From contig NZ_CP054932.1 in the NCBI RefSeq assembly GCF_013364275.1, forward strand, positions 6,138,001-6,202,000: 64,000 nt of DNA, read 5' to 3'. Source of the stretch: Actinomadura sp. NAK00032 (GTDB lineage: Bacteria; Actinomycetota; Actinomycetes; Streptosporangiales; Streptosporangiaceae). Below the pieces are notes generated by a model. That model ran no database searches and was not told the DNA's origin. It saw only the letters and a list, made by a program, of their open reading frames with translations. Both the position numbers and the translations under genes were made by a program. Of this stretch, positions 1-64,000 are shown one piece after another. Positions within the stretch are counted from its first letter, which is position 1. Each line of letters opens with the position of its first letter.

Positions 1-643
1 ATCCGCCACGTGCAGTAGAGGCCGGTGGCCGGCAGCGGGTAGGTGGCCGGGTACTCACGGGCGTAGCGGTGGGCCACGGCCGCGTTCGCGGAACCCGACC
101 ACGAGCCGTTACCGCAGAAGTCGTGCTGGTCGTAGGTGTAGAGGGTCGGGCACTCGCGGACAAAGCGGGAGAAGCGGGGCTGCGCCGGGGATGTGTGCCA
201 CAGGTACCGGGTGACCTCCTCCGGCTGCGGGTCGTCGTAGCCGAGGTCGCCCAGGAACAGCCCGAACATCGGGTCGCGGGCGAGGATCGCGTCGTAGACC
301 GGGTGGTCGGGGTTCGTGCGGCGGTCGCCGCCGAACCAGAACCGGAACCCCGCCTCCTCTCCGTCCGGTGGCGGGGTGGTGACGCGGCCGCGGGCGAGCG
401 GGTCGGTCAGCAGGATGCCGTCCGCCTCCAGGCCGTAGTGGTAGGTCGTGGCGGGTGCCAGGCCGGTGACCGGGTGCTTGGCAAGGCCCTCGGGGTGGGG
501 ACGACCGGTGCTGAGTGGACGGGCGCGGTGAGGTCCAGGGACGCCGAGACGGCCCAGCGGAGCGAGGCGACGTCCGACGTGCGGGTGGACAGGCGCATCG
601 AGGTCGGCGTGGGCGCGGCCACCCACGCGTGATGGACGCTCAT
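1..643 (-). pseudogene. PhoD-like metallophosphatase, partial and frameshifted
   Basis: The minus strand from an ATG at 643 encodes an N-terminal fibronectin-like region (MSVHHAWVAAPTPTSM...) followed by a PhoD/alkaline phosphatase D-type core with the metal-site signatures GDLGYDDP and YDQHDFCGN. PhoD enzymes are usually exported Ca/Fe-dependent phosphodiesterases or phosphomonoesterases. The reading frame changes at the C-tract 492-495: the first ~50 codons read in one frame up to ...VVPTP, and the continuation (GLAKHPVTGLAP...) is in another, as if one C were missing. The 3' part, with the remaining catalytic residues, lies beyond the window edge. Family assignment is firm for the core. 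Whether the frameshift is a mutation or a base-calling error in the C run cannot be decided here. Confidence 0.75.
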
Positions 644-780
644 CGCGGTTTGAGGGCCACGAGGAGCCCGCTGCCGTTGTCGGGGCCGGACGGGGCGCCC
701 TGGCCGTCGAAATAGGCGGCGGACTCGTCCCCGGTGCTCCCCGCGGCGGCTTCGATTCCACGTTGGGCGCGCGGGGGCCG
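640..780 (-). pseudogene. Orphan C-terminal tail of a truncated gene upstream of the phosphatase
   Basis: A minus-strand frame ends ...YFDGQGAPSGPDNGSGLL...KPR with a TGA at 640-642 that overlaps the phosphatase ATG (ATGA), the arrangement typical of coupled genes here. Its residue mix looks like protein, while overlapping frames are Arg/Pro-rich. I find no usable start codon upstream before the divergent gene at 795. It therefore looks like the remnant of a gene whose 5' part was lost. Function unknown. Confidence 0.35.
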
Positions 781-794
781 TACCGTAGTTCGCC
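781..794 (+). promoter_or_regulatory. Candidate -10 (TACCGT) for a near-leaderless SMC operon transcript
   Basis: TACCGT at 781-786 ends 8 nt before the GTG at 795, and no Shine-Dalgarno sequence is visible there. This spacing fits a transcript starting at or next to the start codon, as is common in actinomycetes. No clear -35 is seen, so this is a weak call. Confidence 0.3.
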
Positions 795-2006
795 GTGTCC
801 CCCACCTCCGAGAACGCGGCGGCCAGCCTGGACGACGTCCTGGTCGGCGAGGCCGTGCTGGGCGTGTACCGGCAGATGTTCGCGGCGCTGGCCCGCGACA
901 GCGGCGCGGTCGTCGACGACCCGGAGCTGGTCGACGTCGCCGAGACGCTGCTCGCCGCGTTCGCCGACGCGGGCGAGGACGGGCTGAGCCGCGAGCAGAT
1001 GCGGTACGTGTGCCGCCGCTACCCGCCGGAGGTGTTCGAGAACCGGCTGCGGGTGCTGAAGGGGCTCGGGGCGGTCCGGGAGGTGTTCCCGAAGCCGAAC
1101 CAGCTGCGCTACCGGGCGTCGTTCACCAGCGTGGTCGGGCTGATGTTCGTCCGCCGCATGATGCTGGACGGCGGGCAGAGCGAGATGCACCGGCTGCTCG
1201 CGCTGGAGCAGCTCAACGTGGCCGACCCCCGGATGACGCCCGAGCAGGCGCGGGACGGCGCGGACGGGCTCTCGCGCGCGTTCCGGCTGTGGAGCGTCGA
1301 GCTGGTGACCCTCACCAACGGCACGATCGAGGAACTGCGCGAGCAGGCGCCGAAGCTGTGGGGCACCGAGGAGATCCTGCTGCGCGCCGAGCGGCTGCAC
1401 GGCGCGATCCTGCGGCGGTGGCCGCAGCTCGACCGCACGTGCACCGACCTGCGCGCCGCCATCTACGCCTACGGCGACGCGTCCCGCCGCGCCGCCGCGC
1501 GCCTGTCGGACTCGGCGGGCACCACCCGCAACCTCACCCTGCTGCCGCCGGAGACGTGGCGGACGTTCACGCGCACGGCGTCCCGGGAGGAGCTCGCCGC
1601 CGTCCTGGACGGGTTCGTGTTCGACGCCCCGGCGCCCTGGCACGAGCCGGCCGCGGTGGTGGCGGCCGTGGAGGACGGCCCGCGCGCCGCGCCGCCGCGC
1701 CCGGCGCCGCCCCGCCCGTCCGTGCCCGACTCGGGGCTGTCGGGCGACACCGGCGCGGACACCGAGGCGGTGGAGCGGCTCCGCGACGTCGCCGAGCAGA
1801 TCCTGCGCGGCCGGGACCGGGTCGCGGTCGAGGACGTCCTCGACCGCGACTGGGCGGCGGCCCGCCGCATGCTCGCCGACCTGGCCGCCGCGCACCAGCA
1901 TCCCGAGCTGCCCTACCGGCTCGCCTGGTCGGACGGCCTGGCCGCGCGTCCCGACGGCTCGCCGACCTGGGTGTCGCCGGGCTGGTTCGAAAGGACGGGC
2001 CGGTGA
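795..2006 (+). CDS. Kleisin-like subunit of an SMC-type complex (403 aa)
   Basis: No close family name is recognised. Residues ~60-115 (LSREQMRYVCRRY...RVLKGLGAVREVF) read as a winged helix, ~125-235 are long amphipathic helices, ~280-320 is a Pro/Ala-rich linker, and ~325-400 (DVAEQILRGRDRVAVEDVL...RRMLADL) reads as a second winged helix. An N-terminal helical/winged part, a flexible linker and a C-terminal winged part is the organisation of kleisins such as ScpA, MukF and JetA/MksF, which bridge SMC heads. It is the first of four genes coupled by 4-bp overlaps that end with an SMC-like ATPase, which supports this role. The GTG start is chosen because it abuts the candidate promoter. The structural assignment is inference from sequence and context; length is close to JetA/MukF-type proteins. 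Confidence 0.6.
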   Translation: MSPTSENAAASLDDVLVGEAVLGVYRQMFAALARDSGAVVDDPELVDVAETLLAAFADAGEDGLSREQMRYVCRRYPPEVFENRLRVLKGLGAVREVFPKPNQLRYRASFTSVVGLMFVRRMMLDGGQSEMHRLLALEQLNVADPRMTPEQARDGADGLSRAFRLWSVELVTLTNGTIEELREQAPKLWGTEEILLRAERLHGAILRRWPQLDRTCTDLRAAIYAYGDASRRAAARLSDSAGTTRNLTLLPPETWRTFTRTASREELAAVLDGFVFDAPAPWHEPAAVVAAVEDGPRAAPPRPAPPRPSVPDSGLSGDTGADTEAVERLRDVAEQILRGRDRVAVEDVLDRDWAAARRMLADLAAAHQHPELPYRLAWSDGLAARPDGSPTWVSPGWFERTGR

Positions 2007-2554
2007 CCGCCGACCGGCCGGGCGCGGGCGCCGACCCCCACGTGCTGGCCCGCGCCCGCGCGCGGCTGCTGGGCGGCCCGGCGGTCGCCGCGTCCGCCCC
2101 CGTCCCGCCGGGCGTGGTCGCCGCCGCGGACGCCGGCCGCGTGTGGCTGCTCCCCGAGTGGCCGGACGGCGCGACGCCCGCGCTGCTGGAGGAGTACGAG
2201 ACCGCCCCGATGCCGCTGGACCGCTCGGGCCAGGCCCGCCGCGTGCTGGCCGCCGCGCTGCGCTGCTGCTGGACCCGCCTCGACGACGCCCCCTGGCCGG
2301 GCTCCTCCGCGCCGGTCGCGGAGATCCTGGAGGTCTACGCGAACATGACGCGCGGCGACACCGACCTGGCGCGCCGGTGGGCCACCGGTGAGCTGCGCCG
2401 CCTGTCCGACACGGGCTGGCTGATCCTGGACGAGGCCGCCGGCACCGCCCGTCCGGGCCCCCGCACCGCCCTGTGGCCGGAGGCCTCCCTGGCCTCCCTC
2501 CGCGACCTCCTCCCCCGCCTGCCCCAGCCGGGCACTGGAGAGGGGGACGCGTGA
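2003..2554 (+). CDS. Small KITE-like winged-helix subunit 1 of the SMC operon (183 aa)
   Basis: The GTG overlaps the preceding stop (GTGA), so translation is probably coupled to the kleisin-like gene. The N-terminal third is Ala/Pro-rich (...LLGGPAVAASAPVPPGVV). The C-terminal half (VAEILEVYANMTRGDTDLAR then WATGELRRLSDTGWLILDE) looks like a winged helix, ending in a short tail. Small winged-helix proteins encoded between kleisin and SMC are typically KITE subunits (ScpB, MukE, JetB/MksE), which bind the kleisin linker. I do not recognise the family by name, so the KITE assignment rests on position, size and fold pattern. Confidence 0.5.
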   Translation: MTADRPGAGADPHVLARARARLLGGPAVAASAPVPPGVVAAADAGRVWLLPEWPDGATPALLEEYETAPMPLDRSGQARRVLAAALRCCWTRLDDAPWPGSSAPVAEILEVYANMTRGDTDLARRWATGELRRLSDTGWLILDEAAGTARPGPRTALWPEASLASLRDLLPRLPQPGTGEGDA

Positions 2555-3195
2555 GCGGGCTGTTCGAAGGGGTGCTGCGGACGTTCGACGAGCGGCGGCG
2601 GGCCGAGGTCGTGGCGGCGTACATGGCGGTCGAGCACGCGGCGGAGCCGGTGCCGGAGGTGCGGTTCGCGGCGCTGCGGGAGCCGGCGCTGCGGCGGGCG
2701 GTCGAGGAGATGCTCGCGCTGAACGGGCGGACGCTCATCCGGTCGGAGCAGACGCGCTGGATCTCCGGGTACCGGGACGAGGTCGCGGAGGCGCTCGCCG
2801 AGGACCCCGCGTGCGTCCCGGGGGTGCGGGAGCGGGCCGTGCTGACGCTGGTGCTGATCCATTCGGTGGCGATCCCGCGGGCGGCCGGGCTGCTCGCCGA
2901 CGACTCGTGGCTGTCGCCGCATCCGACGCCGATGGACGAGCTGCGCCGCCGCACCCAGCTTCCGGTCACCGAGCTGGAGGCGTCGCTGCGCCGGCTGCGG
3001 CTGGCGGGGCTGGTGGCGCAGGTGAAGGCGGGTCCGGACGAGGCCGGCGGGTTCGTGCCGGGGGCGCAGTTCCACCGGCTGACCGATGCCGCGCGCCGCC
3101 GGCTGCAGGAAGAGCTGATCTTGGCCGCCGGGCCGGACTCGCCGCTCGCCGCGGCGATCCGGGCGCGGCGGCGGGGACGGGGGGAGAGCGGATGA
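2551..3195 (+). CDS. KITE/JetB-like winged-helix subunit 2 of the SMC operon (214 aa)
   Basis: The GTG overlaps the previous stop (GTGA), and the stop overlaps the SMC start (ATGA). Residues 1-110 are helical (FDERRRAEVVAAYMAVEHAA...), and ~125-200 contain a clear winged-helix pattern (MDELRRRTQLPVTELEASLR then LRLAGLVAQVK...). Size and placement directly before the SMC gene match JetB/MksE/MukE. With the preceding gene this gives two different KITE-like proteins in one operon, as in Smc5/6 (Nse1/Nse3), whereas Wadjet and MukBEF have one. Functional assignment is inferred from context. Confidence 0.5.
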   Translation: MSGLFEGVLRTFDERRRAEVVAAYMAVEHAAEPVPEVRFAALREPALRRAVEEMLALNGRTLIRSEQTRWISGYRDEVAEALAEDPACVPGVRERAVLTLVLIHSVAIPRAAGLLADDSWLSPHPTPMDELRRRTQLPVTELEASLRRLRLAGLVAQVKAGPDEAGGFVPGAQFHRLTDAARRRLQEELILAAGPDSPLAAAIRARRRGRGESG

Positions 3196-6100
3196 CGGCC
3201 GGGACCGAACCGATGATGGCCGCGCGCGACACCGAGAACGTGGTCGGCGACCGGACGCTCGTGGCCGTGCAGGCGGTGAACATCTCGCGGCTGTCGACGC
3301 ATCCGGTGCCGACCGTGCCGGGGACGCTGATCGTGGTGGCCGGGCAGGGGCCGAAGGACTCCAACGGCGCGGGCAAGTCGTCGTTCATCGCGGCCATCAC
3401 GGCGCTGCTCGGCGACGAGCAGTGGCGGTTCGCGTCGGGCGCGCGGGCGGTCGCGGAGCTGCTGTTCAACGCGGAGCTGGCGGCGCAGGGCGACAGCCAG
3501 TGGGCGAGCGCCGACCACGGGTACATCATCGGCGTGTTCGACCACCCCGAGCCGGCGGAGGACGGTTCGGCGGTGACCGTGTGGCTGCGGGTCAACGCGG
3601 ACGCGCCGCACCTGGAGATCCGGTGGCGGCAGGGCGTGTACCTGGCGTCGGCGCCGTCCGAGGCCGACCGGGTGGCGCTCGCCGACCGGCTGTGGGCGAG
3701 CCTGCCCCGCAGCGCCGGGCGCCGCGACCTGCTCGCCAAGGACCTGACCCGCGTCCTGTACGGGGGGCAGGTCCGGTGCGTGTCGTTCCTGTCGACGTCG
3801 GTGCGGTCGAAGGTCGCGACGAACCTGCTGTCGCAGCCGCTGAACGAGATCAGCCCGGAGCGGATCTTCAGCGCGATCGCGGCGCTGACGGGGCTGGACC
3901 GGGAGCTGGAGGCCGAGCGCAGGTCCCGCGCCGAGGAGCACCGGGAGCGCGCCAAGGCGGCGGAGGCCGCCGAGCGGCTCGCCGGGTGGGAGCGGGACGC
4001 GGCGAGCCTGCTGAAGACGTTCGACCGGCACGACCGCGCGCGCGACGAGGTGGCGGCGGCGCTGCGGCACTGGCGGACGCGGCGGGCGCGGCTGCTGGTG
4101 GACGCGGCGGAGGCCGACGCCGCGCACGCGGCCGAGCAGGAGCGGCTGGGCCGGGAGGGCGCGGAGCTGGCGGAGGCGGCGAAGGCCGCGGAGCGGGAGA
4201 TCGAGCAGCTCACCGGCGGCGCGCTGGACGCGCAGGTCCAGGAGGCGCAGGCGGCGCTCGCCGAGCTGAAGGGGCAGGCCGGCAAGCTGAGCGCGGACAA
4301 GGCCGTCGCCCGGGGCCGGATGGACGACCTGCGCCGGCAGGTGTCGGCGCTTGAGGAGCGGCAGCGGGAGGCCGACGGCCGGGACGCCGACACCGCCCGC
4401 GCCGAGCTGAAGGAGGCCGAGGCGCGCCGCGACGAGGCCCAGCAGGAGTACGGGATGGCCAAGGGCGCCGTCGCGCGCGCGGAGCGCGCCCTGGCCGAGG
4501 CCGAGGCGGGGCAGAGCAGCGCCCCGGAGCAGATCCGCGCGCTGGCGGCGGGCGGCATCGCGGCGGTCGGCCTGCTGGACGCGGTCGAGCTGGCCGAGGA
4601 CGTCCGGGAGCGCTGGGAGGCCGCGCTGTGGCCGTACCGGGAGGCCGTCGTCGTCACGGCGGACGACCTGGACGGCGCCGTCGCGGCCCTCGCCGGGCTG
4701 CCCGGCTCCATGATCGTCCCGGCGGGCGGCGACGGGCTGCCGGAGGGTGTGCGCTGCGAGCAGGCGCTGGGGCGGTTCTTCGGCGCGCTCGACGGCGACG
4801 GCACCGGCACGGTCGTCATCGGCGGCTTCGCCGAGCCCGTCACCGGCCGCGTCGCCCGCGTCCAGGCGGCCCGGACGGCGCTGGAGGCCGCGGCCGGGGC
4901 GCTGGAAGGTGCGCGGCAGGCCACGGCCGACGCCGCCGCCGACGTGGCGCTCGCCGACCGTCGGCTGAGCGGCGCGCGCGCGGCGGAGGAGCTGGACGAC
5001 GTCCGCGAGCGCATGGCGGAGCTGCGGGAGGGCCTTGAGGAGCTGGCGGGCGGGGAGGCGCGGCTGGGCCCGCGGCTCGGGTCGGCGGAGCAGACCCTCA
5101 GGCGGCTCCAGGCGAAGGCCGACACGCGCGCGCTGGAGATCGACCGGCTGCGGGGGCGCAAGGAGGCCCGGGAGAGGGAGCGCGGCGGGATCCGCCGGGC
5201 GTCGTCCGAGCTGGCCGAAAAGCGCGCCGCGCTCGGCCTGGACGCCCTGGAGAAGGACTGGGGCGGCTCCCGCGACGCCGCCGCCGAATGGCTGTCGGGC
5301 CTGGACGAGGACGAGGCCACCTGGACGCCCGCCGAGTGGTGGCACACCGCCGAGAAGCACCTGTCGGAGGCGCTGCGCCGCGTGTTCCCGGACGGGCCGT
5401 CCGACGAGGACATGCCGGAGGAGATCCGGTTCCTGCTGCGCGAGCGCGCCGAGGGCGAGGGCCGCCGCACCGACCGCGAGCAGGCCACGTTCGCCCGCCT
5501 CGCGCAGGCCCTTGAGGGGCATCTGCGCAGGCAGGAGGACTACGAGCGGCACCAGCGGCGGCAGATCGAGGTGCAGCTGTCGGCACGCCGCGCCGACCTG
5601 GACAAGGCGCAGAAGGGCGCGACGGAGGCGGCGGGCGCCGCGGAGGCGCACCGCACCGCGCTGACCGCCGCGATCCGCACCCGGCTCCAGCGGGTCGCGG
5701 AGGAGTTCGAGAAGCTGGACGTCGCCTACGGCGGCTACGGCGCGACGCTGGAGTTCCCGACGCCGGAGCAGCCGGGCGACCCGGAGCAGGAGTGGCGGTG
5801 GCGGGTCACGCCGAAGTGGCGCCGCTCGGACGGGCAGCGGTACGTCCCCTACAACCGGCGCGCCAACACCGCGCTGATGGACGAGAAGGCCGTCAAGCTG
5901 GTGTGCGCGGCGGCGCTCGCCAGCTCCGGCGGCGGGCGGCTCTGCCTGGTCCTGGACGAGCTGGGCCGCAACCTGGGCAAGGAGCACCGCAAGGAGGCCG
6001 TCGCGCTGTTCCGCAAGATCGGCGAGACGCACGGCATCACGGTCATCGGCGCGCTGCAGGACGACATGGAGCCGTACGCGATCGACGCGTGCGGCCAGTA

Positions 6101-6266
6101 CGTGAAGCTGCGCCGCTCGTCCGACACGATGCCCTACAACGAGCCGCCGGTCGTCGTCGGCTACGACGAGCACGAGCCCCGCGTCCGGATGCTCGCCGAC
6201 CAGATCACCGCCTCCCGCGCCGTGCCCGCGCCAGCGCCCGTGCCCGACGAGCGGAAAAGCGGGTGA
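3192..6266 (+). CDS. SMC/Rad50-like coiled-coil ATPase (1024 aa)
   Basis: Walker A is at residues ~53-64 (GPKDSNGAGKSS). Long coiled-coil arms rich in Glu/Ala/Arg run ~240-440 and ~555-880. Between them, ~450-550 is a globular hinge-like segment (AAVGLLDAVELAEDVRERW...). The C-terminal head has RRANTALMDEKAVKLVCAAA in the place of the ABC signature, and Walker B plus catalytic Glu (RLCLVLDELGRN, ~916-927). The order head-coil-hinge-coil-head is that of SMC proteins. Such ATPases hold or extrude DNA loops; relatives MukB, MksB and JetC act in chromosome organisation or plasmid restriction. The ATG overlaps the preceding TGA. Length is near JetC/MksB and shorter than MukB. The ATPase call is firm; the biological role is not known. 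Confidence 0.85.
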   Translation: MTAGTEPMMAARDTENVVGDRTLVAVQAVNISRLSTHPVPTVPGTLIVVAGQGPKDSNGAGKSSFIAAITALLGDEQWRFASGARAVAELLFNAELAAQGDSQWASADHGYIIGVFDHPEPAEDGSAVTVWLRVNADAPHLEIRWRQGVYLASAPSEADRVALADRLWASLPRSAGRRDLLAKDLTRVLYGGQVRCVSFLSTSVRSKVATNLLSQPLNEISPERIFSAIAALTGLDRELEAERRSRAEEHRERAKAAEAAERLAGWERDAASLLKTFDRHDRARDEVAAALRHWRTRRARLLVDAAEADAAHAAEQERLGREGAELAEAAKAAEREIEQLTGGALDAQVQEAQAALAELKGQAGKLSADKAVARGRMDDLRRQVSALEERQREADGRDADTARAELKEAEARRDEAQQEYGMAKGAVARAERALAEAEAGQSSAPEQIRALAAGGIAAVGLLDAVELAEDVRERWEAALWPYREAVVVTADDLDGAVAALAGLPGSMIVPAGGDGLPEGVRCEQALGRFFGALDGDGTGTVVIGGFAEPVTGRVARVQAARTALEAAAGALEGARQATADAAADVALADRRLSGARAAEELDDVRERMAELREGLEELAGGEARLGPRLGSAEQTLRRLQAKADTRALEIDRLRGRKEARERERGGIRRASSELAEKRAALGLDALEKDWGGSRDAAAEWLSGLDEDEATWTPAEWWHTAEKHLSEALRRVFPDGPSDEDMPEEIRFLLRERAEGEGRRTDREQATFARLAQALEGHLRRQEDYERHQRRQIEVQLSARRADLDKAQKGATEAAGAAEAHRTALTAAIRTRLQRVAEEFEKLDVAYGGYGATLEFPTPEQPGDPEQEWRWRVTPKWRRSDGQRYVPYNRRANTALMDEKAVKLVCAAALASSGGGRLCLVLDELGRNLGKEHRKEAVALFRKIGETHGITVIGALQDDMEPYAIDACGQYVKLRRSSDTMPYNEPPVVVGYDEHEPRVRMLADQITASRAVPAPAPVPDERKSG

Positions 6267-6299
6267 ACCCGGGCGGGGGATCCGGCACGATGGCGCGTC

Positions 6300-9200
6300 A
6301 TGCGCGCCGATGACCTGCTCGCCGAGATCGAGCCCCTCCCGTACCGCGCCCGCGTCCGCCGCCTGGCGGCGCTGCGGGCCTCCGCAGGCGCGCCGGAGCT
6401 CGCCGCGCTGCTGGCCGAGCTGGGCGGGCGCGGCCACTACGAGCGGGCGGTCGCGCTGTCCATCGCGTCCGCCGTGCGGGACGAGGCGTCCCTCGCCCAC
6501 CTGGTCGCGGCGGCCGGCGACCCGGACGCGGTGCTCGCGCTGCGGGCGACCCGGCTGGCGGTACGGTACGCGACCGCGCCGGGACCGCTCGCCGAGCGGC
6601 TCCCGGACGCCCCGCAGGCGGTCAGGTCCGCGACGTACCGGGCGGTGCGCCGGCACCGCCGCGCGGACCTCGCGGACGCGCTCATCGGACCGGTCCTGGA
6701 GCGGTGGGGCGTGGACGAGGCCGCCGCGCTGCTGCCCGCCTGCACCCCGGAGCGCGCGGCCGAGCGGCTCGGGCCGCTCGCGCACGCCGTCCCGAACCGG
6801 CACACGCTGGGCGGCGCCCACCCCGAGGCGTTCCTGGACCACGCCGAACGCAGCCTCGCCGAGCTGACGCCGGGCGCGCGCTCCACCTGGTGGCAGTGGG
6901 ACGGGCCGGGCGTCGCGGCGGCGGTGCGGCACGATCCCGGGCGGGTGCTCGGCCTGCTGGAGGACTACTGGCACGCGGGCGGGCTGCCGTACGCGCTCCG
7001 CCCGCGGATCGGCGCGCTGCTGGAGGCCGAGCCGGAGCGGACGCTGCGGCTGCTGCTGGCGGACGGCGCCCGGACGATGCTGGTCTCGCTGATCCGGCGG
7101 CGCTCGATGCGGGACCGGCTCGCTCGCGCCGGCGGGGACGGGCTCGCCGCCGTCGCGCGCGCCGTCCGGGAGGACGGGCCCGCGCTGCGGCTGCTGCTGA
7201 CGGCGGTGCCGCCGGCGCGGCGCGGCGCCCTGTTCGACGCGGCGATGGACGGCGTCGACCTGGCGGCGCGCGAACTCGAGGACGCGCTGATGGACGTCCT
7301 GCCGCGCGCCGTGCGGGTCCGCGAGGCGCGGCGGATGCTGGGCCTGCGCGCTTTCGCCGAGCACCCGCAGCGGGTGCAGGCCATGTCGGCCTACCTGCCG
7401 TTCGAGGAGGCCCGGCCCGTCCTGGAGGAGCTGACCCGGCGGCCCGGCGCCGACGACCGCGCGGCCGGGTACGCGCTGCTCGCCGCGTGCGCCGGACGCG
7501 AGCGCGACCCGGCCGTCCTGTCCGCGCTGCTGGAGTCCCTCGGACGGCTGCGCAACGAGCAGGAGCCGGTGCGGGTCGCCGCGCTGCGCGCGCTGGCGGC
7601 GGTCCCCGGCGCGGCGCTGGGGGCCGAGCACGCGCCGGCCGTCGAGCGGCTCGCCGAGGACGCGCTGAACGCCCGCGACTGCTCGAACGCGACGCGCATG
7701 ACGCTCGTCCAGCTCGGCACCGCGTTCTTCAGGCAGGGCGCGATCCGCGACGACGCCGAGCTGACGGTGACCGGGATCGGTTTGCTGGGGCGCGTCATCG
7801 GCAGCTCCTCCCCCGTCCCGCTCGGCCGGCTGGACCGCGTGCTGCGGCGCGGGCAGGAGCACCGGCTCGTCGAGTGGCTCGCCCCGCTGCTCGACGAGGG
7901 CGCGCGCCGCGACGACCACGGGCTCGCGCTGATGCTCGTCCGGGCGCTCGGGCGCCGCGCCCACGGCGTCCCGGCGCTCCAGGACGCGCTGGAGAAGGCC
8001 GTCGGCGCCCGCGACGACGGCGTGATCCGCGCGGCCGTCGCCCACTGGCTGGAGCCGCCCGCGACGCGCGGCGAGCGGGTGGAGCGCGTCGTCGCCGGTG
8101 ACCCGTCCACGGTCGGGCTCCCGCCGGTGCTCGCCGCGATCGCGGCGGAGCGGACCGACCTGCTGCACCTCGTCCTGTCGGAGTCCACGCCCGAGGGGCG
8201 GTTCCGGCGCGGCGACGTCACCTACGTCCCGTGGATGGAGCCGCGCTGGACGCGCGGGTGGACGGCCCGGCAGCACGCCGCCTACCTGCGCCTCCTCGAC
8301 CGGGTCGCGGGCGACGCGCGGCTCCCCGACGCCGACCGGGCCCGCGCCGTGGCGGCCATCGCGCAGGTCCCGGGGGTGGACGCCGCCCGGCTCCGCCCGT
8401 ACCTGGCGTCCGGCGACGCGCGCCTGCGCCGGGCCGCGCTGACCGCCGCGCCCTGGACCGCCCGCCCGCAGGACGTCCTGCCCGACCTGCTCGCGCACGC
8501 CTCGTCCGACGACGCGCACGTGGCCGTCTACGCGGCGGGGCGCGCGGCGCGGTTCGTCCGGCCGCCGGCGCTGGCGGCGCTGCTGCGCCCCGTCCTGGCC
8601 GGCGGCAAGATCACCGCGCGGAAGGAGGCGCTGCGGATCCTGCTGCGCACCCGCGCGCCGGAGGCGATGGACGTCGTCGCCGCCGCGTGGGACGACCCCG
8701 GCCAGCACCGGGACGTGCGCGCGGCGATCGCGTCCGCCGTCCGGGCGCACATGTCCGACCCGGTCGCCCGGCGGATCCTCGGGGAGGCGGCGGGCGGGCC
8801 GCGCGACCTCGCCCGCCAGGTGCTCGGCGCGTGGCCGCACGAGATCGAGAACGCGTTCCGCGCCGACTACGCCCGGCTCGTCGTGCGGGTGGCGCGCTCC
8901 CCCGACCCGGAGGCGTCCGACGCGGCGCTGACGGCGCTGGGCCGGTGGGCGCAGTGGGCACCGGAGATCCCGGCGCGGCTGGCGGCCGTCCTCACCGACC
9001 TCGGTGAGACGCGCCGCTGGCGCACCGCGCTGTTCACGCTCGTCGGCTGCGCGGTGGGCGGCACCGGGGCGGGCGCGCTCGCGGACGCCGCCGCGACGCT
9101 GGCCGGCGCCGGGGACGCCGCGAACGCCGAGCCCGAGCGGGACCTCCCGGCGGCGCAGCGGCTGGCGGCACTGGCCGACGCGCTGCGGCGCGCCGCCGCG

Positions 9201-9611
9201 AACCGCCGCGACAGTGCCGAACCCGTCCTGCGGGCGGTCCTGGAGCGGCTTCCCGCGCAGCTCGCGCGGGAGCTGGCGGCCGCGACCCTGCGCTGGGACG
9301 GCCCGGCCGTGGACGCGCTCGCCGACGCCTGCGCGGGCGCCTCGGTCCTCGCCGTCCAGCGGGTGGCCGACGCCCTCGCGGACGGACCGCGCGGCGCGCT
9401 CCCCGAGCCCGCCGAGCTGCGCCCGCACGCGGAGCGGCTCGCCGGGCGCGGCGACCCGGCGGGCGGCCTGTTCGCGTGCGCGCTCGCCGGCCGGCACGGC
9501 CCGCGCGCCGGCTGGCCGCCCGAATGGCGGGACGTCCTGCGCGCCCTGCGCGCGCATCCGGACCCCGACACGGCGTTCACCGCGCGTGGCATCCTCGTGT
9601 CGAAAGAGTGA
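6300..9611 (+). CDS. Large HEAT/alpha-solenoid repeat protein (1103 aa)
   Basis: The whole length is Ala/Leu/Arg-rich antiparallel helix pairs with recurrent HEAT-like spacing (for example RLRRAALTAAPWTARPQDVL, then HVAVYAAGRAARFVRPPALA). No catalytic motif, signal peptide or membrane segment is visible. It starts 34 bp after the SMC gene on the same strand, so it probably belongs to the same operon. In condensin and cohesin, HEAT proteins (HAWKs) bind the kleisin; bacterial SMC complexes normally use only KITE proteins. It sits where Wadjet operons carry the JetD nuclease. Possible roles are a scaffold or DNA/protein binder of the complex, or a sensor. Weak similarity to other bacterial helical-repeat proteins cannot be excluded. 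Confidence 0.6.
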   Translation: MRADDLLAEIEPLPYRARVRRLAALRASAGAPELAALLAELGGRGHYERAVALSIASAVRDEASLAHLVAAAGDPDAVLALRATRLAVRYATAPGPLAERLPDAPQAVRSATYRAVRRHRRADLADALIGPVLERWGVDEAAALLPACTPERAAERLGPLAHAVPNRHTLGGAHPEAFLDHAERSLAELTPGARSTWWQWDGPGVAAAVRHDPGRVLGLLEDYWHAGGLPYALRPRIGALLEAEPERTLRLLLADGARTMLVSLIRRRSMRDRLARAGGDGLAAVARAVREDGPALRLLLTAVPPARRGALFDAAMDGVDLAARELEDALMDVLPRAVRVREARRMLGLRAFAEHPQRVQAMSAYLPFEEARPVLEELTRRPGADDRAAGYALLAACAGRERDPAVLSALLESLGRLRNEQEPVRVAALRALAAVPGAALGAEHAPAVERLAEDALNARDCSNATRMTLVQLGTAFFRQGAIRDDAELTVTGIGLLGRVIGSSSPVPLGRLDRVLRRGQEHRLVEWLAPLLDEGARRDDHGLALMLVRALGRRAHGVPALQDALEKAVGARDDGVIRAAVAHWLEPPATRGERVERVVAGDPSTVGLPPVLAAIAAERTDLLHLVLSESTPEGRFRRGDVTYVPWMEPRWTRGWTARQHAAYLRLLDRVAGDARLPDADRARAVAAIAQVPGVDAARLRPYLASGDARLRRAALTAAPWTARPQDVLPDLLAHASSDDAHVAVYAAGRAARFVRPPALAALLRPVLAGGKITARKEALRILLRTRAPEAMDVVAAAWDDPGQHRDVRAAIASAVRAHMSDPVARRILGEAAGGPRDLARQVLGAWPHEIENAFRADYARLVVRVARSPDPEASDAALTALGRWAQWAPEIPARLAAVLTDLGETRRWRTALFTLVGCAVGGTGAGALADAAATLAGAGDAANAEPERDLPAAQRLAALADALRRAAANRRDSAEPVLRAVLERLPAQLARELAAATLRWDGPAVDALADACAGASVLAVQRVADALADGPRGALPEPAELRPHAERLAGRGDPAGGLFACALAGRHGPRAGWPPEWRDVLRALRAHPDPDTAFTARGILVSKE

Positions 9612-9680
9612 CCAACCATCCCCTGTTCCGCCGCGTCACATGACTGGAACGATCTGGGACGGACTGGAAAGAGGTGCCCC

Positions 9681-11375
9681 GTGGCGCAGTGGCGCGTTTC
9701 GGAGTTCGACGAGGTGCGCGAGCTCGGCCGCGGGGCGCAGGGCCGGGTGGCGCTGGCCCGGCACGCCCGGACCGGAACCCCCGTCGCGATCAAGTACCTG
9801 CCCGCCGACGCCGACCCGGCCGCCAAGGACGCCTTCCGGCAGGAGGCGCGGATGCTCGGCCGGGTCGACGACCCGCACGTGGCGCGGCTCTACCGGCTCG
9901 TGGAGCACGAGCACGGCACGGCGCTCATCATGGAGGCGGTCGAGGGCGTCTCGCTGAAGCGGGTGCTCGCCGAGCACGGCGCCCTCGGGCCGGAGGCGGC
10001 CCTGCTGGTGCTGAAGGGGTCGCTGAGCGGGCTGGCCGCCGCGCACGCGGCCGGGGTCGTCCACCGCGACTACAAGCCCGCCAACGTCGTCGTCCGCGCG
10101 GACGGCCTCAGCAAGCTCATCGACTTCGGCATCGCCGTGTGGACGGGCGAGGGCGACCGGTCCGGCACCCCGGTCTACATGGCGCCCGAGCAGTGGCGCG
10201 GCGAGCCCGCCACCCCCGCCACCGACGTCTACGCCGCGACCTGCGTCTTCTACGAGTGCGTGACCGGCGAGCGGCCCTACCGCGCCGGCGACCGGATGGC
10301 GCTGATGGGCCAGCACGCCGCCGCGCCCGTCCCGGCGGACGACGTCCCCGAGCCGCTGCGCACGCTCGTGCTCCAGGGGATGGCCAAGGACCCCGCCTAC
10401 CGGCCGCCGGGCGCGGCGCAGTTCGTGGCCGAACTCGACCGCATCGCCGTCGAGTCCTACGGGCGGGACTGGGAGCAGCGCGGCGTGCGCGCCCTCGCCG
10501 TCGCCGCGGCCGCCCTCGCCGCCCTGTTCCCGCTCGCCGCCGCCGGGCTGGTCCCGGCGGGAGCGGGCGCGGCCACCGCCGGGGCGGCGGGCGCGGGCAC
10601 GGCCGGAGCGGCCGGGACGGCGGGGGCCGGGGCGGGCGGCGCGGCGTCCGGGTCGGGCGGCCTCCTGTCCGCGGTCGGCGGCAAGGCGGGCGTCGCGATC
10701 GCGGGCGCCGCGATCGCCGGCAGCGCCGCCGCCGGTGTCGGCGTCTACGCCGCGACGCGTCCCGACCGCGACGGCACCGCCGTCGCGGCCACTCCGTCGC
10801 CGTCCGGGCAGCGGATGTCGTTCGGCGGGTTCTCGGTCACGGTCCCGGTGGGATGGCGGCGCACCGAGCTGACGAACGTGCCGGGCAGGCCGCGGGGCAA
10901 CTACTGGGTGAGCACCCCCGGCGCGTGCTCCCCGCAGACGATCGGGGCTCCCCCGCCCGAGGGGCGCGACGCCCGGATCTACCAGAACAACTGCCCCGGA
11001 TTCCTGGTGATCGCGGAGCCCTGGCACAACGACGCGACGACCGGTTGGAGAGGGTTCACTTTGAACGGCCCCTGGGGGCCGGAGACCGAGGCGTTCCGCA
11101 CCTGCCCGCACCGGGGCGACCTCAACGGCATCGGCACCGAGGCCGACCGCGAGCGGCCCGCCCGCTCCGCGACCGCCGCCGTCGGGACGCGGCAGGCTCA
11201 GTACCGCGAATGGCGCCTCAGCTGCGTCTTCATGACCGGCGCCAGGCAGTTCCAGCCCGCCGGGCCGTCCTACGTCCAGCGGTACTGGTACCTGGCGCAG
11301 CCCAGGCTCCTCATCCTGGACGAGTGGAACACCCCGGGCCTCGACAAGATCCTCGCGAAGGCGGAGTGGGCCTGA
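9681..11375 (+). CDS. Membrane Ser/Thr protein kinase with extracytoplasmic domain (564 aa)
   Basis: Hanks-type kinase domain at residues ~8-262: Gly loop GRGAQG, lysine in VAIKYLP, catalytic HRDYKPANV, DFG (IDFGIAV) and APE (YMAPEQW). An Ala/Gly-rich low-complexity stretch and hydrophobic segments (~275-360) form the membrane part. The C-terminal ~200 residues (from MSFGGFSVTVPVGWRR) would lie outside the cell and contain four or more Cys; it is not a PASTA domain and I do not recognise it. The GTG start follows GAAAGAGG. It lies 69 bp downstream of the HEAT gene on the same strand, so it could be read through with the SMC operon, but no shared function is evident. Confidence 0.85.
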   Translation: MAQWRVSEFDEVRELGRGAQGRVALARHARTGTPVAIKYLPADADPAAKDAFRQEARMLGRVDDPHVARLYRLVEHEHGTALIMEAVEGVSLKRVLAEHGALGPEAALLVLKGSLSGLAAAHAAGVVHRDYKPANVVVRADGLSKLIDFGIAVWTGEGDRSGTPVYMAPEQWRGEPATPATDVYAATCVFYECVTGERPYRAGDRMALMGQHAAAPVPADDVPEPLRTLVLQGMAKDPAYRPPGAAQFVAELDRIAVESYGRDWEQRGVRALAVAAAALAALFPLAAAGLVPAGAGAATAGAAGAGTAGAAGTAGAGAGGAASGSGGLLSAVGGKAGVAIAGAAIAGSAAAGVGVYAATRPDRDGTAVAATPSPSGQRMSFGGFSVTVPVGWRRTELTNVPGRPRGNYWVSTPGACSPQTIGAPPPEGRDARIYQNNCPGFLVIAEPWHNDATTGWRGFTLNGPWGPETEAFRTCPHRGDLNGIGTEADRERPARSATAAVGTRQAQYREWRLSCVFMTGARQFQPAGPSYVQRYWYLAQPRLLILDEWNTPGLDKILAKAEWA

Positions 11376-11440
11376 CGGGCGCGGCCACCGCGGCGGGGAC
11401 GGCGGTCACGCCGATGAGGAGGGCCGGCAGCGCCGAGCGA

Positions 11441-11472
11441 CATCGGCGGCTCATCGGCGGCTCATCGGCGGC
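11441..11472. repeat. Three tandem 11-bp units (CATCGGCGGCT)
   Basis: Units at 11441-11451, 11452-11462 and 11463-11472 are identical except that the last lacks its final base. They lie between the convergent kinase and SDR genes, and the SDR stop codon (11462-11464) falls inside the array. Confidence 0.8.
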
Positions 11473-12307
11473 CCGCGTGCCGGCGGACGACGCCGGCCGC
11501 CAGCTCCGCGCCCGCGAACGCGCCCGCGCGGACGCGCCCGGCGAACGTGCGGGCGACGATCCGGTCGGTCAGCGCGGGCAGGTGCCGGGCGAGGAAGAAC
11601 TCGACGGCGCCGCGCCGGGTCGTCGTCACGTCCCGGCGGGGGCGGCGGGCCAGGGCGGCACGCAGCACCGCGTCCACCACCCCGTCCAGCGGCTCGTAGA
11701 CGCTGACGCCCTCAAGGGACAGTCCGGCGGCGGCCGTCGAGTCGTGGATCGGGCTGCGGACCGCCGACGGGTACACGCACGTCACGCCGACATGGGTGCC
11801 GATCTCCATGCGCAGCGCGTCCGCGTAGGCGACGAGCGCCCGCTTGGACGCGCCGTACGCGGCGGCCAGGGGCAGCTGCATGACGGCCATCCGGGACGAC
11901 AGCATGACGACGCGCCCCCGCGACTCGACGAGGGCGTCCACGCACGCCGACGTCACCCGCCAGGCGCCGAGCAGGTTGATGTCGAGCTGGCGGCGGACCT
12001 CCTCGCCGGGCGGCAGCTCGGCCGGGGCGGGCCCGCCGATCCCGGCGTTGTTGATCAGCAGGTCGAGGCGGCCGAGCCGCTCGATCGCCGCGGCCACGGC
12101 GGCGGGCACCGCGTCGTCGTCGGTGATGTCGCAGGCGAGGACGTCGACGGGGTCGTCCGGCCGGGGCGCGAGGTCCAGGCCGACGACGCGGGCGCCGCCG
12201 CCGCTCAGCCGGGCGCAGATCGCGCGGCCGAACGTGCCGGACGCGCCGGTCACGAGGACCCGCAGGCCGCGCGGGTCGCGGCCGCCGGACGGGCGGGGTG
12301 TGCTCAT
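11462..12307 (-). CDS. Short-chain dehydrogenase/reductase (281 aa)
   Basis: Classical SDR with the NAD(P) motif TGASGTFG (residues ~20-27), the NNAG motif (INNAGIGG), the catalytic Ser in VVMLSSRMAV and the YGASK motif carrying Tyr and Lys. The C-terminal extension (EFFLARHLPALTDRIV) is typical of SDRs annotated near flavin monooxygenases. The ATG overlaps the stop of the upstream monooxygenase (ATGA), so the two are translationally coupled and may act in sequence on a ketone/alcohol substrate. The substrate is unknown. If the monooxygenase is dead or lacks its promoter, as it appears, expression of this gene may also be impaired. Confidence 0.85.
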   Translation of the reverse strand: MSTPRPSGGRDPRGLRVLVTGASGTFGRAICARLSGGGARVVGLDLAPRPDDPVDVLACDITDDDAVPAAVAAAIERLGRLDLLINNAGIGGPAPAELPPGEEVRRQLDINLLGAWRVTSACVDALVESRGRVVMLSSRMAVMQLPLAAAYGASKRALVAYADALRMEIGTHVGVTCVYPSAVRSPIHDSTAAAGLSLEGVSVYEPLDGVVDAVLRAALARRPRRDVTTTRRGAVEFFLARHLPALTDRIVARTFAGRVRAGAFAGAELAAGVVRRHAGRR

Positions 12308-13616
12308 GCGGATGTCTCCTCGCGGTGCGCCGGGGTGAACGGCCGGGCCTCGCCCCGCGCGAGCCGGGCCCGGCCGGCCTTCAGCTCGCGGGGCAGCTCG
12401 GCCACGTACTGGTCGAAGTCGACGCGCATCATGGGGCGCCGGTCGCCCCACCGCTCGGTCGCGGCGCGCAGGGCGCGGGCGACCGCGCGCCGCCGCCGCG
12501 CCGGGGGCGGCGGCGCGTAGCCGCCGGCGAAGTAGGCCGCCGCCAGCTTGGCCTGGGCCTCCACGATCGGCAGCGCCGCGCCCGTGGACTGCATCAGCCC
12601 GACGAAGGCCAGGCCGGGCTCGTCCAGGTGGAAGACGCGCTGGTAGAGCGGGAGCCGCTCGGGGTCGGCGCCCACCAGGCCGCGGGACAGGAACGGGATG
12701 CTCACCCGGTAGCCGGTCGCCCAGACGACCACGTCGACGGGGTCGGCGGTGCCGTCGGTGAACACGACCTCGTCCCCGTCGAAGCGGGCGACGCCGGGCC
12801 GCGGCGCCACCTCGCCGTGGGTCAGGCGGTGCAGGATCGTGTCGCTGATCGTGGGGTGGTTCTGGAACAGCCCGCCCGCCGGGGCGGGGAGTCCGTAGTC
12901 CTGCGGGCGGCCGACAGCGAGCCGCAGCATCGCCTCGGCGACGCGCTGCCTGACCCGCCACGGCAGCGCGGCGAGGGCGCCGCCGGTCGCGTCGGACGGC
13001 CGTCCGAACAGGTACTTGGGGACGATGTGGACGCCGCGCCGCGCCGCCAGCAGCACCGGGCCGGCGGCGACGTGCGAGGCGTCCACGGCGATGTCCATGG
13101 CCGAGTTCCCCATGCCGACGACGAGGACGCGCCTGCCGCGGAACTGCTCGGCGTCGCGGTAGGCGTGCGCGTGCATCTGGACGCCGGTGAACTCGCCGGG
13201 CGGCGCGGAGTCGGGCCACCGGGGGTCCCAGTTGTGGCCGTTGGCGACCACGACGGCGTCGTACCGGGCGGTGTCGCCGGCCTCGGTGGTCACCGCCCAG
13301 GGGCCGTCCGCGCCGTCCCGCTCCACGGACGCGACGGCGCTGCCGAAGCGGATGTGCGGGACGATCCCGAAGCGCTCCGCGTAGTCCGCGAGGTATCCGG
13401 CGACCAGGTCGGCGGACGGGTAGTCGGGCCAGTGCCGGGGCATCGGGAAGTCGGCGAACTCGGTACGGCCCTTGCTGGTGTTGAGGTGCAGGGACGCGTA
13501 GGCGGGCGAGAGACCGGCGCCGCGCGCCCACAGCCCGCCCGCGCGGCCGGCCCGCTCGTACAGCACGGCCTCCACGCCCGCGTCGCGCAGGGCCTTGCCG
13601 GTCGCGAGGCCGGCCG
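12304..13616 (-). pseudogene. Flavin-containing/Baeyer-Villiger-type monooxygenase, 5'-truncated
   Basis: The sequence from PAGLATGKALRDAGVEAVLY onward is a typical FMO-like monooxygenase, with a second Rossmann motif (VLVVGMGNSAMDIAVD) and the ATG-type motif VWATGYRVSIPF. The N-terminal beta strand and the GxGxxG FAD motif that should precede PAGL are absent: upstream codons read TAAD and then unrelated sequence. No start codon lies in frame before GTG at ~13575, which is inside the FAD domain. The reading frame meets the divergent regulator at 13616/13617 with no intergenic DNA. I therefore treat it as broken by a deletion or a misassembly. Without the FAD motif it should not be active. Confidence 0.7.
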
Positions 13617-13631
13617 GATCTGCTGCCGTCG

Positions 13632-14678
13632 GTGGTCGGCGGGGTGACGTCCGTGGTACGCGAGATGTCGGTCCTGCCGCCCGCCGACATCGCCGGGCAC
13701 ACCCGCGCGCTGCTCGCGGCCGCCACCCGCGCGATCGCGGCGCGGCGCGGGCCGACCGAGGGCGAGCTGGCGTTCGTCGCGGAGCTCGGCGTGACCCGCG
13801 CCCGGCAGGGCGTGCCGGTCGAGGCGGTGCTGAGCGCGATCCACGTCGCCGAGCGCGGGATCTGGGCGCGGGTCCGGGAGGTCGCCGCCGCCGAGGGCGT
13901 CGGCGCGGAGCTGCTGCTGGACGCCCGGGAGCTGTACGACGACTGGGCCGAGGCCGTCCGGTCCCGGCTGATCCGGGCGCACCGGGAGGCGCGGGCGCAG
14001 GCGCGGGCCGGGGCCGGGCCGGGGCGGGGCGAGCGGGACGCGGTGCTGCTGCGGCGCCTGCTGGACGGCGGCTCGGCCGCCGCGCTCGCCGCCGCCGAGG
14101 CGGGCCTGCCCGCCGGCGGCGCGCTGCGGGTGCTGGCCGCCCGCCCGTCCGGCGCCGGCCGCGAGCACCCGCCGCCCGTCCGGCCACCGGCGCTGTCCGC
14201 GCTGCTGGACGGCCTGCTGTTCGCGGTGACGGCCGCGCCGCCGGCGGGCCCGGACGGTGCGGCGGCCGGGCTCGCGGGGCCCGCCGAGGCGGAGCACCTG
14301 GCCGCCGCGCGCCGCCTGGCCGTCTCCGCGCTCGCCGCCGCCGAGGCCACCGGGCGGACCGGGGTGGTGCACGTCGCCGAGGTGGCCGTGGTCGCGGCGG
14401 CGGCCGACCGCACCGACCTCGCGTCCATCCTGCTCGACCGGTACCGGGGCGCCCGCGCGGACCTCGGCGCGAACGCCGGGCCGGTCGCCCGCGCGGTGTG
14501 CGCCTGGCTGGAGGCGGGCCGCGACGTGACCGCCGCCGCGGAGGCCCTGTTCGTGCACCCCAACACGGTACGCAACAGGGTCCAGCGGTTCACGGAGGCG
14601 ACGGGGATCGACGCGTCCGACACGTTCGGCGGCGTCAACGCCTGGTGGCTGTGCCGCGCCTGGCTCGCCCCCGCCTGA
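13632..14678 (+). CDS. PucR/CdaR-type helix-turn-helix regulator, probably N-terminally truncated
   Basis: The C-terminal ~60 residues (AEALFVHPNTVRNRVQRFTE...GGVNAWWLCRAW) are the PucR-family C-terminal HTH. The N-terminal half (ELGVTRARQGVPVEAVLSAI, then HVAERGIWARV) matches the helical sensor region of actinobacterial members. The first possible start is GTG 13632, with other starts at 13644, 13653 and ATG 13665, but coding-like sequence continues upstream to about 13617 (DLLPSVVGG...), where it hits the truncated monooxygenase. Family members usually have a few dozen more N-terminal residues. It would normally control the divergent monooxygenase/SDR pair; the shared promoter region is missing here. 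Confidence 0.7.
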   Translation: MVGGVTSVVREMSVLPPADIAGHTRALLAAATRAIAARRGPTEGELAFVAELGVTRARQGVPVEAVLSAIHVAERGIWARVREVAAAEGVGAELLLDARELYDDWAEAVRSRLIRAHREARAQARAGAGPGRGERDAVLLRRLLDGGSAAALAAAEAGLPAGGALRVLAARPSGAGREHPPPVRPPALSALLDGLLFAVTAAPPAGPDGAAAGLAGPAEAEHLAAARRLAVSALAAAEATGRTGVVHVAEVAVVAAAADRTDLASILLDRYRGARADLGANAGPVARAVCAWLEAGRDVTAAAEALFVHPNTVRNRVQRFTEATGIDASDTFGGVNAWWLCRAWLAPA

Positions 14679-14692
14679 CCCCCGGCCTGCCG

Positions 14693-15517
14693 CTAGGCGC
14701 CGGCCGGGTCGGCCGGCTCGGCCGGCTCGGCCGGGGAGACCGCCGCGTCCAGTTCGTGGGCCAGTTCCTCCAGTTCGGCGCCGCCCGCCATGAGGCCGGT
14801 CAACTCCTCCCGGGTGATCGCGTCCTTGGTGCGGTAGCCGATGCCGCGCCCCCGGTTGAGGATCAGGAAGCGGTCCCCGACCGGGTAGGCGTGGTGCGGG
14901 TTGTGGGTGATGAACACGACCGCGAGGCCCCGCTCGCGCGCCTGGAGGACGTAGCGCAGCACCACCCCGGCCTGCTTCACGCCGAGCGCGGCGGTGGGCT
15001 CGTCCAGGACGAGGGCCTTGGCGCCGAAGTAGACGGCGCGGGCGATCGCGACGCACTGCCGCTCGCCGCCCGACAGCGTCCCGATGGGCTGGTCGACGTC
15101 GCGCAGGTCGATGCCCATCGCGGCCATCTCGGCGTGGGCGGTCCTGCGCATGAAGCCGGTGTCCAGGCGGCCGAGGCCCTTGCGCTTCTCCGAGCCGAGG
15201 AAGAAGTTCCGCCAGACCGGCATCAGCGGGACGACCGCGAGGTCCTGGTAGACGGTCGCGATGCCCCGGTCGAGGGCGTCGCGGGGCGAGCCGAAGGAGA
15301 CCTCCTCGCCCTGGACCTCGTACGTCCCGGCGTCGTGCCGGTGCAGGCCCGCGACGATCTTGATGAGCGTGGACTTGCCCGCCCCGTTGTCGCCCAGGAC
15401 GCAGGTGACCTCGCCCGCGGACACCTCCATGTCGACGTCCCGCAGCGCGATGACGTTGCCGTAGTTCTTGCCGACGCCGGCCAGCCGGAGCAGCGGCGCC
15501 GCCTTCGCGTCCGTCAT
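14693..15517 (-). CDS. Sugar (probably myo-inositol) ABC transporter ATPase (274 aa)
   Basis: Single nucleotide-binding domain with Walker [11 protein letters not shown] (~residues 38-47), signature LSGGERQC, Walker [13 protein letters not shown] and H-loop [10 protein letters not shown]. Ribose/xylose-type ATPases often have two fused domains; this one has a single domain, as in many actinomycete inositol/xylose systems, and a Pro/Ala-rich tail. The ATG overlaps the permease stop (ATGA). It energises import of the substrate delivered by the binding protein encoded two genes upstream. Inositol is inferred from the neighbouring iolB and iolC. Confidence 0.85.
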
Positions 15518-16575
15518 GACGACCGCTCCACTCTGCGCCGCACGATCAGGTTCACCACGGTCGCGATCAGCAGCATCGCGCCGAGGAAGAACCGGAACCA
15601 GTCGGGGTTCCACTCGGCGTACACGATGCCCTTGTTCGTCATGCCGAAGATGAACGCGCCGATGGCCGCGCCGATCGCCGACCCGTAGCCGCCGGTCAGC
15701 AGGCAGCCGCCGATGACCGCGCAGATGATGTACAGGAACTCGTTGCCGATGCCCTCGCCGGACTGGACGGTCGCGAACGCGAACACCAGGTGCATCCCGG
15801 AGAACCAGGCGCAGAACGCGACCCCCATGAACAGGCCGATCTTGACCCGGTCGACCGGGACGCCGACCGCGCGGGCGCTGGCCGCCGCGCCGCCCGCCGC
15901 GAAGATCCAGTTGCCGGCGCGGGTGCGCAGCAGCAGCCAGGTCGCGATCGCGGTGAACAGCAGCCACCAGAACACGGTGATCTTCACGTTGACGCCGAGG
16001 ACGTCGACGTCGGAGGCGAACACCGCGCGGGCCGAGCCGAAGCCGTCCATGTCGCGGACGGAGTCGCTGGCGACGTTGCCGGTCAGCGCCTTCGTCACGC
16101 CGAGGTTCAGCCCGGCGAGCATGAAGAACGTGGCCAGCGTGATGATGAAGCTCGGCAGCCTGGTCTTGATGTAGAGGATGCCGTTGACCATGCCGAGCGC
16201 CAGCGTCAGCACCAGCGAGATCGCGACGCCGGCCCACACGTTCAGCGTGAACTGGTAAGCGGTCAGCGCCGCGATGAGCGCCGACGACGTCACCATCACC
16301 CCGGCCGACAGGTCGAACTCGCCGCCGATCATCAGCAGCGACACCCCGACCGCCATGATCCCGAAGGTGGAGCTGGCGTACAGCACGGTCGAGAACGACC
16401 CGGCGCGCAGGAACGCGTCCGCGACCGCGGAGAAGAACACGAACAGCGCGACGGCGCCGAGCAGCGCGCCGAGCTCCGGGCGGCCCAGCAGCCGCCGGAG
16501 CGGCGACTGCCGGGCCAGGCGCTCGTCGGAGCCGGGTCCCGCCACCGGGGGCGGCTCGGCGACCGCCTGCGTCAT
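15514..16575 (-). CDS. Sugar ABC transporter permease, RbsC-type (353 aa)
   Basis: Ten or so hydrophobic segments with the family motif [12 protein letters not shown] (written here [14 protein letters not shown]) and [20 protein letters not shown] near the C-terminus, characteristic of BPD_transp_2 permeases for ribose, xylose or inositol. Its ATG overlaps the stop of the binding-protein gene and its stop overlaps the ATPase start, so the three are translationally coupled. It forms the membrane channel of the importer. Exact substrate is inferred from context. Confidence 0.9.
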
Positions 16576-17561
16576 CGCGTCCCCCGGTTCGCGAACGCCT
16601 CCAGGTCGCCCGCGTTCTGCTTGGTGACGATCGCGGGCCCGGTCAGCACCGGGCGCCCGCCGCCGAGCACGTTGCCGTTGTTCCTCAGCAGCCACAGCTG
16701 GTCGACGGCCTCGTAGCCCTGCAGGTACGGCTGCTGGTCGACGGCGAACTCGATGGACCCCGCCTTGAGCGAGGCGATGAGGTCCTTGTTCAGGTCGAAC
16801 GTGCCGATCTTGGCCTTGCTGCCGGTCTCCTTCACCGAGTCGACGGCGGTCGCGGCGAACGGCGCGCCGAGCGTCAGGATCCCGTCGATCGCCTTGTCGG
16901 ACTGGAGCTTGGCGGTGATGGACGACTTGACGTCCGGCATGTTCGTGCCCTGGACGAACAGGTTCTCCAGGTCGCCGCCGAACGTCTTCTTCGCGCCGGC
17001 GCAGCGGGCCTCCAGCCCCACGTTGCCCTGCTCGTGGACGACGCACAGCGCCTTCTTCGCGCCGATCTTCCCGAGCTCGGTGCCGGCCGCCTCACCGGCG
17101 ATCGACTCGTCCTGCCCGAAGTGCGCGACCGCGCCGAGCTTCACCGACTCCGCGGCGCCGGAGTTGATCGACACGACCGGGATCTTCGCGGCGGTGGCGC
17201 GGGCCAGCACGTCCTTCATCGCGTCCGGCTTGGCGAGCGTGACGATGATCCCGTCGACCTTCTTGTCGATCGCCGCCTGGACGAGCTGGGCCTGCTTGCC
17301 GCCGTCCGGGTCCGCCGAGTAGAGGAACTCGACGTTGTCCTTGGCGGCGGCCGCCTTCGCGCCCTTCTGCACGATGTCCCAGAACGTGTCGCCGGCGCCC
17401 GAGTGGGTCACCATCGCGATCTTCAGCCGGGGGCCGGCGCCCTCGGGGGCCTCCTCGGACTTCTTCCCGCCCGAGCTGCTGCAGGCGCTCAGCGCCAGCA
17501 GGCCGGCGGCGGCCAGGACCGCGAGCCTCCGGGTGGAACCGCGCGCGACAACGCCTCTCAT
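16572..17561 (-). CDS. Sugar ABC transporter substrate-binding lipoprotein (329 aa)
   Basis: The N-terminus from the ATG at 17561 has Arg residues, a hydrophobic stretch and lipobox LSAC (cleavage before Cys ~24), so it is a membrane-anchored lipoprotein. The mature part is a Peripla_BP_4 fold ([40 protein letters not shown]). An upstream in-frame start at 17645 would bury the signal peptide, and GGAGAG precedes the ATG at 17561. It captures a sugar or polyol; myo-inositol is likely because iolB, iolC and an inositol-type dehydrogenase lie directly upstream on the same strand. A 124-bp gap with its own operator-like sequence separates it from iolB. Confidence 0.85.
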
Positions 17562-17636
17562 CGGCTGCTCTCCGTTTCTCCCCGAAAGTGTCGGTGTGAG
17601 GAGTTGATCACAGATGGGGGCGGACGTGCGCGCGAT

Positions 17637-17649
17637 CCCGCTCACAATT
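17637..17649 (-). promoter_or_regulatory. LacI-type half operator upstream of the transporter genes
   Basis: On the minus strand the gap between iolB and the binding-protein gene reads AATTGTGAGCGGG, a match to one half of the lac operator type (TTGTGAGC). Only one half is clear, so regulation by a LacI-family protein is a suggestion. The 17562-17685 gap is otherwise featureless. Confidence 0.25.
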
Positions 17650-17685
17650 CGGCACCGTCCGGGGCCGCCGCGCCCGCCCGGGGCG

Positions 17686-18543
17686 TCAGGGCCGCCCGTC
17701 CGCCGAGGTCAGCGGGAGCCGCGGGTCGGTCTCCTGCCCGGACCAGGTGCCGCGGATCCACGCGTGCGCGGGGTCGTCGCAGATCCGCCAGGCCCGCTCC
17801 GGGGACGGGCCGGCCATCACGTTGAGGTAGTAGAGGTCGTGGCCGGGCGGCGCCATCGACGGCCCGTGCCAGCCGTGCGGGATCAGCACGGCGTCCCCGG
17901 TGCGGACCTCGGCGAGCACGTCGATGGGGCGCTCGGCCGTGCCGTAGACGCGCTGGTAGCCCATGCCGCCCCCGGCGACCTCGAAGTAGTAGATCTCCTC
18001 CAGCACCGACTCGCCGGGCCGGTCCTCGTCGTGCTTGTGCGGCGGGAAGGACGACCAGCAGCCGCCCGGCGTGAGCACCTCGCAGGCGATCAGCTTCTCG
18101 GCGAACGGGAAGCCGTCCGGCGTGCCGAAGTTGTTGACCTGGCGGCTCGCCGCGCCCGCGCCCCGCAGCTCCACCGGCACCTTCTCGGCGGGGCCGTAGC
18201 GGGGCTCCAGCCGGTTCTCGCAGCGGGCGCCGGCCAGCGCGAACCGGCCCCTCCCCCGCACGGTGACCCGGGCGTCGCGCGGGACGTAGGCGAAGTCGCT
18301 GACGCGGCTGAACACGTCGTCGCGGCCCTCCAGTTCGAACCGCGCGCCGTCGCACTCCACCGTGCACGACCCGGCCAGGGGCAGCACGATCGTCTCGAAC
18401 GCGCCGGTGCCGAAGGTGTGCTCGCCGCCGTCCGGGAGGTCGAGGACGCGGAGCGCGGAGTGCGTCCAGCCGGCCGACTCGGGCGTGACGACGAGTCCGT
18501 AGGGGCCCTCTCCGGCGGTGCCGGCGGGCAGGTGGTGGTTCAT
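17686..18543 (-). CDS. iolB: 5-deoxy-glucuronate isomerase
   Basis: Full-length IolB (285 aa), a bicupin enzyme converting 5-deoxy-D-glucuronate to 2-deoxy-5-keto-D-gluconate in myo-inositol catabolism. Metal-site motifs are visible in the second cupin: FPPHKHDED with the two His and Glu/Asp, and IPHGWHGPSMAP. The start ATG (541-543 within the 18 kb block) begins exactly at the edge of the inserted TnpB element. Before the insertion this ATG overlapped the iolC stop and used an AAGGAG at the iolC end as ribosome site; now an element-encoded AGGA five bases upstream must serve. Confidence 0.93.
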   Translation of the reverse strand: MNHHLPAGTAGEGPYGLVVTPESAGWTHSALRVLDLPDGGEHTFGTGAFETIVLPLAGSCTVECDGARFELEGRDDVFSRVSDFAYVPRDARVTVRGRGRFALAGARCENRLEPRYGPAEKVPVELRGAGAASRQVNNFGTPDGFPFAEKLIACEVLTPGGCWSSFPPHKHDEDRPGESVLEEIYYFEVAGGGMGYQRVYGTAERPIDVLAEVRTGDAVLIPHGWHGPSMAPPGHDLYYLNVMAGPSPERAWRICDDPAHAWIRGTWSGQETDPRLPLTSADGRP

Positions 18544-18564
18544 CGGATTCCTGCAGCGTGGAAA

Positions 18565-18584
18565 CCCCGTCCTTCAGGGCGGGG
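18565..18584 (+). repeat. Left-end hairpin of the TnpB element
   Basis: CCCCGTCC-TTCA-GGGCGGGG forms an 8-bp stem (one G-T pair) with a TTCA loop, the subterminal hairpin type used by IS200/IS605 transposases. Confidence 0.75.
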
Positions 18585-18653
18585 AGGAAACGCGGAACGA
18601 TGCGGCACAATGACTCTCCGGGTTGTGTCGGTGGCGGTCGGTATGGTGCGGGC

Positions 18654-19853
18654 GTGTCCCGGTACCGGTTGTGCCCGACCCCCGCCCAAGAGGCGGGGCT
18701 GCTGGAGCACTGCTCGCATGCCCGATTTGTGTGGAACCTGGCCGTGGAGCAGCAGGCGTGGTGGACGCCGCGGCGGGGCCCGGCTCCGGGGTATGCCGCT
18801 CAGGCCCGGCAGCTGACCGAGGCCCGGGCCGCGTTCGGGTGGCTGGCGGCGGGGTCGCAGACGGTGCAGCAGCAGACGCTGAAGGACTTCGCGCAGGCGA
18901 TGGCGAACTTCTTCGGCGGCACGCACCGGCGCCCCACCTGGCGTAAGGCGGGGGTGCATGAGGGGTTCCGGATTGTCGGTGCCCGCGGGCGTGCCTGGGA
19001 TGTGCGGCGGTTGTCGCGCCGTACCGGTGAGGTGCGGGTGCCGAAGGTGGGGTGGGTGCGGTTCCGCTGGTCCCGGCCCGTCCCACCGGGGGTGAAGTCG
19101 TTCCGGGTGACCCGCGACCGCACCGGGCGCTGGCATGTCGCGTTCGCCGCCGTCCCCGACCCCATCCCCGCGCCCGGCAAGGGTGCGGCGGTCGGTGTCG
19201 ACCGGGGCGTGGCGGTGTCGGCGGCGCTGTCCACGGGCGAGACCAGCAGCGTGCCGGGCCTGACGGCCGGTGAGGCCGAGCGGTTGAGGCGGCTGCTGCG
19301 CCGCTTGGCCCGCGCGCGCCGGGGGTCGAACAGGCGTGCCCGCGTCAAGGCCGCCATCGCCCGCCTCAAAGCGCGTGAGGCCGACCGCCGCAAGGACTGG
19401 GTGGAGAAGACCTCGACGGACCTGGCGCGCCGGTTCGACGTCATCGCCGTCGAGGACCTGAACATCGCCGCCATGACCCGGTCGGCGCGCGGCACCATCG
19501 ACGCACCCGGCACGGGTGTGCGCGCCAAAGCCGCGCTCAACCGGGGCATCCTGGCCAACGGCTGGGGACAACTGGTCACCCGCCTGGAGCACAAGGCACC
19601 CGGGCGCCTGGTCCGGGTCGACCCGGCGTACACGTCGCAGACCTGCAACGCCTGCGGGCACCGCGCCCCGGACAACCGCGAGAGCCAAGCGGTGTTCCGA
19701 TGCGTCGCCTGCGGGCACCGGGCCAACGCCGACGTCAACGCCGCACGCAACATCAAAGACACCGCCGTGGGACGCACGGTAGCCGCGCGGGGAGGCTGGG
19801 CCCTGGCCCGGCCGGCGAACCGCGAACCTCAACCCACTCTCCTCTCTCCGTAG
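18654..19853 (+). CDS. tnpB: TnpB, RNA-guided endonuclease of an IS605-type element (399 aa)
   Basis: The RuvC catalytic residues are all present: Asp183 (AVGVDRGVAV), Glu267 (VIAVEDLNIAAM) and Asp360 (ANADVNAARN). The zinc ribbon is intact (CNACGHRAPD...CVACGH). N-terminal region SRYRLCPTPAQEAGLLEHCS is the helix-turn-helix/REC start typical of TnpB. TnpB uses an omega RNA from the element's right end to cleave DNA beside a TAM and helps retain the element. The GTG at 18654 is chosen because family members begin a few residues before RYRLCPT. No tnpA is present, so mobility would need a transposase in trans. Confidence 0.92.
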   Translation: MSRYRLCPTPAQEAGLLEHCSHARFVWNLAVEQQAWWTPRRGPAPGYAAQARQLTEARAAFGWLAAGSQTVQQQTLKDFAQAMANFFGGTHRRPTWRKAGVHEGFRIVGARGRAWDVRRLSRRTGEVRVPKVGWVRFRWSRPVPPGVKSFRVTRDRTGRWHVAFAAVPDPIPAPGKGAAVGVDRGVAVSAALSTGETSSVPGLTAGEAERLRRLLRRLARARRGSNRRARVKAAIARLKAREADRRKDWVEKTSTDLARRFDVIAVEDLNIAAMTRSARGTIDAPGTGVRAKAALNRGILANGWGQLVTRLEHKAPGRLVRVDPAYTSQTCNACGHRAPDNRESQAVFRCVACGHRANADVNAARNIKDTAVGRTVAARGGWALARPANREPQPTLLSP

Positions 19854-19917
19854 GGGACGGATTGGAATCCCTCGCCTTCAAGCGGGGGAGGACGTCAACC
19901 GGTCTCCTTGAGCAGTG
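19854..19917 (+). ncRNA. 3' end of the TnpB omega RNA and its guide
   Basis: Downstream of the tnpB stop, CCCTCGC-CTTCAA-GCGGGGG (19869-19888) forms the terminal scaffold hairpin, followed by AGGACGTCAA and then flanking DNA beginning CCGGTCTCCTTGAGCA. In TnpB systems the 16-20 nt just beyond the right end become the guide, so the guide here would be the last codons of iolC read antisense. The 5' end of the RNA, probably inside tnpB, cannot be placed. Confidence 0.6.
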
Positions 19918-20863
19918 CTTCGACCTCGTCCTGCGCGGGCATGGCGGCCGAGCAGGCGATGCGGGACGCGACGATCGCGCCGGCCGCCCCCGCGAACCCG
20001 ACGAGCCGCCGCAGGTCCCAGCCGGCGAGGAGGCCGTGGCAGACGGCGCCGCCGAACGCGTCCCCGGCGCCGAGCCCGTTGGCGACCTCGACCTCGACCG
20101 GCGGGACCCGCACGCTCTCCTCCGCCGTCGCGGCGAGGACGCCGTCCGGGCCCATCTTCACGATGGCGAGTTCGGGGCCGCGTTCGAGGATCGCGCGGGC
20201 GGCGGCGTCCGGCTCCCGCTCCCCCACCGCGACCTCGCACTCGTCCAGGTTGCCGACGGCGACCTTCGCGTGCTCCAGGGCGCGGCCTGCCCAGTGCGGG
20301 ACCTCGGTGGGGTCGTCCCACAGCATCGGCCTGTAGTCCAGGTCGATGACGGTCTGCCCGGGGTGCTCGGCCAGCGCCGCCAGGGTCGCCTCACGGCTGG
20401 GCTCCTGGGAGAGGCCCGTGACGGTGCCCCACACGATGCGCGCGCGGCGGATCGCCTCCAGGTCCAGCTCGTCCCGGCGGATCTCCAGGTCGGGCGCCTT
20501 CGGATAGCGGTAGAAGTACAGCGGGAAGTCGTCCGGTGGGAAGATCTCGCAGAAGGCCAGCGGGGTCGGCAGCCCGGGGACGGCCGTGACGTACCGGTCG
20601 TCTACGCCGTAACCCCGGAGCGCCTTGTGGACGAACCGTCCGAACGGGTCGTCGCCAGTGCGCGTGATGACGGCGGCGCGGCGGCCGTACCTGGCCGCCG
20701 CCACGGCGACGTTGGTGGGGCTGCCGCCGAGGTACTTGCCGAACGACTCGACGTCCTCCAGCGGGACGCCGACCTGGTCGGGGTAGACGTCGACGCTCAC
20801 CCGCCCCATCGTGATGAGGTCGAAGACCGTGGCGGGGTCGCCCGTGGTGGAGCTGAGGGTCAT
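19895..20863 (-). CDS. iolC: 5-dehydro-2-deoxygluconokinase
   Basis: PfkB/ribokinase-type sugar kinase (322 aa) acting after IolB. Motifs: GGSPTNVAVAAARYG near residue ~47, and the C-terminal signature VANGLGAGDAFGGAVCHG with the catalytic Asp. The neighbouring iolB and dehydrogenase make IolC the natural assignment among PfkB kinases. The stop TGA at 19895-19897 is now supplied by the TnpB element end (GGT TGA); before insertion it would have been GGA TGA, so the protein is unchanged. The ATG overlaps the stop of the dehydrogenase gene (ATGA). Confidence 0.92.
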   Translation of the reverse strand: MTLSSTTGDPATVFDLITMGRVSVDVYPDQVGVPLEDVESFGKYLGGSPTNVAVAAARYGRRAAVITRTGDDPFGRFVHKALRGYGVDDRYVTAVPGLPTPLAFCEIFPPDDFPLYFYRYPKAPDLEIRRDELDLEAIRRARIVWGTVTGLSQEPSREATLAALAEHPGQTVIDLDYRPMLWDDPTEVPHWAGRALEHAKVAVGNLDECEVAVGEREPDAAARAILERGPELAIVKMGPDGVLAATAEESVRVPPVEVEVANGLGAGDAFGGAVCHGLLAGWDLRRLVGFAGAAGAIVASRIACSAAMPAQDEVEALLKETG

Positions 20864-21864
20864 CGGCGCACTTCCTCGGTGCCGACGATCCTGCCCTCGC
20901 GCATCGACATCTCGCAGGCCTCGGCGAGGTAGAACGCCTCCAGGGCGTCCTCGGGCGGGCACGGGTTGGCGCGGCGGCCGGCGACCATGTCCACGAACGC
21001 CTGGATCTCGGCGTCGTAGGCGTCGGAGAAGCGCTCCATGAAGCCGCTGTAGGCGGGCCTCGGTTCGGTGCCCTGCTCGGGCAGCGCGGTGGCGGGCGTG
21101 CGGTCGTCCAGGCCGGCGACGATGCTGTCCTTGGAGCCGAACAGCTCCAGCCGCGCGTCGTAGCCCGCGGCGTTGTAGCGGGTGGCGGAGACGGTGCCGA
21201 GCGTCCCGTCGTCGAGGACGAGCAGCGCCGAACCGGTGTCGATGTCGCCGCACTCGCGGAAGAAGTCCTCGCCGCGGTTGGCGCCCGCGGCCATCACGCG
21301 GACGATCTCACGCCCGGTGACGAACCGGATGAGGTCCAGGTCGTGGATGACGCAGTCGCGGAACAGCCCGCCGGACGAGGGGACGTACCCGGCGGGCGGC
21401 GGCGACGGGTCGAAGCTGCACGACCGGACGGTGTGCAGCCAGCCGAGCCGCCCGGACGCGAGGGCCTCGCGGGCCGCCGCGTTCCCGGCGTCGAACCGGC
21501 GCTGGAAGCCGACCTGCACCGGCACCCCGGCGGCGGCCGCCGTCCGGACGGTTTGGAACGTTCCATCCACATCCGCGGCGAGCGGCTTCTCGCAGAAGAC
21601 GGGAGTTCGCGCGGCCACGGCCCGCTCCACCAGGGCCGCGTGCGCGCCGGTCGCCGCCGCGACGACCAGGCCGTCCAGGCCGGCCGCGAACAGCTCCCCG
21701 ACGGTGTCCAGCGCCCGCGCCGGGGACGCGAGGCGGGCCGCGAGGTCGCGCGCGCGGGCGGCGTCCGCGTCGGCGATGAGCAGGGTGTCCACCTCAGGCA
21801 GTGCGCGGAGAGCGGCGGCGTGGCGCGCACCGATGCGCCCCGCGCCGGCCAGTCCGATCCTCAT
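20860..21864 (-). CDS. Gfo/Idh/MocA oxidoreductase, likely inositol 2-dehydrogenase
   Basis: 334 aa with N-terminal Rossmann motif GLAGAGRIGARHA, the family EKP motif (FCEKPLAADV) and the catalytic region GGLFRDCVIHDLDLIRF with Asp and His. It is first in the minus-strand operon, coupled to iolC by ATGA, so an inositol or scyllo-inositol dehydrogenase (IolG/IolW type) is likely. Other polyol dehydrogenases share this fold. GGAGGGG lies five bases before the ATG. Two similar palindromes, one upstream and one inside the gene, may be operators. Confidence 0.8.
   Translation of the reverse strand: MRIGLAGAGRIGARHAAALRALPEVDTLLIADADAARARDLAARLASPARALDTVGELFAAGLDGLVVAAATGAHAALVERAVAARTPVFCEKPLAADVDGTFQTVRTAAAAGVPVQVGFQRRFDAGNAAAREALASGRLGWLHTVRSCSFDPSPPPAGYVPSSGGLFRDCVIHDLDLIRFVTGREIVRVMAAGANRGEDFFRECGDIDTGSALLVLDDGTLGTVSATRYNAAGYDARLELFGSKDSIVAGLDDRTPATALPEQGTEPRPAYSGFMERFSDAYDAEIQAFVDMVAGRRANPCPPEDALEAFYLAEACEMSMREGRIVGTEEVRR
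21554..21565. promoter_or_regulatory. Palindrome TGGAACGTTCCA inside the dehydrogenase gene
   Basis: Perfect 12-bp palindrome with a central CG, the style of LacI-family operators. It differs at one base from the palindrome at 21908-21919, about 354 bp away, so a looping operator pair is possible. Confidence 0.35.
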
Positions 21865-21907
21865 CGATCCCCTCCCGGTCGGCGGTCAGGTGAGTCACGA
21901 GTGTGGC

Positions 21908-21919
21908 TGGACCGTTCCA
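21908..21919. promoter_or_regulatory. Candidate iol operator TGGACCGTTCCA
   Basis: Lies 44 bp upstream of the first iol gene, within an inverted repeat CTGGA-N4-TCCAG. It matches the intragenic palindrome at 21554-21565 in 11 of 12 positions. Confidence 0.4.
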
Positions 21920-22029
21920 GCGGCGTCAATGGCGGACCGTCCGCCCACAGGTAATGAAGGCGCCCGAAAATACCGGCGCTACGCTGACCGGACGGTGCCG
22001 CGGGCTGTCGCGCGGGTCGTACCAAGCGC

Positions 22030-22041
22030 TAGTTTGTCCCC
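22030..22041 (+). promoter_or_regulatory. Leaderless-type promoter, -10 TAGTTT
   Basis: TAGTTT (22030-22035) ends six bases before the ATG at 22042, and no ribosome site is visible, so the transcript probably begins at the start codon. The -35 region is not clear. Confidence 0.4.
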
Positions 22042-23556
22042 ATGCGGATCTTCGTCACCGGCGCCTCGGGGTTCGTCGGTTCCCACACCGTCCGCGCCCT
22101 CCTCGCCGCCGGGCACCGCCCGCGCGCGCTCGTCCGCGACCCGGGCAAGGCGGCGAAGGTGCTCCGGGCGGTCGGCGTCGCGGTGGAGGACGTGGAGCTC
22201 GTCCAGGGCGACATGCTGGACGCGGACGCGGTGTCCGCGGCCCTCGCCGGCTGCGACGCCGCCGTCCACGCCGCCGCCGCGATCGGCGTGACCGGCGGCG
22301 CCCGCGACCTGGTCGAGGTCAACGTCCGGGGCACCCGCAACGTGGTCGGCGGCGCCGTCGCCCAGGGCCTCGCCCCCGTGATCCACGTGTCCACGATCGG
22401 GGTGTTCGTCCCGCCGTCCGGCAAGGTCATCACCGCGAACGACGGCCTGGCGAACCCCCGCACCGACTACGGAAGGTCCAAGCTGGCGGCAGAGCGCTAC
22501 GTGCGCGGCCTCCAGGAGGACGGCGCGCCGGTGACGATCGTCTACCCGGGCGGCGTCTGCGGCCCCGACCAGCCCTCGCTGGACGCGCTGATGGAGGGGC
22601 TCGCCGCCGCGCTGGGCAAGGTGTGGCCCCTGCCGGGCGGCGGCGTCTCCGTCATCGACGTCCGCGACCTCGGCGAGGCGCTGGCACGTTCCGTCGAGGC
22701 GCGGCAGGGCCCGAGCCGCTGGGTCCTGGGCGGGCACTACCTGACCTGGCCGCAGTACGCCGACCTGTGCGACCGCCTCACCGGGGTGAAGTGCCGCCGT
22801 GTACGCGTCCCGTCCCGCGCCATGCTCGCACTGGGCTCGGCGCTGGACGCGGCCAAGCGCGTCCGCCACTTCGACTACCCGCTCACCCGCGACGCGGCCG
22901 AGTTCATGGTCACGCTGGTTGCGACCGACGACCGCCCCATCCTGGAGGCGCTCGACCTCACGCTGCGCCCCGTCGAGGAGACCGTCGCCGACGGGCTGCG
23001 GTGGCTGGCCCGCAGCGGCCACCTGAACCCGCGCCGGGCCGGACGGCTCGCCGCCGCCGAGGAGAAGCCGATGCCGACCCTGATCCAGCGTACGTTCGGG
23101 CCCGTGTTCCACCGGGTCTCGGGCGCCGCGTGGTTCGCCAAGGTGGGCCCGAAGATCGTCCCGCCCGTGGACCGGGCCCTGCACAGGGCGACCGGCGGCC
23201 GGCTCATGCTCGGCCAGCTCCTCGTCCCGAGCCTCGTCCTCACCGCGACCGGTGCCAAGAGCGGCCTCCCCCGCAGGACCCCGCTCGCCTGCCTGCCCGA
23301 CCCGGCCGGCGGCTGGTACGTCGTCGGCTCCAACTTCGGCCGCGAGAAGCACCCCGCCTGGACGGGCAACCTCATCAGCAACCCCGCCGCCGAGGTCAGC
23401 TTCCAGGGCCGCAACGTCCCCGTCACCGCCCACCTCCTGGACGACCGGGAGCGCAAGGAGGTCTGGCCCCGCCTCACCGCGGTCTGGCCCGTCTACGACG
23501 ACTACGTGGAACGTGCCCAGCGCGAGCTACGCGTCTTCCACCTGATCCCGCGTTAG
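22042..23556 (+). CDS. Fusion of NAD-dependent epimerase/dehydratase and deazaflavin (F420)-type nitroreductase domain (504 aa)
   Basis: Residues 1-~335 are an extended SDR: TGASGFVGSHTVRALL, the Tyr-x-x-x-Lys pair in TDYGRSKLAAE, and STIGVF. After a short linker with an internal Met (EEKPMPTLIQRTFG), residues ~345-504 match the DDN/F420H2-dependent nitroreductase family, including LTATGAKSGLPRRTPL and YVVGSNFGREKHPAWTGNL. The first domain likely binds NAD(P)H and the second F420 or lipid quinone. I see a continuous frame and no stop or overlap between them. Separate proteins of both kinds are common in actinomycetes; the fusion is unusual. Substrate unknown. Confidence 0.85.
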   Translation: MRIFVTGASGFVGSHTVRALLAAGHRPRALVRDPGKAAKVLRAVGVAVEDVELVQGDMLDADAVSAALAGCDAAVHAAAAIGVTGGARDLVEVNVRGTRNVVGGAVAQGLAPVIHVSTIGVFVPPSGKVITANDGLANPRTDYGRSKLAAERYVRGLQEDGAPVTIVYPGGVCGPDQPSLDALMEGLAAALGKVWPLPGGGVSVIDVRDLGEALARSVEARQGPSRWVLGGHYLTWPQYADLCDRLTGVKCRRVRVPSRAMLALGSALDAAKRVRHFDYPLTRDAAEFMVTLVATDDRPILEALDLTLRPVEETVADGLRWLARSGHLNPRRAGRLAAAEEKPMPTLIQRTFGPVFHRVSGAAWFAKVGPKIVPPVDRALHRATGGRLMLGQLLVPSLVLTATGAKSGLPRRTPLACLPDPAGGWYVVGSNFGREKHPAWTGNLISNPAAEVSFQGRNVPVTAHLLDDRERKEVWPRLTAVWPVYDDYVERAQRELRVFHLIPR

Positions 23557-23572
23557 GCCCCGCGCAGGCCTG

Positions 23573-24046
23573 CTAGGCGCCGCGCAGGGCTTTGGACAGG
23601 CGCCGGCCCAGGAAGAGGTAGGCGACGACCACGCCGGTCACGTTCAGGATGACGTCGTCGATGTCGAAGGCCCGTCCCACGACCAGGGCGCCCTGGATGG
23701 CCTCGATCGTCAGGGAGAGCACTCCGGTCAGGAGGGCCAGGCGGATGGGGCCGCGGAGGGTCGTCCAGACGATGGGCAGCAGGACGCCTAGCGGGGCCAG
23801 GAGCGCCAGGTTGCCGCCTATCTGGAAGACCGCCTCCTTGGTGGGGCGGTCCAAGTAGAAGCGCAGTGAGCGGCCGGGGTCGGTGTTGCCGCCGGCCTGG
23901 CCGTTGTCATGGACGGGCGTGAGCGTGAGCCTGAACGCGAAGTAAAAGAAGACGCCGAGAAGGCCCAGCGCCACCAGGACGACGAGCACGCGCAAGGCGA
24001 CGATGTACCAGGGGACCCGTTCGCCCGGCGTCGCGGGCTGCCACAT
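23573..24046 (-). CDS. VanZ-like membrane protein (157 aa)
   Basis: Four hydrophobic segments (WYIVALRVLVVLVALGLLGV, NLALLAPLGVLLPIVW, LALLTGVLSLTIEAIQ, VILNVTGVVVAYLFLG) with the VanZ-family pattern NLALLAPLGVLLP and the motif RAFDIDDVILNVTG. VanZ proteins can affect glycopeptide sensitivity; most actinobacterial homologues have no known role. An in-frame extension to 24130 would run into the lon terminator, so I chose the ATG at 24046; a GTG two codons upstream is an alternative. It lies directly behind lon on the same strand but beyond the terminator. Confidence 0.8.
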   Translation of the reverse strand: MWQPATPGERVPWYIVALRVLVVLVALGLLGVFFYFAFRLTLTPVHDNGQAGGNTDPGRSLRFYLDRPTKEAVFQIGGNLALLAPLGVLLPIVWTTLRGPIRLALLTGVLSLTIEAIQGALVVGRAFDIDDVILNVTGVVVAYLFLGRRLSKALRGA

Positions 24047-24131
24047 TTCCACCAACACCCGGCGGCTGGTCCCCGCCCCGTCCCGGACTATGCGCGGCCC
24101 GGGGTTACGGCCGGGACAGAATCCCGGCATG

Positions 24132-24166
24132 CGAACGCCCGCGCCGGTGGACGGCGCGGGCGTTCG
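24132..24166 (-). terminator. Hairpin terminator behind lon
   Basis: A perfect 14-bp stem, CGAACGCCCGCGCC (24132-24145) and GGCGCGGGCGTTCG (24153-24166), with a 7-nt loop. It begins 7 bp after the lon stop codon on the minus strand. Confidence 0.75.
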
Positions 24167-24172
24167 GTTCTG

Positions 24173-26569
24173 TCAGGCCGCCACGGCGGTGGTGGCCGGC
24201 TCCAGGGCCAGGTCCAGCACCTCGCGGACGTCGCTGACGGTGAAGACCGTCATGTTGTCCAGCACCTCGGCCGGGACGTCCTCAAGGTCGGGCTCGTTCC
24301 GCTTCGGCACGATCGCGGTCGTGATGCCGAGCCGGGAGGCGGCGAGCAGCTTCTGCTTCAGGCCGCCGATCGGCAGCACCCGCCCGGTCAGCGACACCTC
24401 GCCGGTCATCGCGACGTCCGCCCGGACCGGCCGCCCCGACAGCAGGGAGGCCAGGGCCGTCGTCATCGTGATGCCCGCGCTCGGGCCGTCCTTCGGGATC
24501 GCGCCGGCGGGCACGTGGACGTGCACGCCGCGGTCCTTCAGGTCGCCGACCGGCAGCTCCAGCTCCGCGCCGCGCGAGCGCAGGTAGGACAGCGCGATCC
24601 GGGCCGACTCCTTCATGACGTCGCCGAGCTGCCCGGTGAGCGTCACGCCGGTGTCGCCGGTCTCCTTGTCGGCCAGCGACGCCTCGATGTAGAGCACGTC
24701 GCCGCCCGCGCCGGTGACCGCGAGGCCCGTCGCCACGCCCGGCACGCCGGTGCGGCGCTCGCCCCGGCTCAGCTCGACCTCCGGGGTGAACCTGGGCCGC
24801 CCCAGGTAGTCCTTCAGGTCGGCCGCGCCGATCGCGACCGGCAGTTCCGCCTTCTCCAGCGCCACGTTCGCGGCGACCTTCCGCAGCACCCGCGCGATCG
24901 AGCGGTCCAGGGACCGGACGCCGGCCTCGCGGGTGTACTCGGCCGCCAGCAGCCGCAGCGCGTCGTCGCCGAACGTCACCTCCGCGGCCTCCAGCCCCGC
25001 CTTGTCGAGCTGGCGCGGCAGCAGGTGGTCGCGGGCGATGGTGACCTTCTCGTGCTCGGTGTAGCCGTCCAGCTGCACCAGCTCCATCCGGTCGAGCAGC
25101 GGCCCGGGGATGGCCTCGACCACGTTCGCCGTGGCGAGGAACAGCACGTCGCTGAGGTCGAGCTCCACTTCGAGGTAGTGGTCCCGGAAGGTGTGGTTCT
25201 GCTCGGGGTCGAGGACCTCCAGCAGCGCCGCCGTCGGGTCGCCGCGGTAGTCGGCGCCGACCTTGTCGACCTCGTCCAGCAGGACGACCGGGTTCATCGA
25301 GCCGGCCTCGCGGATGGCCCGGACGATGCGTCCGGGAAGCGCGCCCACGTACGTGCGGCGGTGGCCGCGGATCTCAGCCTCGTCCCTGACGCCGCCCAGG
25401 GCGACACGGACGAACTGGCGCCCCATGGCCCGCGCGACCGACTCGCCCAGCGAGGTCTTGCCCACGCCGGGAGGACCGGTCAGCGCCAGCACGGCGCCGC
25501 TCCTGCGGCCGCCCACCACGCCGAGGCCGCGGTCCTCACGCCGCTTGCGCACGGCCAGGTACTCGATGATGCGCTCCTTCACATCGTCCAGCCCGGCGTG
25601 GTCGGCGTCCAGGATCTCGCGGGCGCCCGCGATGTCGTAGGCGTCCTCGGTGCGCTCGTTCCACGGGATGTCGAGGACGGTGTCGAGCCAGGTGCGGATC
25701 CAGCCGCCCTCGGGCGAGGCGTCGGACGACCGCTCCAGCTTGTCGACCTCCTTCAGCGCCGCCTCGCGCACCTTCTCGGGGAGGTTCGCGGCCTCGATCC
25801 GGGCCCGGTAGTCGTCCTCCTCGTCGGCGGGGTCGCCGTTCAGCTCGGCCAGCTCCTTGCGGATGGCCTCCTGCTGCTGGCGCAGCAGGAACTCCCGCTG
25901 CGTCTTCTCCATGCCCTCCTGGACGTCCTTGCGGATCGTCTCCGCCACGTCCAGCTCGGCGAGGTGGTCGCGGGTCCAGCCGATGAGCAGCTCCAGCCGC
26001 TCGACCACGTCGACGGTCTCCAGGACCTCGATCTTCTGCTCGTCGGTCAGGTAGGGCGCGTAGCCGGCGTTGTCGGCCAGCGTGGACGGGTCGTCGATCT
26101 GCTGCACCACGTCCACGACCTGCCAGGCGCCGCGCTTCTGCAGGATCCCGGCGACCAGGCCCTTGTACTCCTTGGCCAGCTCCTGCGCCCGCCCGGACGC
26201 CGGCGGGGCCTCGATCACGGTGCCCTCGACCCACAGCGCCGCGCCGGGGCCGGTCGTCCCGGTCCCGATCCGCACCCGGGACACGCCGCGGACGACCGCG
26301 CCCGGCTCGCCGCCGGGCAGCCGGCCCTCCTGCTCGACCACGCCGAGCGTGCCGACGTCGGAGTACCGCCCGTTCAGTCTGGGCACCAGCAGCACCCGCG
26401 GCTTCGCCGCCGACCGGATGCCCGGGCCCTTGGACTGCGACACCGCCCGCGCGGCCTGGATCGCCGCCCGCACCTCGCCGTTCTCGGAGAGGTCCAGGGG
26501 GACCACCATGCCGGGCAGAACGACCCCGTCCTCCAGGGGCAGCACCGGCAGCGTCAGGGTTTCGCTCAT
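24173..26569 (-). CDS. lon: ATP-dependent Lon protease (798 aa)
   Basis: Complete LonA: N-terminal substrate-binding domain (residues 1-~200), coiled region, AAA+ domain with Walker [13 protein letters not shown] and Walker [13 protein letters not shown], and the protease domain with catalytic Ser in [11 protein letters not shown] and Lys in IGGLKQKLL. It degrades misfolded and regulatory proteins in the cytoplasm. The ATG at 26569 is preferred over one at 26581 because GGAG lies seven bases before it. An HspR-type HAIR sequence lies 35-55 bp upstream, indicating heat-shock repression by HspR as known for Streptomyces lon. Confidence 0.96.
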
Positions 26570-26603
26570 GCTCAGCTCCAAGTCCGTTGCGACCCAACCT
26601 CAA

Positions 26604-26624
26604 GTTGAGTCATACACACTCAAG
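26604..26624 (-). promoter_or_regulatory. HAIR operator for HspR upstream of lon
   Basis: GTTGAGT-CATACAC-ACTCAAG matches the HAIR consensus CTTGAGT-N7-ACTCAAG at 13 of 14 fixed positions, with the exact 7-bp spacer. A further half-site-like CCTCAAG overlaps its left arm. HspR is the MerR-type repressor of dnaK, clpB and lon in actinomycetes. Confidence 0.85.
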
Positions 26625-26671
26625 AAAACGGAGCAGCATTTTGTTTCCGCAGCAACGTTCGCTCTCAGCGA

Positions 26672-27583
26672 TCACCGGCCGAGCGTCCCGCCCGCGTGGC
26701 CGAGGAGGTCGCGGGCGGCCTCGGCGAAGGCGAGGACGCGCGCCGTGGCGTTGTCGGCCCGCCACAGCAGGCCCCAGCGCAGCGGCGGAGCGTCGTCGAA
26801 GGGGACATAGGCGACATCGGGGCGGGCGTAGTAGCGCCTGGCCTGCGCCCCGACCGGGAAGACGCCGCGGCCGGCGCCGATGAGGGTGAGCACCTCGTTG
26901 AAGGTGGCGGCGGAAGGGCCGTGGGCGATCGGCCGTCCGGACGGCGTGGCCTGGGGGGTGCGGTCGCGGCGGAGCGACTCGGGCAGCGTGCCGGGAAGCT
27001 GGAGCAGGGGCGCCCGCGCCAAGTCCTCCAGGCTGACGGACGAGCGGCGCGCGAACGGGTGCCCGACCGGCACGGCGAGCATGCGCGCCTCCGACACCAG
27101 GACGGGGCCGGTGGCGATGCCGGGTTCGTCGATGGGGAAGGTGCCGAGGGCCAGGTCGGTCCCGCCGTCGCGCAGCCACGGCATCAGGTCGGCCATCTGC
27201 GCCTCGCGGAGCCGGACGTCGCAGTCGGGGTGGCGCCCGCGGAACAGTTCGGCGGCCCCGGCCAGCAGCTGCCCGCCCGCGGCACCGACGAACGCGACCC
27301 GCAGGGTGCCGGTCAGGCCGCGGCCGGCGGCGACGGCCTCCTCGAAGGCTCCGGTGATCTGCGCCCAGGCCGGGCGCAGCCGCTCGTCCAGCCGCCGTCC
27401 CGCCTCCGTCAGCTCCACCCGGCGGCTGGTGCGGTCGAACAGCGGCACCCCGACGCGGCGCTCCAGCTTGGCGATCGTCTGGCTGATCCGGGCGGTGGAC
27501 ACGTGCAGCCGCTCGGCTGTGCGGCCGAAGTGCAGCTCTTCGGCGAGGACGAGGAGCGCCTCGATCTCATGCCGTTCCAGCAC
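26672..27583 (-). CDS. LysR-family transcriptional regulator (303 aa)
   Basis: N-terminal LysR HTH (IEALLVLAEELHFGRTAERL, then LHVSTARISQTIAKLERRVG) and C-terminal effector-binding domain (GTLRVAFVGAAGGQLLAG...). The GTG at 27583 follows GGGGGAG and gives the normal family length of about 300; longer in-frame starts would add an unrelated tail and overlap the operator. It is divergent from the SnoaL/MFS/FAD-oxidase operon, which it probably controls from the 25-bp inverted repeat between them. Confidence 0.9.
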   Translation of the reverse strand: MLERHEIEALLVLAEELHFGRTAERLHVSTARISQTIAKLERRVGVPLFDRTSRRVELTEAGRRLDERLRPAWAQITGAFEEAVAAGRGLTGTLRVAFVGAAGGQLLAGAAELFRGRHPDCDVRLREAQMADLMPWLRDGGTDLALGTFPIDEPGIATGPVLVSEARMLAVPVGHPFARRSSVSLEDLARAPLLQLPGTLPESLRRDRTPQATPSGRPIAHGPSAATFNEVLTLIGAGRGVFPVGAQARRYYARPDVAYVPFDDAPPLRWGLLWRADNATARVLAFAEAARDLLGHAGGTLGR

Positions 27584-27592
27584 GTCTCCCCC

Positions 27593-27617
27593 AATCGTTA
27601 AGTCAGGCTTGACGATT
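27593..27617. promoter_or_regulatory. LysR-type operator between divergent genes
   Basis: AATCGTTAAG-TCAGG-CTTGACGATT is a 10-bp inverted repeat with one mismatch and a 5-bp spacer, ten bases upstream of the LysR start. Its size and T...A dyad form fit a LysR recognition site. Confidence 0.6.
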
Positions 27618-27702
27618 GTTGCACAGCGGCGCGTTGATCCGCCGTGTTCCCCGGTCGAGAGTGGAACCGCCCATCCCCCCTCCGACCTGCACGGGAGCAC
27701 GC

Positions 27703-28209
27703 ATGTACTGCACCGATGGACGCGCCGTGTCCGCACCGGCCACCGACTCCGTCGCCGTCGCGCGGGAACTGCGCGACCGAACCGAGATCGTGGACGCGCT
27801 CTACCGCTTCGGCCTCGGCCAGGACCTGAAGGACAAGGACCTGTTCGCCTCCGCCTTCGCCCCCGGCGCCGAACTGGACTTCCGTCCCGCGGCGGCCCGC
27901 TGGGGCGGGAGCCCGCCCCTGATGACCGGGCGCGACGCCATCGTCACCACCATCCTGGCCATGTTCGCCGGACGGGTGGACACCACCCACCAGATCACCA
28001 ACCCCCGCATCGCCGTCGACGGCGACACCGCGCGCCTGACCGCGCTGGTGGAGGCCCAGCACCTGCTGACCGCCGACCACGCCACCTTCGCCCTGCTGAA
28101 GAACCCCTACGACGTCGACCTGGTCCGCGACGGGGACCGCTGGGTGATCCGCCGCCTGCGCATCGACAACACCTGGTACACCGGCGACCCCACCGCCATC
28201 TTCGGCTGA
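27703..28209 (+). CDS. SnoaL-like/NTF2-fold protein (168 aa)
   Basis: NTF2-like fold of the SnoaL_4 type: TEIVDALYRFGLGQDLKDKD, LFASAFAPGAELDFRP, IVTTILAMFAGRVDTTHQIT and VRDGDRWVIRRLRI. Members include small cyclases, dehydratases and proteins of unknown role. GGGAG precedes the ATG at 27703 by seven bases; longer in-frame starts overlap the LysR operator. It is followed by an MFS exporter and an FAD-linked oxidase, suggesting a small module for modifying and exporting an aromatic compound. Activity is not predictable from sequence. Confidence 0.8.
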   Translation: MYCTDGRAVSAPATDSVAVARELRDRTEIVDALYRFGLGQDLKDKDLFASAFAPGAELDFRPAAARWGGSPPLMTGRDAIVTTILAMFAGRVDTTHQITNPRIAVDGDTARLTALVEAQHLLTADHATFALLKNPYDVDLVRDGDRWVIRRLRIDNTWYTGDPTAIFG

Positions 28210-28269
28210 CCCCGCAGGTCCGCCGGCCTGACCGTCCATTCTCCCGATCTCTGACGAAGGTGCTTTCCC

Positions 28270-29730
28270 ATGTCCACCGTCCACCCGGCCCGAGCCGGGT
28301 TCCCGCACCGGCGGCTCGCGCTGGCGCTGCTGGCGTTCGCGCAACTGATCATCTCCCTCGACTACAACATCGTGTACGTGGCGCTGCCCGAGATCGGGGG
28401 CGCACTGGACTTCTCCGCGCAGTCCCTGCAGTGGGTGATCAGCGCGTACGCGGTGGCGTTCGGCGGGTTCCTGCTGCTGGGCGGCCGCGCCGTGGACCTG
28501 TTCGGACCGCGGCGGGTGTTCCTCGGCGGGCTGGCGCTGTACGCGGTGGCGTCGCTGGCCGGCGGGCTGGCCGGCGGTCCCGGGCCGCTGGTCGCGGCCC
28601 GCGCCGTCCAGGGGCTCGGCGGCGCGCTGCTGTTCCCCGCCACGCTGACGCTGGTGTCCACCGGGTTCGCCGAAGGCCGGGACCGCAACCGCGCGTTCGC
28701 GGTCTGGGGCACCGCCGGCGGCAGCGGCATGATCCTGGGATCGCTGCTCGGCGGCGTGCTCACCCAGGCGTTCGGCTGGGAGGCGGTGTTCTACGTGAAT
28801 GTTCCGCTGGCCGCCGCGGCCGTCCTAGCGACCCTGCCGCTGGTCCCGCGGGACGCCGCGCGGACGACCGGCCGCCGGTTCGACCTGGCCGGCGCGCTCA
28901 CCGCCACCGCCGGAACCACCCTGGTGGTGTTCGCACTGGTGCAGGGACCCGAATCCGGCTGGGACGCCCCGGCCGTCGCGGGCGCGGCGGCGCTGGGCGC
29001 GCTGCTGCTGGCGGGCTTCGCGGTGATCGAGTCCCGCAGCGCCGACCCGCTGCTGCCGCCGCGGCTGCTGCGCGGCCGCGACCTGCGCACCGGTGTGCTG
29101 GTGACGTTCCTGTACATGGCCACCTTCGGGACGCTGCTGTACTTCCTGACCGTCTACTTCCAGGTCGTGCACGGCTACGGCGCGCTGCGCACCGGCCTGG
29201 CGTTCCTGGTGCCGATGGCCGCCATCGTCGCCGGCTCCCAGCTCGCCGGGCGGCTGGCCACCGTCCGCGGCACCCGCACCGCGATGATCGCTGCCCTGGC
29301 CGTCGGCGGCGTAGGCGCCACCGTCCTGGGGGCGACCCTCAGCACCGGCGCCTCCTACGCGGCGCTGCTGCCCGGCCTGATCGTCCTCGGCGTCGGGCAG
29401 GGCGCCGGCTACACGCTGATGTTCGGCGCGGCCACCGCCGGCACCCCGGCCCACCAGCAGGGCGTCGCCTCCGCGGCCGCCTCCACCGCCCAGCAGACCG
29501 GCGGTGCGGTCGGCCTGGCCGTCCTGGTCGCGATCGCCAACCACGGCACCGGCGGCCTGACCGGCGCCGCGCTGCGCACCGCCACCACCGACGGGCTGCG
29601 CACCGCCGTGTTCGCCGCGGCCGCCGGGATCGCGCTCACCGCCCTGGTCGCCGCCGGGTTCAGCCCCGCGCGCCGCCAGGCGCCGTCCACCGACACCGAC
29701 GCCAACACCATCGAGCACGCCGTCGCCTGA
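28270..29730 (+). CDS. MFS drug exporter, DHA2/EmrB-QacA type (486 aa)
   Basis: About 14 hydrophobic segments with DHA2 features: SLDYNIVYVALPEIGGALDF at the first loop, GGRAVDLFGPRRVFLGGL (motif A), and an antiporter-like GTAGGSGMILGSLLGGVL. Located in the plasma membrane, it probably expels a toxic compound by proton antiport. It is second in the LysR-controlled operon, between the SnoaL-like and FAD-oxidase genes, so its substrate may be made or altered by them. Confidence 0.9.
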   Translation: MSTVHPARAGFPHRRLALALLAFAQLIISLDYNIVYVALPEIGGALDFSAQSLQWVISAYAVAFGGFLLLGGRAVDLFGPRRVFLGGLALYAVASLAGGLAGGPGPLVAARAVQGLGGALLFPATLTLVSTGFAEGRDRNRAFAVWGTAGGSGMILGSLLGGVLTQAFGWEAVFYVNVPLAAAAVLATLPLVPRDAARTTGRRFDLAGALTATAGTTLVVFALVQGPESGWDAPAVAGAAALGALLLAGFAVIESRSADPLLPPRLLRGRDLRTGVLVTFLYMATFGTLLYFLTVYFQVVHGYGALRTGLAFLVPMAAIVAGSQLAGRLATVRGTRTAMIAALAVGGVGATVLGATLSTGASYAALLPGLIVLGVGQGAGYTLMFGAATAGTPAHQQGVASAAASTAQQTGGAVGLAVLVAIANHGTGGLTGAALRTATTDGLRTAVFAAAAGIALTALVAAGFSPARRQAPSTDTDANTIEHAVA

Positions 29731-29757
29731 GCTTCGGCACCGACCTTGAGGAAGATG

Positions 29758-31062
29758 ATGAACGACCTGAACACCCTGCGGTCCGCCGTCCACGGGCGGG
29801 TGTGGCTGCCCGGCGATCCGGGGTTCGACGCCGTCCGCCGCCCCTGGAACCTGGCCGTGGAGCAGCCGGCCGCGGCCGTGGTCGAGGCGGCCGGCGCCGA
29901 CGACGTCGCGGCGCTGGTCCGGTTCGCCCGTGCCGAGGGGCTGGGCATCGCGACCCAGCCGAACGGGCACGGCGCCACCGGCCGCACCGGCGGCACCGTC
30001 CTGCTCCGCACCGCCCGGCTCGACTCGGTGCGGATCGACGCCGCCGCGCGCCGCGCCCGCGTCGGCGCCGGCGTGCCGTCCGGACGGCTGCAGGCCGCCG
30101 CCGCGCCGCACGGGCTGACCGGGCTGCCCGGCAGCTCCCCGATCGTCAGCGTCGCCGGCGTCGCCCTCGGCGGCGGGCTGAGCTGGTTCGGCCGCGCCCA
30201 CGGCTGGGTCGCCGACGGCGTCGTCGCGTTCGACGTCGTCGACGCCCGCGGACGGCAGCGGCACATCACCGCCGAGACCGACCCCGACCTGTTCTGGGCG
30301 CTGCGCGGCGGAGGCGGCGACTTCGCCATCGTCACCGCCCTCGAACTCGCCCTGCACCCCGCCCCGCGGCTGTACGGCGGGCGGGTGCTGTGGTCGGCCG
30401 GGCACGCCCCCGAGGTGCTGGACGCCTACCGGGAGATCACCGCCGCCGCCCCCGACGCGCTGACCGTCTGGTTCGATCTGCTGCACTTCCCCGGCGCCGA
30501 CCCCATGGTCGCCATCGACGCCACCCACCTCGGCGACGCCGAGGAGGCACGCGATCTGCTGGCCCCGCTGGACCGCCTGCCCCGGCCGCTGTCGGACTCC
30601 AGGCGGATGATGGAGGTCTCCGAACTCGGCGGCATCACCGCCGAACCCACCGAGCCCGGCCCCGGCCTCTCCCGCGCCGAACTGCTCACCGGCCTGGACG
30701 ACGCCGCGGCCAAGGCCCTGCTCGCCGAACCCATCGCCCCGCTGCTGAGCGTCCAGCTCCGGCATCTCGGCGGCGCGTTCACCCGTCCGTCCGACACCCC
30801 GCACGGTCCGCTGACCGAGCCCTACGCCCTTTACCTGTTCGGCGTCCCCGCCGACCCGGCGACGGCCCGCGCCGTCGCCGGCAGGCAACGCGGCCTGGCC
30901 GAGGCGCTCCCCGTGAGCGGCCGCAAACCCCTCACCTTCCTCAACCCCGGTGAGACCGCGGCCGACGCCTTCAGCCCCGCCGCGCTCGACCGCCTGCGCC
31001 GCGTCAAGCAGCACCATGACCCGAACAACACCTTCCGCGGCAACTTCCCGGTGGGAGGCTGA
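29758..31062 (+). CDS. FAD-linked oxidoreductase, berberine-bridge-enzyme type (434 aa)
   Basis: PCMH-type FAD domain with QPNGHGATGRTGG (His is the likely site of covalent FAD attachment), GAGVPSGRLQ and SSPIVSVAGVALGGGLSWFG, then a substrate domain, and the BBE C-terminal element with HHDPNNTFRGNFPV. Such enzymes oxidise alcohols, sugars or aromatic intermediates with O2. GAGGA precedes ATG 29758; ATG 29755 and TTG 29746 are possible starts. The SnoaL gene and exporter lie upstream in the same operon. Confidence 0.88.
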   Translation: MNDLNTLRSAVHGRVWLPGDPGFDAVRRPWNLAVEQPAAAVVEAAGADDVAALVRFARAEGLGIATQPNGHGATGRTGGTVLLRTARLDSVRIDAAARRARVGAGVPSGRLQAAAAPHGLTGLPGSSPIVSVAGVALGGGLSWFGRAHGWVADGVVAFDVVDARGRQRHITAETDPDLFWALRGGGGDFAIVTALELALHPAPRLYGGRVLWSAGHAPEVLDAYREITAAAPDALTVWFDLLHFPGADPMVAIDATHLGDAEEARDLLAPLDRLPRPLSDSRRMMEVSELGGITAEPTEPGPGLSRAELLTGLDDAAAKALLAEPIAPLLSVQLRHLGGAFTRPSDTPHGPLTEPYALYLFGVPADPATARAVAGRQRGLAEALPVSGRKPLTFLNPGETAADAFSPAALDRLRRVKQHHDPNNTFRGNFPVGG

Positions 31063-31166
31063 CCGATCCCTTCAGCCGGGACGGACGCCGACGACCGCGC
31101 GGCCTCCGTCCCGCTCATGGGCCACGACCTGCCGCCGCCTACCGCTCAACCGAAAAATGCAGAGCG

Positions 31167-31207
31167 GGTCCGAACAAGAGCAGCAGCCGATGTTCGGACC
31201 TGCTCTT
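31167..31207 (+). promoter_or_regulatory. Interleaved inverted repeats able to form two exclusive hairpins in the GNAT leader
   Basis: GGTCCGAACA (31167-31176) pairs perfectly with TGTTCGGACC (31191-31200), and AAGAGCAG (31176-31183) pairs perfectly with CTGCTCTT (31200-31207). The order A-B-A'-B' with no spacer between A and B or A' and B' makes the hairpins mutually exclusive (loops of 14 and 16 nt). They lie 60-100 nt before the GNAT start, which suggests a switch-like leader or a composite protein-binding site. Confidence 0.5.
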
Positions 31208-31267
31208 CAACACGCAGATCACTCGTGGAAGATCGATCGAGACCTACTGCCTGCGGCGAGGAGCAAG

Positions 31268-31909
31268 ATGAGCGTGACCCACTGGCCGCTGTTCCAATTG
31301 CGGGCGCGCACGCCGCGGCTGGAGCTGCGACTCCCCACGATCGAAGAACTCGACGCGCTCGCCCAGCTGTCCACCGAGGGCGTCCATGACCCGGGCCAGA
31401 TGCCGTTCGCCGTCCCGTGGACGGACCGACCGCCCGCCGAGCGGGCCCGAAGCCTCATGCAGTTCCACTGGGGGCAGATGGCCAACTGGACTCCCGAGGA
31501 CTGGAACCTGCAGCTCGGGGTCTTCCTCGACGACCGCATCGTCGGAGTGCAAGGCATCAGCGCCGGCGACTTCGTGATCCTTCGTGAGGTCAGCACGGGC
31601 TCCTGGCTGGGGCGACGTCACCAGGGGCAAGGCATCGGCACCGAGATGCGGGCCGCCGCACTGGAACTTGCCTTCTCCGGGCTCGGCGCCGAATCCGCGG
31701 TCACCGCGGCGCTGACCGACAACGTCGCCTCCACCGCGATCTCCCGGAAGCTCGGATACCGACCCAACGGGATCGTCCGCGCCCGAGTGCGCGACACCCT
31801 CGGCTACGAGCAACGATTCGCACTCGACCGCGACCGCTGGCAGCAACACCGAACCGTGCCCGTTCAGATCGACGGCCTCGAACCGTGCCTCCCGCATTTC
31901 GGCCTTTGA
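31268..31909 (+). CDS. GNAT-family N-acetyltransferase, RimJ/RimL-like (213 aa)
   Basis: GNAT fold with the acetyl-CoA loop GRRHQGQGIGTEMRAAAL and the C-terminal TAISRKLGYRPNGI typical of the RimL-type branch. The start ATG 31268 has AGGAG four bases upstream; an in-frame ATG at 31158 would put the paired hairpins inside the coding region. Acetylation target (ribosomal protein, antibiotic or other amine) is unknown. It follows the FAD-oxidase gene after 205 bp with its own leader. Confidence 0.85.
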   Translation: MSVTHWPLFQLRARTPRLELRLPTIEELDALAQLSTEGVHDPGQMPFAVPWTDRPPAERARSLMQFHWGQMANWTPEDWNLQLGVFLDDRIVGVQGISAGDFVILREVSTGSWLGRRHQGQGIGTEMRAAALELAFSGLGAESAVTAALTDNVASTAISRKLGYRPNGIVRARVRDTLGYEQRFALDRDRWQQHRTVPVQIDGLEPCLPHFGL

Positions 31910-31970
31910 GTGCCTCCGGGCCACTCCTCGCCCTCGCAAGGTCCACCGGAACAGCAGGCCCTGGCACCCC

Positions 31971-32750
31971 TTACGCGGAACGGACGGCGGGAGTCACGCG
32001 GGCCAGGAGGGCGGTGGCGTTGTCGCGGGTGTTCTCGTCCAAGGCGTGCTGGACGAGGGCGCGGGCGTCGTCCAGCGGGGCGGGGCCGCGCAGGTGGGCT
32101 CGCAGGGCGGCGGGATCGGGCAGGTGGCGCCACAGGCCGTCGGTGCACAGGAGCACGTGTCCCCCTCCCCGAGGGCGGTAGCTGCGGCTCTGGGGGCGCG
32201 GGTCGCCCGCGTCGGCGCCCAGCCAGGCGGTCAGGACTTCCTGCGCGTCGACGTCGTCCTCGGTCAGGGCCATTCCCGGGCCCTCGTCGGGGAGCCAGTA
32301 GGCGCGGCTGTCGCCGACCCAGCTCGCCCAGATGCCGTCCGGGCCGGCGACGGCCGCGACGTAGGTGCAGGCGGGGGCCGCGTGGATCGAGGCGGCGAGG
32401 GCGGCCACGGCGCGGGAGGCGCGGAGCACGGCCTCGTCGAGGGCGTCCTCGGGGAGCGCGCCCGGCAGGCGCGCGGCCAGGACGGCGGCGGCGGTATCGG
32501 CGGCGACCTGCGCCGCCCGGTCGGCGCGGGGCGACATCGAGACTCCGTCGCAGACGACGGCGATCGTCCAGGGGCCCGAGGCGGTGAGGGCCGCGGCGTC
32601 GGCGTTGACGGCGCGGCCGGCGCGGTCGGTGACGGCCGCGGCGGTGGGGGTGGCGGCCTCCAGATGGGCGCGGTAGGCGGGCTGGCGGGCGCCGCAGTCC
32701 CAGCAGTGGCCGTCCGGGGCGACCGTCCCGCCGCACGAGGTGCAGGTCAT
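31971..32750 (-). CDS. PP2C-type Ser/Thr phosphatase with N-terminal zinc ribbon (259 aa)
   Basis: Residues 3-20 hold two Cys pairs (CTSCGG...HCWDCG), a small zinc ribbon. The PP2C core follows: VVCDGVSMS (metal Asp), SWVGDSRAYWL, VLLCTDGLW and ENTRDNATALL with the C-terminal metal Asp. PP2C enzymes reverse Hanks-kinase phosphorylation and often occur beside FHA or kinase genes. No kinase lies next to it here, the nearest in the window being at 9681-11375. The ATG at 32750 is chosen because upstream codons to 32825 lack family character. Confidence 0.85.
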   Translation of the reverse strand: MTCTSCGGTVAPDGHCWDCGARQPAYRAHLEAATPTAAAVTDRAGRAVNADAAALTASGPWTIAVVCDGVSMSPRADRAAQVAADTAAAVLAARLPGALPEDALDEAVLRASRAVAALAASIHAAPACTYVAAVAGPDGIWASWVGDSRAYWLPDEGPGMALTEDDVDAQEVLTAWLGADAGDPRPQSRSYRPRGGGHVLLCTDGLWRHLPDPAALRAHLRGPAPLDDARALVQHALDENTRDNATALLARVTPAVRSA

Positions 32751-32825
32751 GACGCAAAGGATGCCGGAAAGGCCGCCCCGGCAATGCGGAGGCAAAGACC
32801 ACTTCGCGATCTTGATTCTTTGCAC

Positions 32826-33417
32826 GGAGCGCGTTTACGCGTACATGACGACCGGGTACCTAACGCAACGAGATCGTGACACACGGTGAAGGAAAGATCC
32901 TCGGGGCGGCAAAGCCCCAGGTCGGAAGCGAGGAGGAGCCGAGATGCGACGCACCGGGCGGCCCCTTCCCGCGTCCCCCTCCCCGCGCGGCCCGGCCCGG
33001 ACGGCCGAGGGCGTTCGCGGCGCGCTCCCCGCCGGCGCGCGGCGACACACCTCGGGTTCTCGGCCGTACCCGGCCGGCCCCGCGCAGCGGCCTTCCCCGG
33101 GCCCCGGTGCCGCACGCCCCCGCGGCACCGGCACCCCCCGGCGGCCGGGCCGGCGGCCGTGTCCCACCGCACCGCCGGCCCGGTCCCAGGCATCCGGGCG
33201 CCCCTCGGCGCCCTCCCCCCTACGCCGGACGGGCCGTCACGCCCCCGTCGGGCGCGAGCGGAAGGGAGGTGAGAATCGGCCACCAGAAAGACCGGCGCCA
33301 CGCCGGTAGCACAGGCGGCCGGAACTCCGTCCGACCCCCGTCCCGGCCGCCGACGCAGTTAGGGATCGCTGCGAGAACCGGGCCCGTGGAGGAGCGACAT
33401 CCTCCGCGGGTCCCGGG
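32826..33417. other. Gene-poor, C-rich stretch with a structured plus-strand element
   Basis: No confident gene. On the plus strand, GGGGC-GGCAAA-GCCCC (32903-32918) sits inside a TCCTC/GAGGA pairing (32898-32902 and 32930-32934) that would cover an AGGAGG (32931-32936) seven bases before an ATG at 32944. The frame from that ATG (121 codons) is almost entirely Pro/Arg/Gly/Ala and does not look like protein. From 32990 the plus strand is C-rich. GGTGAGAATC at ~33268 recalls a cobalamin riboswitch box but the other boxes are absent. Confidence 0.4.
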
Positions 33418-34341
33418 TCACAGCTTCTTGCGCCACACCTGCCCGTGGACCACGTCGCCGAAGCGCTCCGCGGGCGGTTCCTCGTCCGCGAGGACGAACC
33501 CGGCCCGCGCGTACAGGCGGTGCGCCGGGCGCTGCAGCGCCGTCGTCCAGAGCATGATCTCCGCGTAGCCGGCCCCGGCGGCGAAGCGGACGCAGGCGTC
33601 GACGAGCGCCGCGCCGACCCCCAGGCCGCGGGCGTCCGGTTCGACGTGCAGCAGCCGCAACTGCGCGACGTCCTCGGTGCGCGCCACGCAGAACACCCCG
33701 CCGACGCGGACGCCGTCCGACTCGGCGATCCACGCGTTCTCGCGCTCCGGGTCGTGGTCGCGCACGTAATCCGCCACGACCGAGGCGACGAGGGCCTCGT
33801 AGGTGCGGTCCCAGCCGCATTCCGCGTCGTACAGGGCGCCGTTGCGCTCCACCACCCAGCCGAGGTCGCCGGGGCGCAGCGGGCGCAGGACGGCCCCGTC
33901 CGGGCGCGGCCGGCCGCCGAGGACGCCCTGGACGGTGCGCATCGCGGCGAGCAGGCGGCCGCGGTCGCCGGGGGCGAGGCCGTCCAGCAGCGCGCGGATC
34001 TCGGCGACGGTCCGCTCGTCCAGCATGGCGAACACCTCGCGGCCCCGCGCGGTGAGCCGGACGACCTGGCGGCGGGCGTCGCCCGGCGCGCGCTCGCGCA
34101 GCACGAGCCCGTCGGCCTCGAAGCGGGCCAGCATCCGGCTGAGGTAGCCGGCGTCGAGGTCGAGGGCGCGGCGCAGGGCGAGCACCTCGGTGTCCTCCCG
34201 CTGCGCCAGCTCGAAGATCACCCGCGCCTCGGTGAGCGAGTACGGCGACCGGACGAGCCCCTCGCCGAGCACCCCGATGACCCCGGTGTAGAAGCGGTTG
34301 AACGCGCGGACCGTGCCGACGTCCCTCTCGGTCACCGCCAT
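33418..34341 (-). CDS. MarR-GNAT fusion regulator/acetyltransferase (307 aa)
   Basis: Residues 1-~145 are a MarR winged helix (RAFNRFYTGVIGVLGEGLVR, TEARVIFELAQ, LDAGYLSRMLARFEADGLVL, RQVVRLTARGREVF). Residues ~150-307 are a GNAT domain (QLRLLHVEPDARGLGVGAAL, RLYARAGFVL). This two-domain arrangement is known in many actinomycetes; the partner protein or metabolite acetylated is unknown. GGGAGG lies five bases before ATG 34341. A perfect 10-bp inverted repeat directly upstream suggests autoregulation by the MarR part. Confidence 0.92.
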   Translation of the reverse strand: MAVTERDVGTVRAFNRFYTGVIGVLGEGLVRSPYSLTEARVIFELAQREDTEVLALRRALDLDAGYLSRMLARFEADGLVLRERAPGDARRQVVRLTARGREVFAMLDERTVAEIRALLDGLAPGDRGRLLAAMRTVQGVLGGRPRPDGAVLRPLRPGDLGWVVERNGALYDAECGWDRTYEALVASVVADYVRDHDPERENAWIAESDGVRVGGVFCVARTEDVAQLRLLHVEPDARGLGVGAALVDACVRFAAGAGYAEIMLWTTALQRPAHRLYARAGFVLADEEPPAERFGDVVHGQVWRKKL

Positions 34342-34351
34342 GGCGCCTCCC

Positions 34352-34374
34352 AACGTTTGACTTAGTCAAACGTT
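34352..34374. promoter_or_regulatory. MarR-type operator AACGTTTGAC-TTA-GTCAAACGTT
   Basis: Perfect 10-bp inverted repeat with a 3-bp spacer, 11 bp upstream of the MarR-GNAT start. Its TTTGAC...GTCAAA form is typical of MarR sites, so it is the likely autoregulatory operator. Confidence 0.75.
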
Positions 34375-34416
34375 AGGCGATGACGGGGCGGGGGCACCAG
34401 CCCCCGGAGGTGGTTC

Positions 34417-34746
34417 TCAGGCGCTCGCGCCGGCCTCGGCCTTGGCGGCGGGCAGCGCGCGCGCCTCGCGGACGATCTTCCGCTCGACGAAGAAGGTCAT
34501 CAGCGGCACGACACCGCCGAGCACGATCAGCACCATCTTGCCGATCGGCCAGCCCGTGCGGCGCCACAGGTCGTAGGCGAGCGCCACGTAGACCATGTAG
34601 AAGAGGCCGTGGACGGGCGACACGATGCCCGCCATCTCCGGCATGTCGGTCGGCCCGTACTTCAGGACCATCCCGATCGCCAGCAGCACCAGCAGGGTGC
34701 CGACGATCAGCGCCAGGATCCGGTACCTGGTGACCGCGCCTTCCAC
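34417..34746 (-). CDS. DUF3817-type small membrane protein (109 aa)
   Basis: Three hydrophobic segments (ILALIVGTLLVLLAIGMVLK, VHGLFYMVYVALAYDL, MVLIVLGGVVPLMTFFVERK) with the HG-x-x-Y-x-x-Y pattern of DUF3817. Function unknown. The GTG at 34746 is chosen because AAAGG lies nine or ten bases upstream; a GTG four codons earlier is too close to that site. It is followed on the same strand by nothing closer than the MarR-GNAT operator, and preceded by another small membrane protein gene. Confidence 0.8.
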   Translation of the reverse strand: MEGAVTRYRILALIVGTLLVLLAIGMVLKYGPTDMPEMAGIVSPVHGLFYMVYVALAYDLWRRTGWPIGKMVLIVLGGVVPLMTFFVERKIVREARALPAAKAEAGASA

Positions 34747-34807
34747 AGGAAACACACCTTTCGTTCGACGGGCCGGGACGCGACCGCGCCCCGCCCGCAC
34801 GCGGGGG

Positions 34808-35167
34808 TCAGCGGCGGCCGCGCGCGCTCTCGGAGCTCAGCCGGGCGAGGTAGCGGTTGTAGGCCGCGAGGGCGGGGTCCTCTTCCTCGTGCCGCTTGAT
34901 GATCTCCCGCTTGACCTCGGCCTCCGCGGGCTCCTCGATCACCGTGGGCGCGGGCTTCACCCCGGCCCGCTCGTCCCGGATCATCTTGACCCACATCACG
35001 ATCACGAAGATCGCGAAGATCGGCCATTCGAACGTGTACGCCCAGCTGCGGTCGTTGCCGGACTGGGCGCGGTCGAACTGCCACCAGCCGAACCCGAGGA
35101 ACGCGCCGCACAGGACGATCGCGAGCGCGTGCAGCCCCAGCCAGCCTGGGGTGAGGAACCGTCGCAC
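34808..35167 (-). CDS. Two-TM actinobacterial membrane protein (119 aa)
   Basis: Two hydrophobic helices (GWLGLHALAIVLCGAFLGFG and WPIFAIFVIVMWVKMI) separated by the motif WWQFDRAQSGNDRSWAYTFE, then a charged cytoplasmic tail (REIIKRHEEEDPALAAYNRY). I know this as a conserved actinobacterial protein often found beside DUF3817 genes, with no assigned function. It probably shares a transcript with the DUF3817 gene 61 bp downstream. Confidence 0.8.
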   Translation of the reverse strand: MRRFLTPGWLGLHALAIVLCGAFLGFGWWQFDRAQSGNDRSWAYTFEWPIFAIFVIVMWVKMIRDERAGVKPAPTVIEEPAEAEVKREIIKRHEEEDPALAAYNRYLARLSSESARGRR

Positions 35168-35318
35168 GTCGTCGAGCCTACCCCCGGTTCCGCGAGGTGG
35201 CGCCGCGACCCCGCCTCAGCGACCCGGCCCGCCGGCGCGGACGGTCCGGAGGGACCGGCCGGCCCGGACGGTCGGGGAAGCGGAGAATTTGTCCGAGGCG
35301 GACTCTACGTTCCCGGGC

Positions 35319-36710
35319 ATGGTGAGCAGCACGGTGGCGGCCGGGGCCGCGCAGTCGTACACGTACACGCGGCCTTCGGGGCTGGACGCGGGGCTTCTCG
35401 GCCTGTCCACGTCCGGCGGGACGACGAGCGGCGGGCCGAGCGCGCACCCGCACTTCTTCAGCGGCGTGCTCACCCAGGCGGCGCCGGCCGCGGCGGCCCT
35501 GCTCGCCCTGGCCGACGTCGCCCAGACCCGCTACTTCCAGCCGCGCCCGACGTCCTTCCGCGACCCGGTCGTCACCTGCAACGGCGACCGGATCCGGATG
35601 GAGTCGTTCTCCGCCTGCGGCGGCGTGTACGCCCGCCTGGACGTGCTGGAGCCCGCGCTCGACGGCGAGGTCCACGAACGGGGCACGACGAACGTGGACG
35701 TCAACGGCCCCCTGCGGGAGGCCCTCGCCCGCGTGGGCGGGTCCGATCCGCTGCATCTGGCGGTCGGCGCCGAGGAACTGGCCGTCACCACGATGGACGG
35801 CGCGGTCGTGGAGAAGAAGGTTCCGCTGCCCGACCGGTGGCTCCGGGGGTTCGCCGAGGTGCAGGTCATCACGGCCGGGTTCGACCCGCGCGGCGAGCTG
35901 GACGGGCCGGGCGCGGTGCGGTTCCTGCGCACCCTGCCGCGCGCGCGGCGCGAACCCCTGTGGGCGGTGCCCGCGGGCAGGACGCTCCGGGTCACGTCCC
36001 GTCCGGCGCCCGGCGCGGTGTGCCTGGCGGGCACCGACCGCCTGCGGACGATGCTGCCGCTGCTCCGCTTCGCCCGCGCCCTGCGCGTCTACGGGCCGCC
36101 CATCACCCATGGCGGCGGGCCCGCGTCGAGCGTGTGGGAGCTGGAACTCCCCGGCATGAGGTACGTCCTCACCCTGTCCCCCCAGCATTCGCGCGGCTTC
36201 TCCGGTGAGGGCGCCGTGCTGGAGGACATCGCGACCGACGAGGCCGCCGGGGACGCCGACCTGCTCGGCGCGCTGCTGTCCTTCGAGCCGCGCGTCGAAC
36301 CCGACCTGCTCGCCGAGCGGTCCGGCCTCGACCTCGCCCGGACGAAGGCGGCGCTGACCCAGCTCGGCACGTCCGGACGCGTCGGCTTCGACGCCGCCGA
36401 GGCCGCCTTCTTCCACCGCGAACTCCCCTACGACCCGGCGCGCGTGGCCGGCCTCAACCCGCGGCTGCGGTCGGCGCGGGCGCTCGTCGAGGACGGCGCG
36501 GTGCGGTTCGCGCCCGGCGGCGCGGCGATCGTGCTGACCGGCGGCGGCGAGCGGGAGGTCCGCTTCGACGGCGACCGCGCCTCCTGCACCTGCCCCTGGT
36601 GGTTCGACCACCGGGGCGAGCGCGGGCCGTGCAAGCACGTCCTCGCGGCGCGCATCGCCCGCCGCGCCGCCGAGGAGACGGCCGCGGAGACGGCGGAGGC
36701 CGCGCGATGA
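35319..36710 (+). CDS. SWIM zinc-finger protein (463 aa)
   Basis: The C-terminal region holds a SWIM motif CxC-x(n)-CxH: SCTCPWWFDHRGERGPCKHV (~residues 423-442). The remainder is a conserved actinobacterial domain (YTYTRPSGLDAGLLGLSTSG near the N-terminus) without a known activity. SWIM fingers bind nucleic acid or protein. The ATG at 35319 immediately precedes the conserved N-terminus; upstream frame is not protein-like. Its stop overlaps the next start (ATGA), so the pair is co-translated. Confidence 0.88.
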   Translation: MVSSTVAAGAAQSYTYTRPSGLDAGLLGLSTSGGTTSGGPSAHPHFFSGVLTQAAPAAAALLALADVAQTRYFQPRPTSFRDPVVTCNGDRIRMESFSACGGVYARLDVLEPALDGEVHERGTTNVDVNGPLREALARVGGSDPLHLAVGAEELAVTTMDGAVVEKKVPLPDRWLRGFAEVQVITAGFDPRGELDGPGAVRFLRTLPRARREPLWAVPAGRTLRVTSRPAPGAVCLAGTDRLRTMLPLLRFARALRVYGPPITHGGGPASSVWELELPGMRYVLTLSPQHSRGFSGEGAVLEDIATDEAAGDADLLGALLSFEPRVEPDLLAERSGLDLARTKAALTQLGTSGRVGFDAAEAAFFHRELPYDPARVAGLNPRLRSARALVEDGAVRFAPGGAAIVLTGGGEREVRFDGDRASCTCPWWFDHRGERGPCKHVLAARIARRAAEETAAETAEAAR

Positions 36711-39301
36711 GCACCTGGGCCGAGCTGCGCGAGGCGATCGAGACGGGCGGCATGGAGGCGACGGCCCGCGCGGTCAAGGCGCTGGACGAGGCCGAGCGCC
36801 GCACCGCCGCCGCCGGGCTCCCCGGGCTGCTGAAGGAGATGCGCGCCGCGACGCGGTACGGGTTCCTCGACAACGAGGGGATCAGCCGCCTGCTCATCGC
36901 CGGCGCCGGCGTGATCGGCGGCCCGGCGGCGGCCGCGACCTGGCTGTGCCGCACCGACCTGCGGCTCTGGTCGTGGAGCGAGTACACCACCCGGCTGCTG
37001 GTCGAGGCGACGGCGGACCGCCCCGCGCAGTGGCGCGCCGAGGTCGCGCGCCGGATCGGCGACCGGCTGCGCGTCTCCGACGAGGAGTGGTCGCGCTGGC
37101 ACACCGCGGCGGCGCTGGCCGCGTCGGCCGGTTCCGCGCCCCCGGTGACGGACGGCTTCGTGGTCGGCTGGGTCTCCGGCGCGGGCAGCGCGGAGGGCCT
37201 CGCCGAGGACCCGTTCCTCGACACCCTTCTCCCAAGGCTGTTCGAAGCGGACGGTGTGGGCGCCGCCCTCGCCAACGACGCGAACCGGGTCCAGTGGGAC
37301 AGGTCCCGCAAGAGCACCTGGGTCGACTCCCTGACCGGCCTGGCCCGTACGGGACGAGTCGAACGCGCGCTCCTCCTGGACGGCTGCGTCAGCCGCTTCC
37401 TGCGCGGCGGCACCGCGCACACCCTGCGCTGGTTCGTCCAGCTCCACGACGCGCTCGAACCCACCGGCGACGAGACCGCCGCCCGTGCCCGCGACTACGT
37501 GCGGCTCCTGCCCGCCGCGCCGCCGGCGGTCGCCGATCTCGCGCTGCGGCAGGTGCGCCGCGCCGACGACCTCGGCCGGCTCGACGCGGCGCTGTTCGCC
37601 GAGGCGGCGGACGCGGTGCTGTTCCGGCCCGAGCGCAAACTCGTCCGGGCGGCGCTGACCTGGCTCGACCGGACGGCCCGCAAGCGCGGCCGGGTCGAGG
37701 CCACGCTGGGCGCCCTCACCGCGGTCTTCCCGTCCGACGCGGTCGACCTGCGCGAGCGCGCCGTGCGGATCGCGGCCAAGCACGCCGCCCACGCGGGCGA
37801 GCCCGTCCGGGCGCAGGTCCGGGACGCGGCCGGCGTCCTGCCCGCCGGGCCGCGCGCGGCGATCGCGGACGCGTTCGGCGCGGTCGAGGCCGTCCCCGAG
37901 CCCGCGCCGCCGGGTCCGCTCCCCTACGTTCCCCGGACGCTGCCCGCGCCCATCGGCTCCCTCGCCGAACTCGCCGCCGAGTTCGCCGTCCGGCTGCGCG
38001 CCGACGAGGAGTGGGCCACGACGGAGCGGTTCCTGGCCGCCCTCACGGAGTTCGCCCACCGCGACCCCGACGGGACCCGTGAGGCGCTCCGGAAGGTCGC
38101 CGACGACATCGCGCCGTGGATCACCGGGCCGGACGGCCACTCCTCCATGCACAACCTCGTCCGGAGGAGCTGGATCGCCTTCCCGGTCCACAACCTGCTG
38201 CTCCAGCGCCGCAGGCGCGCGGCCGGCCTTCGCGCCGCCCTGGGTCTGCGGCGAGCGGGGCACGGCGCGGCGGCGTCCGGTCCGTCGCGGTTCCTGGAGT
38301 GGCGGCTCCAGGAGATCGGGTCCGCCGTCGGAACGGTGCCGTTCCTCCTCGCGACCCCGACCGAGGCGAGCGGGCACATCGACCCGGACGTCCTCGTCGG
38401 CCGCCTCGAACGCCTGGAGGAGGCGGGCTGCGCGCCGGGGCCCGCCGATCTCGCGCAGGCGAAGCTCCGCGTCCCGCGCGAGATCGACCCGGCGGCCGTG
38501 GCACGTGCGAAGGGCCTGACGTCCGAGGCCGGCCGGGCCGTCGCGTCCTGGCTCGCCGCGGGCGGGCTCCCGGACCCCGCGGTCGCCTGCACGGTCCTCG
38601 GCGCCACCGGCTCGCCGGTGCGCGCCACGGTCGCCATGGACGGCGACTCCGACATCGACCGCCTGTGCGTCCTCCCCGGGCCGGGCGGGCGGGACACGTC
38701 CTGGCAGGCGCTCTCCCGGATCGCCGACTGGCCGGCCGTCCTGCCGTCCCATCGGGAGGTCGCCGCCGCGCACATCGTCCGCTTCATGGCCGGCACCGAG
38801 GACGAGCCCCTCAACCAGGGCGCCGCCATGCTCGGCGTCGCCGAGGCCGACGGCCCCGCCGGATCGGCGACCGGCACCCTCCTCGCGTCCACCCTGGCCA
38901 ACCGTGACCAGCGCGAGCGATCGAACGCCGTCGACGCGCTGGTCACGCTCAGCTCGCGGGGCGCCCTCCCGGCGACCGAGACGGGCACCGCGCTCGGCCG
39001 GCTCGCCGCGCTCGGCCGCGTCCCGCTGCCGCGCACCCTCAAGGCCCTCACGGCCGCCGCCGACGCGGGCGCCCACGCCGACGTCTGGACGATCCTGGCC
39101 ACCGCGCTGCCGCGCCTCCTCCCCGCACCGGGCGACCGCGCGCCCTCCGGCCTCCCCTCCCTGGTCGCCCAGACCACCCGGCTCGCCGAACTCACCGGCG
39201 CCAAGGGCCCCATCCCGGCGGTCGCCGAAGTGGCCGCACGCACCGGCTCCGGCCGCCTGGTCACCGAATGCGCCCGCCTCCACCAAACCCTCGCAACCTG
39301 A
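36707..39301 (+). CDS. Large helical DUF6493-like partner of the SWIM protein (864 aa)
   Basis: Mostly alpha-helical, Ala-rich, with TWLCRTDLRLWSW... near residue ~80 and the hydrophilic HNLVRRSWIAFPVHNLLLQR region around ~480. It reads as a helical-repeat protein of the DUF6493 type, which in actinomycetes occurs next to SWIM-domain genes. The ATG overlaps the SWIM gene stop. No catalytic motif is visible. The two products likely form a complex, possibly nucleic-acid related through the SWIM finger, but no function is established. Confidence 0.75.
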   Translation: MSTWAELREAIETGGMEATARAVKALDEAERRTAAAGLPGLLKEMRAATRYGFLDNEGISRLLIAGAGVIGGPAAAATWLCRTDLRLWSWSEYTTRLLVEATADRPAQWRAEVARRIGDRLRVSDEEWSRWHTAAALAASAGSAPPVTDGFVVGWVSGAGSAEGLAEDPFLDTLLPRLFEADGVGAALANDANRVQWDRSRKSTWVDSLTGLARTGRVERALLLDGCVSRFLRGGTAHTLRWFVQLHDALEPTGDETAARARDYVRLLPAAPPAVADLALRQVRRADDLGRLDAALFAEAADAVLFRPERKLVRAALTWLDRTARKRGRVEATLGALTAVFPSDAVDLRERAVRIAAKHAAHAGEPVRAQVRDAAGVLPAGPRAAIADAFGAVEAVPEPAPPGPLPYVPRTLPAPIGSLAELAAEFAVRLRADEEWATTERFLAALTEFAHRDPDGTREALRKVADDIAPWITGPDGHSSMHNLVRRSWIAFPVHNLLLQRRRRAAGLRAALGLRRAGHGAAASGPSRFLEWRLQEIGSAVGTVPFLLATPTEASGHIDPDVLVGRLERLEEAGCAPGPADLAQAKLRVPREIDPAAVARAKGLTSEAGRAVASWLAAGGLPDPAVACTVLGATGSPVRATVAMDGDSDIDRLCVLPGPGGRDTSWQALSRIADWPAVLPSHREVAAAHIVRFMAGTEDEPLNQGAAMLGVAEADGPAGSATGTLLASTLANRDQRERSNAVDALVTLSSRGALPATETGTALGRLAALGRVPLPRTLKALTAAADAGAHADVWTILATALPRLLPAPGDRAPSGLPSLVAQTTRLAELTGAKGPIPAVAEVAARTGSGRLVTECARLHQTLAT

Positions 39302-39434
39302 CGACACGCGCCGGTGTTAAGGAGGAACAACAGCGAGCCCGCCTTGACGCAGCCCCGCCAACACGGACGCCGGGTCGACGGAAACACCGCGCACGAACAA
39401 CCCAGCATTGACGCGAACGCCCGTCCACACGGAC

Positions 39435-39671
39435 GCCGTCTCGGGGCAGGTGCCGTGTAGGAGCGGACGCTCGCCCACGCGGACGCCGTCTCAGGGCGGG
39501 TGGCGTGTCGACGCGGATGCCGTGTCGACGCAAGTGCCGTCTCGGGGTGGACGCCGTCTCGGGGTGGACGCCGTCTCGACGCGGACGCCGTGTCGACGCG
39601 GGCGCCATCTCGACGCGGACGCCGTGTCGACACGGACGCCGTCTCGGGGCGGGTGCCGTCTCGGGGCGGTG
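39435..39671. repeat. 17-bp minisatellite, about 14 imperfect units
   Basis: Units such as GCCGTCTCGGGGTGGAC (identical copies at 39536-39552 and 39553-39569) and GCCGTGTCGACGCGGAC repeat in register every 17 bp, with one 16-bp unit (39469-39484). Degenerate copies extend upstream to ~39340. Because 17 is not a multiple of three, no frame carries a uniform peptide repeat, so it is noncoding. It fills the gap between the DUF6493-like gene and ogt, ending ~50 bp before the ogt start. There are no unique spacers, so it is not CRISPR. Confidence 0.9.
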
Positions 39672-39723
39672 GGGTGTCGGTGGGGCGTGGGAGGGTGAGG
39701 GCACCGGGAAGGAGCATTGCAGG

Positions 39724-40266
39724 ATGACCGAGACGCTTGTGTTCGGCACGGTTGAGACCGTGCTCGGGCGGTTGCTCGTCGCCGAGACCGAGGCGGGGGT
39801 CGCCGCGCTGCACTTCCGGGACACGCCCGCCGCCCGGGCGCGGACCGCCAAGGCGGCCGGGCTGCCGGTCGTGGACGCGCCGGGCCGGGTCGCGCCGGTG
39901 CTGGCGGCGCTGCGCGACTACTTCGCGGGCGACCTGAAGGGGTTCGAGGTGCCGATCGACTGGCGCCTCACCTCCGACGCCCAGCGGCAGGTGCTCACCA
40001 CGTTGTACGAGTCCGTCCCGTACGGGAAGACCGTCACCTACGGCGAGCTGGGCGACCGCAGCGGCACCGGCGTGCACGCGCAGGTCATCGGGCAGATCAT
40101 GGGCAGCAACCCGATCCCGCTGATCGTGCCGTGCCACCGGGTCGTCGCCTCGACCGGGCTGGGCGGCTACAGCGGCGGGTCCGGCGTGGAGGTCAAGCGC
40201 TGGCTGCTCACGATGGAGGGCGCCCTGCCCGCGACCCTCGACTGGGACATCGGCCGCGCCCCGTGA
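39724..40266 (+). CDS. ogt: Methylated-DNA--protein-cysteine methyltransferase
   Basis: 180 aa with the alkyl-acceptor motif IVPCHRV (Cys137) and the HTH-associated YESVPYGKTVTYGEL and GSNPIPLI. It repairs O6-alkylguanine by suicidal transfer of the alkyl group to Cys137. GGAAGGAG lies a few bases upstream of the ATG at 39724; the frame upstream runs into the minisatellite and is not part of the protein. Its promoter must lie in or next to the repeat array, so repeat number could affect its expression. Confidence 0.95.
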   Translation: MTETLVFGTVETVLGRLLVAETEAGVAALHFRDTPAARARTAKAAGLPVVDAPGRVAPVLAALRDYFAGDLKGFEVPIDWRLTSDAQRQVLTTLYESVPYGKTVTYGELGDRSGTGVHAQVIGQIMGSNPIPLIVPCHRVVASTGLGGYSGGSGVEVKRWLLTMEGALPATLDWDIGRAP

Positions 40267-40268
40267 AC

Positions 40269-40298
40269 TTACCTACGAGTAGTCGGGAAGCCTAGAAT
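40269..40298 (+). promoter_or_regulatory. Leaderless promoter with overlapping operator for the TetR gene
   Basis: TTACCT (40269-40274), an 18-bp spacer and TAGAAT (40293-40298) form a promoter whose start point would fall at the GTG at 40305. The imperfect palindrome TTACCTACGAGTAG (40269-40282) overlaps the -35, in the right place for autorepression by TetR. Confidence 0.6.
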
Positions 40299-40304
40299 GG
40301 GCGG

Positions 40305-40880
40305 GTGCCGAAGATCAGTGAGGCGACCGTCGCGGAGCACCGGGCCCGGCAGCTGCGCAACCTGCTGGACGGGGCGCGGGCGCTCGTCGCGGAGGAGGGC
40401 ATCGAGGCGCTGACGCTGGCGGCGCTGGCGCGGCGGGTCGGGCTGTCGCGGCCGAGCCTGTACGAGTACTTCCGGTCCAAGGACGACCTCGTCGCCGCGA
40501 TCCTGGACGAGGAGCTGCCGCGGTGGGCGGCGCTCGTCGAGCGGGCCCTCGGCGGCGCGGCCGGCCTGGACGGCAAGGTCGCGGCCTACGTCCGCTGCCA
40601 GCTGGAGGTCATGACGGACGGCCGGCACGCCGCCGCCGTCGCGCTGGCCGAGCACGCGCTCGCCCAGCCGGCCCTCGACCGCATCCGGGCCGGGCACGCG
40701 CAGCTGCTGCGGCCGCTCGCCGCCGCGCTGGAGGCGGGCGGCGTCCCGGAGCCGGAGCTGCGGGCCGAACTGGTCCAGGGGCTGGTCGACGCCGCCGCGC
40801 GGCTCGCGCAGCGGCGGCCGTCCGGCGCCGGGGCCGTCATCGACGCGACGGTGGCGCAGGCGGTCCGGGGGCTGTCCTAG
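40305..40880 (+). CDS. TetR-family transcriptional regulator (191 aa)
   Basis: N-terminal TetR HTH: RNLLDGARALVAEEGIEALT and LAALARRVGLSRPSLYEYFR followed by SKDDLVAAIL. The C-terminal helical ligand domain is of the short TetR type. The -10 ends six bases before the GTG start and no ribosome site exists, so translation is probably leaderless. Its stop is 4 bp from the convergent SDR stop. Likely targets are itself and perhaps the SDR; the ligand is unknown. Confidence 0.88.
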   Translation: MPKISEATVAEHRARQLRNLLDGARALVAEEGIEALTLAALARRVGLSRPSLYEYFRSKDDLVAAILDEELPRWAALVERALGGAAGLDGKVAAYVRCQLEVMTDGRHAAAVALAEHALAQPALDRIRAGHAQLLRPLAAALEAGGVPEPELRAELVQGLVDAAARLAQRRPSGAGAVIDATVAQAVRGLS

Positions 40881-40884
40881 CGGG

Positions 40885-41787
40885 TCAGGTCCGCGCGGGC
40901 TCGTAGGTGACGCCCGTGAGGGTCTCGGAGACGTCCCAGAGGCGCTCCCCGAGGCCGGGGCGGTTCGCCTGCGGGGGCGTGATCACCTTGGCGGGGGCGC
41001 CGCGGTACTGCAGCAGCCGGGGGCCGTAGCAGGCGCCGCCCTCGACGTCCGCCGTCGCGGCGTACAGGGACGGCAGCGCCCCCGCCGCGGCGGACTGGGC
41101 GACCAGCGCGTTGCCGATGCCCGTGGCCTTCTCCATGAGCGTGTTGCCCTGCATCCTCGGCCCGGTCTGCTGGAGGTTCGTCGCGGCGTAGCCGGGGTGG
41201 GCGGCGACGCTCGTCAGCCGCGGGAAGCGCCGGTCCAGTTCCTTGGCGAAGAGGAGGTTGGCGAGCTTGGCCTGGCTGTAGGCCGTCCACTTGCGGTACC
41301 GGCGCTCGCCCTGGAGGTCGTCGAAGTCCAGCCGGCCCGTCCAGGCGAAGCCGGAGGTGACCGTGACGACGCGGGCGGAGCGCAGCGCGGGCAGCAGCAG
41401 GCCGGTGAGCGCGAAATGGCCGAGGTGGTTGGTGCCGAACTGCATCTCGAAGCCGTCGGCGGTGGCGCGGCGCGGGATCGCCATGACGCCCGCGTTGTTG
41501 ACGAGGATGTCGACGGGCTCGGTGCCGTACCGGTCCGCGAACGCCCGGACGGACGCCAGGTCGGCGAGGTCGAGCGCGCCGAGCGCGAGGTCGGCGCCGG
41601 GGGCGGCGGCCCTGATCCGGTCGAAGGCCGCCTGCCCGCGTTCGGCGCTGCGGCAGGCCAGCACGACGGAGGCACCGTGCCGGGCGAGCTGCAGGGCGGT
41701 GTGGTAGCCGATGCCGCTGTTGGCGCCGGTGACGACCGCCCGCCGCCCGGACAGGCCGGGGATGTCGTTCGCCGTCCATCCGCGCAT
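40885..41787 (-). CDS. SDR oxidoreductase, retinol-dehydrogenase/protochlorophyllide-reductase-like (300 aa)
   Basis: Motifs TGANSGIGYHTALQLA (cofactor, ~residues 19-34), VNNAGVMAIP, SGFAW and YSQAKLANLLFA (Tyr and Lys). The long substrate loop and C-terminal LWDVSETLTGV match the light-independent SDRs named after protochlorophyllide reductase in actinomycetes. Substrate unknown. GGAGGT four bases before ATG 41787 supports this start over the longer one at 41832. Confidence 0.87.
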   Translation of the reverse strand: MRGWTANDIPGLSGRRAVVTGANSGIGYHTALQLARHGASVVLACRSAERGQAAFDRIRAAAPGADLALGALDLADLASVRAFADRYGTEPVDILVNNAGVMAIPRRATADGFEMQFGTNHLGHFALTGLLLPALRSARVVTVTSGFAWTGRLDFDDLQGERRYRKWTAYSQAKLANLLFAKELDRRFPRLTSVAAHPGYAATNLQQTGPRMQGNTLMEKATGIGNALVAQSAAAGALPSLYAATADVEGGACYGPRLLQYRGAPAKVITPPQANRPGLGERLWDVSETLTGVTYEPART

Positions 41788-41950
41788 GGGCACCTCCACG
41801 GGGTCGCGCGCGTCGCCGCGCGGGACTGCCAAGTTAGACGGGCGATCGAATAGCGGGCAACGGGGCGGCGGTGCGACGCGAGCGGTGTGGCGCGATTCAC
41901 ACCCGCCCCGCGCGGGCGCGCCCCCCGGAGCGCGGAGGGCGCGTCCGGGA

Positions 41951-42439
41951 TCAGGCGGGGAGGTTCTTCTCGATGGCGGCGGTGACCTCGTCGGTCTCCG
42001 GCTCGGTCTGCGGTGCGAAGCGCGCGGCGACCGCGCCGTCCGGGGCGATGAGGAACTTCTCGAAGTTCCACCGGATGTCGCCGGTGTGCCCCTCGGCGTC
42101 GGGGACGTCGACGAGGCCCTGGTACAGCGGGTGCCGGCCCTTCCCGTTGACCTCGACCTTCTCGGTCATCGGGAAGGTGACGCCGTAGGTCGCCGAGCAG
42201 AACTCGGCGATCTCGTCGGCGCTGCCGGGCTCCTGGCCCATGAACTGGTTGCAGGGCACGCCGAGGACGGTGAAGCCGCGTTCCGCGTAGCGCTCCTGCA
42301 GCCGCTCCAGGCCGGAGTACTGCGGGGTGAGGCCGCACTTGGAGGCGACGTTGACGACGAGCACGGCCTTGCCCCGGTACTGCGCGAGGTCCGCGGGGCC
42401 GCCCCGCAGACCGTCGATCTCTACGTCGAAGACAGACAT
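41951..42439 (-). CDS. Glutathione/thioredoxin-type peroxidase (162 aa)
   Basis: GPx family with peroxidatic Cys35 in NVASKCGLTPQYSGLE, the second motif GVPCNQFMGQEPG, and Trp in IRWNFEKFLI. The Cys enzyme, rather than selenocysteine, and its bacterial origin suggest thioredoxin as reductant. It detoxifies peroxides in the cytoplasm. TAAGAT ends seven bases upstream of the ATG, so the message is probably leaderless. Confidence 0.93.
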   Translation of the reverse strand: MSVFDVEIDGLRGGPADLAQYRGKAVLVVNVASKCGLTPQYSGLERLQERYAERGFTVLGVPCNQFMGQEPGSADEIAEFCSATYGVTFPMTEKVEVNGKGRHPLYQGLVDVPDAEGHTGDIRWNFEKFLIAPDGAVAARFAPQTEPETDEVTAAIEKNLPA

Positions 42440-42446
42440 GAGGCCG

Positions 42447-42452
42447 ATCTTA
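42447..42452 (-). promoter_or_regulatory. -10 TAAGAT of the peroxidase gene, leaderless type
   Basis: On the minus strand TAAGAT is separated from the ATG (42439) by seven bases, placing the transcription start at or next to the start codon. No clear -35 or ribosome site is seen. Confidence 0.5.
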
Positions 42453-42489
42453 GGAGATGCCTCCCCGACCGGCCCCGGCCGCCGTCCCG

Positions 42490-42645
42490 CTAGCCCAAGG
42501 CGTTCACGAAGGCGGCAAGCTGGTTGCCCGCGTTGCCGAGTTCGTTGATGGCGTTGTTGACCACTCCCGCGGCGTCCGTCGGTGAGCTCAGCAAGTAGAA
42601 GATGACGAAGGCGATAGCCACATAGCGCATGTTCTTCTTGTTCAT
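42490..42645 (-). CDS. Small membrane peptide, paralogue 1 (51 aa)
   Basis: MNKKNMRYVAIAFVIFYLLS is followed by SSPTDAAGVVNNAINELGNA and a short amphipathic tail: one membrane helix with a lysine-rich N-terminus, then a helix with Asn pairs. It is clearly related to the peptide at 42814-42972 (shared MNKK, AIAFV, VNNA, LG). The ATG at 42645 is chosen by matching the paralogue; a longer start at 42678 lacks support. Function unknown. It lies downstream of the paralogue on the same strand. Confidence 0.8.
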   Translation of the reverse strand: MNKKNMRYVAIAFVIFYLLSSPTDAAGVVNNAINELGNAGNQLAAFVNALG

Positions 42646-42773
42646 TACGCCCGTCCCTGGTTGTAGCGCGCGACACAACTGGCCCGATCCAATTGTGCCC
42701 AGCGGCGTCTGCCCGCAAAGCGGGATTTTACTGTGACGCGCGCGCCACCGCTTGGTCGCCCGGACGCGAAGAA

Positions 42774-42799
42774 GCCCCGCACCGCCCGGGGTACGGGGC
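42774..42799 (-). terminator. Hairpin terminator after the second small peptide gene
   Basis: On the minus strand, GCCCCG (from 42799) and CGGGGC (to 42774) pair across a 14-nt loop and are followed by TTCTTCG. It begins 15 bp after the stop at 42814, so it should end that transcript before the first paralogue. Confidence 0.5.
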
Positions 42800-42813
42800 C
42801 CTGGAGCCGTCCG

Positions 42814-42972
42814 TCAGCTCGGGATGGCGCTCATGAACTGCGACAACGACTCCGCCGCGCTCCCGAGCCCGCTCAGGGCGTTGTTGACCATGAGCGCCGC
42901 CCCCTCGGGCCTGCTGATGACGTACCACGCCACGAAGGCGATGGCGGCGATCTTCATGTGCTTCTTGTTCAC
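42814..42972 (-). CDS. Small membrane peptide, paralogue 2 (52 aa)
   Basis: From a GTG at 42972 the minus strand encodes MNKKHMKIAAIAFVAWYVIS, then RPEGAALMVNNALSGLGSAA and a tail ending FMSAIPS, with stop at 42814. It parallels the 51-aa peptide at 42490-42645 over its full length (identical MNKK, AIAFV, VNNA, LG), which confirms both are genuine. One N-terminal transmembrane helix, no signal peptidase site, no enzyme motif. The gap to its paralogue holds a terminator, so both may have their own promoters. Function unknown. Confidence 0.8.
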   Translation of the reverse strand: MNKKHMKIAAIAFVAWYVISRPEGAALMVNNALSGLGSAAESLSQFMSAIPS

Positions 42973-43057
42973 TTCAACCACCCTCTGCGGTCGCTTGCCT
43001 ACGCAGAGTGATTCCCAGGGGTGGCCGAACGGAGATCAAGAGGGGGCAAAGAGACGG

Positions 43058-43351
43058 TCAGGTCCGGTTGGCGTGCTCGGTGAGGTAGCCGATGTAGAGC
43101 GGCCGGAGCGCCTCGCCGACCTCGCCCTCCCCCGCGTGCGTGAACTCCTCCAGCAGCGACAGGCCGTGGAACAGGTCGAACTCGGCGCGGTCGACCTCGC
43201 CCGTCGCCGCCGCGGCGGCCGGGATCGCGCGCAGCAGCTCCCACAGGAAGCCGACGTCCCGCCGCCGCCTGGCCAGGTCCATCGCCCGCTCGTACAGCTC
43301 CTTGGAGGACAGCTCGTCCAGGTTCGCGCCGTCCGGTGTCACATCGGCCAT
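43058..43351 (-). CDS. Conserved hypothetical protein (97 aa)
   Basis: Acidic, fully helical small protein (LSSKELYERAMDLARRRRDV, then GFLWELLRAIPAAAAATGEV and LLEEFTHAGEGEVGEALRPL). I know it as a widespread actinobacterial hypothetical protein; no domain function is known. The frame begins just before the LytR-CpsA-Psr gene on the same strand. An inverted repeat CTCTGCG/CGCAGAG (42983-43008) lies after its stop. Confidence 0.75.
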   Translation of the reverse strand: MADVTPDGANLDELSSKELYERAMDLARRRRDVGFLWELLRAIPAAAAATGEVDRAEFDLFHGLSLLEEFTHAGEGEVGEALRPLYIGYLTEHANRT

Positions 43352-43403
43352 GGTCCGACTGTAGCCAAGCGGGCCCGGTGGGCGGCCCGTGGACCGACCC
43401 CGG

Positions 43404-44510
43404 TCACTTGGTGATGACGTCCTGCGGGATGGGCTGGTCCTGCTTGAGGGCGTCGAACAGCTTGGACGCCTTGGCCTTGTCCCAGGTGATGTAGGAGCCG
43501 GCCGCCGCCGAACTGCCGCTGCCGCCGATCGGGACGGTCGTGGTCACGCCGTTGCCGCCGCTCACGTCCTTCATCGCGAACATCATGCGGACCAGGTCGT
43601 ACAGGTGGTCGTTCTCGTCCACGAGGAAGTTGCTGGTGGCGTTGGTCGCCAGCGGGACGCTGCGGAACGGGTTGAGCATCGTCCCCGGGCTCGTGGCCTT
43701 CTTCATCAGCGCGGCGAAGAACTGGCGCTGGTGCTCCACGCGCTCCAGGTCGGCGCGGGCGAACTTGCGGGTCCGCACGTAGCCGAGCGCCTGGCCGCCG
43801 TCGAGCGTCTGGCAGCCGGCCTTGAGGTCGAGCCCCGCCTTGCGGTCCTTGATGTCGTCCTTGACGCAGATGTCCACGCCGCCGACGGCGTCGACCACGC
43901 CCACGAAGCCGCCGAAGCCGATCTCCGCGTAGTGGTCGATGTGGACGCCGGTGGCCTTCTCCACGGTCTGCACGAGCAGCTTGGGGCCGCCGAACGAGAA
44001 GGCCGCGTTCAGCTTGTTCGACCCGCGCCCCGGGATCGGGACGTAGGAGTCGCGCGGCAGGCTGATCAAAGACGTCCCGCTCTGGCCGTAGTGCAGCAGC
44101 ATCATCGAGTCGGTGCGGCGGCCGCCGGCGAACCCGGTCGCGAGCCGCTTCTGGTCGTCCTTCGACAGGCCCTCGCGGCTGTCGGAGCCGACGACCAGCC
44201 AGGTCGTGCCGGGGGTGTCGGCGACGCGGCCGGGGTAGTCGACCAGGACCGACTCGCGCTTGAGCCGCGAGTCCAGGTAGAAGTACCCGCCCACGACGAT
44301 CAGCAGCAGCACGACGGCGACGGCGCCGAGCACCTGCGGCCAGCGCCGCCGCCGGCGGCGCCGGACCGGCGCGCCGTCGTACGGGCCGCCCCGGTCGTGC
44401 CGCCCTCCGGCGAGCTGGTCCCCCGCGTAGGGGTCGTCGTACGGGTCGTAGCCGCCCCCGGACGGGCCCCGTCCGTAGGCGGCGTGCTGGTGCGACCGGC
44501 CGTCGTTCAT
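43404..44510 (-). CDS. LytR-CpsA-Psr family protein (368 aa)
   Basis: N-terminal cytoplasmic tail rich in Gly/Asp/Tyr, an Arg cluster (RRRRRRRWP) and one membrane helix (VLGAVAVVLLLIVVGGYFYL), then the LCP domain: WLVVGSDSREG, RRTDSMMLLH, SLPRDSYVPIPG and the Arg-rich YVRTRKFARADLERVEHQRQ. LCP enzymes transfer lipid-linked glycopolymers to peptidoglycan on the outer face of the membrane. Key Asp and Arg residues are present. A 97-aa hypothetical gene follows after 52 bp. Confidence 0.93.
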   Translation of the reverse strand: MNDGRSHQHAAYGRGPSGGGYDPYDDPYAGDQLAGGRHDRGGPYDGAPVRRRRRRRWPQVLGAVAVVLLLIVVGGYFYLDSRLKRESVLVDYPGRVADTPGTTWLVVGSDSREGLSKDDQKRLATGFAGGRRTDSMMLLHYGQSGTSLISLPRDSYVPIPGRGSNKLNAAFSFGGPKLLVQTVEKATGVHIDHYAEIGFGGFVGVVDAVGGVDICVKDDIKDRKAGLDLKAGCQTLDGGQALGYVRTRKFARADLERVEHQRQFFAALMKKATSPGTMLNPFRSVPLATNATSNFLVDENDHLYDLVRMMFAMKDVSGGNGVTTTVPIGGSGSSAAAGSYITWDKAKASKLFDALKQDQPIPQDVITK

Positions 44511-44677
44511 GCGTAGACCTTAGACAACGCGCGGGGTGCGGCGCGTCCCTCCGCCGCATGATTGTCCAGTTGAACAAATCACCGCGCTCTGTGACGAATG
44601 AAGCGGACACCATCCCCCTTAAGGCGCACACTGCCCCCGGCGGGGAGTAAACCGGCGGGACGCGCGGAGGGCGGCGC

Positions 44678-46750
44678 ATGGGTGCGGTACGGCGTTTTTC
44701 CAGCTGGTTCACGCTGCGCGGGGGGAGGCGGCGCCGCCGGGCGGCCCCCGCCGACCCGGGGCTCCCCGAGGTGATCCTCACCTGGCACGCGCGTGACAAG
44801 GAACTCACCGAGACGGGGCTGGGCACGATCGCGCGGCGGTTCCCGGCCACGCTCGCGCAGGCGGCGCGGCTCGCGTGGCGGGCGAGCCGGGCCGACACGA
44901 TCACCACGGTCTCGCTCAACGTGGCCGCCGGGTTCTTCACCGCGTTCTGGCTGCTGGCGACGACCGGGGTGCTCACCGCCCTGTTCAGCGCCGCGCCGAC
45001 GCCGTCCCGGGTCCGCGACGCGCTGCCGTCGCTGGCGCTCGTCGCGGGCGCCGTGGCGCTGCGGGCCGCGCTCCAGGCGGGCGCCGGCTGGGCGCAGGCG
45101 CGGCTGGAGCCGCAGGTCGAGCGGCTGGTCGAGCTGCGCCTGTACGAGGCGACGACCGCGGTGGACATGACCGCGCTGGACGACTCCGACTTCCTGGACG
45201 ACCTGAAGCGCGCCCAGGGGCGCGGCATGATGTCGGCGCCCATGGTCGTCCAGCACGCCGTGGACGTGCTCACCGGCGCCATCGGCATGGTCGCCGCCGC
45301 CGGGACCCTCGGCGTGCTGCACCCGCTGCTGCTGCCGCTGCTCCTGCTGACCGCCGTCCCGGAGGGGTGGGCGTCCCTGCGCAGCGCGCGGATGCGGTAC
45401 GTGATGATGCTGTCCCTCGTCGGGGTGACGCGGCGCAAGTGGATCCTGTCCGAGCTGATGGTCGACCGGCAGCACGCCGCCGAGGTGCGGTCGTTCACGA
45501 TGCGCGGGTTCCTGCTGGACCAGTACGACAGGTCGGCCTCCTACCAGCGGAGCGTGGAGCTGGACGTGGCGCGCCGCCAGCTGCTCGTGAAGGTCACCGG
45601 CGACATGCTGAAGGGCGTCGCGACGGCCTTCGTCTACGTCGCGCTGGGGTTCATGCTGTGGAAGGGCGCGGTGCCGCTGGCGGTCGCGGGCACCGCGGTC
45701 CTGGCGATCCGGACGGGCCAGTCGTCCCTGGCGAACCTGGTGTTCGCCGTCAACCGGTGCTACGAGGAGGGCCTGTACTTCGGCGACTACGTCGCCTTCT
45801 GCGCCGCCGCCGAGCAGCGGATCCCGCACCGCGCCCTCGCGCCCGCCCCGGCGGCGGAGCGCCGGCGGCTGCCGGACGACTTCGCGCACATCCGCGTCCG
45901 CGACGCCGTGTTCACCTACCCGGGCGCGGACGCGCCGTCCCTGAACGGCGTCTCGCTGGACCTGCGCAGGGGCGAGGTGGTCGCGCTCGTCGGCGAGAAC
46001 GGCTCCGGCAAGACGACCCTCGCCAAGATCATGGCGGGCCTGTACGACCCGGACTCCGGCGAGGTGCGGTGGGACGACGTGCCGCTGACGGACGTCCCGC
46101 CGCAGGACGTCTGGGAGCGCATCGCCGTCATCGCGCAGGAGTACACGCATTGGCCGATGACCGCCCGCCAGAACATCACGATGGGCCGGGGCCGCGACGG
46201 CGCCGAGAGCGGGAACGGGAACGGCGACGGCGGCGAGGACCCGGCCATGCTCGCCGCCGCCCGCGCGTCCGGCGCCGACGAGGTCGTCGCGGAGCTCGCC
46301 CGCGGCTACGGGACGCTGCTGGACCGCCGGTTCAAGGGCGGCGCCGACCTGTCCGGCGGGCAGTGGCAGCGGCTCGCGGTCGCCCGCGGCTTCTTCCGGG
46401 ACGCGCCGCTGCTGATCTGCGACGAGCCGACCGCGGCGCTGGACGCGCGGGCCGAGCACCAGCTGTTCGAGCGGATCCGCACGCACGCCGACGGCCGGAC
46501 CGTCCTCCAGCCCCCGCCCACCGCCGACCAACCGACGAGCTCCGCTCGGCGCACCGTTCTGCTGATCACGCACCGGCTCGCCAGCGTCCGCCACGCCGAC
46601 CGTATCTACGTCCTGGAGCACGGCCGAGTGATCGAGGAGGGCACCCACGCCGCGCTGATGGCCCGTGGCGGCCTCTACGCCGACCTGTACTCGCTGCAGG
46701 CCGCCGCCTACGGCGCCGGCGGCCCGCAGGAGACCGCGCAGACCGGCTAG
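44678..46750 (+). CDS. ABC exporter, fused permease-ATPase (690 aa)
   Basis: Six hydrophobic segments in residues ~70-360, then the ATPase domain: Walker A GENGSGKTTL, signature DLSGGQWQRLA, Walker B LLICDEPTAALD, H-loop ITHRLASV. Half-transporter size, acting as a homodimer; the substrate is unknown. Between Walker B and the H-loop there is an extra ~18-residue Pro-rich stretch (QPPPTADQPTSSAR) bounded by RTVL on both sides, absent from typical members. The stop lies in a 15-bp tandem duplication shared with the convergent AAA gene. Confidence 0.9.
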   Translation: MGAVRRFSSWFTLRGGRRRRRAAPADPGLPEVILTWHARDKELTETGLGTIARRFPATLAQAARLAWRASRADTITTVSLNVAAGFFTAFWLLATTGVLTALFSAAPTPSRVRDALPSLALVAGAVALRAALQAGAGWAQARLEPQVERLVELRLYEATTAVDMTALDDSDFLDDLKRAQGRGMMSAPMVVQHAVDVLTGAIGMVAAAGTLGVLHPLLLPLLLLTAVPEGWASLRSARMRYVMMLSLVGVTRRKWILSELMVDRQHAAEVRSFTMRGFLLDQYDRSASYQRSVELDVARRQLLVKVTGDMLKGVATAFVYVALGFMLWKGAVPLAVAGTAVLAIRTGQSSLANLVFAVNRCYEEGLYFGDYVAFCAAAEQRIPHRALAPAPAAERRRLPDDFAHIRVRDAVFTYPGADAPSLNGVSLDLRRGEVVALVGENGSGKTTLAKIMAGLYDPDSGEVRWDDVPLTDVPPQDVWERIAVIAQEYTHWPMTARQNITMGRGRDGAESGNGNGDGGEDPAMLAAARASGADEVVAELARGYGTLLDRRFKGGADLSGGQWQRLAVARGFFRDAPLLICDEPTAALDARAEHQLFERIRTHADGRTVLQPPPTADQPTSSARRTVLLITHRLASVRHADRIYVLEHGRVIEEGTHAALMARGGLYADLYSLQAAAYGAGGPQETAQTG

Positions 46751-46768
46751 ATGCAGACCGGCTAGATG
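46739..46768. repeat. Tandem duplication of CAGACCGGCTAGATG
   Basis: Two adjacent identical 15-bp copies (46739-46753, 46754-46768). The first carries the ABC exporter stop TAG; the second carries, on the other strand, the stop of the AAA gene. Confidence 0.85.
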
Positions 46769-49700
46769 TAGAGGCCGTAGCCTCCCTCGTCCGCGCGGGG
46801 CGGCGCGTCGGGCAGGTCCTCGGGGCGCAGCAGCACCACCTCCGCCGCCTCGACCTCGCGGCCCGCGTCGTCGCCCGCCGTGATGCGCTGGGCCTGCCGG
46901 GAGATCGCCGCCTCCAGCAGGTTGCGGACGAGCCGCGCGTTGCCGAACGAGGAGCCGCGCGGCTGGGCGGCGACGCGTTCGCGCAGTGCGTCCAGCACCC
47001 CGGGCGCGAGCGCGAACCCGGCCTCCGCCGCCATGAACTCGAAGATCGTGACGAGCTCGTCGTCGGTGTAGTCGGGGAAGCGCAGCTTCTTCGGGAACCG
47101 GGACGCAAGGCCCGGGTTGGCCTCCAGGAACCGCTCCATCTCGGCGTCGTAGCCGGCGACGATGACGACCAGGTCGCCGCGGTGCTCCTCCATCAGCCGC
47201 AGCAGCTCGGCGATCGCCTCGTGGCCGAAGTCGCGCCGGTCGCCGCCCGCCGACGACAGCGCGTACGCCTCGTCGACGAACAGCACGCCGCCGAGCGCGC
47301 GCTCGACCGCGCCCCGCACCCGCGGCGCGGTCTGCCCGACGAACTCGGCGACGAGGTCGGCGCGGGTGACCTCCACCAGGTGCCCGGACGACAGCAGGCC
47401 GAGCCGGGCGAAGACGGCGGCGATCAGCCGCGCGATCGTCGTCTTGGCCGTGCCGGGGTTGCCGCTGAACACCATGTGCCGGGCCGGCGGCGCCGGCGAC
47501 ACCTTGGCGTCGCGGCGCAGCTGCTCGGCGCGGACCTCGGCGACCAGCGCGGCCACCTCCCGCTTGATGTCGGCGAGCCCGATCAGCCGCTCGACCTCGG
47601 CGAGCGGGTCGCCGGGCACGTCGTCGCGGCCGCGGGTCAGCGTGTCGGGGACGTCCTCCAGCAGGATCACGTCGAGGGACTCGGTCTCGTCCACGACGCC
47701 GTCGGCGAGGACGCGGCGGCCCTGCATGGCGACGGCCCGGTCCAGCAGGTTGGTCATGATGCGGACGTTGCCGAGGCTCCGCTCGTGCGGCGCCGCCTCG
47801 ACCAGCGCGCGGACCTTGTCCAGCACGCCGGGGGCCAGCTCGAACCCCGACGCGGCGGCCTTGGCCGCGAACACCTCGACCAGCTCGTCGTCGGTGAGGT
47901 CGGCGAACCGGATCGTGCGGGGGAAGTGGGCGGCCAGCTCGGGATGCGCCTTGAGCAGCCCGTTCATCTCCGCGTGCGGGCCGGTCAGCACCACGACGAG
48001 GTCGTCGGTGTGCGCCTGGACGCTGGTCAGCAGGACGTCCAGCACCTCCCGGCCGCGCGCCGCGTCCGCCGACACCGACACCAGCGCGTGCGCGTCGCGC
48101 ACCAGCAGGACGCCGCCGTGCGCCTGCTCCACCGCGCGCCGCACCCGCAGCACGCTCTCGCTGGCGTACTCGCCGAGCAGGTCGGCGCGCTCCACCTCGA
48201 CGAGGTGGCCGGACGACAGCACGCCGAGGTCGGCGTAGATCCGGCCGAGGATCCCGGCGACCTTGCCCTTGCCGGTGCCGGTGCCGCCGGTGAAGACCAG
48301 GTGCCGGGGGCGGGCCCGCGCGGTCATGCCCGCCTCGCGGCGCAGCCGCGCGGCCTCGGCCTCGGCGATCAGGGCGTCGACCTCCCGCTTGACGGGGTCG
48401 ATGCCGACGCAGGCGGCCAGCTCGGCGAGCGGGTCGGTCTCGGCGGGGCGGCCCGCGATGAGGCGCTGCGGCAGGTCGGCGGCGGTGACCTCGACCGCGC
48501 CGGCCTCGGCGCCGGTGTCCGCCGCCCGCGTGCGGGCCGCGGCGACGGCCTGGCCGGCCATGTGCTCGGCGAGCCGGGCGCCGCGCAGGTTCCGCAGCGG
48601 CGGCGTCCGGCGCAGCAGCGCGCCCGCCGCCGCCGCGGCCTCCGGGGCGGCGCTGCCCCCGCGCCGCGCGACGGCGAGCGCGAACAGCTCGGCGAAGCCG
48701 TCCTCGCCGAAGTCGCGGGTGCGGGCGACATCGAACGCGCGGACCAGCGCCGGGTTGGCGTCGAACAGCCGCGCGTCGCCGCCGGGCCGGCACAGCGCGA
48801 CGACGTCCAGGGACGGCGCGCGGGCCATCAGCCGCCGCAGCTCCTCCACGGCGGCGGCGCCGCAGCGCTCGCTCGCGGCGAGCTTCTCCAGGTCGTCCAC
48901 GACGAGGAGCATGCGCCCCTCCAGGCAGTCGCGGACGCGGGCCTGCAGCCACAGCACGGCGTCGCTCACGCCCAGCGACGCGAACACCTGGTCGGAGATC
49001 CACAGCGCCTCCCGGACGGCGCCCCGCGCGGCCAGCAGCTCCTCGACGGCCTCGGCCGCGGTGCCCTTCCCGGTGCCCTCGGGGCCGGTGACGAGCAGCC
49101 GGACCGCCCGCTCGCCCGCCAGCCGGGCCGCCACCGCGTCGCGCAGCACCCGCGACAGCTCCGGCTGCCCGACGAGCCCCGGCTCCGGCATGGCCGCCCG
49201 TCCGGAGCGCTCCGCCGCGCCGTCCGCGCCCGTCGCGCCCGTCGCGCCCGTCGCACCTGTCGCGCCCGTCGCGTCCGCCCCGTCGGCGCCGAACGACGGC
49301 GCGTGGAGGATCCGGCGGGCGGTGAACAGCCGACGCAGGTCGGCCTGGAAGGGGCGCACCGGGACGCGGCACTTCGGCGTGACCGGCGCGTCGGGCAGCC
49401 CCTGCACCGCGCCGGTGACGCGCACGGCCATGTCGAGCCACGCGCGGGCGGCGTCGGCCTCCCCCGCGACCAGGCCGCGCGCCAGCCAGGCGCGCACGCC
49501 GCCCTGCCACGCCTCCGCCGAGAACCCCTCGCGCGCCGCGCGGAACCGCTCCTCCACGTTCTCGTAGCGGGTGGTGCCCAGCACGACCGCCAGCTCGGCC
49601 GGGACGACCGGCGCCTCGGCCGCCAGCAGCAGCCGGGCCAGCGCGGCGTCGGGCTCGTCCCCGTCGGCGACGGCCCCCGCGAGCCGCTCGTGCGCGGCGT

Positions 49701-50379
49701 CCAGGCCCTGGCACGCCCACCCCAGATACCCGACCGGGCCCGCCAGCTCCGGCAGGACGGCCAGCTCGGCGTCGGTCAGCCCGGCGGTCCAGGCGTCCTC
49801 CAGCCGCCGGTTGGGAACGGCCATGTCCGCCTCGCGCAGCTCCGGGTCGGCGGCGCGGCGGTCAAACAGCTCGGCCAGCGCGGCGCGGCGCCGCTCCACC
49901 GGCTCCAGGCCCGCGAAGACGTCCAGCCCGGCCCGCGCCAGCTCGAACATCACCGCGCGGCGCTCGGGGTCGTCCCCGGCCGGCTCGGGCAGCCACAGGC
50001 CGGGCGGCCGCCACCGCCCGCCCTGGGTGAACCAGGCCAGCGGGTCGCGCACCGCCGCCTCCGGCGTCGCCAGGAAGTCCGACAGCAGCTCGTAGTCGAC
50101 GTCGCCGCGCGACCCGCCGCGCACCGCCGACGCCCCCAGCAGGAACGTCAGCAGCGACCACTGCTCGGCCCCCGCCGCGCTCGTGCCGTCCCCGTAGAAG
50201 TCGCTGAGCCGCCGGGTCAGCACGACCGCGCGCTTGTCGGTGTTGTAGGCGACCGCCCGTTCTCGGATCTCCTCGTACAGTCCGTCCGGTACGCGCCAGG
50301 GACCGTACGCGTACACGTCCAGTACGGGCTCCTCGGTGAGCAGCACTTCGAGATGGTCCGGAAGCCGGGGGGCACTCAA
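46762..50379 (-). CDS. Large protein with three AAA modules of CbbX/SpoVK type (1205 aa)
   Basis: N-terminal ~360 residues are helical with no known fold. Module 1 (~400-640) has TGPEGTGKGT and LLVVDDLEKL; module 2 (~690-900) has TGGTGTGKGK and a degenerate VLLVRDAHAL; module 3 (~960-1160) has SGNPGTAKTT and an intact VLFVDEAYALSS. Module 3 looks competent, and modules 1 and 2 have Gly in place of the Walker Thr/Ser. Multi-module CbbX-like AAA proteins are found with EccA-type and SpoVK proteins, which remodel other proteins. A tandem 9-bp repeat encodes the linker DATGATGATG between ~380 and 395. The ATG at 50379 starts shortly before MSAPRLPDH. Confidence 0.85.
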   Translation of the reverse strand: MSAPRLPDHLEVLLTEEPVLDVYAYGPWRVPDGLYEEIRERAVAYNTDKRAVVLTRRLSDFYGDGTSAAGAEQWSLLTFLLGASAVRGGSRGDVDYELLSDFLATPEAAVRDPLAWFTQGGRWRPPGLWLPEPAGDDPERRAVMFELARAGLDVFAGLEPVERRRAALAELFDRRAADPELREADMAVPNRRLEDAWTAGLTDAELAVLPELAGPVGYLGWACQGLDAAHERLAGAVADGDEPDAALARLLLAAEAPVVPAELAVVLGTTRYENVEERFRAAREGFSAEAWQGGVRAWLARGLVAGEADAARAWLDMAVRVTGAVQGLPDAPVTPKCRVPVRPFQADLRRLFTARRILHAPSFGADGADATGATGATGATGATGADGAAERSGRAAMPEPGLVGQPELSRVLRDAVAARLAGERAVRLLVTGPEGTGKGTAAEAVEELLAARGAVREALWISDQVFASLGVSDAVLWLQARVRDCLEGRMLLVVDDLEKLAASERCGAAAVEELRRLMARAPSLDVVALCRPGGDARLFDANPALVRAFDVARTRDFGEDGFAELFALAVARRGGSAAPEAAAAAGALLRRTPPLRNLRGARLAEHMAGQAVAAARTRAADTGAEAGAVEVTAADLPQRLIAGRPAETDPLAELAACVGIDPVKREVDALIAEAEAARLRREAGMTARARPRHLVFTGGTGTGKGKVAGILGRIYADLGVLSSGHLVEVERADLLGEYASESVLRVRRAVEQAHGGVLLVRDAHALVSVSADAARGREVLDVLLTSVQAHTDDLVVVLTGPHAEMNGLLKAHPELAAHFPRTIRFADLTDDELVEVFAAKAAASGFELAPGVLDKVRALVEAAPHERSLGNVRIMTNLLDRAVAMQGRRVLADGVVDETESLDVILLEDVPDTLTRGRDDVPGDPLAEVERLIGLADIKREVAALVAEVRAEQLRRDAKVSPAPPARHMVFSGNPGTAKTTIARLIAAVFARLGLLSSGHLVEVTRADLVAEFVGQTAPRVRGAVERALGGVLFVDEAYALSSAGGDRRDFGHEAIAELLRLMEEHRGDLVVIVAGYDAEMERFLEANPGLASRFPKKLRFPDYTDDELVTIFEFMAAEAGFALAPGVLDALRERVAAQPRGSSFGNARLVRNLLEAAISRQAQRITAGDDAGREVEAAEVVLLRPEDLPDAPPRADEGGYGLYI
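49226..49270. repeat. Five 9-bp tandem units encoding an (ATG)n linker
   Basis: GCGCCCGTC repeats at 49226, 49235, 49244 and 49262 with a variant GCACCTGTC at 49253. On the coding strand it yields repeated Ala-Thr-Gly in the AAA protein, so unit gain or loss changes linker length without a frameshift. Confidence 0.85.
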
Positions 50380-50565
50380 GTCGCGTCTCCTGTACAGCGG
50401 GCGGGGGCGATCACGTCCGACAGCACCCTATGACCCGGCACACACCGACACACCCCCGTCGCGGCGGGTTGGCAGGCGGGCGGCCGTCGGTGATAGTTGT
50501 CAGACGGAAAGCATCCGCCGGACGGCCCTCCGCCGGACGCTTCGCTCACAGGAGGGGAACCCCCC

Positions 50566-50904
50566 GTGCCACCTCTGGAAGTGACCGCGCGGTCGGACGG
50601 CGGGCGAACCGTCGTCCGGCTGCGCGGGGAACTCGATATCGCCTGCTCCGACGACCTCCGCAGGGGGCTGAACGAGGCCCGCCGCGAGCACGGCGAGCAC
50701 CTCGTCCTCGACCTCGCCGAGCTGGAGTTCATGGACTCGGGCGGCCTGTCGGTCATCGTCGCCTGCTACAAGGCGGCGACCGCCGCCGGCGGCAGCCTCA
50801 CCCTCGCCGGCCCCCGCCCGATCGTCCGCCGCGCCCTGGAGATCACCGGGCTGCACCGCCGGATCCCCGTGACCGAGACCCTGCAGGAGGCCCTCGCCGG
50901 CTGA
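50566..50904 (+). CDS. STAS-domain anti-sigma-factor antagonist (112 aa)
   Basis: SpoIIAA-type STAS domain: RTVVRLRGELDIACSDDLRR, then LVLDLAELEFMDSGGLSVIV with Asp-Ser in the phosphorylatable position (DSGG). It would bind an anti-sigma kinase and free a sigma factor. AGGAGGGG six bases upstream of GTG 50566 fixes the start; an upstream TTG at 50497 would add an unrelated tail. No sigma or anti-sigma gene adjoins it. It is divergent from the AAA gene. Confidence 0.88.
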   Translation: MPPLEVTARSDGGRTVVRLRGELDIACSDDLRRGLNEARREHGEHLVLDLAELEFMDSGGLSVIVACYKAATAAGGSLTLAGPRPIVRRALEITGLHRRIPVTETLQEALAG

Positions 50905-50948
50905 CCGGAGCGCGGGCCCCCGGCGCGGGCCCCAGCGCGGAGGGGCTC

Positions 50949-51722
50949 CTACAGCGGGAGAGCCGTGGGGCGCTTCGGGCCGCGGCCGTCGCCGGACGAG
51001 CGCCCGGTCGCGCGCCGCCCGATCCACGGGACGAGGTAGGTGCGCGCCCATCGGACGTCCTCGCGGCGCATGGTCAGCCAGTCCGCCCGGTCCAGCGGCG
51101 GCCACGGCTCGCGCCAGTCCCCCTCGGCCGGGACGCCGATCGCCCCGGCGACCAGCAGCGCCATGCGGCGGTGCCCCTCCGGCGACAGGTGCAGGCGGTC
51201 CTCGTGCCAGGCGCGGGGGTCGTCGAACGCGCGCAGCGGCCACAGGTCGACGACGTCGCAGCCGCGGCGGTCGGCGATGGCGCGCAGGTGCATGTTGTAG
51301 GTCGCCGCCTTGCCCCGGATCCGGTGGCCCGAGCGCAGGCCGCGGGTGTCGAAGCCGGTGAAGACCACGACCCGGGCGCCGGTGCCGCGCAGCCGGCGGA
51401 CGGCGTCGTCGAACACGACCGCGAGCGCGTCCGGGTCGGCGCCCGGGCGGATCATGTCGTTGCCGCCGGCGCACAGCGTGACGAGGTCCGGGGCGAGGTC
51501 GACGGCGCGCGGCACCTGGTCGTCGACGATCTGCCGGACGAGCTTGCCGCGGACGGCGAGGTTGGCGTAGCGCAGGCCGGGGCTGTGCGCGGCGATGTGC
51601 TCCGCGAGCCGGTCGGCCCAGCCGCGGAACACGTCGTCCTCCCCCGGATAGGGGTCGTTGAGGCCCTCGGTGAAGCTATCGCCGATGGCCACGTACGTCC
51701 GGATCCGCCCCACTTCGCTCAT
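50949..51722 (-). CDS. SGNH/GDSL-family lipase/esterase (257 aa)
   Basis: SGNH hydrolase blocks are present: I with Ser in AIGDSFTEGLNDP, III with GGNDMI, and V with Asp-x-x-His in DRLHLSPEGH. No signal peptide is seen, so a cytoplasmic esterase is likely. The ATG at 51722 lies just before the core; a GTG immediately before it is an alternative. Substrate unknown. Confidence 0.9.
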   Translation of the reverse strand: MSEVGRIRTYVAIGDSFTEGLNDPYPGEDDVFRGWADRLAEHIAAHSPGLRYANLAVRGKLVRQIVDDQVPRAVDLAPDLVTLCAGGNDMIRPGADPDALAVVFDDAVRRLRGTGARVVVFTGFDTRGLRSGHRIRGKAATYNMHLRAIADRRGCDVVDLWPLRAFDDPRAWHEDRLHLSPEGHRRMALLVAGAIGVPAEGDWREPWPPLDRADWLTMRREDVRWARTYLVPWIGRRATGRSSGDGRGPKRPTALPL

Positions 51723-51846
51723 CACAACCCCCAGCACGCATGAACATGGTCGAACACGACCAACAATCATGCATCGTGCATACGACTTACGCGACCGTAA
51801 CCCGGGCGCCCGGACGCCCGCGCCCCCGGCGGGGCGGCGCGGGCGG

Positions 51847-52506
51847 CTAGGTCCAGCTCGGGGAGGTGGAGCCGGGCTGCGGCGCGGGCGCGGCGGCGGG
51901 CGCGCCGCCGGCGTGCACCGTCATGGCGTGCTTGACCAGCGTGATCAGCACCTGCTTGGTGGACTCGCGGCTCCGCGCGTCGCACTGCACGATCGGCACG
52001 TGCGCGCTGATCGACAGCGCCTCGCGGATGTCGTCCACGGCGTACTGGAACTCGCCGTGGAACCCGTTGACGCCCACCACGAACGGCAGGCCGAGCTCCT
52101 CGAAGTAGTCCACCGCGGCGAAGCAGTCCTCCAGCCGGCGGGTGTCGACCAGCACGACGGCGCCGATCGCGCCGCGCACCAGGTCGTCCCACATGAACCA
52201 GAACCGGTGCTGCCCGGGGGTGCCGAACAGGTACAGGATCAGCTCGCTGTCGAGCGACACGCGCCCGAAGTCCATCGCGACCGTGGTGGTCGTCTTGTCC
52301 GGCACGGCCGACAGGTCGTCCACGTCGGCGCTGGCCGCCGTCATCACCGCCTCGGTGGTGAGCGGCATGATCTCCGAGACGGAGCCGACGAACGTGGTCT
52401 TCCCGACGCCGAAGCCGCCACCGACGACGATCTTGACCGAGGTCAGCTCGGCCTCTCCGCCGTGCGGCCCGGGGGGCGGGACCTGGTCAGAGCTTCCGAA
52501 GGCCAC
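51847..52506 (-). CDS. cvnD: Conservon GTPase, CvnD type (219 aa)
   Basis: Small Ras-like GTPase with G1 GGGFGVGKTT, G3 FGTPGQHRF and a modified G4 (VVGVNGFHG in place of NKxD). It ends a four-gene conservon (CvnA-B-C-D) that in Streptomyces controls development or signalling. It starts with GTG 52506, overlapping the DUF742 gene by 20 bp. The Ala/Pro-rich C-terminal tail (GGAPAAAPAPQPG) is additional. Confidence 0.93.
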   Translation of the reverse strand: MAFGSSDQVPPPGPHGGEAELTSVKIVVGGGFGVGKTTFVGSVSEIMPLTTEAVMTAASADVDDLSAVPDKTTTTVAMDFGRVSLDSELILYLFGTPGQHRFWFMWDDLVRGAIGAVVLVDTRRLEDCFAAVDYFEELGLPFVVGVNGFHGEFQYAVDDIREALSISAHVPIVQCDARSRESTKQVLITLVKHAMTVHAGGAPAAAPAPQPGSTSPSWT

Positions 52507-52945
52507 TGAGCACCCTTTCTAGCAAGCGGATGTCCGGCTGTCCGCCGGCGGTGGTTGCGGGCTGCGACTGGTGCAGCCGCAGCAGGCCCTCGACGGCCAT
52601 GTCGGCGACGAGCACGCGCGCCACCCCGAGCGGCAGGCGCAGCAGCGCGGACACCTCGGCCACCGAGCGGGCGGACCGGCACAGATCCATGATCGCCCGG
52701 TACTCCGGGGTCAGCACGGCCACGTCCCGGGGCGGGTAGGGCGCCGCGGTGACCAGCGCCTCGATGGCCAGGTCGTAGCGCGGCTTCGTGCGCCCCCCGG
52801 TGACCGCGTAGGGGCGCACCAGCGAACTGGCCTCGCTCTCCTCCCGCTCGGGCGGGCGGCCCGGTGCCCGGCCCTGGTCACCGGGCCAGCGTCCGGAGCC
52901 GCCCGGGCCGCCGGGGGCGCCTCCGTAGTGACTGCCTCGATCCAT
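52487..52945 (-). CDS. cvnC: DUF742 protein of a conservon, CvnC type (152 aa)
   Basis: DUF742 with the signature SLVRPYAVTGGRTKPRYDLAIE, then helices up to SVAEVSALLRLPLGVARVLV, with a Gly/Pro-rich N-terminus. DUF742 proteins are winged-helix-like partners of the roadblock and GTPase components. ATG at 52945, 30 bp after the roadblock gene; overlaps the GTPase gene by 20 bp. Confidence 0.93.
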   Translation of the reverse strand: MDRGSHYGGAPGGPGGSGRWPGDQGRAPGRPPEREESEASSLVRPYAVTGGRTKPRYDLAIEALVTAAPYPPRDVAVLTPEYRAIMDLCRSARSVAEVSALLRLPLGVARVLVADMAVEGLLRLHQSQPATTAGGQPDIRLLERVLSGLRKL

Positions 52946-52975
52946 GTCGCCGACCTCCGTCAGAGTCAGTCACGA

Positions 52976-53425
52976 TCAATAGCGGGCGGGGCCTGCGCCC
53001 ATCTCGGTCACGGACGGCCCGGCGTACGGCGGCTGCTGCTCCTGGGTGCGCAGCGCCGGGGTCAGCGCCCGGCCCACCCGCTCGACGAGCAGCGTCATCT
53101 CGTAGGCGACCAGCCCGAGGTCGCAGTCCGGGGCGGCCAGCACCGCGAACACCGACCCGTTCGTGATGGACATGACGAACAGCAGCCCGCGGTCCATCTC
53201 GACGACGGTCTGGTTCACCCCGCCCGCGTCGAAGATCTTCGCCGCGCCCTGGGTCAGGCTCATCAGCCCCGAGGCGATCGCCGACAGCTGGTCGGCGCGC
53301 TCCGGCGGGAACCCCGACGAGTACGCCATCGGCAGTCCGTCGGAGGAGACCACGACGGCGTGCGCGACCTTCGCGACACGGTCGGCGAAGTTCGTCACCA
53401 ACCAGTTGAGATCCTGCCCGCTCAC
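52976..53425 (-). CDS. cvnB: Roadblock/LC7-domain protein, CvnB type (149 aa)
   Basis: Roadblock/LC7 domain: LNWLVTNFADRVAKVAHAVV, VSSDGLPMAYSSGF, then the DAGGVNQTVVEMDRGLLFVM region, and a Pro-rich tail. The GTG at 53425 overlaps the stop of the histidine-kinase gene (GTGA). Roadblock proteins act as regulators of the small GTPase. Confidence 0.94.
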   Translation of the reverse strand: MSGQDLNWLVTNFADRVAKVAHAVVVSSDGLPMAYSSGFPPERADQLSAIASGLMSLTQGAAKIFDAGGVNQTVVEMDRGLLFVMSITNGSVFAVLAAPDCDLGLVAYEMTLLVERVGRALTPALRTQEQQPPYAGPSVTEMGAGPARY

Positions 53426-56400
53426 CGCGTGCCTCCTGTCTCGCCGTCACCCTGTGACGGCGCCTCACCTGAAGTTCCTGTGCCTCGAGCCTCGTTGCGT
53501 CCCCGGTGGACGCCGCGCTGCAGGCTCGCGAAACGGCTGCGTACGACGTCGGCCGACTGGCCGGCCGCCTGCTGGCCCGGGACCTGCGGTCCCTGCGGCG
53601 CCGGGGGCTGCTGCCCCTGGACGGGCTGCCCCTGGCCGAGCCCGGTCGGCAGCGGCGCCGTCGGCGGTACCGCCGGCGGCTGAGCGGCGCCCGCCGGCTG
53701 CGCGGCCCCCGCGGGGGTGCGGCCGACCGCGCCGGGCACGCGGTTCTTGCCGGGCACCCGCTTCGGGAGCCCCACGTTCGTGCGGGACGTCGCCACCGGC
53801 CGCCGGGCGGCCTCGGCGGCGCGGAACCCCGCGTCCGCGGGCGATTCCCAACCCTTCACCGGATCCTCCCCGGACGGTCCTCCGGACCTGCGCTGGAACC
53901 ATTCGGACTGCATCGCGTCGAAGATCGGCGACCGCTCGGGCATGCGCGGCGGCCCCTTCGGCTCGGCCGGCGCGGGCGGCGGCGGCGCGTGCTGCGCCGC
54001 GGGGGCCCGCATGGCCGGCTCGGGCGCGGGCGGTTCGGGCGCGTACTCCTCCACCGGGGCCGGCGCGGCGCCGTCGGAGTAGGCGTAGCCGTCGGCCGCG
54101 GGGAGGGACTCGACCGGGAGCGGCCCGGTCTCCCACGGGATCTGCCGCGCGGAGCGGGGCTCCGGCACCGCCGGCTGCGCCTCCGGCACGACGGACTGGG
54201 GGCCGGTGCGGCCGCCCGGCCGGTAGCCGTTGCTCCCGGCGGCGCCGGGGGCGGGGGCGGGGGGCTCCGGCGGGCGCTCGGCGCGCGGCTGGAACAGCCC
54301 GTTCGGGGCGCCGTCGTCGGACGGGCGGTCGGGCAGGTTCGCGCCCGGCTCGCGGACGGGCAGCTCGCCCGGCCGGCGCGGCGGCTGCCGGTCGCCGGGC
54401 TGGTACGGGTCGTCCGCCGGCGGGCGCGCCTCCTGCGCCCGGAGCCGGTCGCGCGGCGTGCGCCGCTCGATGGGCGGCACGGTCGGCTGCGCGTCGGTGC
54501 CGGAGAAGCCGCCGCCGACGGGGATCGGGCCGGTCTCGCCGATGACGGGCTGGGCGTCGGTGCCGCCGCGCAGCGACCGCAGCGGCCCGGTGCCGCCGGC
54601 CATGGGGTGGCCGCCGGTCCCGCCGGCCGTCGGGGCGCCCATCGGCGTTCCGGCCGGCCCGTAGCCGTCCTGCCGGAACGCGCCGCCCGCCGCGCCGGGC
54701 CGGTCGGCGGCCGTCGCGGTGAGCGGGGAGAGCTGCCCGTGCGAGCCGGCCTCGCGGGGCGCGAGCCCGCGGGCGCCGATGCCGCCGGACTCGCCGGCGC
54801 TGATCGCGGCGTCCGGCAGCACGACGAACGCGGTGAGCCCGCCGCCCTGGGCGGCGCGCAGCTCGACCCGGATGCCGTGCCGGACGGCCAGGCGGCCGAC
54901 CACGAACAGGCCCATGCGGCGGGCCGCGGAGAAGTCGATGACCGGCGGGTTCGCGAGCCGCCAGTTGGCCTGCTCCAGCTCCTCGGGCGACATGCCCACG
55001 CCGTTGTCGGTGATCTGCAGCATGCAGCCGCCGCCGCTGAGCATCTGCCCGGAGACGGTGACCTTGGTGTGCTCGGAGGAGAACGCGGTGGCGTTCTCCA
55101 CCAGCTCGGCCAGCAGGTGGACGAGGTCGTTGACGACGGGGCCGGTGACCGCCATGTCGCCTTGAACCCGCAGCGCGACCCGTTCGTACTGCTCCACCTC
55201 GGACAGCGACGCGCGGACGACGTCGATGAGCGGGACGGGCTTGTTCCAGCGCCGCACCTGCTCCTGGCCGCCGAGGACGAGGAGGTTCTCCGAGTTGCGC
55301 CGCATGCGGGTGGCCAGGTGGTCCAGCCGGAACAGGTTGGAGAGCTGCTCCTCGTCGCGCTCGCTCTGCTCCAGCTCCTCGATCAGCCGCAGCTGCCGCT
55401 CGATGAGCGACTGGCTGCGCCGGGAGAGGTTGACGAACATCGCGTTGATGTTGCCGCGCAGGACGGCCTCGTCGGCCGCGAGCCGGACCGCCTCGCGGTG
55501 GACCTCGTCGAAGGCGCGCGCGACCTGGCCGATCTCGTCGGTGGAGTCGATGTCGATCGGCTCGACCTCGATGCCGCCGGCGGCGGCCTCCGGGTCGCGC
55601 AGCCGGTCGACCAGCCCGGGCAGCCGGGTGCTGGCGACGTCGAGCGCGCCGACCTGCAGCCGGCGCAGCGGCCGCACCAGCGACCGCGCCATCACGACCG
55701 TGATCAGCAGCACGATGGCCAGCAGCACGGCGATGATGACCGCGTCGCGGATCGAGGCCGTCTGGGCCGCGGCGCCCTTGTCGTCACTGCGGGCCTTGAT
55801 GTCGCTCGCCAGCCGCTGCTCGACCTCGCGCATCTTGTCGATCATGCTGGTCATCGAATCGCGGAGCAGCTTGGGCGAGCGGGCGGTGCCGAGCGAGCGC
55901 GACAGCGGCCCGCCGGAGGCGGCGACGCCGGAGATGACGCGCTGCCGCAGCAGCCGGCCCTGGTCGATCTTGGTGCCGACCACGGTGTCCTCGTACAGCT
56001 GGACCTGCTCCAGGGTCGCGGAGTCGCGGAAGGCGGCGAGCTCGCTGTCCTCCTGCGCGCGCGCCGCTCGGAGCTCGTTCAGCTCGTCGGCCGCCAGCTG
56101 CCGCGACCGCGCGCCGACGAGCAGCAGGGCCCGCTCGCGGGAGACCGCCTCCTTGGCGCGGGCGAGGGCGCCGAGGGCACGGCTCGACTCCGCGAGCCGG
56201 CCGTCGGCGGCGTTCTGCGAGATACCGTCGAGGATCGCGATCAGCTCGTTGGTCGCCTCGGTGTACTTCTGCAGCACGATGAACGCCGGGACCTTGGTGC
56301 CCACCACCAGGGAGCGCAGGGCGGTGATCCCGTCCAGCCGGCTGAGCACCGCGCGGGCGTCGCGGACGGCCTCCGCGCCGTAGGACCCGTCGATGGCGTT

Positions 56401-56793
56401 CGCGGCCGACCGCACCGGCGCCACCTGCGCGTCGGTCCGCCGCTCCTGGGCCTGCAGCTCCGGCAGGAGCCCGCCGGAGCGGCCCGAGGCGCTGTACTCG
56501 ACGGCCATGTCGCGCTCGGCCGTGAAGTCCTGCACGAACCGGGTGATCCCCTCGCCCAGCTCGGCCATCTGCTCGACCCGCCCGTACGCCTCCGCCTCGC
56601 TGAGGGAGCTGGAGATGCGCACCCCGGCGAGCACGACGGCGGCGACCGTCGGAACCAGGACCAGCACGATCAGCCGCTGTGGCACACGCCAGTTCCGCAG
56701 GCTCAGCCTGCTGCCTGACCGTGTCGAACGGTCCGACTGAACCTCGACGTTACCTGGTCGAGGACCGTCGCGACCTTCGTCGCTTGGTTGCAT
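53422..56793 (-). CDS. cvnA: Conservon sensor kinase, CvnA type (1123 aa)
   Basis: Membrane sensor: helix at ~residues 40-58 (RLIVLVLVPTVAAVVLAGVR), a nitrate-sensor-like extracellular helical region, second helix ~350-370 (AVIIAVLLAIVLLITVVM), HAMP, coiled coil, then a degenerate kinase core with LFRLDHLATRMRRNSENLLV and the ATPase N box ELVENATAF and G1 ITDNGVGMS. Residues ~720-1123 are a long Gly/Pro/Ala-rich disordered tail typical of Cvn kinases. It heads the conservon. Upstream, 56794-57546 contains two operator-like inverted repeats. Confidence 0.92.
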   Translation of the reverse strand: MQPSDEGRDGPRPGNVEVQSDRSTRSGSRLSLRNWRVPQRLIVLVLVPTVAAVVLAGVRISSSLSEAEAYGRVEQMAELGEGITRFVQDFTAERDMAVEYSASGRSGGLLPELQAQERRTDAQVAPVRSAANAIDGSYGAEAVRDARAVLSRLDGITALRSLVVGTKVPAFIVLQKYTEATNELIAILDGISQNAADGRLAESSRALGALARAKEAVSRERALLLVGARSRQLAADELNELRAARAQEDSELAAFRDSATLEQVQLYEDTVVGTKIDQGRLLRQRVISGVAASGGPLSRSLGTARSPKLLRDSMTSMIDKMREVEQRLASDIKARSDDKGAAAQTASIRDAVIIAVLLAIVLLITVVMARSLVRPLRRLQVGALDVASTRLPGLVDRLRDPEAAAGGIEVEPIDIDSTDEIGQVARAFDEVHREAVRLAADEAVLRGNINAMFVNLSRRSQSLIERQLRLIEELEQSERDEEQLSNLFRLDHLATRMRRNSENLLVLGGQEQVRRWNKPVPLIDVVRASLSEVEQYERVALRVQGDMAVTGPVVNDLVHLLAELVENATAFSSEHTKVTVSGQMLSGGGCMLQITDNGVGMSPEELEQANWRLANPPVIDFSAARRMGLFVVGRLAVRHGIRVELRAAQGGGLTAFVVLPDAAISAGESGGIGARGLAPREAGSHGQLSPLTATAADRPGAAGGAFRQDGYGPAGTPMGAPTAGGTGGHPMAGGTGPLRSLRGGTDAQPVIGETGPIPVGGGFSGTDAQPTVPPIERRTPRDRLRAQEARPPADDPYQPGDRQPPRRPGELPVREPGANLPDRPSDDGAPNGLFQPRAERPPEPPAPAPGAAGSNGYRPGGRTGPQSVVPEAQPAVPEPRSARQIPWETGPLPVESLPAADGYAYSDGAAPAPVEEYAPEPPAPEPAMRAPAAQHAPPPPAPAEPKGPPRMPERSPIFDAMQSEWFQRRSGGPSGEDPVKGWESPADAGFRAAEAARRPVATSRTNVGLPKRVPGKNRVPGAVGRTPAGAAQPAGAAQPPAVPPTAPLPTGLGQGQPVQGQQPPAPQGPQVPGQQAAGQSADVVRSRFASLQRGVHRGRNEARGTGTSGEAPSQGDGETGGTR

Positions 56794-56922
56794 CCGCCGC
56801 TAACACCCTCTCCACACGATGTCGCACTCTCCGTGGCCTCATAGGCGCGCAGGGTTAAAGCGACCTCACCTCCACCCTCGGCGCACGACATTGCAGCACA
56901 TTCCCGGATAGGCCGCAAAGGA

Positions 56923-56950
56923 CCATAGGTCAGTGGTTATAGACCAATGG
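56923..56950. promoter_or_regulatory. Inverted repeat CCATAGGTC-N10-GACCAATGG upstream of cvnA
   Basis: Arms of 9 bp with one mismatch, spaced by 10 bp, located 130-157 bp upstream of the cvnA start. It could be an operator for the conservon. The region is less GC-rich than its neighbourhood, as expected for a promoter area. Confidence 0.4.
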
Positions 56951-57025
56951 AGCGATCGTGACTTTATGCCCGTATGTCCGGTTTCCTGAGCATGGACGAT
57001 CACGGAGGGTGGTGGAGCGTACCGC

Positions 57026-57052
57026 GATGTTACGATCACGTATCGTCACATC
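57026..57052. promoter_or_regulatory. Inverted repeat GATGTTACGAT-CACGT-ATCGTCACATC
   Basis: 11-bp arms with one mismatch and a 5-bp spacer, in the 750-bp gap between cvnA and the mandelate/benzoylformate-like operon. Its length and symmetry suit a dimeric regulator. Which side it serves is unclear. Confidence 0.45.
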
Positions 57053-57325
57053 GGCTGATGACTCCATTCCTTTCGGTGAACGGAAGGCGAAAGTACATCG
57101 CAACCGTACCGTGACCAGTCACTCTCCGAATTGGAATGGCGCTGGATTGTCACCGGCGGTGCGGAATCCGGCCCTCCGGGAATGCCCGGGCGACTTCGGC
57201 GCGCCATTGGACGCCATATTCGACAGCGCGGGAACCCGCAGCCCGCCGGGGTTCCGGGCGTCCCGGCGGCCGCGGCCGGGACGTCCGCCGGGGGGCGGCG
57301 ACGGCTCGACCAGGGGACCCTTCCC

Positions 57326-57349
57326 GGCTCCCGGCGGCCGCCGGGAGCC
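57326..57349. repeat. Perfect 24-bp palindrome GGCTCCCGGCGG/CCGCCGGGAGCC
   Basis: Perfect palindrome without a loop, 120 bp before the promoter of the ABC operon. A hairpin or protein-binding site is possible. No T tract follows, so a terminator is unlikely. The rest of 57053-57445 holds no gene I can support. Confidence 0.5.
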
Positions 57350-57445
57350 GCCCGAACGCGCCCGCCAGGACACAAGAAAGTCACGCAATTCGGAGCTAAA
57401 CCACTCAAGTCGCACACTTCGCGATACCCTCCCTCGAACGTGATC

Positions 57446-57474
57446 TTCAGGCGTGGCGGTGCGGTGGCTACAGT
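57446..57474 (+). promoter_or_regulatory. Promoter TTCAGG-N17-TACAGT for the ABC/decarboxylase operon
   Basis: A -35 TTCAGG and -10 TACAGT with an ideal 17-bp spacer. The start point near 57481 gives a ~65-nt leader to the first gene, with AAGGAG at its end. Confidence 0.6.
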
Positions 57475-57546
57475 CGTTCCCCTGGCTCGCAAGGCCCGAC
57501 CGACGGCCCCGCCGAAGCAACTTCCCCCGCGAGTTAAGGAGTGCCC

Positions 57547-58530
57547 ATGCGGCAATCCCTCCGTCTTTCAGCACTGGTCGGTGCCTTCGCCCTGGTCCTG
57601 TCCGCCGCGGCGGGCTGCGGCGACTCCGACGACTCCGCCTCGGGCGGGCAGGGTCTGGAGAAGGACACGATGACGGTGGCGGCCCTCCCGCTGGCCGACA
57701 ACGTGGCGGTCTACATCGCCCAGAAGCAGAAGCTGTTCGAGGCCGAGGGCCTCAAGGTCGAGATCAAGCCCGTCCAGCAGAGCACCCAGGCCATCCCGGC
57801 GCTGATCAAGGGCGACGTGAACGTCATCGCCGGCGCCAACTACGTGTCGTTCCTGCAGGCCAACGAGAAGGGCACACTCAAGCTGAGCGTGGTGGCCGAG
57901 GGCGCGACGCTGGCCTCGCACACGTTCGACCTGCTGGTCAAGTCCGACTCCAAGATCAAGACCCCCAAGGACCTGGAGGGCAAGAAGGTCGCGGTCAACA
58001 TCCTCAACAACATCCAGTCGCTGACGCTGGACGCGATCCTGAAGGCCAACAACGTCGACGCCTCCAAGATCAAGTACGTCCAGGTGCCCTTCCCGCAGAT
58101 GGCCACCGCCCTGCAGAAGGGCCAGGTCGACGCGATCCACGCCGTCGAGCCGTTCACCTCCGACACCGAGAAGAAGCTCGGCGCGCGGGTGGCCGTCGAC
58201 GGCGGCGCCGAGCCGGTGACCGACCTGCCGATCAGCGGCTACGTCAGCACGCAGGAGTTCACCCAGAAGAACCCGAAGACGGCCGCGGCGTTCCAGCGGG
58301 CCATCATCAAGGCGCAGAAGCTCGCCACCGGCGACCGCAAGGTCGTCGAGCAGGCGCTGCCCACCTACACCAAGATCGACGCGAAGGTCGCCGGCGTCAT
58401 CACGCTGCCGGGCTACCCGACCTCGCTGAACACCACCCGCATGCAGCGGACCGTGGACCTCATGCTGACGGCGGGCCTGCTCAAGCAGAAGCCCGACATG
58501 AAGTCCGTCCTGTTCCAGCCGACGTCCTGA
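57547..58530 (+). CDS. ABC transporter substrate-binding lipoprotein, SsuA/NMT1-like (327 aa)
   Basis: Signal peptide with lipobox LSAAAGC (Cys ~24), then an NMT1/SsuA-like fold: MTVAALPLADNVAVYIAQKQ, LFEAEGLKVEIKPVQ, DLEGKKVAVN, HAVEPF. This family binds sulfonates, nitrate, thiamine precursors or aromatic acids. ATG 57547 is preferred over GTG 57541 by distance to AAGGAG. It shares extensive similarity with the second binding protein (61842-62828), and both flank a benzoylformate decarboxylase, suggesting an aromatic 2-oxo or 2-hydroxy acid. Confidence 0.88.
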   Translation: MRQSLRLSALVGAFALVLSAAAGCGDSDDSASGGQGLEKDTMTVAALPLADNVAVYIAQKQKLFEAEGLKVEIKPVQQSTQAIPALIKGDVNVIAGANYVSFLQANEKGTLKLSVVAEGATLASHTFDLLVKSDSKIKTPKDLEGKKVAVNILNNIQSLTLDAILKANNVDASKIKYVQVPFPQMATALQKGQVDAIHAVEPFTSDTEKKLGARVAVDGGAEPVTDLPISGYVSTQEFTQKNPKTAAAFQRAIIKAQKLATGDRKVVEQALPTYTKIDAKVAGVITLPGYPTSLNTTRMQRTVDLMLTAGLLKQKPDMKSVLFQPTS

Positions 58531-58550
58531 CGGCGAGCACTGATTCCCCC

Positions 58551-59360
58551 ATGGCACACCAGACGACGCCACCCCGTGGCCTCTCGCGTCCCGGCAAGTG
58601 GGCGCGGGGGGCCGCCGGGGTGGCGGTCCTGTTCCTGGCGAGCGAGCTGCTCGGCAGAGCCGGGATTGTGGACCGTTCCTATCTGCCGCCCGCCTCCAGC
58701 GTGACCGCGCGCGCGGTCGAGCTGTTCGGCGACTCCGACTTCCTGTTCAACGTGCGCGTCACGCTCACCGCGTGGGCGCTCGGCATGCTGATCGCGATCG
58801 CCATCGCGGTGCCGCTCGGGCTGCTGCTCGGCAGCGTCCCCGCGGTGAACACCGCGGTCCGGGCGATCGTGGAGTTCCTGCGGCCGATCCCGTCGGTCGC
58901 GCTCATCCCGCTGGCCGGGCTGCTGCTCGGCTCCGGCCTCAGCATGGAGGTGCCGCTGATCGTCTACGCGTCCAGCTGGCCGATCCTGTTCAACACCATG
59001 TACGGCCTGCACGACGTCGACCCCACGGCGAAGGAGACGCTGCGCACCTTCGGATTCAGCCGCTGGCAGGTGCTGCTGAAGGTCTCGCTGCCGAGCGCCG
59101 CCCCGTTCATCGCGACCGGCGTGCGGCTCGCCGCGGCGATCGCGCTGATCCTCGCCGTCAGCACCGAGATCCTCTCCGGTTTCGGCGACGGCCTCGGCAT
59201 GTTCATCGCGCAGGCCGGCACCGTGCCGGACGGAAACACCGACGTGCTCGCCGGCACCATCTGGGCCGGCTCCATCGGACTGATCATCAATATGGTGCTG
59301 GTGCAGGCCGAGAACCGCGCGTTCCGGTGGCACAAGGCGCAGAGGAGTGGTGCATCGTGA
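58551..59360 (+). CDS. ABC transporter permease 1 of set A (269 aa)
   Basis: SsuC/TauC-type BPD_transp_1 permease with six hydrophobic segments and the EAA-type loop DPTAKETLRTFGFSRWQVLL, preceded by VVEFLRPIPSVALIPLAGLL (written here VEFLRPIPSVAL). Its stop overlaps the GTG of the second permease (GTGA). It is strongly similar to the permease at 62825-63601. Confidence 0.9.
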   Translation: MAHQTTPPRGLSRPGKWARGAAGVAVLFLASELLGRAGIVDRSYLPPASSVTARAVELFGDSDFLFNVRVTLTAWALGMLIAIAIAVPLGLLLGSVPAVNTAVRAIVEFLRPIPSVALIPLAGLLLGSGLSMEVPLIVYASSWPILFNTMYGLHDVDPTAKETLRTFGFSRWQVLLKVSLPSAAPFIATGVRLAAAIALILAVSTEILSGFGDGLGMFIAQAGTVPDGNTDVLAGTIWAGSIGLIINMVLVQAENRAFRWHKAQRSGAS

Positions 59361-60205
59361 CGGCGGCCGCCCTCACCGTGCGGGCCGCGCGCCCGCGCGG
59401 CGTCGCGGGCCGGCTGGTCCGCGGCCTGCTGCACCGCGCGCTCCCGCTGGTGGTCCTGATCGCCGGCTGGGAGGCCGCGACCCGGATCGCCGAGAGCGCG
59501 TTCTTCCCGCCCCCGTCCGACATCGTCGGCCGGATGCGGGAGATGTGGTTCTCCGGCCCGGCCGCGCACCTGTACTTCGGCGGGGACGCCGGCGGGTCCA
59601 TCGCGCCGAGCCTGACCCGGATGGCCGTCGCGCTGCTGCTGTCGGTGGTGGCCGGCGTCGTGCTCGGCATCGCCATCGGCCGGTCCGAGCGCGTGCTCGC
59701 CTACCTCGACCCGATCCTGCAGTTCGCGCGCGCGATCCCGCCGCCGACGGTGGTGCCGGTCTTCATCGTGCTGTTCGACCTCGGCACGCAGATGCAGATC
59801 GCCTCGATCGTCTTCGGCGCGGTCTGGCCCGTCCTGCTCAACACCGTGGACGGGGTCCGCAGCGTGGACCAGACGCAGTCGGCCACGGCCGAGGTGTTCC
59901 GGCTGTCGGCCGTGCAGCGGATCCGGTTCCTCATCATCCCGGCGGCGCTGCCGAAGATCTTCGCGGGGCTGCGGCTGGCGCTGTCGCTCGGCCTCATCCT
60001 GATGGTCTTCTCCGAGCTGCTGCCGGGCACCTCCGACGGGCTCGGCTTCGAGCTGACGAACGCCCAGAGCCAGTCCGACCTCCCGACCATCTGGTCGGTG
60101 ATCGTGCTGCTCGGCATCCTCGGCTACCTGTTCAACACCATCCTGCTCGCGGTGGAGCGGCGGACGCTCCGCTGGCACCGCGGGGCGCGAAAGGCAGATG
60201 AATGA
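59357..60205 (+). CDS. ABC transporter permease 2 of set A (282 aa)
   Basis: Second BPD_transp_1 permease, with the EAA loop TQSATAEVFRLSAVQRIRFL and RAIPPPTVVPVFIVLF. Starts with GTG overlapping the preceding stop, and its stop overlaps the decarboxylase ATG (ATGA). Two different permeases imply a heterodimeric channel; the ATPase is not in the window up to 60205 or up to its right edge. Confidence 0.9.
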   Translation: MTAAALTVRAARPRGVAGRLVRGLLHRALPLVVLIAGWEAATRIAESAFFPPPSDIVGRMREMWFSGPAAHLYFGGDAGGSIAPSLTRMAVALLLSVVAGVVLGIAIGRSERVLAYLDPILQFARAIPPPTVVPVFIVLFDLGTQMQIASIVFGAVWPVLLNTVDGVRSVDQTQSATAEVFRLSAVQRIRFLIIPAALPKIFAGLRLALSLGLILMVFSELLPGTSDGLGFELTNAQSQSDLPTIWSVIVLLGILGYLFNTILLAVERRTLRWHRGARKADE

Positions 60206-61803
60206 CGACGGAACTCACGGTCCGGGACGCGGTGTTCGACTACTGCCGGCGGGTCGGGATGACGACCGTCTTCGGCAATCCCGGCTCCACCGAGCTGCGG
60301 ATGCTCCGCGACTTCCCCGCGGACTTCGAGTACGTGCTCGGGCTGCAGGAGATCGTGGCGGTGGGCGCGGCCGCGGGCCACGCCATCGGCACCGGCAACG
60401 CCGCCCTGGTCAACCTGCACTCCGCCGGCGGGGTGGGCAACGCGCTCGGCGCGGTCTTCACCGCCCACCGCGACCGGGTGCCGCTGGTCATCATCGCCGG
60501 GCAGCAGACCCGCGCGATGCTGCCGACCCGGCCGTTCCTCGGCGCCGACGAGCCGGAGCAGTTCCCCCGCCCGTACGTGAAGTGGAGCCGGCAGCCCGCC
60601 CGCGCCGAGGACGTGCCGGCCGCGCTCGCCGAGGCGTACCGGACGGCGATGACGCCGCCGCGCGGCCCGGTCTTCCTGTCGGTGCCCGAGGACGACTGGG
60701 ACCGGCCCGCCGAGCCCGTCCCGCACCGCGAGATCCGCGGCGCCTTCGCCGCCGACCCGGCGGCGCTGGCCGAGACGGCCGACGCGCTGAACGGCGCCGA
60801 GCGGCCCGTCATCGTCGTCGGCTCGGGCGTCGAGGACGAGGACGCGCTCCCGCTCGTGGTCGACCTCGCCGAGCGCGTCGGCGCGCCGGTGTGGATCAGC
60901 CCGCTGTCGGGCCGGTCCGGTTTCCCCGAGGACCACGCGCTGTTCCAGGGCTTCCTGCCGCCCGTCCGCGACCAGCTCGCCCGGCGCCTGGAGGGGCACG
61001 ACGTCGTGCTCGTGCTCGGCGCGCCGGTGTTCAACTACCACGTGCACAGCGAGGGGCCCTTCCTGCCCGAGGGGACGCGGCTGTTCCACTTCGACTGCGA
61101 CCCCGACCAGCTGGCGTGGGCCCCGGTCGGCGTCGGCGTCCTCACCACCGTGCGGGCCGGGATCACCGGGCTGCTCGAACGCGTCGACAAGGCCGACCGG
61201 CCCGCGCCGGAGCCGCGGCCGCGGCTGGCGAAGCCGCCGGTCCGCGACCCGCTGGACGCGTCGCTGGTCATCGAGACGCTGCGGGAGCGGATGCCCGAGG
61301 ACGCCGTCATCGTGGAGGAGTGCCCGAGCCACCGGGACATGTTCCACGCGCGGCTCCCCGTCACGCGGCCCGGCGGGTTCTACACGATGGGCAGCGGGGC
61401 GCTCGGCTGGAGCCTGCCCATGGCGGTCGGGCGCGGCCTGGCCGGATCCGGCGAGCGGATCGTCTGCGTCCTCGGCGACGGCGCGATCATGTACTCGGTG
61501 CAGGCGCTGTGGACGGCCGCGCGGCACCGGCTGCCGATGACCGTGATCGTCCTCAACAACGGCGGCTACGGCGCGGTCCGGGCGCTCGGCCGCCGGATCG
61601 GCATCGAGGACATCGTCGGCGCCGACGTCACCGGCATCGACTTCACCGCCGTGGCCCGGGGGCACGGCTGCGCGGGCCGGGCCGTGACGAGCGCCGCGGA
61701 CCTGGACGCCGCGATGGCCGAGGCGCTCGAATACGACGGTCCGTTCCTTCTCGATGTGAGTGTCATGGCAGACAATTCCGCAATGTACGGGTCTACTCCT
61801 TAG
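60202..61803 (+). CDS. mdlC: Benzoylformate decarboxylase-like ThDP enzyme
   Basis: 533 aa, full length. Catalytic residues of Pseudomonas MdlC are conserved in place: Ser29 (FGNPGSTEL), Glu50 (GLQE), His73 (NLHSAGG) and His280 (VFNYHVHSEG). The ThDP motif is VLGDGAIMYSVQALWTAA...VIVLNN. The product likely decarboxylates a 2-oxo aromatic acid to an aldehyde and CO2. The ATG overlaps the preceding permease stop, so uptake and catabolism genes are translationally coupled. Other ThDP decarboxylases (phenylpyruvate, indolepyruvate) share the fold, but the His pair and the NPGSTE start favour this family. Confidence 0.88.
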   Translation: MTTELTVRDAVFDYCRRVGMTTVFGNPGSTELRMLRDFPADFEYVLGLQEIVAVGAAAGHAIGTGNAALVNLHSAGGVGNALGAVFTAHRDRVPLVIIAGQQTRAMLPTRPFLGADEPEQFPRPYVKWSRQPARAEDVPAALAEAYRTAMTPPRGPVFLSVPEDDWDRPAEPVPHREIRGAFAADPAALAETADALNGAERPVIVVGSGVEDEDALPLVVDLAERVGAPVWISPLSGRSGFPEDHALFQGFLPPVRDQLARRLEGHDVVLVLGAPVFNYHVHSEGPFLPEGTRLFHFDCDPDQLAWAPVGVGVLTTVRAGITGLLERVDKADRPAPEPRPRLAKPPVRDPLDASLVIETLRERMPEDAVIVEECPSHRDMFHARLPVTRPGGFYTMGSGALGWSLPMAVGRGLAGSGERIVCVLGDGAIMYSVQALWTAARHRLPMTVIVLNNGGYGAVRALGRRIGIEDIVGADVTGIDFTAVARGHGCAGRAVTSAADLDAAMAEALEYDGPFLLDVSVMADNSAMYGSTP

Positions 61804-61841
61804 CGGACCTCCATCACCCCCGGCACATTGGAGCAACCCCC

Positions 61842-62828
61842 ATGTCCGTACCCCACCCCCGACGCGCGGTGCTCGGCGGCGCGCTCGCCGCCGTGCTCGC
61901 CGTCGCCGCCGCGGCCTGCGGCGGCTCCGACGAGCCGAAGTCCGCCAACGGCCTGGAGCAGTCCGAGATCACCCTCGGCACCATGACCGTCGCCGACACC
62001 GCGCCGGTCCAGCTGGCCATCGACAAGGGCCTGTTCAAGGCCGAGGGCCTCACGGTCAAGACGCAGGTCATCCAGGGCGGCGCGGCGGGGATCCCGCTGC
62101 TCAAGAGCGGCCGGCTCGACTTCAGCTTCGGCAACTACGTCTCGCTGTTCACGGCCGGCACCAAGGACCCGGGCTTCAAGCCGAAGATCGTGGCGGAGGG
62201 GTTCCGGAGCGCGTCCAAGACCCACACCCTGATGGTGCGCGGCGACTCCCCGTACAAGACCATCAAGGACCTGGCGGGCAAGAAGGTCGCCGTCAACACC
62301 AAGCGGAACATCAGCACGCTGCTGATCCGGGCCGCCGGGACGCCGGCGGGCGTGCAGTTCGACGAGGACAAGCAGTTCGTCGAGGTCGCGCCGCCGGCGA
62401 TGGAGCAGGCGCTGAAATCCAAGAGCGTGGACGCCGTCCAGGCGATCGAGCCGTTCGGCACCCAGATGGCGGAGTCGATGGGCGCGCGGATGGTGGCCGA
62501 CCTCGCCACCGGCAAGACCGCCGACCTCCCGATCGCCGGGTACGCCGCGACGGAGAAGTTCGTCAAGGAGAACCCGAAGACGGTCGCGGCGTTCCAGCGC
62601 GCGCTCCAGAAGGCGCAGGGCATGGCCGCCGACCGCAAGGTGGTCGAGGCCGTCCTGCCGACGTACGCCAAGGGCATCAACGCGAAGGTCGCCGCGTCCA
62701 TGAGCATGGGGACCTACCCGACGTCGATGGACGCCGCCGCCCTGCAGCGCGTGGCCGACCTGATGAGCGAGTTCCAGTACGTGGACAAGCCCATCGACGT
62801 CAAGTCGTTCATCGCGCAGACTCCATGA
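61842..62828 (+). CDS. ABC transporter substrate-binding lipoprotein, set B (328 aa)
   Basis: Lipobox LAVAAAAC (Cys ~27) after a signal peptide beginning MSVPHPRRAVLGGALAAVLA. The fold is the same NMT1/SsuA type, with ITLGTMTVADTAPVQLAIDK, LFKAEGLTVKTQVIQ and AIEPFGTQM, clearly paralogous to the protein at 57547. The start ATG 61842 follows GGAGC. Its stop overlaps the permease start (ATGA). Confidence 0.88.
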   Translation: MSVPHPRRAVLGGALAAVLAVAAAACGGSDEPKSANGLEQSEITLGTMTVADTAPVQLAIDKGLFKAEGLTVKTQVIQGGAAGIPLLKSGRLDFSFGNYVSLFTAGTKDPGFKPKIVAEGFRSASKTHTLMVRGDSPYKTIKDLAGKKVAVNTKRNISTLLIRAAGTPAGVQFDEDKQFVEVAPPAMEQALKSKSVDAVQAIEPFGTQMAESMGARMVADLATGKTADLPIAGYAATEKFVKENPKTVAAFQRALQKAQGMAADRKVVEAVLPTYAKGINAKVAASMSMGTYPTSMDAAALQRVADLMSEFQYVDKPIDVKSFIAQTP

Positions 62829-63601
62829 ACCTCCGCCGGATCGTTCTCGGTGCCGCCGGGGCGGTCGGCGTGGCCGCCGTCATCGAGACCCTGAGCCGTA
62901 CCGGTCTCGTCGACGCGACCGCGCTGCCCCCGGCGTCCACCATCCTGCGGGAGGCGGGGCGGCTGGCGGTGGACGGGGAGTTCCTGGTGGACGTCGGGGC
63001 CACGCTCCGGGCGTGGTTCGGCGGGCTCGCGCTGGCGGTGCTCGTGGCGGTGCCGCTGGGCGTGCTGCTCGGCTCGGTGCCGCTGCTCGGCACCGCGGCC
63101 CGGGCCCTGGTCGAGCTGATGCGGCCGATCCCGTCGGTCGCGCTGATCCCGCTCGCCATCATCCTGTTCGCGGATCCCACCCGGATGAAGATGTCGCTGA
63201 TCTTCTACGCGTGCCTGTGGCCGATCCTCATCAACACGCTGTACGCGCTCCGCGACGTCGACCCGCTGGCCAAGGACAGCCTGCGCGCCTTCGGGTTCGG
63301 GACGCCGGCCGTGCTGTGGCGGGTGTCGCTGCCGAGCGCGGCGCCGTTCATCGCCACCGGCGTGCGGATCGCCGCGTCCGTCGCCCTCATCGTCGTGATC
63401 AGCACCGAGCTGTTCGCCGGCGGGGTCGACGGGGTGGGGATCTACCTGAGCGAGACCCAGTCCGGCGGGGGCCGCACCGACCTGCTGCTGGCCGGGGCGT
63501 GCTGGGCGGGCGTCCTCGGCCTGCTCGCCAACACGGGTCTGCTCGGCCTGCAGCGCGTCGCGTTCCGCTGGCACTCCGCCCGCGCGGAGGCCGCCGTATG
63601 A
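62825..63601 (+). CDS. ABC transporter permease 1 of set B (258 aa)
   Basis: BPD_transp_1 permease with ELMRPIPSVALIPLAIILFA and the EAA loop DPLAKDSLRAFGFGTPAVLW, paralogous to the set A permease at 58551. The ATG overlaps the binding-protein stop and the stop overlaps the next ATG, so the set is coupled as in set A. Confidence 0.9.
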   Translation: MNLRRIVLGAAGAVGVAAVIETLSRTGLVDATALPPASTILREAGRLAVDGEFLVDVGATLRAWFGGLALAVLVAVPLGVLLGSVPLLGTAARALVELMRPIPSVALIPLAIILFADPTRMKMSLIFYACLWPILINTLYALRDVDPLAKDSLRAFGFGTPAVLWRVSLPSAAPFIATGVRIAASVALIVVISTELFAGGVDGVGIYLSETQSGGGRTDLLLAGACWAGVLGLLANTGLLGLQRVAFRWHSARAEAAV

Positions 63602-64000
63602 GCGCCGCGGGCACCGGGGCGCCGGCGGCCGGCACCGCGCGGCGGCCGGGCGCCGGGGCGGCGCGGGCGGCGCGCGGGTTCGCCGAGCGCGTCTGGCTCG
63701 TCGCCGTCGCCGCCGTGCTGTGGGAGGTCGTGACGCGGGCGGTGGAGGAGACCTACTTCCCGCCGCCCACGACGATCGCCGAGGCGCTGCGCGAGCTGTG
63801 GTTCGGCGGCCCCGCGTCGCACCTGTTCCTCACCGACAAGGCGCTGGACGACTTCGCCACGAGCCTCACCCACCTGTTCATCGGGTGGGCCGCCGCGGGC
63901 GCCGCCGGCGTCGCGATCGGCGCGGCGATCGGGCGCTCGGCGGTCCTCAACGACCTGCTGAACCCGGTGCTGGAGTTCCTGCGGGCGGTGCCGCCGCCGA
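63598..64000 (+). CDS. ABC transporter permease 2 of set B, partial at window end
   Basis: N-terminal 134 residues of a permease paralogous to the one at 59357: VWLVAVAAVLWEVVTRAVEE, TYFPPPTTIAEALRELWFGG and EFLRAVPPP. The ATG overlaps the preceding stop. The remainder, including the EAA loop, lies beyond the right edge. An ATPase gene may follow. Confidence 0.9.
   Translation, partial: MSAAGTGAPAAGTARRPGAGAARAARGFAERVWLVAVAAVLWEVVTRAVEETYFPPPTTIAEALRELWFGGPASHLFLTDKALDDFATSLTHLFIGWAAAGAAGVAIGAAIGRSAVLNDLLNPVLEFLRAVPPP

What the first reader, a model, noticed from the sequence alone, without database searches (positions are those of the whole stretch)
795..6266. A four-gene SMC complex with a kleisin-like and two distinct KITE-like subunits
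The first four genes are joined by GTGA, GTGA and ATGA overlaps and encode a protein built like a kleisin, two small winged-helix-like proteins and a complete SMC-type ATPase (Walker A SNGAGKSS, hinge-like middle, Walker B LCLVLDELG). Known bacterial loop-extruding systems (SMC-ScpAB, MukBEF, MksBEF/Wadjet) use one KITE type; two different ones is a trait of Smc5/6. The lineage may be a distinct actinobacterial SMC system for plasmid or phage defence or chromosome work.
Basis: partly seen in the sequence, partly recalled or inferred. Interest (0 to 1): 0.85.

Follow-up and report, generated by a model that had tools for sequence, protein, structure and literature searches.

The report
Nuclease-free cousin of Wadjet SMC complexes
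Four overlapping genes in this actinomycete encode an uncatalogued ring-shaped DNA motor of the SMC type; distant relatives of it sit beside the DNA-cutting enzyme of the Wadjet plasmid-defence system, but this lineage has no such enzyme and is inherited vertically, as if a defence machine had been turned into a housekeeping one.

Summary
Genes A (795-2006), B (2003-2554), C (2551-3195) and SMC (3192-6266) overlap by four bases each; their order is kept in 95 of 97 long loci. Only C passes a family cut-off (a winged-helix domain). AlphaFold plus Foldseek makes A a MukF-like kleisin (seven of the top eight PDB hits are MukF); a natural B-C fusion matches KITE proteins (ScpB, a Wadjet-II JetABC chain, MukE, JetB). 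C has the tandem winged helices of a KITE; B shows one, related to C's second, so "two distinct KITEs" is only partly shown. B and C are fused in 56 of 170 loci, by two independent events.

The new result is a second, sparse lineage of the same four genes that in 8 of 9 genomes has a JetD-type nuclease gene next door. The window's lineage has none in 62 of 62 loci, and its genome has no JetD_C hit. It is inherited vertically in Streptosporangiales and one further family. Best reading: an undescribed Wadjet-like SMC type whose main branch lost JetD and probably works on the chromosome. Function is untested.

The parts
795..2006 (+). Gene A, 403 aa: MukF-like kleisin (N-terminal winged helix, helical bundle, Pro-rich linker about 270-320, C-terminal winged helix)
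   Evidence: No sequence-family hit. AlphaFold of P0001 with 26 relatives: mean pLDDT 69; N- and C-terminal winged helices mostly at 68-93, start and linker disordered. Foldseek against PDB: ranks 1-6 and 8 are MukF, best 9gm7_C E 9.7e-5, probability 0.99.
2003..2554 (+). Gene B, 183 aa: KITE-related protein with one clear winged helix and a beta-rich N-terminal part
   Evidence: Overlaps A by GTGA. Winged-helix pattern in the B half of the fused model. Profile match of B 117-168 to the second winged helix of C, E 9e-4 against 0.49 for a reversed control. Naturally fused to C in 56 of 170 loci.
2551..3195 (+). Gene C, 214 aa: KITE-like protein with tandem winged helices
   Evidence: DprA_WH E 1.1e-6. 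Two winged helices in the model. PDB hits ScpB, MukE, JetB, NSE1-MAGE-G1.
3192..6266 (+). SMC-like ATPase gene, 1024 aa: N-head about 15-240, arm, hinge-like region about 450-560, arm, C-head about 840-1000
   Evidence: Walker A and Walker B invariant, signature motif replaced by N-x-A. Arms and hinge delimited by Pro/Gly content. Weak correct-register match of the hinge to the canonical SMC hinge. 241 relatives in genome contigs.
3348..3389 (+). Walker A motif GPKDSNGAGKSSFI (residues 53-66)
   Evidence: Translation; conservation.
5865..5873 (+). N-T-A (residues 892-894) in place of the ABC signature LSGG
   Evidence: N892 and A894 invariant in 96 sequences; its role as the signature position is inferred from its distance to Walker B.
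5946..5978 (+). Walker B and D-loop region, LVLDELGRNLG (residues 919-929)
   Evidence: D922, E923, L924, L928 and G929 invariant.

Best explanation
The operon encodes an SMC-kleisin-KITE complex. Two copies of the 1024-aa SMC-like ATPase would pair through a hinge, the MukF-like kleisin A would bridge their heads, and B plus C would bind the kleisin together as an asymmetric KITE unit. By analogy with relatives it would hold and extrude DNA with ATP. It belongs to an undescribed family whose sparse, JetD-bearing lineage looks like a fourth kind of Wadjet. The window's lineage lacks JetD, so it should not cut DNA, and it most likely helps organise or segregate the chromosome beside the canonical SMC-ScpAB of the same cell. 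Shown: gene order, motifs, fold matches, the two lineages, JetD in only one of them. Inferred: stoichiometry, loop extrusion, loss rather than gain of JetD, chromosomal role.
For: Kleisin fold of A. KITE fold of the fused B-C protein. B-C fusion arose twice. Order kept in 95 of 97 loci; no fifth gene shared by all loci. JetD beside lineage II: JetD_C E 1e-12 to 1e-17 in L172, L175, L176, L177, L027, DUF2399 in L180, PADLOC JetD1 hits, TOPRIM motifs kept. No JetD in 62 of 62 lineage I loci, no JetD_C hit in the own genome. JetD needs one change on the SMC tree. The gene tree follows taxonomy in lineage I. Not found in phage, viral-contig or true plasmid records. Canonical SMC and ScpB are also present. 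MukBEF and MksBEF have been proposed to come from Wadjet (PMC10586767).
Against: Kleisin and KITE assignments rest on fold matches with low TM-scores (0.13-0.33 normalised by the query), and the KITE hits have Foldseek E above 0.001. No profile similarity of A, B or C to Jet or Muk proteins beyond a weak C-JetB match. The SMC head is not clearly closer to JetC or MukB than to SMC or RecN. 14 of 49 scored genomes of the window's genus lack the operon, so it is dispensable. The direction of the JetD change is not polarised by an outgroup. The unusual signature motif could mean altered ATPase behaviour.
Confidence: 0.6

Rival explanations
1. The complex is a defence system that acts without a nuclease of its own: it traps or compacts incoming circular DNA, or recruits a host nuclease.
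For: Its closest relatives carry the Wadjet nuclease. In the window's genus it is nearly exclusive with a type I Wadjet: JetD1-type nuclease in 2 of 35 genomes with the operon against 9 of 14 without it (Fisher p 4e-5, not corrected for relatedness).
Against: Vertical gene tree, no mobile context, no linked effector in 62 loci, absent from phage and plasmid collections.
Confidence: 0.25
2. B and C are not two KITEs but the two halves of one long KITE of the Wadjet-II JetB kind (about 384 aa), split into two genes in some lineages. This concerns only the make-up of the KITE unit and can be true together with the best explanation.
For: The fused B-C model aligns over 402 columns with 9qe0_D, a 384-aa chain of a Wadjet-II JetABC structure (JetB by elimination, since 9qe0_E is JetA). 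Fused genes are common. Weak profile match of C to the JetB-II C-terminus.
Against: In fused proteins the linker is low-complexity and varies widely in length. Unfused is the state in most lineages and on both sides of the tree. TM-score to 9qe0_D is only 0.33.
Confidence: 0.4
3. The ATPase is a RecN- or Rad50-like repair protein and the winged-helix proteins are unrelated regulators.
For: Among head comparisons RecN gave the best, still weak, profile score (E 6e-4). The signature motif is not that of SMC proteins.
Against: A is matched by MukF and B-C by KITEs. JetD, not Mre11, is the neighbour in lineage II. Strict four-gene order. The hinge region aligns in register with the SMC hinge.
Confidence: 0.05

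Closest known systems
Wadjet (JetABCD / MksBEFG / EptABCD), types I-III
   Same: Operon of kleisin, KITE and SMC; lineage II relatives have a JetD with TOPRIM motifs next to the operon.
   Different: The window's operon has no JetD. A, B, C and the SMC are not recognised by JetA, JetB or JetC models. The KITE part is in two genes. The ATPase is short (1024 aa) with a changed signature motif.
MukBEF / MksBEF
   Same: Kleisin of MukF fold; JetD-less SMC complex, thought to come from Wadjet by loss of the nuclease (PMC10586767).
   Different: No sequence relationship found; two KITE-type genes instead of MukE; ATPase 1024 against 1486 aa for MukB.
SMC-ScpAB
   Same: Same kind of parts; ScpB is the top PDB fold match of B-C.
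   Different: The genome has its own SMC and ScpB elsewhere.
Smc5/6 with Nse1-Nse3-Nse4
   Same: Two different KITE-type partners, if B counts as one; the NSE1-MAGE-G1 structure is among the PDB hits.
   Different: One SMC gene instead of two; no SUMO ligase or RING protein in the operon; sequence relationship not tested.

Membership tests
SMC-kleisin-KITE complexes | ATPase with split head (Walker A at N-terminus, Walker B at C-terminus), long coiled-coil arms and hinge | tested here: met
   Motifs invariant, arms and hinge-like middle, weak hinge match. No structure of the ATPase was predicted.
SMC-kleisin-KITE complexes | Canonical ABC signature LSGG in the C-head | tested here: not met
   Replaced by invariant N-x-A in all 96 sequences.
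SMC-kleisin-KITE complexes | Kleisin with N-terminal and C-terminal head-binding domains | tested here: met
   Fold of A: top PDB hits are MukF; binding itself not tested.
SMC-kleisin-KITE complexes | KITE partner with tandem winged helices | tested here: met
   C: two winged helices; PDB hits ScpB, MukE, JetB.
SMC-kleisin-KITE complexes | B is a second full KITE | tested here: inconclusive
   One clear winged helix only; homology to C over about 52 columns.
Wadjet (JetABCD) | JetD nuclease linked to the operon | tested here: not met
   Absent in 62 of 62 lineage I loci and no JetD_C hit in the own genome; present in 8 of 9 lineage II genomes.
Wadjet (JetABCD) | JetA, JetB, JetC sequence families of types I-III | tested here: not met
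   No PADLOC, Pfam or NCBIfam hit above noise for A, B, C or the SMC of either lineage.
MukBEF / MksBEF | MukF-like kleisin fold, no JetD | tested here: met
MukBEF / MksBEF | Sequence relationship to MukB, MukE, MukF | tested here: not met
   hhalign scores close to reversed controls; single E. coli sequences were used as targets, so sensitivity was limited.
Smc5/6 | Heterodimer of two SMC proteins | tested here: not met
   One SMC gene in the operon in all loci.
All of the above | ATP-driven DNA entrapment or loop extrusion | not testable with these tools
   Needs purified complex.

The most novel reading that the evidence does not exclude
A fourth type of Wadjet, with a KITE unit made of two different subunits and an SMC head lacking the canonical ABC signature, gave rise in Actinomycetota to a vertically inherited, nuclease-free SMC complex that now serves the chromosome: a further, independent case of the defence-to-housekeeping route proposed for MukBEF, with both the armed and the disarmed branch still living.
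Probability: 0.4. Interest if true: 0.85.

Novelty: new variant of a known kind. Interest (0 to 1): 0.7.

Why it matters
It is proposed, but unresolved, that chromosomal SMC complexes such as MukBEF came from plasmid-cutting Wadjet systems by loss of the nuclease. Here one family has both states in living relatives, with the same four genes in the same order, so the step can be tested by experiment and by comparison. It would also add an SMC complex to a large group of antibiotic-producing actinomycetes in which only SMC-ScpAB and known Wadjet types would be looked for, and the protein-family libraries searched here miss it.

Tried and rejected
Profile-profile comparison of A with JetA-II or MukF and of B with JetB-II or MukE gave nothing above reversed controls. 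Placing the ATPase among SMC, MukB, JetC, RecN and SbcC by head profiles stayed unresolved, so no ATPase phylogeny across families is claimed. The first SMC-JetC score (E 7e-8) was set aside because coiled coil also gave 0.003 on a reversed control. PF18982 (JetA) did not serve as a reference: no match over its cut-off in 198 genomes. A linked effector in lineage I was looked for and not found. The downstream repeat protein and kinase (6300-11375) were rejected as parts because they are missing from the loci outside Actinomadura and near relatives. L179 was checked for JetD: its neighbour is an AMP-binding enzyme. Plasmid, phage and viral collections gave no relative other than Nonomuraea gerenzanensis, an 11.85-Mb record labelled 'plasmid I' that by its size is a chromosome.

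Full report
Observation. The four ORFs lie at 795-2006, 2003-2554, 2551-3195 and 3192-6266 on the + strand, each overlapping the next by four bases. The window is part of a 9.43-Mb single-contig genome; the best named relatives of the SMC protein are Actinomadura (96% identity and down).

Sequence families. Against Pfam, NCBIfam and PADLOC only C has a hit above a cut-off, DprA_WH (E 1.1e-6). A has none beyond noise, B a sub-threshold JetA stretch (E 0.46), and the ATPase only sub-threshold SMC, LmuB and JetC hits. No PDB chain is found by sequence with the ATPase. The family libraries searched here therefore do not name it.

Distribution. A scan of 84,980 species genomes found 241 relatives of the ATPase; the 80 listed are Actinomadura, Spirillospora, Thermomonospora, Nonomuraea, Streptosporangium, Planobispora, Planomonospora, Microtetraspora, Herbidospora, Acrocarpospora and near genera, plus two metagenome genomes. 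By profile, 118 of 250 genomes of the order have it, all in one family code, f1. In the phylum at large it was found in 2 other sampled genomes. None in IMG/VR or phage records; the only 'plasmid' record is an 11.85-Mb Nonomuraea replicon.

Gene order. Of 97 loci of at least 9 kb, 95 have A, B, C and SMC in that order on one strand, down to about 32% identity of the ATPase. No other flanking gene is shared across genera. All four genes are under purifying selection (dN/dS 0.10-0.46 against five Actinomadura relatives).

What the small proteins are. AlphaFold of a natural B-C fusion (Streptosporangium minutum, L068:295-1473) with 33 relatives has mean pLDDT 88 and pTM 0.81. C forms two consecutive winged helices; B forms one, with a beta-rich N-terminal stretch. 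In a search of 350,542 PDB chains the first hits are ScpB (6juv, probability 0.99) and chain D of a Wadjet-II JetABC (9qe0), and further ScpB chains, MukE, JetB (8dk1_E) and NSE1-MAGE-G1 follow in the top 50. No hit passes E 0.001 and TM-scores by query length are at most 0.33, so the case rests on how far KITE proteins crowd the top of the list. A (P0001 with 26 relatives) has mean pLDDT 69, with disordered start and linker. Its pattern is winged helix, helical bundle, linker, winged helix. The first six PDB hits and the eighth are MukF, the best at E 9.7e-5 and probability 0.99. B and C are related to each other over the second winged helix of C (E 9e-4 against 0.49 for a reversed control).

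B and C as a unit. In 56 of 170 loci B and C are one ORF, joined by low-complexity linkers of very different lengths. On the ATPase tree the fusion needs two changes: once in Streptosporangiaceae, once in L175-L177. This argues that B and C sit side by side on the kleisin. Whether they are two KITEs, as in Smc5/6, or the two parts of one long KITE of the Wadjet-II JetB kind is open: the one full-length PDB match (402 columns) is the 384-aa chain 9qe0_D, JetB by elimination because 9qe0_E is JetA.

The ATPase. Walker A (DSNGAGKSS) and Walker B (LDELG) are invariant at the catalytic positions. The signature LSGG is replaced by N-x-A, the D-loop by NLG, and Q-D stands at the switch; N, A, L, G, Q and D are invariant in 96 sequences. 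Head profiles give weak matches in the right places to SMC, MukB, JetC, RecN and SbcC without a clear nearest family. The hinge-like middle aligns weakly but in register with the canonical SMC hinge (E 0.033 against 0.79 reversed).

Two lineages and JetD. The tree splits into a large lineage I (window, Thermomonosporaceae, Streptosporangiaceae, f21), whose branching follows taxonomy, and a sparse lineage II with long branches; the kleisin tree gives the same split. Lineage II genomes have a gene next to the operon that matches the Wadjet nuclease JetD: JetD_C E 5.7e-17, 2.6e-14 and 4.5e-16 (L175, L176, L172), 1.9e-14 and 5e-12 (L027, L177), DUF2399 7.5e-9 (L180), and PADLOC JetD1 models. A JetD profile finds it in 8 of 9 lineage II genomes, upstream, downstream or convergent, but always adjacent. 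The TOPRIM motifs ENxDTF (ENVGTF in L172) and DLDAxG are kept in the seven sequences that align over that stretch. In lineage I none of 62 loci with at least 5.5 kb upstream and 3 kb downstream of the SMC ORF has it, and the own genome has no JetD_C hit at all. On the tree the JetD label needs one change. JetD is known as the executing nuclease of Wadjet, and MukBEF and MksBEF have been proposed to come from Wadjet (PMC10586767; PMC10123090). I therefore read lineage II as a Wadjet-like defence system of a type that PADLOC does not hold, and lineage I as its disarmed, vertically inherited branch. The direction of change is inferred from the known JetD-bearing types, not from a rooted tree.

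Other SMC systems of the host. The genome also has canonical SMC, ScpB and a JetC of Wadjet type II. The operon is thus an additional SMC complex, not the housekeeping one.

Function. Three observations favour a chromosome-related role: vertical inheritance, lack of a nuclease, no mobile context. Two speak for caution: 14 of 49 scored genomes of the genus lack it, and in that genus it is nearly exclusive with a type I Wadjet (2 of 35 with the operon have the JetD1-type nuclease, 9 of 14 without it; Fisher p 4e-5, relatedness not corrected). Either complex might do the same job, or two clades of the genus might simply differ.

Limits. The ATPase itself was not folded. The B-C model is of a relative, not of the window's own B and C. 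Trees were quick searches and flagged long branches in lineage II. No paper describing this family was found in the open-access library, which lacks most subscription journals; the ABC-ATPase survey and the Wadjet-II structure paper could not be read.

Noticed in passing
Genus of the window (G001-G035, G489-G675): Genomes with this operon rarely carry a type I Wadjet JetD (2 of 35) while those without it often do (9 of 14); Fisher p 4e-5, not corrected for relatedness.
   Followed up: partly
6300-9611: A 1103-aa alanine-rich, HEAT-like (by eye) protein with no family hit starts 33 bases after the SMC gene; adjacent in many Actinomadura but not elsewhere. HEAT proteins partner kleisins in eukaryotic SMC complexes, so the position is curious.
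   Followed up: partly
9681-11375: A Ser/Thr protein kinase gene follows; often repeated, or directly behind the SMC gene, in Actinomadura.
   Followed up: no
L181 (G196:C82), 336-2347: Decayed-looking copy of the operon elsewhere in the phylum: the N-terminal part of A runs into the end of C, then a truncated SMC.
   Followed up: no
L027 (G033) and L177 (G586): Two genomes carry both lineages, the JetD-free and the JetD-linked one.
   Followed up: partly
L211 (G000:C1:2313000-2328000): The window's own genome has a separate Wadjet type II JetC; related loci show DUF2397 (JetA), DUF2398 (JetB) and DUF3323-DUF2399 (JetD) around it.
   Followed up: partly
L172 11934-14000: OLD-family ATPase-TOPRIM nuclease gene near the lineage II operon, hinting at a defence island.
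   Followed up: no
Nonomuraea and Streptosporangium loci such as L084, L077, L086, L031: Long low-complexity insertions in the B-C linker, and in L031 in the SMC head and hinge.
   Followed up: no
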